32,589 bases of DNA, taken from Brachyspira sp. G79 (GTDB lineage Bacteria > Spirochaetota > Brachyspiria > Brachyspirales > Brachyspiraceae). Positions within the stretch are counted from its first letter, which is position 1; each line of letters starts with the position of its first letter. Shown here one piece after another: positions 1 to 32,589 of this stretch. Location of the stretch: contig NZ_JQIU01000008.1 in assembly GCF_002379365.1 (NCBI RefSeq), positions 1,438,662-1,471,250 of the forward strand. Reading direction: 5' to 3'. The notes below the pieces were generated by a model that made no database searches, was not told the DNA's origin, and saw only the letters and a program-made list of their open reading frames with translations. The position numbers and the translations under genes are program-made.

Positions 1-266
1 ATAAATACCAAAAAATTAGAATTATTTATAAATATTTTGCCCATATACAAATAATGAATGCCCTCATCGATATTTTCAAATCTACTACAGTAAATATATA
101 TATTATTAATATTGTCTTTAAGTATAGTAAAAGTTATATCTTTTATATAAAAATAAGGAGTGTATTTATTTTTCATTAAGTATTTAAAAATAATAACTAA
201 AATAATAAGAAAAATAATCAAAACAAAATATTCACTATGCAAAACACTATATAATAAATTTGTCAT
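1..266 (-). CDS. Membrane-anchored hypothetical protein, C-terminus cut by the window edge
   Basis: An ATG at 266 opens a frame that stays open to base 1, giving at least 88 residues. The start is chosen because GGAGG lies 5 nt upstream; the nearer ATG at 270 runs into a stop after seven codons. Residues 13-30 form one strongly hydrophobic helix (runs of I, L, V and F) followed by KYLMKNK, so an N-out, C-in single-pass anchor or uncleaved signal is likely. The visible remainder is a soluble, Asn/Ile-rich stretch. It lies 36 nt downstream of the BspA-like gene on the same strand, so co-transcription is plausible. I do not recognise the family and infer no function. Confidence 0.6.
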   Translation of the reverse strand, partial: MTNLLYSVLHSEYFVLIIFLIILVIIFKYLMKNKYTPYFYIKDITFTILKDNINNIYIYCSRFENIDEGIHYLYMGKIFINNSNFLVF

Positions 267-302
267 TCATACCTCCCAATAATTTTTTATAATAATAAAA
301 AA

Positions 303-809
303 TTATATGTACCATTTAGGACTTTCAGTTAAATTTGTATTTATAAACATATCTTTTGTGTAAGCATCTTCTCTCACTTTCCAAGCATCTAAATTCTGAT
401 TAAAACTAACAGCATTCTTAAACATACCGCACATATTTTGTACATTGCTTATATCCCATTTATACAAAGGCATATTGAAACTACTAGCTCCATAAAACAT
501 ATAACTCATATCAAAAACTTTAGAAACATTCCAATCATTAATATTTATATTGAAATTTTTTACATTATGAAACATAGATTTCATTGTTACAACATTAGAA
601 GTATCCCATTTATCTATACCTGAAAAATCAGACCTTACATTGTAATCCTCATATTCACTGTAAGAACCCTCAAAACATGCAAAATTAGGCTTATCAAAAA
701 GCATAGACATATCAGTTATTAAAGAAGTATCAATATCGCCCAAATATATATTACTGTTTTCTATCAAACTTCTTAATTCAATTTTATTGTTTGGTTTATA
801 TTTACTCAT
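303..809 (-). CDS. BspA-like DUF285 repeat protein (short)
   Basis: 168 residues. After a short N-terminal stretch comes YLGDIDTS, then about four ~25-residue repeats of the form W-D/N-x-S-x-V-x-x-M-x-x-M-F-x-x-x-x-x-F-N (for example around WDTSNV, WNVSKV and WDISNV). This is the DUF285/BspA-type leucine-rich-like pattern found in large surface-protein families of intestinal spirochaetes and mycoplasmas. There is no signal peptide or membrane segment, and the protein is much shorter than typical family members. It may be cytoplasmic, secreted by another route, or a trimmed copy. It starts 10 nt after the scpA stop with only a weak ribosome-binding site, so it is probably expressed by coupling to scpA. 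The repeat identity is clear; the role is unknown. Confidence 0.8.
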   Translation of the reverse strand: MSKYKPNNKIELRSLIENSNIYLGDIDTSLITDMSMLFDKPNFACFEGSYSEYEDYNVRSDFSGIDKWDTSNVVTMKSMFHNVKNFNININDWNVSKVFDMSYMFYGASSFNMPLYKWDISNVQNMCGMFKNAVSFNQNLDAWKVREDAYTKDMFINTNLTESPKWYI

Positions 810-819
810 AACTTATTTA

Positions 820-1824
820 TTAATTTTGATTATCTGAAACATTTTCATTATTTTCTTCTGAAGAATTACTTTCTATATTTGTACTATCTTCTGATGTACT
901 TTCCTCTTTATTATTAGAAACTTCTTCTGCATTATCACTTTCTTCTTCACTATCACTATTTTCTTTAGATATAAAATGCTCATCTCTTTTAAATACATAT
1001 ATCTCTTTAAATCGCATCTCTTGTTTAAGTAAAATCTCTTTTTCTTTAACAAGTTCAAGCATAGCTAAAAAGAATGTAACAAGCTGCCTCTTTGTAACTC
1101 CGTCTTTAAATAATACTATAAACGGGAAAAAAGCTGTTTCTGATAATTTTATTCTTATCATATCAATAGCATTATCTATATGGAAATTAGACATTCCAGA
1201 TAGAACTGCCAAATCTGTTTCAGGTACAAACTGAACCTTTGTAAAAGCATATACCAAATCATAAAGCGTAACATCTTTCCAAGCAACTTCATTATCATCT
1301 AAAGAATTAATATTATTAAAAAATTTTACTCTCTCTGTATCTTTACGTTCAAATATAGAATCCGAAGCCTCCTGAAGCCTGTCAAGCTCTTCAGAAACCA
1401 TTTTATATCTCTGAAACTCAAGCATTTGTTCTACTATTTCAAATTTTAATCTGTCTGTAAACTTATCATCATCTATATCATGCGGTAAAAGCATTTTTGA
1501 TTTATATAGATGAAATTCAGAAGCTGCTACCAAAAAATCTCCTGTAGAATCAAGATTTAATGCTGCCTGAGCTTTTAAATACTCAATAAATTGATCTATA
1601 ATTTCCAAAATAGAAACTTCATATATATTTTTTTCACTTCTTTTAAGCATATCAAAAAGTATAGATAGAGGTCCTTCATAATCTATACTTGATAATGAAA
1701 CAGTAAACTCCTTATAATCAGGTTTATTATTTTCTGCTTCTTTATTATTCAATACATCAGCATTATTTTCTTTATTGCTGTTTTCTTTATTTTCTTGATT
1801 TGTTTCGTTTATATTCTTTTCCAT
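820..1824 (-). CDS. scpA: Segregation and condensation protein A
   Basis: ScpA is the kleisin subunit that bridges SMC heads and, with ScpB, forms the bacterial condensin used in chromosome compaction and segregation. The 334-residue protein has the family's N-terminal block (YEGPLSILFDMLKRS..., then FLVAASEFHLYKSKMLLP, near residues 48-115) and a C-terminal winged-helix-like region near 215-275. Two parts exceed the usual ~250 residues: an Asn/Glu-rich head (residues 1-37) and a highly acidic Ser/Glu/Asn tail (about 283-334). No scpB is adjacent; a BspA-like gene follows instead. No Shine-Dalgarno is visible before the ATG, and the best -10 lies so close that the mRNA may be nearly leaderless. 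The family call is firm. Confidence 0.92.
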   Translation of the reverse strand: MEKNINETNQENKENSNKENNADVLNNKEAENNKPDYKEFTVSLSSIDYEGPLSILFDMLKRSEKNIYEVSILEIIDQFIEYLKAQAALNLDSTGDFLVAASEFHLYKSKMLLPHDIDDDKFTDRLKFEIVEQMLEFQRYKMVSEELDRLQEASDSIFERKDTERVKFFNNINSLDDNEVAWKDVTLYDLVYAFTKVQFVPETDLAVLSGMSNFHIDNAIDMIRIKLSETAFFPFIVLFKDGVTKRQLVTFFLAMLELVKEKEILLKQEMRFKEIYVFKRDEHFISKENSDSEEESDNAEEVSNNKEESTSEDSTNIESNSSEENNENVSDNQN

Positions 1825-1834
1825 AATGTTTTAT

Positions 1835-1862
1835 ACTATATTATAAATATATAAAAATTCAA
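1835..1862 (-). promoter_or_regulatory. Candidate scpA promoter
   Basis: Minus strand TTGAAT (1862-1857), 16-nt spacer, TATAGT (1840-1835). A perfect TATAAT overlaps at 1845-1840 but lacks a -35. Either -10 puts the transcription start only about 4-9 nt before the scpA ATG. Confidence 0.4.
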
Positions 1863-1882
1863 GTATATAAGTTTTTATTATA

Positions 1883-1910
1883 TTGACAATAAATAAAATT
1901 CTAATATTAT
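1883..1910 (+). promoter_or_regulatory. Promoter of the Gfo/Idh/MocA gene
   Basis: TTGACA (1883-1888), 16-nt spacer, TATTAT (1905-1910). The predicted start is near 1917, about 30 nt before the ATG at 1948, with AGGGG in the leader as ribosome-binding site. Confidence 0.7.
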
Positions 1911-1947
1911 TTTATTAATAAAATCACTAAAATAAGGGGTAACTAAA

Positions 1948-2928
1948 ATGAAAAAAATAAATATAGGTTTTATAGGAGCTGGAAATATAGCAGAAACTAT
2001 GGCAAAAACTATATCTAAAATAAAAGAAGTAGAATCATATGCTGTAAGTGCAAGAGATTTAAAAAGAAGCAAAGCATTTGCCAAAAAATACGGATTTAAA
2101 AAGTTTTACAGCTCTTATGAAGAGATGTTAAAAGATGAAAAAATTGATTTAGTTTATATAGCAACACCACATTCGCATCATTATGAACATATAAAACTAT
2201 GCTTAAACAATAATAAAAATGTAATATGTGAAAAAGCATTTACTGTTAATGCCAAACAAGCAAGAGAAGTATTAATACTAGCAAAAAAGAAAAAACTTTT
2301 ACTTGCAGAGGCTATATGGACAAGATATATGCCTAGCAGACAAATAATAAATGACACTATAAAAAGCGGTATTATAGGAAAAGTAAGTTCATTAACTGCC
2401 AACTTAGGGTATGTTATAAATAAAGTTCCTAGATTAATAGAACCAGAATTAGCAGGAGGAGCTTTACTTGATGTAGGTATTTATACTATCAATTTTGCTT
2501 TGATGGTATTTGGTAATAAAATAAGTAAAATAGATTCCTGCTGTGTAAAGACTAAAAAAGGTGTAGATGAACAAAACTCTATTACATTAACCTTTGAAGA
2601 TGGAAAAATGGCTGTATTAAACTCTACAATGTCTGCATTAACCAACAGAGAAGGAGTTATAAATGGAGATAAAGGCTATATGGTGATAAAAAATATTAAT
2701 AACCCAGAAAGTATAACAGTTTATTCTCTTGACAGAAAAGTTTTAAAAACTATTAAAGTTCCAAAACAAATAACAGGCTATGAATATCAAATACTTTCAT
2801 GCGTTGATGCAATTAATAATGGTAAACTAGAATGCAAAGAAATGCCTCATGAGGATATTTTGAGAGTGATGAATATAATGGATACTTTAAGAAGAAGTTG
2901 GAAAATAAAATACCCTTTTGAAAAATAA
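1948..2928 (+). CDS. Gfo/Idh/MocA family NAD(P)-dependent oxidoreductase
   Basis: 326 residues, the usual size for the family. The N-terminal Rossmann fold begins with GFIGAGNIAETM (residues 7-18). The conserved EKP motif appears as EKA at 95-97. The C-terminal domain has LLDVGIY near 173-179, which supplies the Asp/His-type active-site region. The stretch EAIWTRYMPS (121-130) is typical of the dihydrodiol dehydrogenase / xylose dehydrogenase branch, so a sugar or cyclic-alcohol substrate is likely but cannot be named. It is monocistronic, with its own promoter and a convergent downstream neighbour behind a shared hairpin. Family confidence is high, substrate confidence low. Confidence 0.88.
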   Translation: MKKINIGFIGAGNIAETMAKTISKIKEVESYAVSARDLKRSKAFAKKYGFKKFYSSYEEMLKDEKIDLVYIATPHSHHYEHIKLCLNNNKNVICEKAFTVNAKQAREVLILAKKKKLLLAEAIWTRYMPSRQIINDTIKSGIIGKVSSLTANLGYVINKVPRLIEPELAGGALLDVGIYTINFALMVFGNKISKIDSCCVKTKKGVDEQNSITLTFEDGKMAVLNSTMSALTNREGVINGDKGYMVIKNINNPESITVYSLDRKVLKTIKVPKQITGYEYQILSCVDAINNGKLECKEMPHEDILRVMNIMDTLRRSWKIKYPFEK

Positions 2929-2993
2929 AAAGATAAATTTATTAATAAAAGAATATTAATTCCAATATTAATAAAATCATATAAACATAAAAA

Positions 2994-3024
2994 AGCCATG
3001 CATGAATATGATTCATACATGGCT
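2994..3024. terminator. Hairpin terminator between convergent genes
   Basis: AGCCATG (2994-3000) pairs with CATGGCT (3018-3024), extended by ATGAAT/ATTCAT around a 3-nt loop. The single C/A mismatch becomes a G-U pair in minus-strand RNA, and six T residues follow on the minus strand. It therefore fits the LysM-protein gene best, but can also stop the plus-strand oxidoreductase transcript. Confidence 0.85.
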
Positions 3025-3043
3025 ATTTATTTTTTAATAACTT

Positions 3044-4915
3044 TTAGTTATTTGTTTGAGCTGCTTCTGTATCAGTAGCTGTGTTAGCTTCTTCTGTAGC
3101 AGTATTGTTTTGCTGCTGATTTCTCAATATCATAGCTTCATCATAAGTAATGTATTCCATATTAGGATCATAAGTACCAGCTCTTTCTTCTCCGTTCATA
3201 CTAGGTATAGTTAATACTTGACCAGGTAATATTAAGTCTGGGTTATTAGGATCTCTTAATATATTTCTATTAGCCTGATATAATCTGTACCATTGTATAG
3301 GATCATTATATATGAAAGAGTATCCAGCTATTCTCCATAAAGCATCAGTTAAAGGAGTTCTTTGTACAACTGTATAATACATAGGAAGTACAGTAACTTT
3401 ACCTTCAGTATTAACAGTTTGACCAGTAGTTGCATCGATTATCTGACCTCTCTCACCATCGCCGTCTCCTTCTACTAAATCGCCGTCAATAGGTCTTTTT
3501 GGTCCCATTTCATATATAGCGTTCATAGAATTATTAGCTTCTTCAAGTTTTTGTCTTGCTAAAGTATTATCATTATTAGCTAATGCATCTTCAGCATCCT
3601 TAATAACTTGGGAAAGATTTTGATCTTCTTCGCTATCTGGTATTATATAACCTTGATCAACAAGCTCTTGATATCTTGCTTTAATTTCATCTAACTGTCT
3701 TTGATTTTCTTCTCTTGCTATAGTGTTATCACGTTCATTAATTAAATCGTCCATAGCTTTAGAAGCTTCTAATGCTTTTTCACTTGCAGCAGCAGGATCA
3801 GTTTCAACCATATTATTAGCATCAGCTAAAAGAGCAGATATATTTTGATCAACTTCATTTCCTCTGGTTATAGTATTGTCATTAACAAGACTGTCGTATT
3901 TTTCTTGAGCATTGGCAATATCTTGCTTAGCCTTAGCAATTGCATCTGCCTGTTCTTTAGCAAGTGCTTCCTGTTCTGCTTTTTGTCTAGCTTCTTCTTC
4001 AGCTTTTTTCTTAGCTTCAGCTTCTGCCTTAGCTTTTGCTTCAGCCTCTGCTTTTGCCTTAGCCTCAGCAGCAGCTTTTGCTTTAGCTTCTTCAGCTTTT
4101 CTCTTAGCTTCAGCTTCTGCCTTAGCTTTTGCTTCAGCAGCAGCTTTTGCTTTGGCCTCTGCTTCTGCTTTTGCTTTAGCAGCAGCGGCAGCTCTTTCAG
4201 CAGCAGCTTTAGCATCTGCTTCTGCTTTAGTTATTCCAGCAAGAGCAGCAGCAACATTTTGCTGTACGCTTGCAAAATTATCAGATTTTAAAGCCTCATC
4301 AGCTTGAGCCAAAGCACCAGATACAGTTTTATCATTATTATCACCTGCTTTTATACTTTTACCCAAAGCAGCATTATATTTAGCTCTTGCATCGGCTATA
4401 GTTTTTGAAGCAGTATCTCTTTCTCTGCCTAAATAACCTTCTTTAACAGTATTAGCTGAAGATAAAGCATTACTGTAAGAGTTTAAAACAGTTGTAAAAG
4501 TATTTGAAGCAGCGATAAACTCTTCATCAGTTTGAGCAGTAGCATCAGGAGCTGGAATACTTCCTACGCTGGCATTTCCTTCTTCAAAATATTTAACAGC
4601 TTCTTCATAAGTTGTTTTAAATTGATTATCACTAGAAGCACCCATTTGATTTATTTCAGTAATAGCTTTATCAGCATCACTTCTAGTCTTACTTATTCTA
4701 ACATTCATAAGTCTATAGAATAATGCCATAGTAGCTTTATCTATACTAACAGAAGCTTCCTGAGATTTATCATAAGACTGCTGATATTGTCCTTCATTTT
4801 GAAGTGTATCAGCCTCTTCTGTAATTCTTGCAGCATCTTCATAAGTTTGTGCTGGCAAAACAGACCATGTAAAAGATAATAAAGCTATAGTAGCTATTAT
4901 TTTTTTTATTCTCAT
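3044..4915 (-). CDS. Periplasmic Ala/Lys/Glu-helix protein with C-terminal LysM domain
   Basis: The start at 4915 is preferred over the adjacent ATG at 4918 because AAGGAG then sits 6 nt, not 3 nt, away. The protein has about 623 residues. Residues 1-24 form a signal peptide ending LPAQ. Residues 25-230 are helical. Residues 231-331 are an uninterrupted Ala/Lys/Glu array built from KAKAEAEA-like units, predicted to be a long single helix or coiled coil. Residues 332-470 repeat helical units with NDNTI/ERDNTI turns. Residues 515-572 form a LysM-type domain (YYTVV..., LWRIAGYSFIYNDP, ILPGQVLTIP) expected to bind peptidoglycan. The tail is Thr/Asn/Glu-rich. It follows a helical lipoprotein gene by 14 nt, so an envelope spacer or anchor pair is likely. 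The architecture recalls the treponemal TmpB antigen, but orthology is not shown. Confidence 0.82.
   Translation of the reverse strand: MRIKKIIATIALLSFTWSVLPAQTYEDAARITEEADTLQNEGQYQQSYDKSQEASVSIDKATMALFYRLMNVRISKTRSDADKAITEINQMGASSDNQFKTTYEEAVKYFEEGNASVGSIPAPDATAQTDEEFIAASNTFTTVLNSYSNALSSANTVKEGYLGRERDTASKTIADARAKYNAALGKSIKAGDNNDKTVSGALAQADEALKSDNFASVQQNVAAALAGITKAEADAKAAAERAAAAAKAKAEAEAKAKAAAEAKAKAEAEAKRKAEEAKAKAAAEAKAKAEAEAKAKAEAEAKKKAEEEARQKAEQEALAKEQADAIAKAKQDIANAQEKYDSLVNDNTITRGNEVDQNISALLADANNMVETDPAAASEKALEASKAMDDLINERDNTIAREENQRQLDEIKARYQELVDQGYIIPDSEEDQNLSQVIKDAEDALANNDNTLARQKLEEANNSMNAIYEMGPKRPIDGDLVEGDGDGERGQIIDATTGQTVNTEGKVTVLPMYYTVVQRTPLTDALWRIAGYSFIYNDPIQWYRLYQANRNILRDPNNPDLILPGQVLTIPSMNGEERAGTYDPNMEYITYDEAMILRNQQQNNTATEEANTATDTEAAQTNN
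3926..4228 (-). repeat. Imperfect tandem repeat encoding the Ala/Lys/Glu helix
   Basis: About 300 bp of short GCAGAAGCTAAAGC-like units, in frame, encoding residues 231-331 of the LysM protein. The low-complexity DNA also creates long spurious reading frames on both strands. Unit number may vary between strains. Confidence 0.75.
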
Positions 4916-4932
4916 CATTTACTCCTTATATA

Positions 4933-5553
4933 TTAATTCTGTTCCTGTTCAAAGGCTTCAACTTCCTGCATCATTTTTTCTAATTGTGCTAAGCGTTCTT
5001 TTACTGTTCTTAAAGCCTCATCACTTTTATCGAATTGCTCTTTAGTTTTATTATATAAATCAGTATATGCTACTTTAGCTTGATAAAGTTTATCTACCAT
5101 TGTTCTATAATCTTTAGTTTCAGCAGTGTACATTGCATTAGCTTCCTGATATAAAGTATCAGCATTATTAAACTCATCAGCATACATTACACCAGCTTTA
5201 ATGTTAATAGCATTGGTAGCACTTTCATCTGTTTGTTTCTTCAAAATTTCAGAATATGGTGGCAAGCCTTTATCCAAAACTAAATTATAATTAGTTTCAG
5301 CAGTTAATAAAAGCTCTTTAGCTTTTTCTGCCTCATCTTTATTTTCTTCTTTCATGATAATATCAGCTTCTGCATAACCTTTTTCTGCTATATCAAAATC
5401 TTCTGGGGCAAATGTTTTTATCTCAGAATATTTGTTTACCACTGTATCTCTTAGAGCGGTTACCCTTTCGTATTCTTTTACTGGTAAGCCGCCGCATGAA
5501 ATAAGCATAAAAGCTATTAAGGTGATAAAACCAACTTGTACCTTTAACTTCAT
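4933..5553 (-). CDS. Helical lipoprotein partner of the LysM protein
   Basis: 206 residues. The signal peptide ends in a lipobox (FMLISC, Cys20), so the mature protein is probably lipid-anchored. Residues 27-206 are almost entirely amphipathic helix with repeated A-x-x-x-Y/L heptad-like spacing (FDIAEKGYAEAD, FNNADTLYQEAN, LYQAKVAYTDLY), resembling TPR or alpha-helical hairpin repeats and ending in a Gln/Glu-rich coiled coil. GGAGG lies upstream with an unusually long (12-nt) spacing to the ATG. It is the first gene of a two-gene operon with the LysM protein; a tethered periplasmic scaffold is a reasonable inference. No specific family is recognised. Confidence 0.75.
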   Translation of the reverse strand: MKLKVQVGFITLIAFMLISCGGLPVKEYERVTALRDTVVNKYSEIKTFAPEDFDIAEKGYAEADIIMKEENKDEAEKAKELLLTAETNYNLVLDKGLPPYSEILKKQTDESATNAINIKAGVMYADEFNNADTLYQEANAMYTAETKDYRTMVDKLYQAKVAYTDLYNKTKEQFDKSDEALRTVKERLAQLEKMMQEVEAFEQEQN

Positions 5554-5675
5554 AATTAGATTAATCCTCCCAATCTTTATTTTATAAAATATATCTTATG
5601 GCTTATAGAAATATAAACCATAATTATTAAAATAAGAAAAATATATTATTACAAAAAATATAATTATGTTAACAC

Positions 5676-5703
5676 ATATTATTATTAACGGTATAAAAGT
5701 CAA
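5676..5703 (-). promoter_or_regulatory. Candidate promoter of the lipoprotein-LysM operon
   Basis: Minus strand TTGACT (5703-5698), 16-nt spacer, TAATAT (5681-5676). It would give a leader of about 115 nt before the ATG at 5553. The -10 matches only 4 of 6 positions. Confidence 0.4.
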
Positions 5704-5919
5704 TAGCTTTCATAGTTTTTTAATAGTTTTATACGATGATTAGACTTTAGTTAAAAGAAAATTTAGTTAATTTTGACATTTGTAATTTATATTTTAATAA
5801 GATATGTATATCAGAAAATAACTTTACTTTTATAATTGACTGCTTTACTAGAAACAGAATGATAATAAAAACATATTAATCATATAACATATTACTCTTT
5901 TATTTTTTTTAAAACAAAA
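5704..5919. other. Gene-free AT-rich intergenic stretch
   Basis: Part of the 410-nt gap between the lipoprotein operon and gltA. No reading frame is convincing. A plus-strand TTGACA (5773-5778) with TAATAA (5795-5800) 16 nt on, and a TTGACT further downstream, look promoter-like but lead to no gene. A GATATGTATATC near-palindrome lies at 5801-5812. Confidence 0.4.
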
Positions 5920-5942
5920 AAGGAGACTAAAAAAGCCTCCTT
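5920..5942 (-). terminator. gltA terminator
   Basis: AAGGAG/CTCCTT arms extended by CT/AG. The remaining A/C mismatch becomes G-U in minus-strand RNA, and a run of T follows on the minus strand. It lies 22 nt after the gltA stop. Confidence 0.85.
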
Positions 5943-5963
5943 AAAATATTAAGACATTAATTA

Positions 5964-7364
5964 TTATTTATTAGACAAATATTTATGTATTCCAGAAGCA
6001 GCTCTTTTGCCGTCACCAATAGCGAGAATAACTGTTGCAGCTCCTCTTGCAGCGTCTCCTCCTGCAAATACACCTTCCATAGAAGTAGCACCAGTCTCTT
6101 CATCAATAACATAAGTACCTTTTTTAGTAGTTTGTAATTCTGGTACTTTTCTAGCTATAAGAGGGTTAGGAGTAGTTCCTATAGCAATAATAACTGCATC
6201 AACTTCTATATCTTCTGTCTGACCTTCAACAGCAACAGGTTTTCTTCTGCCGTCAGCATCAGGCTCACCAAGCTCCATTACTTGTGTTCTTATAGCTGTA
6301 ACATTATCATTTTCATCTGCCAGAATTTCCAAAGGAGCTCTTAAAAATCTAAAATCCACTCCCTCTTCCATAGCATGATGTACTTCCTCTACTCTTGCTG
6401 GAAGTTCTTTTTGAGTTCTTCTATAAACTATATATACTTTTTCAGCACCTAATCTTACAGCAGTTCTGCAAGCGTCCATAGCCACGTTACCGCCGCCTAA
6501 TACAGCAACTTTTTTATGTCTTATAACAGGAGTGTCTACTTCTGGGAATTTATAAGCACCCATTAAGTTAACACGTGTTAAATATTCATTAGCAGAATAT
6601 ACTCCGCAGAAATTTTCACCAGGTATATTTAAGAAAGCAGGAAGCCCTGCACCTGTTCCCAAAAATATAGCATCATATTCTTTTCTTAATTCATTAAAAT
6701 CTAAAGACACACCTGCAACTTCATTTATTTTAAAATTAACCCCATCTTTTTTAAGGTTTTCTACTTCATGAGCCACCAATTCTTTTGGTAAACGAAACTC
6801 TGGAATACCATACATCAATACTCCGCCTATTGTATGTAAGGCTTCTAATACAGTTACATCATATCCTAGTTTAATTAAGTCTCCCGCACAAGCTAATCCT
6901 GCAGGACCAGCACCCACAATACATACTTTTTTACCATTTTTTTCTACTTTCAAATCTTCATGCTGAGCATGTTTTCTCTCATAGTCAGCAACAAACATTT
7001 CCAATTTACCTATAGCTACAGGTTCAAATTTTTTACCTACAACACATCTTTCTTCACATTGAGTTTCCTGAGGACATACTCTTCCGCAGGCTGCTGGTAA
7101 AGCATTTGTTTCTTTAATTTTTTTAGCAGCTTCTAAAAATTTTTTTTCAGCAACAAGTCCTATAAACTCAGGTATCTTTACTTTAGCAGGACAACCTTCC
7201 ATACAATGAGGTACTTTGCAGTCTAAACATCTCAAAGCCTCTGTATAAGCCTGTTCTTCAGTATATCCTGTAGGAACTTCTTTAAAGTCCTTTCTTCTCT
7301 CTTCAGGACTTCTAGTAGGCATTTCTTGTCTAGGTATTTCACCTAATTTTGATCTTGGGGGCAT
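5964..7364 (-). CDS. gltA: NADPH-dependent glutamate synthase, GltA/small-subunit type
   Basis: 466 residues, full length for the homotetrameric GltA/GltD-like family. The N-terminal Fe-S region has Cys46, 49, 54 and 58 (CLDC...CMEGC) and a second set at Cys93, 97, 103 and 107. The FAD-binding motif VGAGPAG is at 150-156. The NAD(P)H motif VLGGGNVAMDACR is near 288-300, followed by VYRRTQKELPAR. The FAD-closing GGDAARGAATV block is near the C-terminus. Such proteins transfer electrons between NADPH and a partner, classically to make glutamate from 2-oxoglutarate and glutamine. No large glutaminase subunit and no NfnA partner is nearby, so the physiological partner is uncertain. It is monocistronic, with AGGAG 6 nt before the ATG. 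Confidence 0.85.
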   Translation of the reverse strand: MPPRSKLGEIPRQEMPTRSPEERRKDFKEVPTGYTEEQAYTEALRCLDCKVPHCMEGCPAKVKIPEFIGLVAEKKFLEAAKKIKETNALPAACGRVCPQETQCEERCVVGKKFEPVAIGKLEMFVADYERKHAQHEDLKVEKNGKKVCIVGAGPAGLACAGDLIKLGYDVTVLEALHTIGGVLMYGIPEFRLPKELVAHEVENLKKDGVNFKINEVAGVSLDFNELRKEYDAIFLGTGAGLPAFLNIPGENFCGVYSANEYLTRVNLMGAYKFPEVDTPVIRHKKVAVLGGGNVAMDACRTAVRLGAEKVYIVYRRTQKELPARVEEVHHAMEEGVDFRFLRAPLEILADENDNVTAIRTQVMELGEPDADGRRKPVAVEGQTEDIEVDAVIIAIGTTPNPLIARKVPELQTTKKGTYVIDEETGATSMEGVFAGGDAARGAATVILAIGDGKRAASGIHKYLSNK

Positions 7365-7410
7365 ATATCTCTCCTATTTAGGTTTTTTAACATCAATTTA
7401 GTTTTAAATT

Positions 7411-7438
7411 ATTATACTACAATTTTAAATATAATCAA
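7411..7438 (-). promoter_or_regulatory. gltA promoter
   Basis: Minus strand TTGATT (7438-7433), 16-nt spacer, TATAAT (7416-7411), giving a leader of roughly 40 nt. Confidence 0.65.
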
Positions 7439-7502
7439 TGGTAATTTTTTTATTTTTACTAAACTATTATTGCAAAAATAAAGTACAATTAGAAATGCTC
7501 TA

Positions 7503-7531
7503 TTGACTAGAATAATTTTTTATAATATAAT
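7503..7531 (+). promoter_or_regulatory. rpmB-ispH promoter
   Basis: TTGACT (7503-7508), 17-nt spacer, TATAAT (7526-7531), 43 nt upstream of the rpmB ATG. Confidence 0.75.
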
Positions 7532-7574
7532 CATACAATTATAAATTTAATATATCATTTCTTGGAGGAAAATT

Positions 7575-7766
7575 ATGGCAAGAGTATGTGAAATATGCGG
7601 CAAAGGCAAACAAAATGGTCATAGTGTGAGCCACTCTAATATAAAAACTAAACGTTCTTTTAATGCTAACTTGCAAAACATTAGAATAGAAGTTAATGGT
7701 GCAACAAAAAAAGCATTAGTATGCACTAAGTGTCTTAAAGGCAACAAAGTAGCTAAAGCTAAATAA
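7575..7766 (+). CDS. rpmB: 50S ribosomal protein L28 (bL28)
   Basis: 63 residues matching bL28: [10 protein letters not shown] start, [18 protein letters not shown] and a basic C-terminus. The zinc-ribbon form is present, with Cys5/Cys8 and Cys50/Cys53. It is a structural protein of the large ribosomal subunit. GGAGG lies 6 nt before the ATG. It is followed after 24 nt by ispH in the same reading frame, with no terminator visible between them, so the two share a transcript. Confidence 0.95.
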
Positions 7767-7790
7767 AATCAATATAAATATATAAAAACA

Positions 7791-9539
7791 ATGAACGTAG
7801 ATATAGGTAAATTCGCTGGTTTCTGTGATGGTGTAAAATATGCAGTTGAAAATACTTTTTCTCAGGCTGCTAAAAATAATAATGATGATATATATATTGA
7901 CGGACATTTAATACATAATCCTCAGACTCTTGATATGCTTGAAAACATAGGTGTAAAAACATATGAAGATGATGAGGATATGTCTGTTTTAAATAATAAA
8001 ACCGTTATAGTAAGAGCTCATGGTATATCTCCTAAAAGACGCGAAGCTCTATCTAGCCATGCAAAAAAAATAGTTAATCTTACTTGCAAATATGTTGCTA
8101 AAATTCAAAGTCTTGTAAAAAAACATAGTTCTCTCGGATACAGAATTATAGTAATAGGAAATCCTAAACACCCTGAAATAATTGGGGTATGCGGATATGC
8201 CGATGATGTATATGTTGTATATAAAGATGAAGATTTAAATAATTTACCTAACGATGCAAAAAAAACTCTTATAGCAGCTCAAACAACTCTGCAGAAGTCT
8301 GTATTCGATAAATATGTAAATAAAATAAAAGAAAAATACCCTAATACAGAAATTATAATCAAAAATACTATATGCGAAGCTACAGAACAAAGACAAAATG
8401 AAGTATTAGAAATAGCTAAAAGAAATGATGCTGTACTTGTTATAGGCGGGTCTGAAAGCTCGAATACTAGAAATTTATATAATATAGCATCGTCTATAAA
8501 GCCTGCATTTTATGTTGAGTACAAAGAAGATTTAGAAAAAATAGATTTATCAAAATACAAAAATATTGGTATAATGGCTGGAGCTTCTACTCCAGACTGG
8601 CTCATAGAAGATGTAGCTCAGACTATAAAAGATAAATATGCCAGTTCTTTTACAAGATTTGTTTCTAGAATATTTGATTTTCTAAATTACGGATATATAT
8701 TCTTTTCTGTAGGTGCTTTTTTAATGTCATATGCTATATATGATATATTATCACAGCCATTTCAGTATAGAATAGGCATAATAATAGCTGCTTATTATCT
8801 ATATATGAGTTTGGGAAACGGATATAGCAATTATACAATAAAAATAAGTGATAAAAGAAGATATTTATTCTATCAAAAAAATAAATTCTTTTTTATGACA
8901 CTTATAACTGTAAGTGCATTGTCAATGTTTTATTTTGCCTACAAAGTAGATATCGGCATACTAATGCTTACAATACTTTCAAGCCTTTTAGGTATAGGAT
9001 ATAATATAAGTTTTGAAAACAAATCAAGATTTGAAACATCCATATTTTTTAAACTATTTAAAAAACTTATACCATTTAAAGCCATAGTAATATCAGTTGC
9101 TGTTACAATACTTTTGAATGGCTCTATATTTATAATGCATAGAAATATAATAAAAGAAAAACCTTTTTTATATATATTTTCTACAAGCATAGTATTTTTA
9201 TTTATGTTTATAAGACAGGCATTAATAGAAATAAAATTCTCTCAAAGTGATAAAATAGCAGGTGCTGTAACTTTAACTACATATATAGATTCAAGTAAAT
9301 TAGCTATTATAACTAGAATAATACCAATTGTACTTATATTATTTATGATTATTAGTATTCTTATAGGAAAGTTTCCATTGGAATTGAATAAATTAAAATA
9401 TTTTATACCGATTATATACAGCAGCATTATATCTTTTATTGTAATGAAGAAGAAGATTATAACAAGCAGACATTTATTTTCTATATTAATAGATTCTCCG
9501 CTTTATGTATTATTTTTAGCGGCATTAATCAACATTTAA
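7791..9539 (+). CDS. ispH: IspH (HMBPP reductase) fused to a UbiA-like membrane domain
   Basis: 582 residues, against about 280-320 for ordinary IspH. Residues 1-284 are IspH, the last MEP-pathway enzyme, which reduces HMBPP to IPP and DMAPP using a 4Fe-4S cluster. The cluster ligands are Cys12, Cys99 and Cys195. HN at 42-43, RAHG (His77), HPE (127-129), QTTL (164-167), SxN (223-225) and AGAS (263-266) are all present. The usual DATCP reads LTCK here. Residues ~295-582 form a chain of hydrophobic helices (about eight) whose order and loop motifs resemble UbiA prenyltransferases: NGYSNYTIK (343-351) in place of NDxxDxxxD, YNISF (404-408), and a second loop ending SDKIAGAVTL (486-495). The key Asp residues of both loops are mostly replaced. 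No Shine-Dalgarno is visible. The IspH call is firm; the UbiA relation is by eye. Confidence 0.9.
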   Translation: MNVDIGKFAGFCDGVKYAVENTFSQAAKNNNDDIYIDGHLIHNPQTLDMLENIGVKTYEDDEDMSVLNNKTVIVRAHGISPKRREALSSHAKKIVNLTCKYVAKIQSLVKKHSSLGYRIIVIGNPKHPEIIGVCGYADDVYVVYKDEDLNNLPNDAKKTLIAAQTTLQKSVFDKYVNKIKEKYPNTEIIIKNTICEATEQRQNEVLEIAKRNDAVLVIGGSESSNTRNLYNIASSIKPAFYVEYKEDLEKIDLSKYKNIGIMAGASTPDWLIEDVAQTIKDKYASSFTRFVSRIFDFLNYGYIFFSVGAFLMSYAIYDILSQPFQYRIGIIIAAYYLYMSLGNGYSNYTIKISDKRRYLFYQKNKFFFMTLITVSALSMFYFAYKVDIGILMLTILSSLLGIGYNISFENKSRFETSIFFKLFKKLIPFKAIVISVAVTILLNGSIFIMHRNIIKEKPFLYIFSTSIVFLFMFIRQALIEIKFSQSDKIAGAVTLTTYIDSSKLAIITRIIPIVLILFMIISILIGKFPLELNKLKYFIPIIYSSIISFIVMKKKIITSRHLFSILIDSPLYVLFLAALINI

Positions 9540-9628
9540 TTTATAGAGTCAACAAAAACCAAAAACAGAAAAATTAATAAAGTATATATCTATTAATTAA
9601 TACCGCCTAAAAATTTAATCTTTTTTAT

Positions 9629-10450
9629 TTAATTCTTTTTTAAGAAAAGTGAAGATGATGATGAACCAGCTAAATGATGTCTTCTCAAATCTATAAGTTC
9701 AAATATTGTAGCAGAAGATAAACTTTCTCTTAGAGCTTTAGGTGATTTTAGAAGTTTAATAATCTCTTCATTAACCATCCATTCCTCATCATAAACATTG
9801 CTTATAGAATCTCTAGGAGCATATATCATATTGCTTCTAGCAAGTACTATGAATCTATTATTTTCATCATAATAACCCAATTCTCCGATAAAATAAGCAT
9901 GAGGCATAGCTAAATTAACATATCTGTCACCATATATATAGTTAACTTCTATTTCTTTATGTATCTCTCCGTTAGTGATATCGTATCCAAATACATGGAA
10001 TATTCTTACCGATATTCTTTTATCTTTTAAAGAATGATAAGCTATATCGCTGTCAGATATATCCCAATAGAAGAAACACCATTCAGGATCACGCATCATA
10101 AGAACCAATTTTGTTTCATTATATCTGTCTGGAAGTTCTCTAACTATATCAACTTCATCAGGTATATACTCTTCTTTTTTTTCCTCTTCTTCATCTAACG
10201 CTTCTATTTCTTCATCTTCTTCAATTTTTTTCTTTGAAACTGATTTTTTAGTAGATGAAGTTTTTTTACTATTAGCAGTTAAAGATGTTTTTTTAGCAGA
10301 AGCAGATTTAACCGCAGCTTTTTTAGCAGAAACTGATGTTTTTTCTTCTTCATCAGTTTTTTTAGCATTTGCAGTTTTTTTAGCGGCAGTAGAAGATGCT
10401 TTCTTTTTAGCGGTATCTTCAGCTGCTTTTTCTGTTTTTTTAGTAGCCAT
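9629..10450 (-). CDS. DUF4912 protein with histone-H1-like N-terminus
   Basis: 273 residues from the ATG at 10450. This start is chosen because GGAG lies 7 nt before it, and because the -10 of a near-perfect promoter (10489-10484) lies inside the frame extending to 10495, so the longer form could not be made from that transcript. Residues 1-75 are a Lys/Ala/Thr/Ser tail with KKT/KKA repeats reminiscent of histone H1 or bacterial H1-like proteins. Residues 76-100 are acidic. About 105-245 is a DUF4912 domain (LPDRYNETKLVLMMRDPEWCFFYWDIS near its start, GELGYYDENNRF, then IYAPRDS). DUF4912 has no firm biochemical role. The basic tail suggests binding to nucleic acid or another polyanion, which is inference. 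The gene is divergent from the next plus-strand gene. Confidence 0.82.
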   Translation of the reverse strand: MATKKTEKAAEDTAKKKASSTAAKKTANAKKTDEEEKTSVSAKKAAVKSASAKKTSLTANSKKTSSTKKSVSKKKIEEDEEIEALDEEEEKKEEYIPDEVDIVRELPDRYNETKLVLMMRDPEWCFFYWDISDSDIAYHSLKDKRISVRIFHVFGYDITNGEIHKEIEVNYIYGDRYVNLAMPHAYFIGELGYYDENNRFIVLARSNMIYAPRDSISNVYDEEWMVNEEIIKLLKSPKALRESLSSATIFELIDLRRHHLAGSSSSSLFLKKN

Positions 10451-10483
10451 TAAATATCTCCATAAATTTATATTTTCAAGACA

Positions 10484-10511
10484 ATTATAGAACAAATACT
10501 TTTATTGTCAA
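10484..10511 (-). promoter_or_regulatory. Promoter of the DUF4912 gene
   Basis: Perfect TTGACA (10511-10506), 16-nt spacer, perfect TATAAT (10489-10484). The expected start is near 10477, 27 nt before the ATG at 10450. Confidence 0.85.
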
Positions 10512-10542
10512 TAAGCAAGATAAACTTTTTTACTTTTTTGAT

Positions 10543-10570
10543 TTTACTAGATTTATATTATTACGATAAT
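10543..10570 (+). promoter_or_regulatory. Candidate promoter of the secreted helical-repeat gene
   Basis: TTTACT (10543-10548), 16-nt spacer, GATAAT (10565-10570), 35 nt before the GTG start. Confidence 0.5.
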
Positions 10571-10605
10571 AAAAAATAAAAAATTATTAAAAATTTGGAG
10601 CAAAA

Positions 10606-11142
10606 GTGAAAATAAAATTTATTTCAGCAATATTTTTATGCATTGCATTGTCAGCATTTTCTCAAACAGATCTCAATATACCAATAACACCAAGCAAAGA
10701 TCAAGAGTTAGATAAAGCGGCAGGATATTCAAGAACATTATCCAGTTTTGATGGAAGTATTAATGCCTATGCAAGATTAAAAGCATATATAAACCTTTTA
10801 GATTCTAAGGGAATGCAGGCATTAAAATCTCACCCATCATACCCAAAACTAGGTGATATTTATATGTATGGTGCTATATATTTAGAAAAAGAGTTTAAAG
10901 AAGATAAAATAATAGAACTTTATAAAAAAGCTTTAGAGTTAAGAGCAGATCCTAATTCTAATTATAAACTTGCTCTTAAGTATAAAACTAAATATGATAA
11001 TGCTGTAAAAAAGAATGATCTTGAAAAAGAAATGGAATATGGGAAAAAAGTATATGAATATCTAAATACATATTTAATATTATCTGGAAATAAATCTCAA
11101 AAATATAAAGAAATACTAGAATATTTTAGCATTTATAAATAA
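10606..11142 (+). CDS. Secreted helical-repeat (TPR-like) protein
   Basis: 178 residues starting with GTG; GGAG lies 5 nt upstream. Residues 1-20 form a signal peptide ending SAFSQ, with no lipobox Cys, so the mature protein is probably periplasmic. The rest is helical. Pairs such as LGDIYMYGAIYLEKEFKE and IIELYKKALELRADP, then ANYKLALKYK-like spacing, look like two or three TPR or Sel1-type helical hairpins. It stands alone between a divergent gene and tRNA-Asn. No named family is recognised; a scaffold role in the periplasm would fit. Confidence 0.75.
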   Translation: MKIKFISAIFLCIALSAFSQTDLNIPITPSKDQELDKAAGYSRTLSSFDGSINAYARLKAYINLLDSKGMQALKSHPSYPKLGDIYMYGAIYLEKEFKEDKIIELYKKALELRADPNSNYKLALKYKTKYDNAVKKNDLEKEMEYGKKVYEYLNTYLILSGNKSQKYKEILEYFSIYK

Positions 11143-11169
11143 AATAAATAAAAAAAATTGTTTTAGGTA

Positions 11170-11197
11170 TTGACATTTTTTATGCTTATGCTATAAT
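11170..11197 (+). promoter_or_regulatory. tRNA-Asn promoter
   Basis: Perfect TTGACA (11170-11175), 16-nt spacer, perfect TATAAT (11192-11197). The start is expected near 11204, about 14 nt before the mature tRNA. Confidence 0.9.
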
Positions 11198-11217
11198 ACT
11201 TAAACATTAAGCAACAA

Positions 11218-11290
11218 TCCGAGATAGCTCAGTCGGTAGAGCAGGTGACTGTTAATCACCGGGTCGCAGGTTCGAGCCCTGTTCTCGGAG
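11218..11290 (+). tRNA. tRNA-Asn (GTT)
   Basis: 73 nt. Acceptor TCCGAGA pairs with TCTCGGA, and the D-stem is GCTC/GAGC. Anticodon stem GGTGA/TCACC encloses loop CTGTTAA with anticodon GTT. The T-arm is GCAGG-TTCGAGC-CCTGT and the discriminator is G. CCA is not encoded, so it must be added by nucleotidyltransferase. Confidence 0.97.
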
Positions 11291-11297
11291 CATTTTT

Positions 11298-11323
11298 AAG
11301 CCTCCTAAATAGGAGGCTTTTTT
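11298..11323 (+). terminator. tRNA-Asn terminator
   Basis: AAGCCTCCT, 4-nt loop, AGGAGGCTT, then a T run. It is a perfect 9-bp stem directly after the tRNA. On the minus strand no T run follows, so it does not serve ubiB. Confidence 0.93.
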
Positions 11324-11336
11324 ATATCATCTATAT

Positions 11337-13013
11337 TTATCTCTTCTTAACATACTTCTTAATAAATCTGCTTATTATCATTATAAATCCCATAATAGCA
11401 GAAAGTCCAAAACCTATCATACCTATAACTGAAGTACCATGAAATAAAGGCGGCATCTTGCTTGTTATAATCAAAGCACTAGCCATTATTAAGGAGGCTA
11501 AAACTATAGAGTAGCTAAGTCTATCAGCCAAACCATCTAATGTAGTTGATAATGATTCCAAGTTTTTATGCTCAAGCTGAATTTTCATACTGCCTTTTTT
11601 CATCACTGAAACTAAATCACTGAAATCAGCAGGTAATTGCTTTAATATATGAGAATAATCAGTTATTAATTTTTTTAATTGTTTTAATATATTATCAGGT
11701 TTTATCTGTTCTTTAACATATCTGAAAGCAAAAGGCTTTATATGTTCTATTAATTTTACATCTTTATCTAAATTCCTTGCAACTCCCTCAAGAACTATTA
11801 AAGATTTTATTAAAAGCATAATATTGCTTGGAAGAGTTAATCTAAACTCTCTTATTATTTCTATAAGTTCATTAAACACATCTTCTATATTAATATTATC
11901 CAAAGACATATCAATGTATTTATTAACCAAAACAAATATTGCCATATTAAAATCATCTATATTTTTTATATCGCTATGATAACATAAATCTAGTATTGCT
12001 TTTGATAATGCCAAATAATCAGCCGAACTTATACTCATAATCAAAGATGAAAATGCTTCTTTCGAATTTGGAGGAATAAATCCTATCATTCCAAAATCCA
12101 AAAAACATAATACATTATTCTCTAAAGCCATCAAATTACCAGGGTGAGGGTCTGCATGAAAAAATCCAAGCATGAATATCTGCTCTAATACAGCATCAAT
12201 ACCAATAGAAACAAGTTTTTTTCTGTCATACCTATCATCATCTGGTGATATATCTGATATTTTTATTCCGTCTATATATTCCATAGTAAGTATGCTTTTT
12301 GTACTGTATTCTTCATATATCTTAGCTATTTTTATGTTTTTATTATCTTTAAAATATCTTGCAAACTTAAGAGTATTATTTTTTTCAAAATTAAAATCTA
12401 GTTCCTGCAAAAGCTGAGCTTTAAAAGCTGCTATTAGTTTCTGAGGCTGCATTAAAGCAAACTCTTCATTATATTTTTCTATAATATTTGAAAGCCATAT
12501 AATAACCTCTATATCCATAAGTATATTATCTTCTATATTCGGTCTTTTTACCTTAATAGCAACTTTTTCTCCTGTTTTTAGCACAGCAGTATGTACCTGA
12601 GAAATAGATGCACTTGCTTTAGGCTTCATGTCAAATGAGGCAAATACTTCATCTATTTTTTTACCTAATTCTGTTTCTATTATATTAATAGCATCATTTT
12701 CATCAAAAGGTTTTACATGATTTTGAAGTTTGCTAAGCTCATCTGTAATATCTTTTGGAAGTATGTCATTTCTGTTTGATAGTATCTGACCAAGTTTTAC
12801 AAAAGTAGTTCCCAAATCTTCGCAGGCCATTCTTATACGCTCGCCCCTGCTGTAATTACGTAAATCAATACCTTTATATTTTATATTGATTTTATCTATT
12901 GGATTTTTTATTATTTTTAATATTGGAGTTATGGCTATAATATCTCTGAAGCCGTAAGCCATTATTATAGAAATTATCTCTCTTGCTCTATTTATAGATT
13001 TTATATTATTCAT
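11337..13013 (-). CDS. ubiB: UbiB/AarF/ABC1 family atypical kinase
   Basis: About 558 residues. The start at 13013 is preferred over 13019 because AGGA is then 7 nt upstream rather than 1. Family marks (counted from the 13019 ATG): the KxGQ helix FVKLGQILS (residues 73-81), the Ala-rich loop ASISQVH (137-143), the VAIKVKRP lysine (156), HADPHPGN (288-295) and DFG (308-310). The C-terminus has two transmembrane helices near 498-518 and 527-550. UbiB proteins are ADCK-like ATPases or kinases that support isoprenoid-quinone or other lipid metabolism at membranes; the substrate in this organism is unknown. It follows a phasin-like gene across an 85-nt gap that holds a terminator-like hairpin. Family confidence is high. 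Confidence 0.88.
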   Translation of the reverse strand: MNNIKSINRAREIISIIMAYGFRDIIAITPILKIIKNPIDKINIKYKGIDLRNYSRGERIRMACEDLGTTFVKLGQILSNRNDILPKDITDELSKLQNHVKPFDENDAINIIETELGKKIDEVFASFDMKPKASASISQVHTAVLKTGEKVAIKVKRPNIEDNILMDIEVIIWLSNIIEKYNEEFALMQPQKLIAAFKAQLLQELDFNFEKNNTLKFARYFKDNKNIKIAKIYEEYSTKSILTMEYIDGIKISDISPDDDRYDRKKLVSIGIDAVLEQIFMLGFFHADPHPGNLMALENNVLCFLDFGMIGFIPPNSKEAFSSLIMSISSADYLALSKAILDLCYHSDIKNIDDFNMAIFVLVNKYIDMSLDNINIEDVFNELIEIIREFRLTLPSNIMLLIKSLIVLEGVARNLDKDVKLIEHIKPFAFRYVKEQIKPDNILKQLKKLITDYSHILKQLPADFSDLVSVMKKGSMKIQLEHKNLESLSTTLDGLADRLSYSIVLASLIMASALIITSKMPPLFHGTSVIGMIGFGLSAIMGFIMIISRFIKKYVKKR

Positions 13014-13039
13014 TTTCATTTCCTATTTTTATATAAAAA

Positions 13040-13080
13040 AATGCACTATTAAAAATATATAAATATTTTAATAATGCATT
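13040..13080 (-). terminator. Terminator or attenuator between the phasin gene and ubiB
   Basis: AATGCA (13040-13045)/TGCATT (13075-13080) extended by TATTAAAA/TTTTAATA, with an A/C mismatch that becomes G-U in minus-strand RNA, followed on the minus strand by a run of seven T. Only about 10 nt separate it from the ubiB ribosome-binding site, so ubiB probably depends on read-through. Confidence 0.7.
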
Positions 13081-13103
13081 ATTCTTTAATTACTGCTCAA
13101 TAT

Positions 13104-13418
13104 TTACTCTTGATTATTCTTACTTAAAGATGCTTTTATTTCATCAAGCTCTTTTTTCATAGATTCATATTCTTCTTTTTTTACATATCCCATTTTATCT
13201 ATAACTTGTTTAACTCTCTCATCTATAAATTGTGTAACTTCTTCTTTTGTTTCAGAAGCCTTATTTACCATGTCTTTAACAAACTTTTCTCCCTCTTCAG
13301 CACTTATATTTTTGTCTTTAACAAACTCACGTGCTGCATCCTCTAATTTTTCCTTTCCCTTAAGCATCATACCTATGCCTGCATAAAATCCTGATTTGAT
13401 ATCATCTGATATACTCAT
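13104..13418 (-). CDS. Phasin-family (PhaP/PhaF-like) small helical protein
   Basis: 104 residues, all helix. The N-terminal GFYAGIGMMLKGKEKLEDAAREFV, then ISAEEGEKFVKDMVNKA, and a coiled-coil end from KKEEYESMKKELDEIKASL match the phasin / polyhydroxyalkanoate-granule regulator family (length and motif order as expected). In bacteria without polymer granules such proteins are of uncertain role and may sit at membranes or lipid surfaces. AAGGAG lies 6 nt before the ATG. The gene lies directly upstream of ubiB, a pairing that hints at a shared lipid-related function (inference). Confidence 0.75.
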   Translation of the reverse strand: MSISDDIKSGFYAGIGMMLKGKEKLEDAAREFVKDKNISAEEGEKFVKDMVNKASETKEEVTQFIDERVKQVIDKMGYVKKEEYESMKKELDEIKASLSKNNQE

Positions 13419-13459
13419 TGTTATCTCCTTTTAATATATTTATTTTTTATTAATAATAA

Positions 13460-13488
13460 ATTATTTACTTTAAAATAAAAAAAGTCAA
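13460..13488 (-). promoter_or_regulatory. Promoter of the phasin-ubiB unit
   Basis: Minus strand TTGACT (13488-13483), 17-nt spacer, AATAAT (13465-13460). It gives a leader of about 35 nt. Confidence 0.6.
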
Positions 13489-13556
13489 CAGAAAAAAATA
13501 CATATTTATAAAATATAAACCAATTATATATAGTAAAATACATTTAATAAAACCAT

Positions 13557-13775
13557 TTAAAAAATTTTATCAACAGCATCAAAGTAACAAGCCATAAAAT
13601 CTCCTTCTCCATTCTCAAAGTCTTTAACCATAGAAGAAACCTTTTTATTGAGCTCTTTTATCATAATATAAGCTATTTCCTGTGCCTTACTCTCTGTAAT
13701 ATCGTTGTTATTTTCTCTAATATGCTTTATAACTTTATTGATATCTACTCTTTTATATACACCATCGCTATCCAC
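13557..13775 (-). CDS. Small hypothetical protein
   Basis: 72 residues from a GTG start; AGGAG lies 8 nt upstream, which fixes the start. The sequence is charged and helical (VDINKVIKHIRENN, ITESKAQEIAYIMIKELNKKV) with no signal peptide or membrane segment, and ends FMACYFDAVDKIF. It lies 17 nt downstream of the TM2-domain gene, so the two are likely co-transcribed. No family is recognised. Confidence 0.65.
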   Translation of the reverse strand: MDSDGVYKRVDINKVIKHIRENNNDITESKAQEIAYIMIKELNKKVSSMVKDFENGEGDFMACYFDAVDKIF

Positions 13776-13792
13776 TTTTTTAACTCCTATTA

Positions 13793-14599
13793 TTAAATAT
13801 AACCGCCCTTTCTTAAGGTACTTTTTAAAACATCTATATCGCTTGTAATATCCATAATATCGTCTTTTTGTATATTTTCCGAAACCTTTTTTAAATACTC
13901 TATAACTGCTGAAACTGAATCTTTAATATCATGTATTATATTACCATTTACTGTTTTTGAATATGATAAATCTATATATGAATTAATAAGTTTTAATATT
14001 GTAGGTATATTATATTCAAGCATTTTATCCAATTCTCTTCTTGATATACTTTTATCTTCAGAATTTTTTGCCTTATCTATAACACTCATAAACAAACTAT
14101 TTAATTGTCTTATATTAGATGCAAACTCATAATCAGTTATTGATTTTAGGCATTCATTAATTGAACTATAATACTGAAGTGCTTTAGATATTAATTCATC
14201 TTCTGTATTATAATTATCTTTTTCAGTATTTTTTTCTATATCATCATCAACATAGCTGTACTGAGCTTCAACAGCATTATCGAATCTATTTGCATAAACT
14301 TCACTCTCTTTATCTGAATTTAATTCATTACTGTAAGAGTATTTATAATCATTATTTGAATTATCTGAATATTCATCTGTAAAATAACTGCTGTTATATT
14401 TCATATTAAATGCATCATCGCTCATAAATATAAATCTAAGTAAATCTACAACACATAGCAAATAAGGAATACCAGTAAAAAAGAACAAAACATATAAAAC
14501 CCCTCGCTTATACTGTCCTAAATAAAATTTCTGTATTCCTATACCGCCCAAAAACAAAGACAAGGCAGAACATATTATAGCTTTAAATCTTGTTTTCAT
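13793..14599 (-). CDS. TM2-domain membrane protein with helical cytosolic part
   Basis: 268 residues. Residues 6-60 form a TM2 domain: hydrophobic helix ALSLFLGGIGIQKFYLGQ, short turn YKRG, second helix VLYVLFFFTGIPYLLCVVDLLRFI. The G-x-x-G-x-x-x-F-Y-L-G motif and the Asp-Leu near the end of the second helix are diagnostic. Residues 70-130 are a polar Asn/Asp/Ser/Tyr linker; 130-268 are helical (LISKALQYYSSINECLKSI, ISRRELDKMLEYNIPTILKLI) and may bind a partner. TM2 proteins are found in all domains of life without a settled function. It heads a two-gene unit and is divergent from the DNA methyltransferase. Confidence 0.8.
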   Translation of the reverse strand: MKTRFKAIICSALSLFLGGIGIQKFYLGQYKRGVLYVLFFFTGIPYLLCVVDLLRFIFMSDDAFNMKYNSSYFTDEYSDNSNNDYKYSYSNELNSDKESEVYANRFDNAVEAQYSYVDDDIEKNTEKDNYNTEDELISKALQYYSSINECLKSITDYEFASNIRQLNSLFMSVIDKAKNSEDKSISRRELDKMLEYNIPTILKLINSYIDLSYSKTVNGNIIHDIKDSVSAVIEYLKKVSENIQKDDIMDITSDIDVLKSTLRKGGYI

Positions 14600-14637
14600 T
14601 TATATAAAAATCCTATTTAATTAATATTTACAATTAT

Positions 14638-14665
14638 ATAATATATTAAAGTATTTTTTTAACAA
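14638..14665 (-). promoter_or_regulatory. Candidate promoter of the TM2 gene
   Basis: Minus strand TTGTTA (14665-14660), 16-nt spacer, TATTAT (14643-14638). The -35 forms one arm of an 8-bp inverted repeat shared with the divergent promoter. Confidence 0.45.
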
Positions 14666-14683
14666 GTAATTTTTGTTTAATGC

Positions 14684-14710
14684 TTGTTAATAAATATGTT
14701 TTATTATAGT
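14684..14710 (+). promoter_or_regulatory. Candidate promoter of the DNA methyltransferase gene
   Basis: TTGTTA (14684-14689), 15-nt spacer, TATAGT (14705-14710). The -35 lies in the other arm of TTAACAAG (14659-14666)...CTTGTTAA (14683-14690). Confidence 0.4.
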
Positions 14711-14746
14711 ATATACACTAAATTTATAATAAGCGAATAGTAAAAA

Positions 14747-15487
14747 ATGAAAAAAAAGTTAGAATTACAAAGTACAACATTATGGGATTATCCATCTCAG
14801 CAATATTTAAAAAGCGAAGAAGAAAAGCATAAACACTATATAGGAGCCACTCCTTCATATATAATATGGAATCTTCTAAACAGATACACCAAAGAAAAAG
14901 ACCTAGTAGTAGACCCAATGGCTGGAAGCGGAACAACTATTGATGTAGCCCGTGAATTAAACAGACGTGCTTTAGGATATGATATAAACCCAAAAGCATT
15001 ACAAAGAAAGGATATTTTTAAAGCTGATGCTAGAAAAATACCTATAGAAGATGAAAAAGCTGATTTTGTATTTATAGATCCACCATACAGTACACATATA
15101 AATTATTCCGATGAAAAAAACTGTATAGGAAAATTAACTGCAAAAGAAAATGAATACTATGAGGCTATGGAAAAAGTTATAGGTGAAATATTTAGAATAA
15201 TGAGAAAAGATAGATACATGGCTTTATATGTTTCCGATTCCTATGAAAAAGGATTTCCTTTTATGCCTATAGGATTTAAATTATTTGAAATTATGAGTAG
15301 ATACTTTATGCCTATAGATATAGTGTCTGTTGTACGACATAATAAAACTTTAAATAAGGGCAATTATCATATAGCAGCTATAGAAAATAATTTTTATTTA
15401 AGAGGTTTTAATTATCTTTTTATAATGTATAAAAAAGGAAATAAAACTATAGATAATAATGGCAAAGTTCATTTAAGGAATTTATAA
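14747..15487 (+). CDS. Orphan N4/N6-type DNA methyltransferase
   Basis: 246 residues. The SAM-binding motif I is DPMAGSGTT (residues 56-64), and the catalytic motif IV is DPPY (111-114), in the order of a short N6-adenine or N4-cytosine methyltransferase. The N-terminus (LWDYPSQQYL, then YIGATPSYIIWNLLNRYT) and the C-terminus (VVRHNKTLNKGNYH, FYLRGFNYLFIMYKK) resemble compact orphan methylases seen in archaea and bacteria. No target-recognition domain is obvious. There is no restriction endonuclease or specificity gene nearby, so a regulatory or housekeeping role is more likely than restriction-modification. An RNA substrate cannot be excluded. No clear Shine-Dalgarno precedes the ATG. Confidence 0.82.
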   Translation: MKKKLELQSTTLWDYPSQQYLKSEEEKHKHYIGATPSYIIWNLLNRYTKEKDLVVDPMAGSGTTIDVARELNRRALGYDINPKALQRKDIFKADARKIPIEDEKADFVFIDPPYSTHINYSDEKNCIGKLTAKENEYYEAMEKVIGEIFRIMRKDRYMALYVSDSYEKGFPFMPIGFKLFEIMSRYFMPIDIVSVVRHNKTLNKGNYHIAAIENNFYLRGFNYLFIMYKKGNKTIDNNGKVHLRNL

Positions 15488-15603
15488 TTTTTTTGTATTA
15501 ATATAATTCTTACAAACTATTTTTATTTAATAAATACCTAAACAATTATAATTTCTAAACTTTTTTATGTATATGATGCCAATACTATATTTTAATAGAT
15601 TTA

Positions 15604-15642
15604 TATTAGATATATGCAAAAAATTATTGCATATATCTAATA
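15604..15642. terminator. Perfect 16-bp hairpin between convergent genes
   Basis: Left arm 15604-15619, loop 15620-15626, right arm 15627-15642, with no mismatch. It lies 11 nt after the XRE gene stop and about 115 nt after the methyltransferase stop. There is no strong T run on either side, so it is a probable rather than certain bidirectional terminator. Confidence 0.55.
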
Positions 15643-15652
15643 CATTAAAAAA

Positions 15653-16072
15653 TTAATCTATAATATCTTTTAAATCCTTTATAATAGTATCTATATTCGA
15701 TAACTGAATTATAGAATAATTTTTAAGTTTATTTGCTATACATAAAAGTTTCTTAGTTTTCTCAATATGATCATAACTAAAAAGTACAGCAATAGGTACA
15801 TTCAAAGTTTTTGCTATTTTATTGAGATTTGTTATCGATATATTTCTTTTTCCAACTTCAACACTCTGTAAATATTTTGATGATATTCCAGATACTTCTG
15901 CTATTTCTGATATAGTTTTCATTTGAGATTTTCTTATAGCACGTATATTCTTACCAACAGATGATATTAACTCTTCATCATCAATAGATCTTTCATTATT
16001 TTTATCATCTTCTATTTTGCTATCGCTGACGATATTATTGTAGAAAGGTTTTTTCAAATTAGTAGTAAGCAT
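15653..16072 (-). CDS. XRE-family helix-turn-helix regulator
   Basis: 139 residues. A Cro/C1-type HTH occupies about residues 33-90 (VGKNIRAIRKSQMKTISEIAEVSG, SSKYLQSVEVGKRNIS, LNKIAKTLNVPIAVLF). It has a polar N-terminal extension and a short helical C-terminal tail, but no visible ligand or protease domain. Its GGAGG lies inside the last codons of radC and the two genes are 3 nt apart, so translation is coupled. The target is unknown; it may regulate its own operon. Confidence 0.85.
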   Translation of the reverse strand: MLTTNLKKPFYNNIVSDSKIEDDKNNERSIDDEELISSVGKNIRAIRKSQMKTISEIAEVSGISSKYLQSVEVGKRNISITNLNKIAKTLNVPIAVLFSYDHIEKTKKLLCIANKLKNYSIIQLSNIDTIIKDLKDIID

Positions 16073-16075
16073 TAA

Positions 16076-16759
16076 TCAAACCTCCGCACCATTTTTATAT
16101 TTATCAAACATTCCATCTTCTCTGAAACTATAATAAGAATTAGCGGCAATTATAATATGATCCAGCATTTTTATATCAACCATTTTAAATGCTTTATACA
16201 GTACATTCGTTATATTAATATCCTCTTTAGAAGGCTTTGCTATACCTGATGGGTGATTATGAGATACTATTACATAACTTGCCCCTAAAGATAATGATTT
16301 TTCCACTAAATCTCTAGGATATATGGTAGCTGAATCTATAGTACCTCTAAAAATATGTTCTATTGATATAAATTTTTTATTTAAATCTAAACAAACAATA
16401 GAAAAAGTTTCAAATTTTAATTTTCCTAATTTTATTATCAAATAATTTACCAAATCTCTTTTTTTAAAATCAGGAGTATTAGCTTTTAAACTGCTTAATA
16501 AATAGTATTCCAAAATAGAAGGTATACTCTTTATAAGTTTTATCTTTTTATCATTAAGCCCCTTTACTTTCAAAAGCTCCTTATCTGAAGCATTAACTAT
16601 ATTATATAAATTATAAAAGCTATAATATAACTTATCTACTATAGTATTTGCCCTATCCGAAGATATGCCATTTGATATAATAGAGGCTAATATTTGTTTT
16701 TCGTCTACTAAATCGGCATTACTAAACTGCAGGTTATTATTATAAAAATCATTATACAT
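16076..16759 (-). CDS. radC: RadC-family JAB/MPN-domain protein
   Basis: 227 residues, the usual RadC size. The N-terminal helix-hairpin-helix region (ELLKVKGLNDKKIKLIKSIP, 61-80) suggests DNA contact. The C-terminal JAMM domain has the zinc motif SHNHPSG (His167, His169) with Asp180 in KPSKED. A glutamate in the first strand is not obvious. RadC was once linked to DNA repair, but its biochemical role remains unsettled. AAGGAAG precedes the ATG. It leads a two-gene operon with an XRE regulator. There are no mobile-element genes nearby, so this looks chromosomal. Confidence 0.88.
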   Translation of the reverse strand: MYNDFYNNNLQFSNADLVDEKQILASIISNGISSDRANTIVDKLYYSFYNLYNIVNASDKELLKVKGLNDKKIKLIKSIPSILEYYLLSSLKANTPDFKKRDLVNYLIIKLGKLKFETFSIVCLDLNKKFISIEHIFRGTIDSATIYPRDLVEKSLSLGASYVIVSHNHPSGIAKPSKEDINITNVLYKAFKMVDIKMLDHIIIAANSYYSFREDGMFDKYKNGAEV

Positions 16760-16776
16760 AAATACTTCCTTAATAA

Positions 16777-16804
16777 ATTATAGTATAGCCTATAGTTAAA
16801 CAAA
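16777..16804 (-). promoter_or_regulatory. Candidate radC promoter
   Basis: Perfect TATAAT (16782-16777) with TTTGTT (16804-16799) 16 nt upstream on the minus strand, 18 nt before the radC ATG. Confidence 0.5.
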
Positions 16805-16910
16805 TTTTTTTTTAAAAATAAGCCATTTATTAAAGAAAATAAACAGTATATACTTTACTTTTTATAATTTTTTTAAAAAACTTAAAGTTATTACATAAAT
16901 ATTATACAAA

Positions 16911-18419
16911 TTAATAAGTTAAAGAGTATATTAACTTTATACTTCCTTCTGTATCATCAGCACCGATTAAAGAATTATTTATTGTAATCTCAAATTGTTT
17001 AGTTTCGCCCTCTTTTAGAGTAAAGTCCTGAGTATAAGAAACTGTGTTCACCGCTCCACTAACAGAATCAAACACAAAAGCACTTTGAGTTTTATCATAT
17101 CTAAATTTTATCAAAGGTTTTTCTTGTTCTATTAAAACAGTATCATTAACAATCTGAGGTATTTTATAAGTTCTGTCATACATTGTAATAGAAGCATCTA
17201 AATAAAAATAAACTTCATCTGTATCCTCATACTGCACATCAAGAGTATATACTGTAGAAAGTATGCTTTTAGTTTCACCAACATTTACAGTTGTTAAAGA
17301 ATCAAAGAATAAACTAGGCTTATCTTTTGAAGCTATATTATTTAATACAGGAGCGTCATTATTCAAATTATATCCAAGTCTTATATCATAACTAAATCCT
17401 GCATAATTTGTATATTCATCTTTACCAGAAAGTTTATCAACAAAACTTTGAGCACTAATATTTTGTATCTGCAAATCCTGAACCTGCAAAGCTATTTTAT
17501 TTTTTTCCACTATTTTTATAGGCAGATAAGGAGATCGTCCTGCAAAATTATAATCAGCAATTTGTCTAGTTAAATCGGTAGGACTTCCGTCTAGTCTAGG
17601 AGCATAACTGTTGTCATTGGCTATAGACGAAGTACACCAAGGATATATTTCTATAGTACCGTCAGAATGAACTATACCTACTGGGTCGTACTCATAAAAA
17701 TAAGTAAGCCCGTCAACAGCAAATTTCACTTGTTCATTTAAAGTGGCAGTGTCAGCACTAGCCTCCCAGCCGAGTTCCACAGCACCCCATTCCATAGGAG
17801 CAGGTATTCCTACAATAGTTTTCCATTTTGTAGGTATGGCAAAGGCAAATACTAATTTTGAATAACTATCTATAGCTATCAAATAATTATCCGTAGAAAG
17901 CCCTGCAGTACCAGTAAAACGATAAAACCAAAACCTATCAAGTCTATCGCTTTTATTGTATGCACTTGTAGACGAGAAAGTGGGATTCATATTTTTATAC
18001 ATATAATACTTTACTTTATTAACTGTAAATCCTGCAGCCTTAGTATTAGTTCCGTCATAATAATATTCATTTCTCGATAAGTCGCCTGCCTTCCAAGTAT
18101 CATCTTTAATAAGCATGTATGTAGGTTCATTTTTAAGTCCAAAAGAGGCAGCTATTACATATTCTGTATCAAGGTCAAGAGTAAAACCTCTGTAATTAGG
18201 ATCATTCCAAGGTTTGGAAGCGGCATCATAAACAAAAGGATCCTCTGCATCGCTTATAATATCCTCTCCTCCAATATCAGGTTCTTCTGTATCTCCGCCA
18301 GTATTATCCGACCTTGACATCTCCTGATAATAATATAATGGGCTGAAATTTTTTGTGCAGGTATTAAAAAATATTGCCATAAAAAAAATTGATAAAATAA
18401 CAAATATAATATTTTTCAT
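16911..18419 (-). CDS. Divergent paralogue of the modular envelope lipoproteins
   Basis: 502 residues from the ATG at 18419 (MKNIIFVILS...). An ATG at 18434 adds five residues ahead of the signal peptide and has a poorer leader. The signal peptide ends FFNTC, a loose spirochaetal lipobox, followed by PLYYY as in the paralogues. The next ~300 residues are homologous to the N-terminal domain of the proteins at 21278 and 19818. Shared blocks are AASFG, YNKSDRLDRFWFYR, NYLIAIDSYSKLVFAF, FYEYDPVG and GRSPYLP. The C-terminal part (about 340-502) is different and beta-rich (VNVGETKSIL, TYKIPQIV, LKEGETKQFEITI), and lacks the 200-residue modules. It is probably surface- or periplasm-facing. Function unknown. 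Confidence 0.78.
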   Translation of the reverse strand: MKNIIFVILSIFFMAIFFNTCTKNFSPLYYYQEMSRSDNTGGDTEEPDIGGEDIISDAEDPFVYDAASKPWNDPNYRGFTLDLDTEYVIAASFGLKNEPTYMLIKDDTWKAGDLSRNEYYYDGTNTKAAGFTVNKVKYYMYKNMNPTFSSTSAYNKSDRLDRFWFYRFTGTAGLSTDNYLIAIDSYSKLVFAFAIPTKWKTIVGIPAPMEWGAVELGWEASADTATLNEQVKFAVDGLTYFYEYDPVGIVHSDGTIEIYPWCTSSIANDNSYAPRLDGSPTDLTRQIADYNFAGRSPYLPIKIVEKNKIALQVQDLQIQNISAQSFVDKLSGKDEYTNYAGFSYDIRLGYNLNNDAPVLNNIASKDKPSLFFDSLTTVNVGETKSILSTVYTLDVQYEDTDEVYFYLDASITMYDRTYKIPQIVNDTVLIEQEKPLIKFRYDKTQSAFVFDSVSGAVNTVSYTQDFTLKEGETKQFEITINNSLIGADDTEGSIKLIYSLTY

Positions 18420-18454
18420 AATATATATTCTCATAAATAATCTTTATAAATATA

Positions 18455-18482
18455 ATTATACTAATAAAATAAATTAAGTAAA
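18455..18482 (-). promoter_or_regulatory. Promoter of the divergent lipoprotein gene
   Basis: Minus strand TTTACT (18482-18477), 16-nt spacer, TATAAT (18460-18455), just downstream of the previous gene's terminator. Confidence 0.6.
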
Positions 18483-18509
18483 CAATATATAAAAATTATT
18501 TTAAAAAAA

Positions 18510-18544
18510 ATAGGCAGAAGTAAATATTTCATTACCCTGCCTAT
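18510..18544 (-). terminator. Terminator of the small lipoprotein gene
   Basis: ATAGGCAG (18510-18517)/CTGCCTAT (18537-18544) with inner GTAA/TTAC, followed by eight T on the minus strand. It begins 19 nt after the stop. Confidence 0.9.
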
Positions 18545-18562
18545 AAATATAAACTATTATTT

Positions 18563-18943
18563 TTATTTAGTTGAATTATTCAATTCAGCATTTGATATTT
18601 TGTAGCTTGATCCATCTCTCACACTAAAAAGCAAACTTTTATTATTATAAAAATTAAGTATATAGGTGTATGACGGATTATTATTAGACTTAAGAGTAAA
18701 ATTACCAGTAGTTACCGAAGAAGTAATATCAAAAGTCTCGCTATTAATCGTAACACCATTAACGGTATAAACATCAATTTTAAGATTCTGAGTATCCCCG
18801 CTTGAAACCGTTACCCTAATATTCGCATCTTTACTCTCATAAGTACCCGCTCTGTCTTTAAACTTCATTCCAGAACTTCCCAAAGAAGATGTACATGAAA
18901 GTATGAATAAAGATATAAGTAATAAAATAATTTTCTTAAACAT
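18563..18943 (-). CDS. Small lipoprotein
   Basis: 126 residues. The signal peptide MFKKIILLLISLFILSC has a clear lipobox (Cys17), followed by a Ser/Gly linker. The remaining ~95 residues are Ser/Thr/Asn-rich and predicted beta (AGTYESKDANIRVTV, NLKIDVYTVNGVTI, YTYILNFYNNKSLLFSV). This recalls a single small beta-sheet unit like half a module of the neighbouring large lipoproteins, but no clear shared motif supports homology. It has its own promoter and terminator. Function unknown. Confidence 0.75.
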   Translation of the reverse strand: MFKKIILLLISLFILSCTSSLGSSGMKFKDRAGTYESKDANIRVTVSSGDTQNLKIDVYTVNGVTINSETFDITSSVTTGNFTLKSNNNPSYTYILNFYNNKSLLFSVRDGSSYKISNAELNNSTK

Positions 18944-18976
18944 TTTTATTTATCCTAACATTATTTATATTATTGT

Positions 18977-19004
18977 ATTATATAAAAAAAATTGTGTTTG
19001 TAAA
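18977..19004 (-). promoter_or_regulatory. Promoter of the small lipoprotein gene
   Basis: Minus strand TTTACA (19004-18999), 16-nt spacer, TATAAT (18982-18977). Confidence 0.7.
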
Positions 19005-19022
19005 TATAAAAATTTAATAAAA

Positions 19023-19052
19023 AGCGGAGAGATTCTTCAGGTACTCCCCGCT
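19023..19052 (-). terminator. Terminator of the broken lipoprotein gene
   Basis: AGCGGAGAG (19023-19031)/CTCCCCGCT (19044-19052). The one mismatch is G-U in minus-strand RNA; a T run follows. The stem is the same as that of the terminator at 21222. Confidence 0.88.
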
Positions 19053-19073
19053 AATTTTGTTAATTATATATTA

Positions 19074-21188
19074 TTATTTTCTATAACCCTCATCCCCTAA
19101 GAACCACCATTGAATTGTACCTTCTGTAGATGCTGGAGTTGATTTAATTATATCATCATTAGATGTCAATTCCACACCGTAATAATTATCAAACCACATA
19201 TTATTTACTTTAACATAAACAGCCCTATATTTATATTCTGATTCATTATCATATCTATATAATGTCCAAGTATTTCCATTCCATTCTATAGTTTTACCGT
19301 CATCTTTGAATATATAAGTATTGCCATCATATTCAAATGTAGGGTTATCTCTCACTCTATCTAGGAATATAGGACCTTCATCCTTAAATGAAGTAGAACC
19401 AACAGCCTGATCTCCTCTATAAAGAGTTTCATTATCATATTTTATACTAAACTCTATAACAGTACCATCATGTTCATATTCAGCTGATTTATCTCCGCCA
19501 GATTTAAAAGTATAAGATGTAGTCTTAGTTTCACCTCTCCAAACTTGTTCACTAATATTAAGTGTTTGTCCGTTAGGCGTAAACTCATAAGTATATAATG
19601 TTAAACTTTTACCTGTTGCTTGATATTCATTAGGCAAAGGATTAGATAAATCATATTCGCTATAATCTCTAAATTTATATGTTTTACCTTTAACATTTTC
19701 TACAAAGTTACCAGAGGCAATATTTATATTTAAATATCCTTCATGATAGCTTATAGCACTTGTAGCTCCAGCAAAAGGAGAAGAACCCAAAGACCAATAT
19801 AAAGTATCATCTTTATTTCACTTAGTATTAGCTAATTTCAATCCCCAATATGCAAGACTACCTTCTTTATATTCAGCCTTATCCGAATCTTTATATTCGG
19901 CAGAGAATGTGTATGTAGCATCTAACTTACCACTTTTATATTCATATAAAGTATTACCATCTGGACTAAATTTATACTCATAACTTCCATCAGATGCTTT
20001 ATATGTTTTACCTGCTACTCTGTCTATAAATGCAGGACCATTATCCTGATAGTTAAGAATATATTCTCTCGTACCGTCTTTTATTTTATCATAAGTACCA
20101 AGACCTGTTACAGTTAAGTCTCCATACTTTAATGATGTAGCTCCAACAGCCTTGCTGGCATCGCAAGTATATTGTGTAGTAGTTTGACCATCATAGAAAT
20201 GATCTTTTGTTACAGTAAGAGTTTTTCCATCTTCAGAAAACTTATATGTATATAAAGTTAATCTATCTCTAGCTCCATAAGTTTTTCCTTTTAATTGATC
20301 TAATATAGTTTGAGGATCTATGTCATCAATATTAACCATATAGTATGGAGATCGTCCTGCACTACTTGCCCCATCATAACCTGCTATTTCTCGGCTTGCA
20401 TCATGTATCTGAGGGAAATAAGCATTAGCATCTTTAGCCATTTCATTTTTATATTCTGTATATAGAGTTAATGTTAAAGAATCTGTTGAAGTATCATAAG
20501 CCATAAAACCTATAGGATCATATTCATAGAAAGGTCTTTTATCGCCATGAAGTTCTACCGCCTCAAAAGCTGTAGGATATGACTGTCCCATAGTACTTCC
20601 TGTTTTGGTTATTTTACCATAGGCAAATACCAATTTTGAGTATGTATCTACAGCTATCAAATAGTTATTTAAGGGAACAACTACTGCATTACCTACAAGT
20701 CTGTAGAATACAAATCTTTTCATTCTGTCAGACTGATTATATGAATTTTCAGGTGCAATTAATGGGTTTTTATAATCATATCTATAAAAAGTAGCATCGC
20801 TTATGCTGTATCCCTGTGCTGTATTTGCTCCGTCTTTAGCATTATATTTATTTTCTGCTGTTAGTGCATCCGATACTTCCCACTGTGTACCATCTTTAAA
20901 GAATGAATATACAGGTACATTATTGTTATCAAAACTTGCAGCAAATAAAAATTCTAATATTTTACTACCATCAAAATTATAATCAACAGAGTTCCATTGA
21001 CCATTTAAAAATGGGTCTTGGTCAACAGGAACTTCTGACATTCCTAACTCTACATCTGCCGGGGCTGCAGCTTCTGCTTCTGAAGAACTTTTCTTTCCAT
21101 AATAATACCTAGGATTAAAGAAATGCCCGCCGCATGACGTCATAAACATAGATATCATTGCTAAAAATAACAAATAACTCTTTATCAT
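19074..21188 (-). pseudogene. Modular envelope lipoprotein interrupted by one in-frame TGA
   Basis: One continuous frame of 704 codons with a TGA at 19820-19818 (codon 457). Upstream of it lies a 456-residue lipoprotein: signal peptide with lipobox FMTSC, then GGHFFNPRYYYGK, an N-terminal domain to ~288, and one ~170-residue module. Downstream, the same frame continues without shift as linker LYWS...GYLN and a second module (FVENVKGKTYKFRDYSEYD) that best matches module 4 of the 1145-residue paralogue. The intact paralogue aligns across the TGA without gaps (LYWS follows at the same distance). The downstream part has only a TTG start and no ribosome-binding site, so it is unlikely to be made alone. 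The first 456 residues could still be produced as a shortened lipoprotein. Nonsense mutation, recoding or sequencing error are the alternatives. Confidence 0.8.
20493..20717 (-). repeat. Near-identical block shared with the 1145-residue paralogue (copy 1)
   Basis: These 225 bp match 24014-24238 with five substitutions counted by eye (at 20595, 20652, 20661, 20673 and 20690). The flanking coding sequence is clearly more divergent. It encodes the NYLIAVDTYSKLVFAYGK...ELHGDKRPFYEYDPIG region. Confidence 0.8.
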
Positions 21189-21221
21189 ATATTTTCCTTA
21201 AAATAAAATTTTTAACGAAAA

Positions 21222-21252
21222 AAGCGGAGAGTTTTTTGTTTTCTCCCCGCTT
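21222..21252 (-). terminator. Terminator of the 1145-residue lipoprotein gene
   Basis: AAGCGGAGAG (21222-21231)/CTCCCCGCTT (21243-21252), with one G-U pair in minus-strand RNA, then six T. Its end is only about 20 nt from the ribosome-binding site of the next gene, which therefore has no room for an ordinary promoter. Confidence 0.88.
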
Positions 21253-21277
21253 GATTTTTTAATTATAAACTGTTTAC

Positions 21278-24200
21278 TTAGTTACTTCTATTAGCGTCAT
21301 AACCCAAACCAGCATCAGATTCACCAGTACCTAATCCATCTATAAGACCAAGAACTGTACTTGTTTTAATCAAATTATTATCTTCTCTTAAAACAACTCT
21401 ACCATATTTAAAAGCACCATTAGGATTTAAACATTCATATACAGCTGTATAGTTTTGATCTGGTGAATCATCATATCTAGCAAGCTTATAATTATATGTT
21501 TTTACAGGGTTAAATAAGCCGCCTGTACCATATTTTAATGTAAATTCCGAACCATCATCATTAAATTCATAACTTACATCATCTTTAACAAATCTAGCAC
21601 CTCTAACCCTATCTGGGAATAATGGATCATAATCATTAAATGTAGTTTCTCCAACCTTTGTAGAAACAGAACCATCTAGCTTATAAAGTATATCTGGGCT
21701 GCCTTGTACAGATACTTTTATATCTCCATTACTTTGAGAAGTATATGTACCCATAGATTCACTTTCTTCTTTAAGAGTATATACTATTGTTACCGTATTA
21801 CCTCTCCAAGTTTCCTCTTTATAAGTTAAAGTATCACCTTCAGCATCAAATGAATAACTATAAAGTATCAAACTCTTACCTGTAGGTTTATATCCTTCTG
21901 GTAACGGACTAGATGTATCATACTCACTGTAATCTCTAAACTTATAAGTTTTAGATTTTACATTATCTGTAAATTTAGGTGCTACATATACATGAGCTGT
22001 TATAGAGCCTTCAGTAATCTGTCCGTCTTTAATACCGTTATAATCAGACAATGTTATTTCAAAATCTATACCATCAAGTTTATTATTATCATAATATCCT
22101 GTATCACCATTATGCTCTAGATACTTATATGGGTCAGAATTTTGTTTTTGTCCATTGACATAGAAATCAAAATAATCTCCGTTAGCACTGAATACATATT
22201 TTTTAGTGCCGTCATCTGTTGTATATGTTTTTCCAGCTAGTCTTGACATAAACTCAAATGAGCTATCATCATAGTTTTTATAACCTACAATAACATTATC
22301 CATATATAATTCTTCATCAGAATTTTTAATAGTAAATGTTTTATTTTGTTTTGGTGTCATCTGCTCATACTGTCCATTAAACTGCTTATCTATAGCTGTG
22401 TAGTTATAGTACATGTTTGAACTTGTTTCTTTACCAGTCTGAGTATTAGTAACAACATGTGTTATATAGTTACCAGCTTTAGAGAATGTATAATAATTCA
22501 TAAGAACAATATTTTCTTTATCTCTCATTCTATAAGTTACATCAGCAACTACTTCCATAAATCTGTCTACACTTTGACCGTCTCTACCTGTAATATAAGC
22601 GTCATATCCGTAAGCTGCAGAGTTAAGTATATGGTTAGCATCAGCCAAAGCACCTGTTGACATCTGTACCATAGTGCCGTTAGCACCAAGTCTTAATGCC
22701 CAGTATTTGAATATTAATGCTCCGTCTTCTATATATGCAGCTTTACTATAATCTGCCTGAGAACTTCCGTATTTATCTATAGTATAAGTAGCTGTTTTAC
22801 CGCTTGGATAAGTATATGTAAGGTTTCCGCTTCCGTCAAATGCATATTTATAACTACCGTCCATAGAGTAGTATGTAGTATTTACAACAACATCTAAGAA
22901 GTAAGGACCTTTATCTCTAAATCCAAGTTCTGCTGCAGGTTCATCATTTTTCCATAAATCTTCACCAGCACTTTCTAGAGTAAATGTATATTCCACACCG
23001 TCAAGGCTATATACTGCACTTTTACCATTATCTTTTACTAAAGTGTAAGTTAAAGAAATAGGATCTTTTTTAGCTGATTCTTCTGTATAAGTAATAGTGT
23101 TGCCGTCTCCGCTGAATCTATATTCAAATGTTGTTAAACTTCTTCCGTCTCCAGGAGTACCGTCATAATCTCTGAATGCATATACTTTATTAGCAACTTC
23201 ATCAGTAAAGAAATCTATTACAGATTCATCAACATTTAAATATCCAGGGCTAGAACTTACTCCGCTGCTTGATGTAAGGCCTGGAGTATCTCCTGCACCT
23301 GATGACCAATATAATACACCGTCTTTAGTATTACCATCATCAGCTATTCTCAAACCCCAGTATGCAAATGAACCAGATCTTTCTTCTTTATAGATTGCTC
23401 TGTCGCTTGCATCCTGCTGAACAAATGCATAATATCTTACAAATTTTCCATTTTCATAATATTCTATAGTTTTACCGTCTATAGTAAATTTATATGAATA
23501 GCTTTTATCTTTTGCTTCAAATACTTTTCCTCTTACTCTGTATATAAACTCAGGACCTGGATCAACATAGTCTAATTCTGCATCCACATTATTAATACTA
23601 TCTCTTACTTTAGCATAGCTGTCTAATCCAGTGATTGTTATATCGCCGTATTTTAATGAAGTAGCACCGCTAACTTCTGTAAATGTATATGTATTTTTTG
23701 ATGTTTGACCGTCATAGAAATGATCTTTTGTTATAGTTACTTGTTTTCCGTCACTAGAGAATACATAAGTATAAAGATTTAAGCCTGATCTTATGGCATA
23801 AGTTTTGCCTTTGAACTCATCTAATATAGTTGAAGGGTCTATATCTGCCACATTTACATAATAGTAAGGAGAGAGACCTGCACTTTCTTTATCTTCATAA
23901 CCTGCTACTTTTCTTGTAGAGTCATGGATTTTTGGGAAAAATGCATTAGCATCAACTGCCATTTCTTCTTGATATTCTCTATATAGAGTTAATGTCATTG
24001 CATCTTTAGCTTCATCATAAGCCATAAAACCTATAGGATCATATTCATAGAAAGGTCTTTTATCGCCATGAAGTTCTACCGCCTCAAAAGCTGTAGGATA
24101 TGACTGTCCCATAGTGCTTCCTGTTTTGGTTATTTTACCATAGGCAAATACCAATTTTGAGTATGTATCTACCGCTATCAAGTAGTTATTTAAAGGAACA

Positions 24201-24715
24201 ACTACTGCATCACCTACAAGTCTGTAGAATACAAATCTCTGCATTCTTTCAGATTTATTATATTCGCTTTCTGGAGCAACCAAAGGGTTTTTAGCATCAT
24301 ATCTGTAAAAAACAGCACTAGTTATACTATATCCCTGTGCTTTATTAGCTCCGTCTTTAGCATTATATTTTTTCTCTGCTGTTGCTGCATCTGAAACGGC
24401 CCACTGTGTACCGTCTTTAAAGAATGTATACACTGGAACATTTTTTCCGTCAAAACTTGCAGCAAATAAAAAGTCTAATATTTTATTACCGTCAAATTTA
24501 TAATCAATGGAGTTCCATTCTCCTACTTTAAACGGATCCTGATCTTCTGGAACATCTGATCCAGTTCCTACAGAGACATCCCCTGCAGGAGCTGTCTCTT
24601 CTGCTTCTGAAGAACTGCTCTTTCCATAATAATATCTAGGGTTAAAGAAGTGCCCTCCGCAGGACATCATAAACATCGATACTATTACCAAAAATAATAA
24701 ATAGCTCTTTTTCAT
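21278..24715 (-). CDS. Large modular envelope lipoprotein
   Basis: 1145 residues. The signal peptide has lipobox FMMSC (Cys19), then GGHFFNPRYYYGK and a Ser/Glu/Ala linker. Residues ~58-297 are an N-terminal domain shared with the two paralogues. Then follow four tandem ~190-residue modules at about 298-475, 499-690, 717-905 and 914-1120. Each has an A half (F-x-x-x-V-x-x-K-x-Y-x-x-R-D, L-x-x-Y-x-Y-x-F-S-x-D-G) and a B half (F-x-D-x-G/D-P-x-F-x-D/Y-R-V-R-G, S-Y-x-Y-x-F-x-x-D-G, YWGLR in modules 1 and 2). The halves look like small beta-barrels or sheets, and the repeats are diverged. AAGGAA lies 6 nt before the ATG. It follows the barrel-protein gene by 28 nt and is probably co-transcribed and exported to the outer membrane. 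No known family is recognised; adhesion or display is conjecture. Confidence 0.85.
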   Translation of the reverse strand: MKKSYLLFLVIVSMFMMSCGGHFFNPRYYYGKSSSSEAEETAPAGDVSVGTGSDVPEDQDPFKVGEWNSIDYKFDGNKILDFLFAASFDGKNVPVYTFFKDGTQWAVSDAATAEKKYNAKDGANKAQGYSITSAVFYRYDAKNPLVAPESEYNKSERMQRFVFYRLVGDAVVVPLNNYLIAVDTYSKLVFAYGKITKTGSTMGQSYPTAFEAVELHGDKRPFYEYDPIGFMAYDEAKDAMTLTLYREYQEEMAVDANAFFPKIHDSTRKVAGYEDKESAGLSPYYYVNVADIDPSTILDEFKGKTYAIRSGLNLYTYVFSSDGKQVTITKDHFYDGQTSKNTYTFTEVSGATSLKYGDITITGLDSYAKVRDSINNVDAELDYVDPGPEFIYRVRGKVFEAKDKSYSYKFTIDGKTIEYYENGKFVRYYAFVQQDASDRAIYKEERSGSFAYWGLRIADDGNTKDGVLYWSSGAGDTPGLTSSSGVSSSPGYLNVDESVIDFFTDEVANKVYAFRDYDGTPGDGRSLTTFEYRFSGDGNTITYTEESAKKDPISLTYTLVKDNGKSAVYSLDGVEYTFTLESAGEDLWKNDEPAAELGFRDKGPYFLDVVVNTTYYSMDGSYKYAFDGSGNLTYTYPSGKTATYTIDKYGSSQADYSKAAYIEDGALIFKYWALRLGANGTMVQMSTGALADANHILNSAAYGYDAYITGRDGQSVDRFMEVVADVTYRMRDKENIVLMNYYTFSKAGNYITHVVTNTQTGKETSSNMYYNYTAIDKQFNGQYEQMTPKQNKTFTIKNSDEELYMDNVIVGYKNYDDSSFEFMSRLAGKTYTTDDGTKKYVFSANGDYFDFYVNGQKQNSDPYKYLEHNGDTGYYDNNKLDGIDFEITLSDYNGIKDGQITEGSITAHVYVAPKFTDNVKSKTYKFRDYSEYDTSSPLPEGYKPTGKSLILYSYSFDAEGDTLTYKEETWRGNTVTIVYTLKEESESMGTYTSQSNGDIKVSVQGSPDILYKLDGSVSTKVGETTFNDYDPLFPDRVRGARFVKDDVSYEFNDDGSEFTLKYGTGGLFNPVKTYNYKLARYDDSPDQNYTAVYECLNPNGAFKYGRVVLREDNNLIKTSTVLGLIDGLGTGESDAGLGYDANRSN
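21356..23824 (-). repeat. Four tandem ~190-residue coding modules
   Basis: The part of the large lipoprotein gene encoding modules 1-4 (residues 298-1120). Repeats are recognisable at protein level by recurring DG-turn and RD/RVRG motifs, but are diverged in DNA. Confidence 0.7.
24014..24238 (-). repeat. Near-identical block shared with the broken paralogue (copy 2)
   Basis: Counterpart of 20493-20717, about 98% identical by eye, at the same position in the N-terminal domain, with a direct offset of 3521 bp. Confidence 0.8.
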
Positions 24716-24743
24716 ACCATTTCCTTAATTATTTTTATTAAAA

Positions 24744-25568
24744 TTATCCTTTAAATGCCAAACCTAATGTTATACCAAAGTCTAATGAGTTTATATAATA
24801 AGATTTCAAAGGTGTTGTAGGATCAAATGCAGGTTTTTCTAATTTTTCCAAACCAGAATTCATTAAACTCAATAAACTGTCTGGCATAGTAATATATTTT
24901 GGAGAATATACATTAAATCTCGTATAAGCACCCAATATAACTTCAACTCTGTCATTTACAGGCTGATTATATTCTATCATAAATTTTATACTAAACATTA
25001 CAGGATTCATATTTTTGATCATAAAATCAGTTACTATTATCTCTCCTATTTCAGGGAAACCAGGAATATCACTGTCAAAATAAGCCAAATATTCTGGAGA
25101 TGTATCTGCTATCAATTTACCACCTATATGTAGTCCTAATGCCAATCTGCTATTTAAGAAATAAGCTTTAGTACCAACCCCAAAACTTATTACAGGTGTA
25201 TAAGAAACATTTATATAAGCATTTGCTGTTACTCCATCTATAGTATTACCTGATATCTGACCTGCAAATCCGCTTCCTACACCTAAAGAACCAAATACGC
25301 TCATACCGCTGAATTTAGCAGGATCTAATCCGTTAAACCATTTTTCAGAACCAAATAAATAACCAAGTTCAGCCTCTCCGTCTATAGTGTATCCTACAGA
25401 ACCTTTCATATATGAAGCACCTATCTGATCCAAATCTGACTGACTTATTGAAGGCATTGTAGCAGAGCCGTTAAAGTTAGCCTTTAATGCCCATATAAAA
25501 CCTTCATCAAAACCATACGCCGCTGAAAAACTTGCTGCCATAAAAATGTAAATAAATATTTTTTTCAT
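24744..25568 (-). CDS. Outer-membrane beta-barrel protein (predicted)
   Basis: 274 residues. A signal peptide MKKIFIYIFMAASFSAAYGF without lipobox precedes alternating hydrophobic/polar strands rich in Gly and aromatic residues (SVGYTIDGEAELGYLFG, NAYINVSYTPVISFGVGTKAYF, ALGLHIGGKLIA, VEVILGAYTRFNVYSP). The end, LDFGITLGLAFKG, is strand-like, as in barrels recognised by BamA, although it does not finish on a canonical terminal Phe. GGGAG precedes the ATG. It is the first gene of the envelope array and sits 28 nt upstream of the large lipoprotein, suggesting that the two act together at the outer membrane. A specific family was not recognised. Confidence 0.72.
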   Translation of the reverse strand: MKKIFIYIFMAASFSAAYGFDEGFIWALKANFNGSATMPSISQSDLDQIGASYMKGSVGYTIDGEAELGYLFGSEKWFNGLDPAKFSGMSVFGSLGVGSGFAGQISGNTIDGVTANAYINVSYTPVISFGVGTKAYFLNSRLALGLHIGGKLIADTSPEYLAYFDSDIPGFPEIGEIIVTDFMIKNMNPVMFSIKFMIEYNQPVNDRVEVILGAYTRFNVYSPKYITMPDSLLSLMNSGLEKLEKPAFDPTTPLKSYYINSLDFGITLGLAFKG

Positions 25569-25600
25569 AGTAATTTTCTCCCACTAATAAAAATCGACAA

Positions 25601-25606
25601 ATTATA
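25601..25606 (-). promoter_or_regulatory. -10 element of the barrel-lipoprotein operon
   Basis: Perfect TATAAT on the minus strand, 32 nt before the ATG at 25568. No recognisable -35 at 15-18 nt. The 252-nt gap up to 25820 holds no other clear signal; a CTCGA...TCGAG pair near 25736-25790 is weak. Confidence 0.4.
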
Positions 25607-25820
25607 AAAAATGTTTATACTTACATTCTACTATTTTATTTTTTCTAAGTAAATACTATTTTTACATAAATTTACAGCAAATTTATAATTATGTTTATTG
25701 ATATATATAGAAATCATACATTTTGTACAAATATACTCGACATTTTTATTATTGTGTATTGTTTTTTATAGACATTTTCGAGATAATGTTTATTTTATTA
25801 TAGTTAATTCATACTATCTT

Positions 25821-26822
25821 TTATGGAAGTATATTTTTTATATTATCCCTATACTCTTTAATTGTTTTGTAAGGAGTTTTTAATTGAAAGTTAACTATAT
25901 TGCTGTACCAATTAAAATAATCAAATCTATTTACTTCAGACATTATAGAATGTTTATCATCACTGACATCATATTTAGGAAACATCATACCAATAGTTTG
26001 GATAATATAATAAGCAAACATATTTTTTATTGTTTCACAGTCAGCATTAGACTGCAGAAATGTATATGTACTTATAACAGCTATAGATTTACAAGGCTTT
26101 ATATTATTATTTTCAAGTACGAGCCTGTCTACAAAACCTCCGTCTGCAATAGACTTTGCACTCATTGATAAATAATTAGCAGTTAATGGCATATTTACTA
26201 CTACTATAGAAGAATCTTTAAACTCTCCTGCAATTATTCTCCAATATAATGCAGTATAAATCATAAACTTGCTACCATCTAATAACTGATTTCTATTTTT
26301 TACAGGTGTATTCCAAACATTAAGTATACTTTCTACATATGAGGGTGCTATATTTTTAGCTATTATATCTAAAGGAACGGCGTATTCATATCCAAATAAT
26401 TTTTTTATATTAGCCCTAGTTTCATTGGAAAGCGAGTATAATATATAATGTTGAAGTTTTTTATTATCAATATTTTTTATATCTATAAAATCTCTTTTAA
26501 ATATATGAGCATTATCATTTATAATTCTTCTATTGGCTATATAAAAATCGTCATATTCCATACCATTTTTAAGATTATATTTTATTTTATATCCTAAAAT
26601 ATCATAAGTAAGTTTTGAAAGATCATCATCAAAAATATCAAGGAAATCACTTGGAGAAAATGCATTTATTGCTGCGTCTTCTATATAAGTAATATTCACA
26701 GTATAAGTTTTTTCTTTATTAAGCGGTTCTGTACTATTTTTACATGATAAAAAGAGCAATAAGAACAAAAATATAAAAAACAAGTATTTAATATTAAATG
26801 TATTATTATTGAGGTATTTCAC
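25821..26822 (-). CDS. Lipoprotein of unknown function, possible degenerate metallopeptidase
   Basis: 333 residues from a GTG that overlaps the end of the LptA-like gene by 17 nt, so translation is probably coupled. Residues 1-27 form a long signal peptide ending LFLSC (lipobox). The body is mixed alpha/beta. Near residues 268-295, FAYYIIQTIGMMFPKYD...HSIMSE resembles the HExxHxxGxxxH...IM segment of zinc metallopeptidases (archaemetzincin/metzincin style) with the catalytic His and Glu replaced. This is a visual resemblance only. Operon position behind kdsC-lptC-lptA hints at an envelope role. Confidence 0.7.
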   Translation of the reverse strand: MKYLNNNTFNIKYLFFIFLFLLLFLSCKNSTEPLNKEKTYTVNITYIEDAAINAFSPSDFLDIFDDDLSKLTYDILGYKIKYNLKNGMEYDDFYIANRRIINDNAHIFKRDFIDIKNIDNKKLQHYILYSLSNETRANIKKLFGYEYAVPLDIIAKNIAPSYVESILNVWNTPVKNRNQLLDGSKFMIYTALYWRIIAGEFKDSSIVVVNMPLTANYLSMSAKSIADGGFVDRLVLENNNIKPCKSIAVISTYTFLQSNADCETIKNMFAYYIIQTIGMMFPKYDVSDDKHSIMSEVNRFDYFNWYSNIVNFQLKTPYKTIKEYRDNIKNILP

Positions 26823-28149
26823 CGCTCACACCCATAGCCTCAACTTTTTGAGTATCTATATAATATTTTATCTCTCTTGCCCTTACAACACTTTCTTTTT
26901 GTTTCAAGTACGGATTTTCCCCCCAAAGTCTTAAATATTTTTGCTTATCAAAGTAAGTAGCCCAAGCACTTTGAGAGTTCATATCTTTGCCTTCTACATA
27001 TACATTTCCATTAGCACGCAGTTTTTCTTCATCATTAAACATCTGCATAGTAACTGATGTAATTTTGATACTTCTATTTTCAACATATGCCTTAGGACTG
27101 CCGCTTACTGTTGCAACCTTAGTATCAGGATCTAAATGCAGCAAATCCCCTTCCAATGATAAATTGGCATCGTAATCAACCATCACAACATCATTATGAA
27201 ATATAACATCTTTAAACTCAGCATCCTTTTTATACTCTATCCACTCTCCAAAAGCTATAATTCCCCTATCTGGAATTCTTACAGAAGGCTCTTCATACAT
27301 ATACACATGCTCATTATCTATTTCATATTCAATATAGCCGCCTTTAAGTATCATGTTCTCTTCATAGAAAAATGCAGTAACATTACCATATGCATATAAA
27401 GTACGTGTGTTATTATCTTTTCCGCCATACTCATTCAAAAATAATCTATCTGCTACTATAATGTTATAATTACTAATATTACCCTTTTTTTTATTTGTTT
27501 CTGATGTATTTATGTAATTATTAGTTTGAAGGACATATATTTTTCCTCTGCCCATAACATTAGCTGTAGCAGTTTTGGCATTATATTCTAATATTTCACC
27601 CTCAAGCCTATCAGCCCCTTGATAAAGTCTAGGATTTCCAGTTAATACAGCTGTTTCTTTATCCATATCATAAACCAAATTATCAGCATAACCATCTGTT
27701 TTTCTTTTGCTTTCTCTGTCAATGTGTGTCAAATGAACATTGCTTATAGCTTTGGCAATAGGGGTATTAAAATCACGCTCCATAAAAGAACTTCTTATTG
27801 TCATATTGTTTGTAGGCGATTTTAATATAGGGTTATTTCTTACATATGCATATCTTGTTTTACCATTATAGCTTGCATATCCGCCTGTTATTGTAGAGCC
27901 ATTTGTTTTACTCAAAAGTCTAACGCTGCCGCTAAATGTTGCTAATTCTGTTTCCTGATAAAATGTCATAACATAACTTGTAATAATAGCTGATGAATCT
28001 TCCATTTTAGCATTGCCTGTATATTGGAAGACTTTTGTTTTATTATTAAATGTAAACTTATCAGCACTTCTTCTTGACTGAGCATTTAAATATAACACTG
28101 ATAAAAACAGTATAAAAATAGTAAAAACAAGTCTATTTCTCTTCAGCAA
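26806..28149 (-). CDS. lptA: LptA/OstA-family LPS-transport protein (long form)
   Basis: 447 residues from a TTG start, well supported by AGGAG 6 nt upstream. The signal peptide ends LYLNAQ. The rest is a run of OstA/LptA beta-jellyroll repeats: short strands with V-x-x-x-G-N/S-x-x-x-x-x-x turns (YTGNAKMED, FSGSVRLLS, LTGNPRLYQGADRL, ANVMGRGKIYV, AYGNVTAFFYEENMILKG, VSGSPKAYVENRSI, ANGNVYVEG). LptA forms the periplasmic bridge carrying LPS/LOS from the inner-membrane LptBFGC complex to LptD. It is more than twice the length of E. coli LptA (185), so it may span more of the periplasm alone. It overlaps lptC by 17 nt. Confidence 0.82.
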   Translation of the reverse strand: MLKRNRLVFTIFILFLSVLYLNAQSRRSADKFTFNNKTKVFQYTGNAKMEDSSAIITSYVMTFYQETELATFSGSVRLLSKTNGSTITGGYASYNGKTRYAYVRNNPILKSPTNNMTIRSSFMERDFNTPIAKAISNVHLTHIDRESKRKTDGYADNLVYDMDKETAVLTGNPRLYQGADRLEGEILEYNAKTATANVMGRGKIYVLQTNNYINTSETNKKKGNISNYNIIVADRLFLNEYGGKDNNTRTLYAYGNVTAFFYEENMILKGGYIEYEIDNEHVYMYEEPSVRIPDRGIIAFGEWIEYKKDAEFKDVIFHNDVVMVDYDANLSLEGDLLHLDPDTKVATVSGSPKAYVENRSIKITSVTMQMFNDEEKLRANGNVYVEGKDMNSQSAWATYFDKQKYLRLWGENPYLKQKESVVRAREIKYYIDTQKVEAMGVSGEIPQ

Positions 28150-28705
28150 CAGGTACTCCTATAGCATCGCCTTCATCAACTTCATTATATATAGTAATAT
28201 GTTCAAGACCCATATCCGCTTCCATACTGCTTCCCGTAAGCCAGCTTCCATCTTCCTGTTCCACACGTATAGGAACTGGACTTTTAACTTTCTGTGTATT
28301 GTTATCCCACTGTAAATATTCTGTATAAAGTGTTGTATTATTTGAAGATTTGGCAATAACATTAGTATATATTTCTGTATATAATGTATCTTGATTTACT
28401 TTTACAAACTCACCTGATATACTTGCAGCTACTGTATTATTAGAATCGTATGTATATGTTCTGCTTTCATAAAGCTCTATAAGCTTTTTCTTATTGTAAA
28501 ATTTAGCATTAGTGGCAAAAGAATCGAGCTGCTTAAAATTCGTATCATAATTTTCTCTTCTAAAACCATAAAACTCCATATCAGGAGGCGGAACAAAATT
28601 ATCTTTCTGTTCAAATTCTTTACCAAGATCTTTAAAATTTGTGCAGGAAACACATAGAAATAGTAATAATATTAAAATAATACTAAAACTGTTTAATAAC
28701 TTCAT
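28133..28705 (-). CDS. lptC: LptC-like lipoprotein, LPS export
   Basis: 190 residues. The signal peptide ends LFLCVSC, so it is a predicted lipoprotein rather than the usual bitopic LptC. The body has the LptC-type strand series (TNAKFYNKKKLIELYES, AASISGEFVKVNQDTLYT, TTLYTEYLQWDNNTQKVKSPVPI, WLTGSSMEADMGLEHI), where the L-x-W-D/N-x-x-x-x-x-v-x-S motif is characteristic. LptC accepts LPS from LptFG and passes it to LptA. It overlaps kdsC by 23 nt and lptA by 17 nt, the order seen in many Gram-negatives. lptB is not in view. Confidence 0.78.
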   Translation of the reverse strand: MKLLNSFSIILILLLFLCVSCTNFKDLGKEFEQKDNFVPPPDMEFYGFRRENYDTNFKQLDSFATNAKFYNKKKLIELYESRTYTYDSNNTVAASISGEFVKVNQDTLYTEIYTNVIAKSSNNTTLYTEYLQWDNNTQKVKSPVPIRVEQEDGSWLTGSSMEADMGLEHITIYNEVDEGDAIGVPVAEEK

Positions 28706-29234
28706 TATAAATACCTTTAGCTTTGAGAATCATATCTATAACAACTCTCACAGCACCATATCCGCCTCTTTTATTTATGATTATATTTGCTGCCTTTTTG
28801 GCTTCATTTACAGCATCTTTTGGAGCAAATGAAATACCTACATATTTCATAACCTTAATATCTATTAAATCATCACCTATATATGCTGCCTCTTCTATTT
28901 TTAAACCATATTTCTCAATTAAAGTTAAAATAACAGGCATTTTCTCTTCTTTCCCAAGTATCAAATCTTCAAAACCATGACGGCTAAACTTATCAAATCT
29001 AGCCTTTATGGCATTAGAGCTGCTCCCAGAAATAATAGCTATTTTTATACCAGACTTTAATGCCATCACTATCCCCATTCCGTCTTGAGTATGAAAAAAT
29101 TTACTTTCTACACCGTTATCATCAAATATAAGTTTTCCATCAGTCATAACACCATCTATATCTGAAACTAGAAGTTTTATTTTTTTTAGCTTTTTAATAT
29201 TAAATAAATATGATATATAATCTTTGAACGTCAT
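28683..29234 (-). CDS. kdsC: KDO-8-phosphate phosphatase (HAD family)
   Basis: 183 residues, standard for KdsC, which removes phosphate from 3-deoxy-D-manno-octulosonate 8-phosphate in KDO synthesis. HAD motif I is DIDGVMTDG (Asp25, Asp27). HTQDGMGI, motif II ISGSSS, the KARFDK region and motif IV YIGDDLIDIKVM follow, then SFAPKDAV and GGYGAVRVVIDMIL near the end, all as in KdsC. No Shine-Dalgarno is seen before the ATG. It begins 40 nt after tRNA-Arg with no terminator visible between, so the tRNA promoter may drive it. Confidence 0.9.
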   Translation of the reverse strand: MTFKDYISYLFNIKKLKKIKLLVSDIDGVMTDGKLIFDDNGVESKFFHTQDGMGIVMALKSGIKIAIISGSSSNAIKARFDKFSRHGFEDLILGKEEKMPVILTLIEKYGLKIEEAAYIGDDLIDIKVMKYVGISFAPKDAVNEAKKAANIIINKRGGYGAVRVVIDMILKAKGIYNEVIKQF

Positions 29235-29274
29235 TTTAGAAAATCTTTTTAATTAAGAGTTAGGATAAACAATT

Positions 29275-29347
29275 TGGGGCTTACAGGACTCGAACCTGCC
29301 CACACGGTTTAGGAAACCATTGCTCTATCCTGATGAGCTAAAGCCCC
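29275..29347 (-). tRNA. tRNA-Arg (CCT)
   Basis: 73 nt. GGGGCTT/AAGCCCC acceptor, GCTC/GAGC D-stem, anticodon stem ATGGT/ACCGT with loop TTCCTAA (anticodon CCT), T-arm GCAGG-TTCGAGT-CCTGT, discriminator A. CCA is not encoded. It reads AGG. Confidence 0.96.
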
Positions 29348-29380
29348 CTACAATAAAGAAGCTGTTCGTACTAATAAAAT

Positions 29381-29463
29381 CGGAGAGTGTGGGACTCGAA
29401 CCCACATGGGTGTTAGCCCGGCGGTTTTCAAGACCGCTGCTCTACCAATTGAACGAACTCTCC
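29381..29463 (-). tRNA. tRNA-Ser (TGA)
   Basis: 83 nt. GGAGAGT/ACTCTCC acceptor, anticodon stem GCGGT/ACCGC with loop CTTGAAA (anticodon TGA), T-arm GTGGG-TTCGAGT-CCCAC, discriminator G. The class II variable arm is 15 nt with a short GGG/CCC stem. The D-arm (GTTC-AATTGGTA-GAGC) looks like that of ordinary class I tRNAs. CCA is not encoded. It reads UCA. Confidence 0.93.
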
Positions 29464-29480
29464 AAATAAATATGCTATAT

Positions 29481-29508
29481 ATTATAACATATATAAAATT
29501 TATTTCAA
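29481..29508 (-). promoter_or_regulatory. Promoter of the tRNA-Ser/tRNA-Arg unit
   Basis: Minus strand TTGAAA (29508-29503), 16-nt spacer, TATAAT (29486-29481). The start is expected near 29474, some 11 nt before tRNA-Ser. Confidence 0.8.
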
Positions 29509-29526
29509 GTCTTTTTATAATTAAAA

Positions 29527-30270
29527 TCATTTAAAAAAGGCACGTCTGAAATAAAGTCCATGTGCTGGGGCTGTTACAAAGGCTTCTGTTCTGTTTTCAC
29601 TTTTTAATATATCTTCTACAAAATTTATAGGCATTTTTTTCTTCTGACCTTCTACCAAAGTTCCTACTATAATTCTTACCATATTGTGTAAAAATGCATT
29701 GCCTCTAATAATAAAATATATAGTATCTCCTTTTCTTACCGCTTTCACTTTTTCTAAATATCTAAACTTACTATCATTTTCATCTTCTGTAGAACAAAAT
29801 GATGTGAAATTATGCTCGCCTATCAAATATTTGGCATATTCATTAATAAGTTTTTCATCTATAATATTTTTTCTGTAAAACCAAGCATACCTCTCATAAA
29901 ATGGAAAAGATGTACTGCTATTATGAACTATATATAAATACTCTCTAAATGTTGCAGAAGCTCTAGCATTAAAATTATCGTCCATTTCTTCAGCTTTTAC
30001 TATTCTTACATCTCTGTCCAAACATGAATTCAAAGCTATATGTACTTTATTAATAGGTACAAGCATTTTAGGAACTCTAAAATTAGCAACCTGACCTAAA
30101 GCATGAACACCAGCATCAGTTCTCCCGCAGCCGTATATTGTAATTTTTTCTCCATATATTTTTTGAACAGCTTTATATATCTCTCCCTGAACTGTTCTCA
30201 AATTCGGTTGTATCTGCCAACCGTAAAAATCTGTACCATCATATTGTATTGTTATCTTTATATTATTCAT
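29527..30270 (-). CDS. truA: tRNA pseudouridine synthase A
   Basis: 247 residues from the ATG at 30270; a TTG at 30279 would add three residues and is less likely. TruA makes pseudouridine at tRNA positions 38-40. Visible motifs are YDGTDFYGWQIQP (10-22), the catalytic GCGRTDAGVHA (Asp52), LNSCLDRDVRI, FNARASATFREYLY, HNFTSFCS and the C-terminal GNAFLHNMVRIIVGTLVEG. Length is normal. It lies between an upstream terminator and the tRNA promoter, so with no visible promoter of its own it may depend on read-through. Confidence 0.95.
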   Translation of the reverse strand: MNNIKITIQYDGTDFYGWQIQPNLRTVQGEIYKAVQKIYGEKITIYGCGRTDAGVHALGQVANFRVPKMLVPINKVHIALNSCLDRDVRIVKAEEMDDNFNARASATFREYLYIVHNSSTSFPFYERYAWFYRKNIIDEKLINEYAKYLIGEHNFTSFCSTEDENDSKFRYLEKVKAVRKGDTIYFIIRGNAFLHNMVRIIVGTLVEGQKKKMPINFVEDILKSENRTEAFVTAPAHGLYFRRAFFK

Positions 30271-30283
30271 AAATATCAAAATA

Positions 30284-30314
30284 AAAAGCCCATATAATAT
30301 TTATACAGGCTTTT
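30284..30314 (-). terminator. Terminator of the substrate-binding lipoprotein gene
   Basis: AAAAGCC (30284-30290)/GGCTTTT (30308-30314) with inner TATAA/TTATA; a T run follows on the minus strand. It ends 13 nt before the truA ATG. Confidence 0.85.
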
Positions 30315-30337
30315 TTATATAAAAATTAAATATTTTA

Positions 30338-31294
30338 CTATAAATCAGCTGGTATTGTTATACCAAGTTTTTGTGCTGCATTAGTATTTACTTCTAATAC
30401 TGGATTTTGTATATACTCTATAGGCATAGAAGCAGGAGAAGCCTCTCCTTTTAATATTCTTACTGCCTGATTAGCTGTAAGTTTGCCAAGTTCATAATAA
30501 TCTATACCATAAGTAGCAAGTCCACCAGCTTCAAGCATACCAGCCTCTCCGCATATTACTGGTATTTTAGCAGGTTCTGTAATAGATATAACATTAGCCA
30601 TACCAGCAGCAACCATATTATCTGTAGGAGCATAAATGGCATCTACTTTGCCTACCAAACTTTGAACTACCTGCTGTATATCATTAGGGTTTGTTATAGT
30701 AGCATCTATATATGATATACCCATTTCATCTGCTTTTAATTTTGCCATATCTACTTGGAATTTAGAGTTTTGTTCGCTTGAATTATATAAAAATGCTATA
30801 TTTTGTACTGAAGGAACTAATTTTTTCAATAAATCCATTTGTTCTTTTACTGGAGTTAAATCTGAAGTTCCTGTAACATTACCTCCAGGTGCATTATTAT
30901 CTGCAACCAATTTTGAATCTGCTGGGTCAGTTACTGCTGTAACAAGTATAGGTATATCTTTTGTTGTATTTGCTACTGCTTGTGCTGCAGGTGTTGCTAT
31001 AGCTAGTATTAAATCTGCTTTATCATTAACAAATTTTTGCGATATTGTAATACAGTTTGCCTGTTCGCCCTGAGCATTTTGATAATCTATAGTAATGTTT
31101 TTACCGTCTTCATAACCTGCTTCTTTTAATCCGTCTACAAAACCTTTATTAGCCTGATCCAAAGCATTATGCTCCACTAACTGAAGTATACCTATTTTAA
31201 ATGTTTTATCACCATTTGAAGATGAACTTGATGAATTATTTGAACAGGAAAGAAGTAAGATACCTGCAAATAATATAAAAAATAGCTTTTTCAT
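30338..31294 (-). CDS. ABC-type substrate-binding lipoprotein (PF04392-like, TrpX type)
   Basis: 318 residues. The signal peptide ends LLLSC (Cys17), followed by a poly-Ser linker. The mature part has the type I periplasmic-binding fold: KIGILQLVEHNALDQANKGF (33-52), GYEDGKNITIDYQNAQGE, ADLILAIATPAAQAV, DIPILVTAVTDP, NVTGTSD, AIYAPTDNMV and GLATYGIDYYELGK. These match the ABC_sub_bind family, of which some members bind aromatic amino acids such as tryptophan; the ligand here is not determinable. No permease or ATPase gene follows (truA does), so it may serve a transporter elsewhere. AAGGAG precedes the ATG. Confidence 0.88.
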   Translation of the reverse strand: MKKLFFILFAGILLLSCSNNSSSSSSNGDKTFKIGILQLVEHNALDQANKGFVDGLKEAGYEDGKNITIDYQNAQGEQANCITISQKFVNDKADLILAIATPAAQAVANTTKDIPILVTAVTDPADSKLVADNNAPGGNVTGTSDLTPVKEQMDLLKKLVPSVQNIAFLYNSSEQNSKFQVDMAKLKADEMGISYIDATITNPNDIQQVVQSLVGKVDAIYAPTDNMVAAGMANVISITEPAKIPVICGEAGMLEAGGLATYGIDYYELGKLTANQAVRILKGEASPASMPIEYIQNPVLEVNTNAAQKLGITIPADL

Positions 31295-31327
31295 TATTAT
31301 ATCTCCTTAAAATTCATAATTAGTAGT

Positions 31328-31356
31328 ATAATATAATATAGCCATAATAAAGTCAA
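31328..31356 (-). promoter_or_regulatory. Promoter of the substrate-binding lipoprotein gene
   Basis: Minus strand TTGACT (31356-31351), 17-nt spacer, TATTAT (31333-31328). Confidence 0.65.
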
Positions 31357-31380
31357 ATAAAATTCATATGTAAAAATTGA

Positions 31381-32589
31381 TTATTTATGTTCATTCAAAA
31401 AAAGCTCTATATTTTTATTATGTATCACAGATAAATCTTTTTCAAATTTTACTACATATCTTTCAATACTTCCAAACATAGCTGCTGCATTTAATACAAA
31501 AAAAATAGATAAACCAAAAAATATTTTTTTAGTATTAATAATAAAATTTTCTTTCTGAACAAAAAATAATATAATAGGAGCATAAGATACAGCAAAAAGT
31601 CCGTATAAATAATGAAAATAACCCTCTCCAAATTTAAATATAAAAAAACATAAAAGTGTTATAAATATTGATAAAACAAAAAATTTTGATATCTCCAAAG
31701 ATATGTTTTCATTATCAGTTTTTCCTTTATACCTAAGATCAAACACAAAATAAAACATATTAATTAAACAGTAAAGAGAAAATCCAAGATTAAGAACTAA
31801 AAATATCAAACCATATATATAAAACGGTGATGAAATCCAGAATTCTATAATATTACTAAAACCTTTTAAATAATAAGAAGACATCTCATTTGTAGGAAAT
31901 AAAAATAACGCCTGTATTTTTGCAATAATGATTCTTCCAGTATCTGATACTTTTGAAAACATTAATTTAGTATTATAAAATCCATTATTAATTTCTGAGA
32001 TTAATAGGGTAAATATTCTAAAAATGACAAAAAAACTCCTAAAAGCCAATATTTCAAATATTTAATTGTATTTTTATAAGTGAGAATTAAATAAAATATC
32101 ATAGAAGGTACAACAGAGAAAAATGAAGCAAAATGACCTTGTGATACAATAGCTAATACTGGAAAATAAAAATAGATGATATTACTGTTTTTTTGCTGGA
32201 TTTTTTATCTATATATTCATAGAGGAAAATAAAAAATATAAAACTAAAAATTAATGATATATTAGGATTCCAAAAATTAGTCATAGCTTTTACTAAATAA
32301 CCATTAAGTAAAATAAGAGGAGACATAAAAGAACAGACAAATAGACCTAATTTTTTATAAAGCCAAAATACAAACAATGATATTATAAAAAGACTGAAAA
32401 AATAATTTATAATTTTAGCTGTATACATATTCTCATTACCTAATTTATAACATAAAATATAAAATATATAATAAGCTCCGCCCGGTACTCTTGGAGTTAT
32501 AAACTCTTCTTTATAAGTATCAGATAATTCAAATCTAGTACTTGTTGAAGGCAATGATCTTTTTTCATACCATCTGTACATATCATAAA
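31381..32589 (-). pseudogene. Broken GT39/PMT-like membrane glycosyltransferase gene, 5' end outside the window
   Basis: Three frames join into one multi-pass protein. Frame 1 (window edge to 32153) has PRVPGGAYYIFYIL and NFWNPNISLIFSFIF, typical of PMT/ArnT-like integral membrane glycosyltransferases, and stops at TAG (32155-32153). Shifting frame at the four-T run (32166-32163) gives FPVLAIVSQGHFASFF... and continues to LEYLPY, then TAA (32003-32001). A second shift there continues as LISEINNGFYNT in the frame that ends at 31381 with several hydrophobic helices. Each break is explained by loss of one T. The ORF beginning at 32049 uses a TTG without ribosome-binding site, so it is not an independent gene. 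This is either true decay or sequencing error. The family call is by motif only. Confidence 0.72.

Follow-up and report, generated by a model that had tools for sequence, protein, structure and literature searches.

IspH is the final enzyme of the isoprenoid-precursor (MEP) pathway; it is essential, serves as a drug target, and is usually regarded as soluble. The closest described counterparts of the protein considered here are fusions of IspH with a UbiA-type domain. Rao et al. (2015; PMC4746011) reported 47 of them, "all in sulfate-reducing bacteria", and noted two DXXXD motifs. Membrane localisation and a local supply of IPP and DMAPP, the channelling idea, were proposed for them, although expression of the full-length fusion failed (Rao et al., 2015; PMC4746011). 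Fusions of IspH with RPS1, described in the same work, likewise consist of IspH and a C-terminal partner and likewise come from anaerobes; their partner is made of ribosomal protein S1 repeats, whereas the partner found in Brachyspira is a membrane domain. A functional analogy only is offered by the complex of UBIAD1 and HMG-CoA reductase, in which a UbiA-fold protein is likewise attached to an isoprenoid-pathway enzyme at the membrane; there, however, the two are separate proteins, the pathway is the eukaryotic mevalonate route, and UBIAD1 is catalytically competent. The initial annotation of the DNA analysed here stated that no fusion of this kind had been described, which has to be withdrawn, as IspH-UbiA was published in 2015. 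The terms 'Brachyspira' and 'spirochaet' are absent from the main text of that paper (PMC4746011), and no paper linking UbiA or IspH with Brachyspira was found in a search of the main texts of mostly open-access papers. The spirochaete set of fusions, widespread, conserved, and catalytically degraded, appears to be new; what is added to the 2015 description is the distribution in spirochaetes, the degeneration, the persistence of the domain in a genus that otherwise lacks UbiA, and a single case in which the domain was cleanly lost.

The window, a stretch of 32,589 nucleotides of the Brachyspira sp. G79 genome, contains the IspH-UbiA fusion as a single open frame of 582 aa (7791-9539, + strand). 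It shares with the "Rosetta stone" fusions of sulfate reducers (PT_UbiA_5) the IspH N-terminus, the nine-helix UbiA-like C-terminus, the arrangement in one chain, and an anaerobic host. Compared by published description, the sulfate-reducer fusions carry two DXXXD motifs, whereas those of spirochaetes are degenerate; moreover, sulfate reducers have separate UbiA/MenA proteins, whereas Brachyspira has no other UbiA. The IspH (LytB) domain comprises residues 1-284 (7791..8642, +). It matches PF02401 (LYTB) at full length (residues 7-280, profile positions 5-267 of 267, E=1.3e-80) and can be aligned over its whole length with IspH of Aquifex (3dnf, 2.5e-50). The cluster ligands C12 (7824..7826, +), C99 (8085..8087, +), and C195 (8373..8375, +) are invariant in 50 aligned fusions, and the active-site residues H42, H127-x-E129, S223/N225, and S266 lie inside conserved blocks. 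A complete IspH with all three cluster cysteines, as originally annotated, is therefore confirmed, and this half is intact and presumably active. A genome search showed that the fusion is the sole IspH of Brachyspira sp. G79.

The remaining part of the chain, residues 285-582 (8643..9536, +; stop 9537-9539), displays eight clear hydrophobic peaks and a weaker one at about 325-343, and from hydropathy and charge it is predicted to form nine helices in the UbiA topology. If the IspH side is taken as inside, the first Asp motif, the Y404 loop, and the second Asp motif fall in three inside loops; in the same hydropathy and charge analysis, the inside loops hold more Lys/Arg overall than the outside loops and are net positive. 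When the membrane domain of the window was searched alone, nothing convincing was obtained in Pfam, NCBIfam, or PDB, and there was no PF01040 match. Among its relatives, PF01040 matches, all below the cut-off, were obtained for 6 of the 12 members of the first family alignment (best 4.7e-6), one fusion (G171) passes the curated PF01040 cut-off (38.9 vs 34.2 bits), and the PDB matches of note are UbiA enzymes, with weak E-values. When a profile built from 41 fused domains was compared with an intact UbiA, L114, the two matched across 273 columns (hhalign, 98.8%, E=1.3e-16); L114 is a stand-alone protein that matches PF01040 (1.6e-22) and the DGGGPS-type enzyme MjDGGGPS (6m31, 7.5e-10). Because the family profile matches L114, the UbiA homology of the membrane half can be considered secure, through relatives only. 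The genome from which L114 comes has an estimated contamination of 6%; for the comparison with L114 as a homologue this is of no consequence. Against ten more distant stand-alone UbiA-type proteins of spirochaetes, the fused-domain profile gave no significant match (E about 0.2). AlphaFold2, supplied with an alignment of near-identical Brachyspira rows only, returned a pLDDT of 45 for the C-terminal domain and 53 for the full protein, values too low for either model to be relied on. No other membrane family matches convincingly; TraP, considered as the identity of the domain, reached E=0.0076, below the family cut-off. The proposal that the approximately 290 residues following IspH form a multi-helix UbiA-like membrane domain thus held, both in the predicted nine-helix topology and in the profile match. 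As a side observation, two adjoining UbiA-like genes, of which the second is broken across two frames, are present at L114:193-1965; the contig belongs to a spirochaete bin and may be foreign.

The mapping of fused domains onto UbiA sites was taken from the L114 profile alignment, in which motif 1 (N/D/D) of L114 reads NRFTDIRED and motif 2 (D/D/D) reads FDIRDVIGDKIEG. L114, whose gene adjoins that of a predicted geranylgeranyl reductase, retains the acidic residues of both Asp motifs, whereas the fused domains have no intact motifs. The degenerate first motif of the Brachyspira protein, NGYSNYTIK (N343-K351, 8817..8843, +), keeps the initial N, has N347 opposite the +4 Asp, and has K351 in the place of the +8 Asp. 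In the second, R475...E480..F483...D487...G491..TL495 (9213..9275, +), R475, D487, and G491 are invariant, and E480 aligns with D(-7), F483 with D(-4), and D487 with D(0). The positions first given for the motifs (343-351, and ...QSDKIAGAVTL ending at 495) were found to be exact, and the profile alignment to an intact UbiA showed their by-eye mapping to be right. Neither the NDxxDxxxD nor the DxxxD signature of UbiA is present, and the active-site tyrosine is: Y404 (9000..9002, +), which corresponds to the near-universal UbiA tyrosine (AfUbiA Y139; for its role see PMC4106721), is conserved in 49 of 50 fusions. A further conserved residue, K430 (9078..9080, +), follows the 4-5 loop; Lys occupies this position in 47 of the 50 and in intact L114 too.

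Across 41 diverse fusions, N343, Y404, K430, R475, D487, and G491 are near-universal, D487 being kept in all 41 and an acidic residue at -7 in 38. The +8 Asp of motif 1 is present in none of them, and the -4 Asp, the first of the motif 2 DxxxD, is gone in 39 and kept in two. The Brachyspirales-type clade comprises nine sequences, including that of genome G040, which groups with the others in the C-terminal tree (support 99). Position +4 is Asn in all nine, the R22-equivalent is Tyr or Asp, not basic, again in all nine, -7 is Glu in eight, and the +6 Lys is kept in three only. Of the remaining 32 lineages, 22 carry D/E at +4, 30 have a basic R22-equivalent, and 28 retain Lys/Arg at +6. Judged from these alignments, the degeneration is two-tiered: +8 and -4 were lost in all or nearly all fusions, and the Brachyspirales-type clade has in addition lost +4 together with equivalents of the diphosphate-binding Arg and Lys. 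The earlier statement that most metal-binding Asp are replaced is borne out as regards the loss, but it is too simple, as N343, D487, and the acidic -7 (Glu in Brachyspira) are kept.

The consequences for catalysis can be considered in the light of characterised UbiA enzymes. In AfUbiA, the substitutions R22A, N68A, D72A, and K146A each abolish GPP binding, and in E. coli MenA the equivalents of N68, D72, D198, and D202 are essential (PMC4106721). Alanine mutants in the Asp motifs of MjDGGGPS lose activity and keep GGPP binding, and the mutant at the +4 position is strongly impaired (PMC9385802). Human UBIAD1 is active without the +8 Asp (motif N102TYYDFSKG; PMC9314443) and a solved chlorophyll synthase, found among the PDB matches, has a sequence without the -4 Asp; the +8 and -4 losses alone are therefore no proof of inactivity. 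The D-to-N change at +4 is the stronger evidence of inactivity in Brachyspira, where the membrane half has probably lost catalysis. The initial description of a probably inactive fold is thus favoured by the Asn at +4 in 9/9 Brachyspirales-type sequences, but it could not be based on the +8 and -4 losses. Loss of ligand binding is not certain, because the MjDGGGPS Asp mutants still bind GGPP.

We consider it an even bet that the C-terminal half is a pseudo-prenyltransferase domain which tethers an intact IspH to the membrane, the fusion being inherited within Spirochaetota. According to this model, a working prenyltransferase, whose nearest intact relative is of the digeranylgeranylglyceryl phosphate synthase type, would have been fused to IspH within Spirochaetota; the metal and diphosphate ligands of the fused UbiA domain have been lost stepwise. 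In Brachyspira, the domain would no longer transfer prenyl groups and would serve as a tether or scaffold: the UbiA fold would anchor IspH at the cytoplasmic face of the membrane, and this placement would bring IPP/DMAPP production to the membrane, the site of undecaprenyl diphosphate synthesis and use. Other spirochaetes keep most of the diphosphate ligands, and in them the domain may still be able to bind a prenyl diphosphate or even to use it as a substrate. The changes in Brachyspirales weigh for an inactive tether, because the equivalents of R22, D72, and K146 are residues whose mutation abolishes GPP binding by AfUbiA. However, the conserved polar residues of the membrane half (N343, Y404, K430, R475, E480, D487, and D568) speak against a plain anchor and suggest that the domain binds a ligand or retains some chemistry.

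That the C-terminal domain is still an active, non-canonical prenyltransferase that uses elongated IspH products is a possibility that we regard as unlikely. The reduced acidic site would consist of N343, E480, and D487 in Brachyspira and of N, D/E at +4, D-7, and D0 in other spirochaetes. The invariance of R475 and D487, the acidic -7, and the +4, +6, and R22-equivalent residues retained by most of the other 32 lineages agree with it, as do the chlorophyll synthase without the -4 Asp and active UBIAD1 without the +8 Asp (PMC9314443). It is difficult to reconcile with the +4 Asn of all nine Brachyspirales sequences, as the corresponding mutant of EcMenA is dead (PMC4106721) and that of MjDGGGPS strongly impaired (PMC9385802). 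More doubtful is the proposal that the domain is a built-in sensor, binding a prenyl (di)phosphate and adjusting the activity or stability of IspH in the way UBIAD1 does for HMG-CoA reductase. It draws on the finding that UBIAD1 is a GGPP sensor that interacts with the key mevalonate-route enzyme (PMC9314443), and on the MjDGGGPS Asp-motif mutants, in which binding outlasts activity (PMC9385802); on the other hand, the equivalents of three AfUbiA residues needed for GPP binding are changed in Brachyspirales (PMC4106721). Its extended form is slightly more doubtful again: a membrane sensor or regulator, derived from a prenyltransferase by lost catalysis, would couple the last MEP step to the prenyl phosphate level and make the fusion a one-chain bacterial counterpart of UBIAD1-HMG-CoA reductase.

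The survey of IspH architectures that had been suggested showed the fusion in all 26 genomes of the genus Brachyspira and in two of the sister family. A second genus was represented by two genomes, of which one has the fusion and the other, G028, does not; the single genome of a third genus has it. The full-length frame is kept at 49-98% identity within the family and 38-39% in the sister family, a conservation far beyond chance. A search of genome contigs returned matches from Brachyspira only. In the phylum, the C-terminal profile matches 69 of 393 sampled Spirochaetota genomes; after removal of four fragmentary matches and of two that are weak and lack IspH (G073, G365), an intact one-frame fusion of 554-662 aa is present in 63 of the 393, from ten families. 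PF02401 occurs in 316 of the 393 genomes, and hence IspH without the membrane domain is the commoner form in spirochaetes. Separate genes for the two parts occur in no relative. It could be argued that the fusion arose from an error of annotation or assembly, or that the membrane half is a passenger domain in decay, and the loss of the domain in one relative, described below, might be taken in its favour; the probability of this is negligible, as the fusion is intact in independent genomes and in named isolates (B. innocens, with 97% protein identity, B. hampsonii, and B. catarrhinii) and dN/dS is low. A local artefact is ruled out by the conservation of the fusion.

The IspH tree comprises 62 rows, and one clade (SH-aLRT 87) unites 40 fused rows with the unfused row of genome G028, a topology that fits a single fusion event followed by later loss. 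The fused row L107, from genome G201, is a long branch of unsure placement and could be a second origin of the fusion. The two halves co-diverge: their pairwise distances correlate with r=0.91, against a maximum of 0.29 in 1000 shuffles. Within Brachyspira, dN/dS (Nei-Gojobori) over 294 pairs, which are not independent, has a median of 0.11 in the membrane half and of 0.08 in IspH, and one pair shows zero non-synonymous changes at a dS of 0.23. Purifying selection acts on the membrane half almost as strongly as on IspH, and therefore the membrane domain is functional; the strength of this selection is also in line with a sensor. In G028, a close relative with a genome of 1.8 Mb, IspH stands alone (L036:5459-6388): the frame ends directly after IspH, the next gene overlaps the end of ispH, no remnant of the domain was found downstream, and the C-terminal profile has no match elsewhere in the genome. 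G028 is a natural case in which the UbiA-type domain was cleanly lost. As G028 lost the domain and keeps IspH, IspH does not need it for catalysis, at least in this lineage, and that G028 manages without it weighs against the sensor. In a large group of spirochaetes including Brachyspira, the only IspH is made as a predicted membrane protein. Stepwise decay of the UbiA metal site, continued strong selection, and one domain-free relative make a natural series, which bears on the role of a UbiA fold after prenyl transfer is lost and on why isoprenoid-precursor enzymes become membrane-attached.

The metabolic setting of the fusion differs between lineages. In Brachyspiraceae genomes, no other UbiA was found above the family cut-off, and some are present in fusion-bearing relatives; there is one PF00348 polyprenyl synthase vs two in compared relatives, and one UppS as well as IspG. 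The fused domain is retained even where the usual pathways that employ UbiA appear to be absent. A role as a quinone prenyltransferase in Brachyspira was considered and judged unlikely, because there is no other UbiA and a single PF00348 synthase; the same lack of a second polyprenyl synthase and of any other UbiA weakens the case for an active prenyltransferase. The residue losses of the Brachyspirales-type are common to G029, G030, and G040, all of which retain stand-alone UbiAs, and so these losses predate the loss of the other UbiA enzymes. An ABC1/UbiB-type atypical kinase (11337-13019, - strand; PF03109, 4e-73), of a family usually linked to quinone biosynthesis, is encoded in the window, in a genome with no stand-alone UbiA; its gene stays near ispH in the compared Brachyspira loci.

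The neighbours that do support an active prenyltransferase belong to two genomes. In G201, whose fusion is more divergent, the fusion gene is separated by 46 bp from a polyprenyl synthase gene upstream of it (L107:1380-2342 and L107:2389-4152); in G174, a carotenoid-type cluster with phytoene synthase, polyprenyl synthase, desaturase-like, glycosyltransferase, and PF04240 genes is convergent with ispH-UbiA (L101:490-6304). These are the only fusions with Asp at -4, and their neighbours are suggestive (n=2) of an ancestral prenyl-related role. At 27 other spirochaete loci, the fusion gene closes a run of type II secretion genes made up of gspK, gspL/pilM, a gspM-like gene, and one unassigned gene (L033:197-8696 and 26 similar). 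These surroundings bear on the idea that the domain docks the electron donor of IspH, through membrane-linked reduction of ferredoxin or flavodoxin, and does not serve a lipid. Known fusions were indeed reported from anaerobes (PMC4746011), but no electron-transfer partner is conserved beside the gene across lineages, rpmB being upstream in Brachyspira and the type II secretion run in many others, and the pyridine-nucleotide/4Fe-4S oxidoreductase at 5964-7364 of the window is on the strand opposite to ispH and found in Brachyspira only, which makes such docking very improbable.

In the window, the rpmB gene for ribosomal protein L28 (7575..7766, +; PF00830, 1.2e-19) ends 24 nt upstream of ispH, and rpmB is upstream of ispH in the sister-family genome G029 too. 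A promoter-like site precedes rpmB at 7503-7531, although such sites were no commoner in the scan than in shuffled sequences. The adjacency of rpmB and ispH is a ribosomal link that recalls the IspH-RPS1 fusions, possibly by coincidence.

Follow-up and report, generated by a model that had tools for sequence, protein, structure and literature searches.

We find that a gene for a small, predicted outer-membrane beta-barrel protein occurs together with genes for lipoproteins that share one N-terminal domain (the N-domain) in spirochaetes. Among 392 Spirochaetota genomes the barrel is present in 50, the N-domain in 51 and both in 50: no genome has the barrel without the N-domain, and a single one (G078) has the N-domain without the barrel. 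Of the 52 barrel ORFs, which fall in two families, 50 are followed within 300 bp by an N-domain gene of the same orientation, an order that recurs in treponemes and in Brachyspira, there in no fewer than three neighbourhoods. The linkage is far stronger than is visible from the window alone, the window being the whole stretch of 32,589 nucleotides of Brachyspira sp. G79 that was analysed. From it we infer a two-part outer-membrane system in which the barrel docks or exports lipoproteins carrying the constant domain and variable passengers face outward, a proposal that we regard as close to evenly balanced.

The genes that an earlier, sequence-only reading of the window had listed are all found where it placed them. 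The array is laid out as follows.

24744..25568, minus strand: BARREL, 274 aa, predicted outer-membrane beta-barrel, the array's first gene
21278..24715, minus strand: P4, 1145-aa lipoprotein with the N-domain and four modules, starting 28 bp after BARREL
23846..24715, minus strand: signal peptide with lipobox and N-domain of P4, residues 1-290
23222..23839, minus strand: module M1 of P4, two half-repeats
22577..23221, minus strand: module M2 of P4
21980..22576, minus strand: module M3 of P4
21281..21979, minus strand: module M4 of P4
21219..21250, minus strand: terminator-like hairpin 3' of P4, fold z -3.9
19818..21188, minus strand: P2 as read, 456-aa lipoprotein with the N-domain and module M1
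19818..19820, minus strand: in-frame TGA interrupting P2
19074..19790, minus strand: remainder of P2, 238-aa ORF with an M4-type module and without a signal of its own
19019..19051, minus strand: terminator-like hairpin 3' of P2, matching the hairpin 3' of P4
18830..20351, minus strand: putatively exchanged tract of 1,522 bp that differs from G010 at a single position, with flanks at ~90%
18563..18943, minus strand: lp126, 126-aa lipoprotein, usually the array's 3' end
16911..18434, minus strand: P0, 507-aa lipoprotein with the N-domain and a passenger of another class, with zero modules

The lipobox stands at the expected place in all four lipoproteins (SC in P4, P2 and lp126, TC in P0), and neither these four proteins nor BARREL has any Pfam or NCBIfam match above the curated cut-off. 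The small lipoprotein lp126, the fourth inside the array, was absent from the sequence-only reading. The hairpin pattern that follows P4 and P2 has only these two occurrences genome-wide.

That three large lipoproteins have an N-terminal domain in common, as had been proposed, is borne out by comparison of P4 with P0 (BLAST E 7.6e-36) and with P2 (55% over 1-684). This N-domain, of ~270 residues, is the constant part of the lipoproteins. Structure comparison gave it no clear match, and by sequence its matches in the PDB are all sub-threshold (best E 0.047); homology of the N-domain to the half-modules described below was considered and rejected (hhalign probability 0.1%). A loose lipobox pattern is matched by 112 of the 121 N-domain ORFs scoring at least 100 bits, and the nine misses include some that begin inside the gene, at least two with the cysteine beyond the reach of the pattern, and L070, which is without any. 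Some treponeme proteins of ~1150 residues carry the N-domain in their interior, at residues ~360-590, and it is thus not always a membrane-proximal anchor.

What follows the N-domain is of two kinds. Taking N-domain ORFs of at least 80 bits (n=130) and their tails of at least 80 aa (n=105), all 105 tails fall in exactly two homology clusters under single linkage at E 1e-4, a procedure that could chain: 62 tails without half-modules and 43 with them. Both classes are present in Brachyspira and outside it. Three long treponeme tails of the module-less class were scanned, and two pass a Pfam cut-off, that of L086 for Ig_3 and that of L091 for the InlB B-repeat (Flg_new_2); the Ig_3 match of the third, L085, is sub-threshold.

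The repeated unit had been described as a two-part module of ~190 residues. The two parts are there, and with linkers the modules span 199-233 residues, each comprising two repeats rather than forming a single unit. The halves (a and b), of ~95 residues, are homologous to each other by hhalign, with a probability of 94.2% for the window's own six modules and of 96.7% (P 4.7e-10) for 53+53 halves; a reversed control gives 2.4%. By sequence, residues 19-500 of P4 have only sub-threshold matches in the PDB (best E 0.13). An AlphaFold2 model of the same residues gives the first half of M1 eight strands with block pLDDT of 78-95, and the second half pLDDT of 71-90, dropping to 41-59 near its end; the predicted fold of the second half-module is less certain than the eight-stranded barrel of the first. 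The model of the first half-module is nearest to Tp0435 (Z 9.5, rmsd 2.4 over 82 residues, 11% identity), followed by a Shewanella lipoprotein (Z 8.2), the TbpB and fHbp barrels (Z 5-6.7) and lactoglobulin (Z 4.9-5.0). As modelled, it resembles small eight-stranded lipoprotein or lipocalin-like barrels, a likeness of fold and not established homology. A Foldseek search with the two-domain model returned long, poor superpositions in its top rows, which we disregarded.

Counting modules in orthologues across 19 genomes reveals proteins with four, three, two and one. A tree of 53 modules from these genomes, which excludes the two L039 ORFs bearing one half each, resolves four positional types: the four-module proteins read M1-M2-M3-M4, the three-module proteins M1-M2-M3, the two-module proteins M1+M4, and the single module is M4-like, with the caveat that the joining of M2 and M3 of four-module proteins to M2 and M3 of three-module proteins is flagged as long branches meeting. 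The in-frame loss or gain of modules suggested from the window is therefore supported, by the positional types in 19 genomes. P2 had also been described as made of two joined parts, a linker resembling the one that precedes module 2 and a body resembling module 4; the alignment agrees, and the tree puts the second module of P2 in the module-4 clade.

The counts of four, two and none given for the three lipoproteins hold for P4 and P0, and for P2 they hold only when the TGA at 19818-19820 is ignored, since this in-frame codon ends the P2 ORF after module 1. The half-module profile (trained on its own matches) finds eight halves in P4, none in P0 and four in P2, of which two are in the 456-aa ORF and two in the 238-aa ORF. 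Uninterrupted two-module orthologues of P2 exist in G010, G024, G012, G013 and G005, one of which the tract matches exactly in all other respects. For these reasons readthrough or recoding was rejected as a first choice; the stop may be an assembly error.

The claim that the array's first gene encodes an outer-membrane barrel stands as to the gene and its place, and the protein is barrel-like by sequence pattern only. BARREL has a Sec-type signal and no lipobox (judged by eye), no Pfam family at E<=1, and in the PDB only sub-threshold sequence matches (best E 0.63). The AlphaFold2 model has a pLDDT of 32, having been built from only four sequences of which the others are 84-90% identical to the query, and the predicted topology thus rests on an alternation of residues (z 3.9 against shuffles; 2.0-3.7 in relatives and -2.6 to 1.9 in controls) and on a conserved C-terminal pattern, ..SLDFG.xLGLxF... 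All 26 Brachyspira genomes have one strong copy each, at 63-91% identity to that of the window, and two of the 26 have a second copy at 49%. The barrel sequences taken from the 392-genome search are those of its stronger matches, without the second copy in G017 or in G021. A barrel tree uniting the Brachyspiraceae is rejected (AU test, p-AU 0.000135, on 49 of the 52 barrel ORFs with the fragments L091, L095 and L101 left out, and run after the identities were seen), which suggests that the barrel has moved laterally between Brachyspira and treponemes.

The lipoproteins vary more than their surroundings, with dN/dS of 0.22-0.64 as compared with 0.11-0.13 for the barrel and 0.04 for lptA; module M4 of P4 has 64% identity to its B. 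innocens counterpart and a dN/dS of 0.58. The 1,522-bp tract at 18830..20351 differs at one position from G010, another species, against a background of ~90%, and reads as a recent interspecies exchange. The arrays of G002 and G007 are 83-100% alike, with the last ~3.7 kb above 99%, and their flanks 73-93%; compared with its nearer relative G020, G002 has flanks mostly at 91-99% and most of the array at 60-80%. These patterns point to exchange of array segments between species. The scan for shared tracts behind the 1,522-bp result covered 40 sequences out of an ORF set of 44, without the orphan N-domain loci L069, L070, L076 and L077 and the short loci L001-L034, and its listing gives the 60 longest tracts. 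Variation among species together with lateral exchange, in a sample of one genome per species, is the opposite of the invariance that would have spoken against the sequence-only reading.

In the two-part system that we propose, the constant parts would be a barrel protein of ~270 residues and the N-domain, of similar length at ~270 residues, docking to it; the variable part would be the passenger behind the N-domain, either 0-4 pairs of lipocalin-like repeats or the second, unrelated class of tail. The barrel would insert in the outer membrane, hold the N-domain lipoproteins and probably help to export them, and the passengers would lie outside the cell as ligand-binding, antigenically variable surfaces. 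Several processes could generate their variation: modules would be duplicated in tandem and lost or gained in frame, paralogues would convert one another locally, nonsense codons would truncate genes, and species would exchange segments of the array. As a more tentative and on balance doubtful extension, this may be a spirochaete-specific display system, not based on Slam, whose barrel exports or anchors any lipoprotein with the cognate N-domain, which would make passengers swappable; Brachyspira and treponemes would then remodel the cell surface by exchanging passenger cassettes between species and by varying the number of barrel repeats. The many lipoprotein immunogens of T. pallidum are described as periplasmic in PMC7521688, and lipocalin-like lipoproteins of spirochaetes can be periplasmic, which counts against outward display.

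The same gene pair would be expected if the barrel were a small porin or a channel for uptake, with surface or lid lipoproteins that captured ligands in their lipocalin-like repeats and passed them on to it, in which case variability would reflect ligands of diet or host. That a single constant barrel goes with a choice of binding partners, and that the repeats resemble a ligand-binding fold, suits such an arrangement, but the barrel falls short of the size of a TonB-dependent transporter and lacks Pfam matches, and the Ig- and InlB-type tails of two treponeme proteins suit adhesion better than uptake; we think it unlikely. It is less probable again that the lipoproteins face the periplasm, with the barrel as their outer-membrane receptor in a structural role near LOS transport. 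The neighbouring lptA, lptC and kdsC, found in the window and at many other Brachyspira loci, would fit this, yet the pair also stays linked in treponemes and at Brachyspira loci that have no lpt genes nearby (L038, L042, L043, L055, L056, L066, L067), and the lipoproteins are variable and subject to exchange next to lpt genes that are conserved. Plain expansion of a gene family beside an unrelated conserved gene, with order kept by descent only, would explain the ancestral order common to most Brachyspira loci; it is made very improbable by an order that two families and a number of neighbourhoods maintain, and by the lack of any genome among the 392 with a barrel but no N-domain. With a conserved predicted barrel gene followed by lipoproteins whose outer parts are repeatedly duplicated and swapped between species, the locus resembles an as yet uncharacterised system for surface display or ligand capture.

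In the literature searched we recognised no paper describing the locus, and it is not named in the consulted parts of PMC4955376, PMC5415613, PMC3163572, PMC8116685 and PMC6930189, where members could hide under unmapped accession numbers. The route by which lipoproteins of spirochaetes come to the surface is unsettled, and for Borrelia conflicting results on LptD are reported in PMC13078400; the LptD profile PF04453 has no match in the G79 genome, a result to be read beside a control that matched in only 2 of 14. The conserved barrel and the constant lipoprotein domain linked to it offer a concrete gene pair for that question, and the exchanged modular passengers are an uncharacterised candidate for variable antigens in spirochaetes from the gut of animals and humans.

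Among known systems, SusCD-type uptake pairs also encode a barrel and its cognate surface lipoprotein side by side, but SusC is a TonB-dependent transporter of ~1000 aa, whereas BARREL, with 274 aa and no Pfam match, is no large plug-bearing barrel. The array is like Slam (type XI) systems in that an outer-membrane protein gene adjoins a lipoprotein gene and that the best structural neighbours of the half-module include the TbpB and fHbp barrels, although the P0 class is without half-modules; all predicted Slam-dependent lipoproteins have one or two eight-stranded barrel domains, according to PMC5449769. It differs in that BARREL has no SlipAM (DUF560, PF04575) or TPR match, and its 274 aa including the signal leave no room for the TPR domain and 14-strand barrel of Slam; the constant lipoprotein part is here the N-domain and not a barrel domain, and the hosts are spirochaetes. 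Searched over the genome, the PF04575 profile gave zero matches, but its control was likewise zero everywhere. BPP43_05035 of B. pilosicoli is, according to PMC11444514, a surface lipoprotein adhesin shown on intact cells and a six-bladed beta-propeller (PDB 7ZAO); it too is a Brachyspira surface lipoprotein but of another family, and a link was rejected on its different fold. Run against the PDB, a profile built from the N-domain and modules of P4 did not find 7ZAO. Tp0435 of Treponema pallidum, the best structural match of the first half-module, is a stand-alone small protein, whereas here such predicted barrels stand as tandem repeats behind a shared N-domain.

The array sits in contig C8, part of a genome of 3.29 Mb, and the minus-strand gene order there is truA, kdsC, lptC, lptA, a 333-aa lipoprotein, BARREL, P4, P2, lp126, P0, radC and HTH. 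Its members are:

24744-25568, minus strand: BARREL, barrel-like protein of 274 aa
21278-24715, minus strand: P4, lipoprotein with the common N-terminal domain (N-domain) and four modules
19818-21188, minus strand: P2, lipoprotein with the N-domain, interrupted
18563-18943, minus strand: lp126, lipoprotein
16911-18434, minus strand: P0, lipoprotein with the N-domain

The 333-aa lipoprotein (25821-26822), between lptA and the BARREL gene, adjoins the barrel gene in most lpt-linked Brachyspira loci and has no match in Pfam or NCBIfam. A 168-aa ORF at 303-809 appears, by eye, to carry BspA/DUF285-like repeats.

Architecture and linkage are well supported. Across 392 Spirochaetota genomes the N-domain occurs in 51 and the barrel in 50, and the 50 with both comprise 26 genomes of Brachyspira, 3 others from its family and 21 of family f19, probably treponemes. 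In barrel loci taken from all 50, an N-domain gene lies on the same strand within 300 bp downstream of 50 of 52 barrel ORFs (exceptions L089 and L096). The barrel gene is found in all 26 Brachyspira genomes at 63-91% identity and is far steadier there than the lipoproteins. Its product gave no usable AF2 model when run on four close sequences; its alternating-hydrophobicity z is 3.9, against 2.0-3.7 for three relatives and -2.6 to 1.9 for six controls. In a tree of 49 barrels, f19 genomes G090, G305 and G344 group with Brachyspira (100/100) ahead of other Brachyspiraceae genera, and a topology keeping Brachyspiraceae together is rejected (p-AU 0.000135) in a post hoc test with long branches in play.

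A second locus type (L069:6765-10147; L076:3343-5726) holds a passenger-less N-domain lipoprotein of ~280 aa, a divergent ~255-aa N-domain protein and one or two small lp126-like lipoproteins, with no barrel gene. L070:7929-8618 encodes a 229-aa N-domain protein without a lipobox, and similarly sized N-domain matches (about 226-280 aa) occur in most other Brachyspira genomes.

The 105 tails behind the N-domain form two clusters. One, to which P0 belongs, lacks half-modules and has 62 members, 46 in Brachyspira and 16 in other genomes; the second, to which P4 belongs, carries half-modules and has 43, of which 31 are in Brachyspira and 12 elsewhere. Treponeme tails of the P0 type are sometimes long; among three scanned against Pfam, L086 exceeds the cut-off for Ig_3 and L091 that for InlB B-repeat (four stretches), and L085 has a sub-threshold Ig_3 match only. 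Neither L088, of the half-module class, nor L082 has a Pfam match.

We delimited modules in P4 and P2 by alignment; each comprises two halves which, judged by sequence, are homologous to each other. A half-module profile made from them was searched against 825 ORFs (the window plus 43 loci from 26 genomes), where 94 carry the N-domain and 35 half-modules. P4 and its orthologues in L035 (Brachyspira innocens, a named relative, 82% identical over the best segment of P4) and L036 have eight halves, those in L038, L043 and L044 six, and those in L039-L042 and L046 four. A tree of 53 modules gives four positional types, with 12 placed as M1, 6 as M2, 6 as M3 and 29 as M4-type (3 from four-module, 6 from two-module and 20 from single-module proteins). 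Because of these types, the two-module protein reads as M1+M4, as the sequence-only reading had guessed from one copy, and the three-module protein as M1+M2+M3, the M2 and M3 joins between four- and three-module groups being flagged as long-branch meetings.

Exchange of array segments is well supported. When all pairs from different genomes among 40 sequences were compared, the three longest near-identical tracts all fell within these arrays: 2,934 bp (G002/G007), 1,522 bp (window/G010) and 791 bp (G002/G007). The window and G010 differ at one base over 18830-20351, within the P2 stop codon, in surroundings ~90% identical. The G002/G007 array is 83-97% identical over ~7000 to ~10000 and then >99% up to 13700, between flanks at 73-93%; against its nearer relative G020, G002 has flanks mostly at 91-99% and most of the array at 60-80%. 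Within the window, P4 and P2 match exactly along 102 bp of the N-domain, and three 60-bp steps reach 94-98% identity against 65-91% in the remaining steps. A terminator-like hairpin lies directly 3' of P4 and a matching one directly 3' of P2, the only two such sites in the genome, as after tandem duplication.

An in-frame TGA (19818-19820) stops P2 after module 1, its last module persisting as an ORF without a signal; orthologues in five other genomes are uninterrupted. Further broken or frameshifted members in other Brachyspira (L039:12180-13975, L047, L051, L056, L061) suggest rapid birth and death of the lipoprotein family.

An AF2 model of P4 residues 19-500 (20 sequences; mean pLDDT 71) has eight strands in the first half of module M1 (block pLDDT 78-95) and a second half of that module at 71-90, dropping to 41-59 near the end. 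VIA-align on this model, covering mainly residues 275-370, matched Tp0435 (Z 9.5) and a Shewanella lipoprotein (8.2), with TbpB at <=6.7, fHbp at <=5.8 and beta-lactoglobulin at 4.9-5.0, and for the second half 1ei5 (8.2) and potempin E (6.4); values below 8 possibly reflect a common arrangement only.

Against B. innocens, dN/dS is 0.04 for lptA, 0.13 for the barrel, 0.24 for the N-domain and 0.29, 0.27, 0.64 and 0.58 for M1 to M4 of P4; since none exceeds 1, this shows relaxed or faster change, not positive selection.

Linkage, fold resemblance, variability and likeness to Slam pairs together suggest that the barrel may export or anchor N-domain lipoproteins at the cell surface. By the tests run the pair is not a member of Slam, but it resembles the Slam pairs described in PMC5449769.
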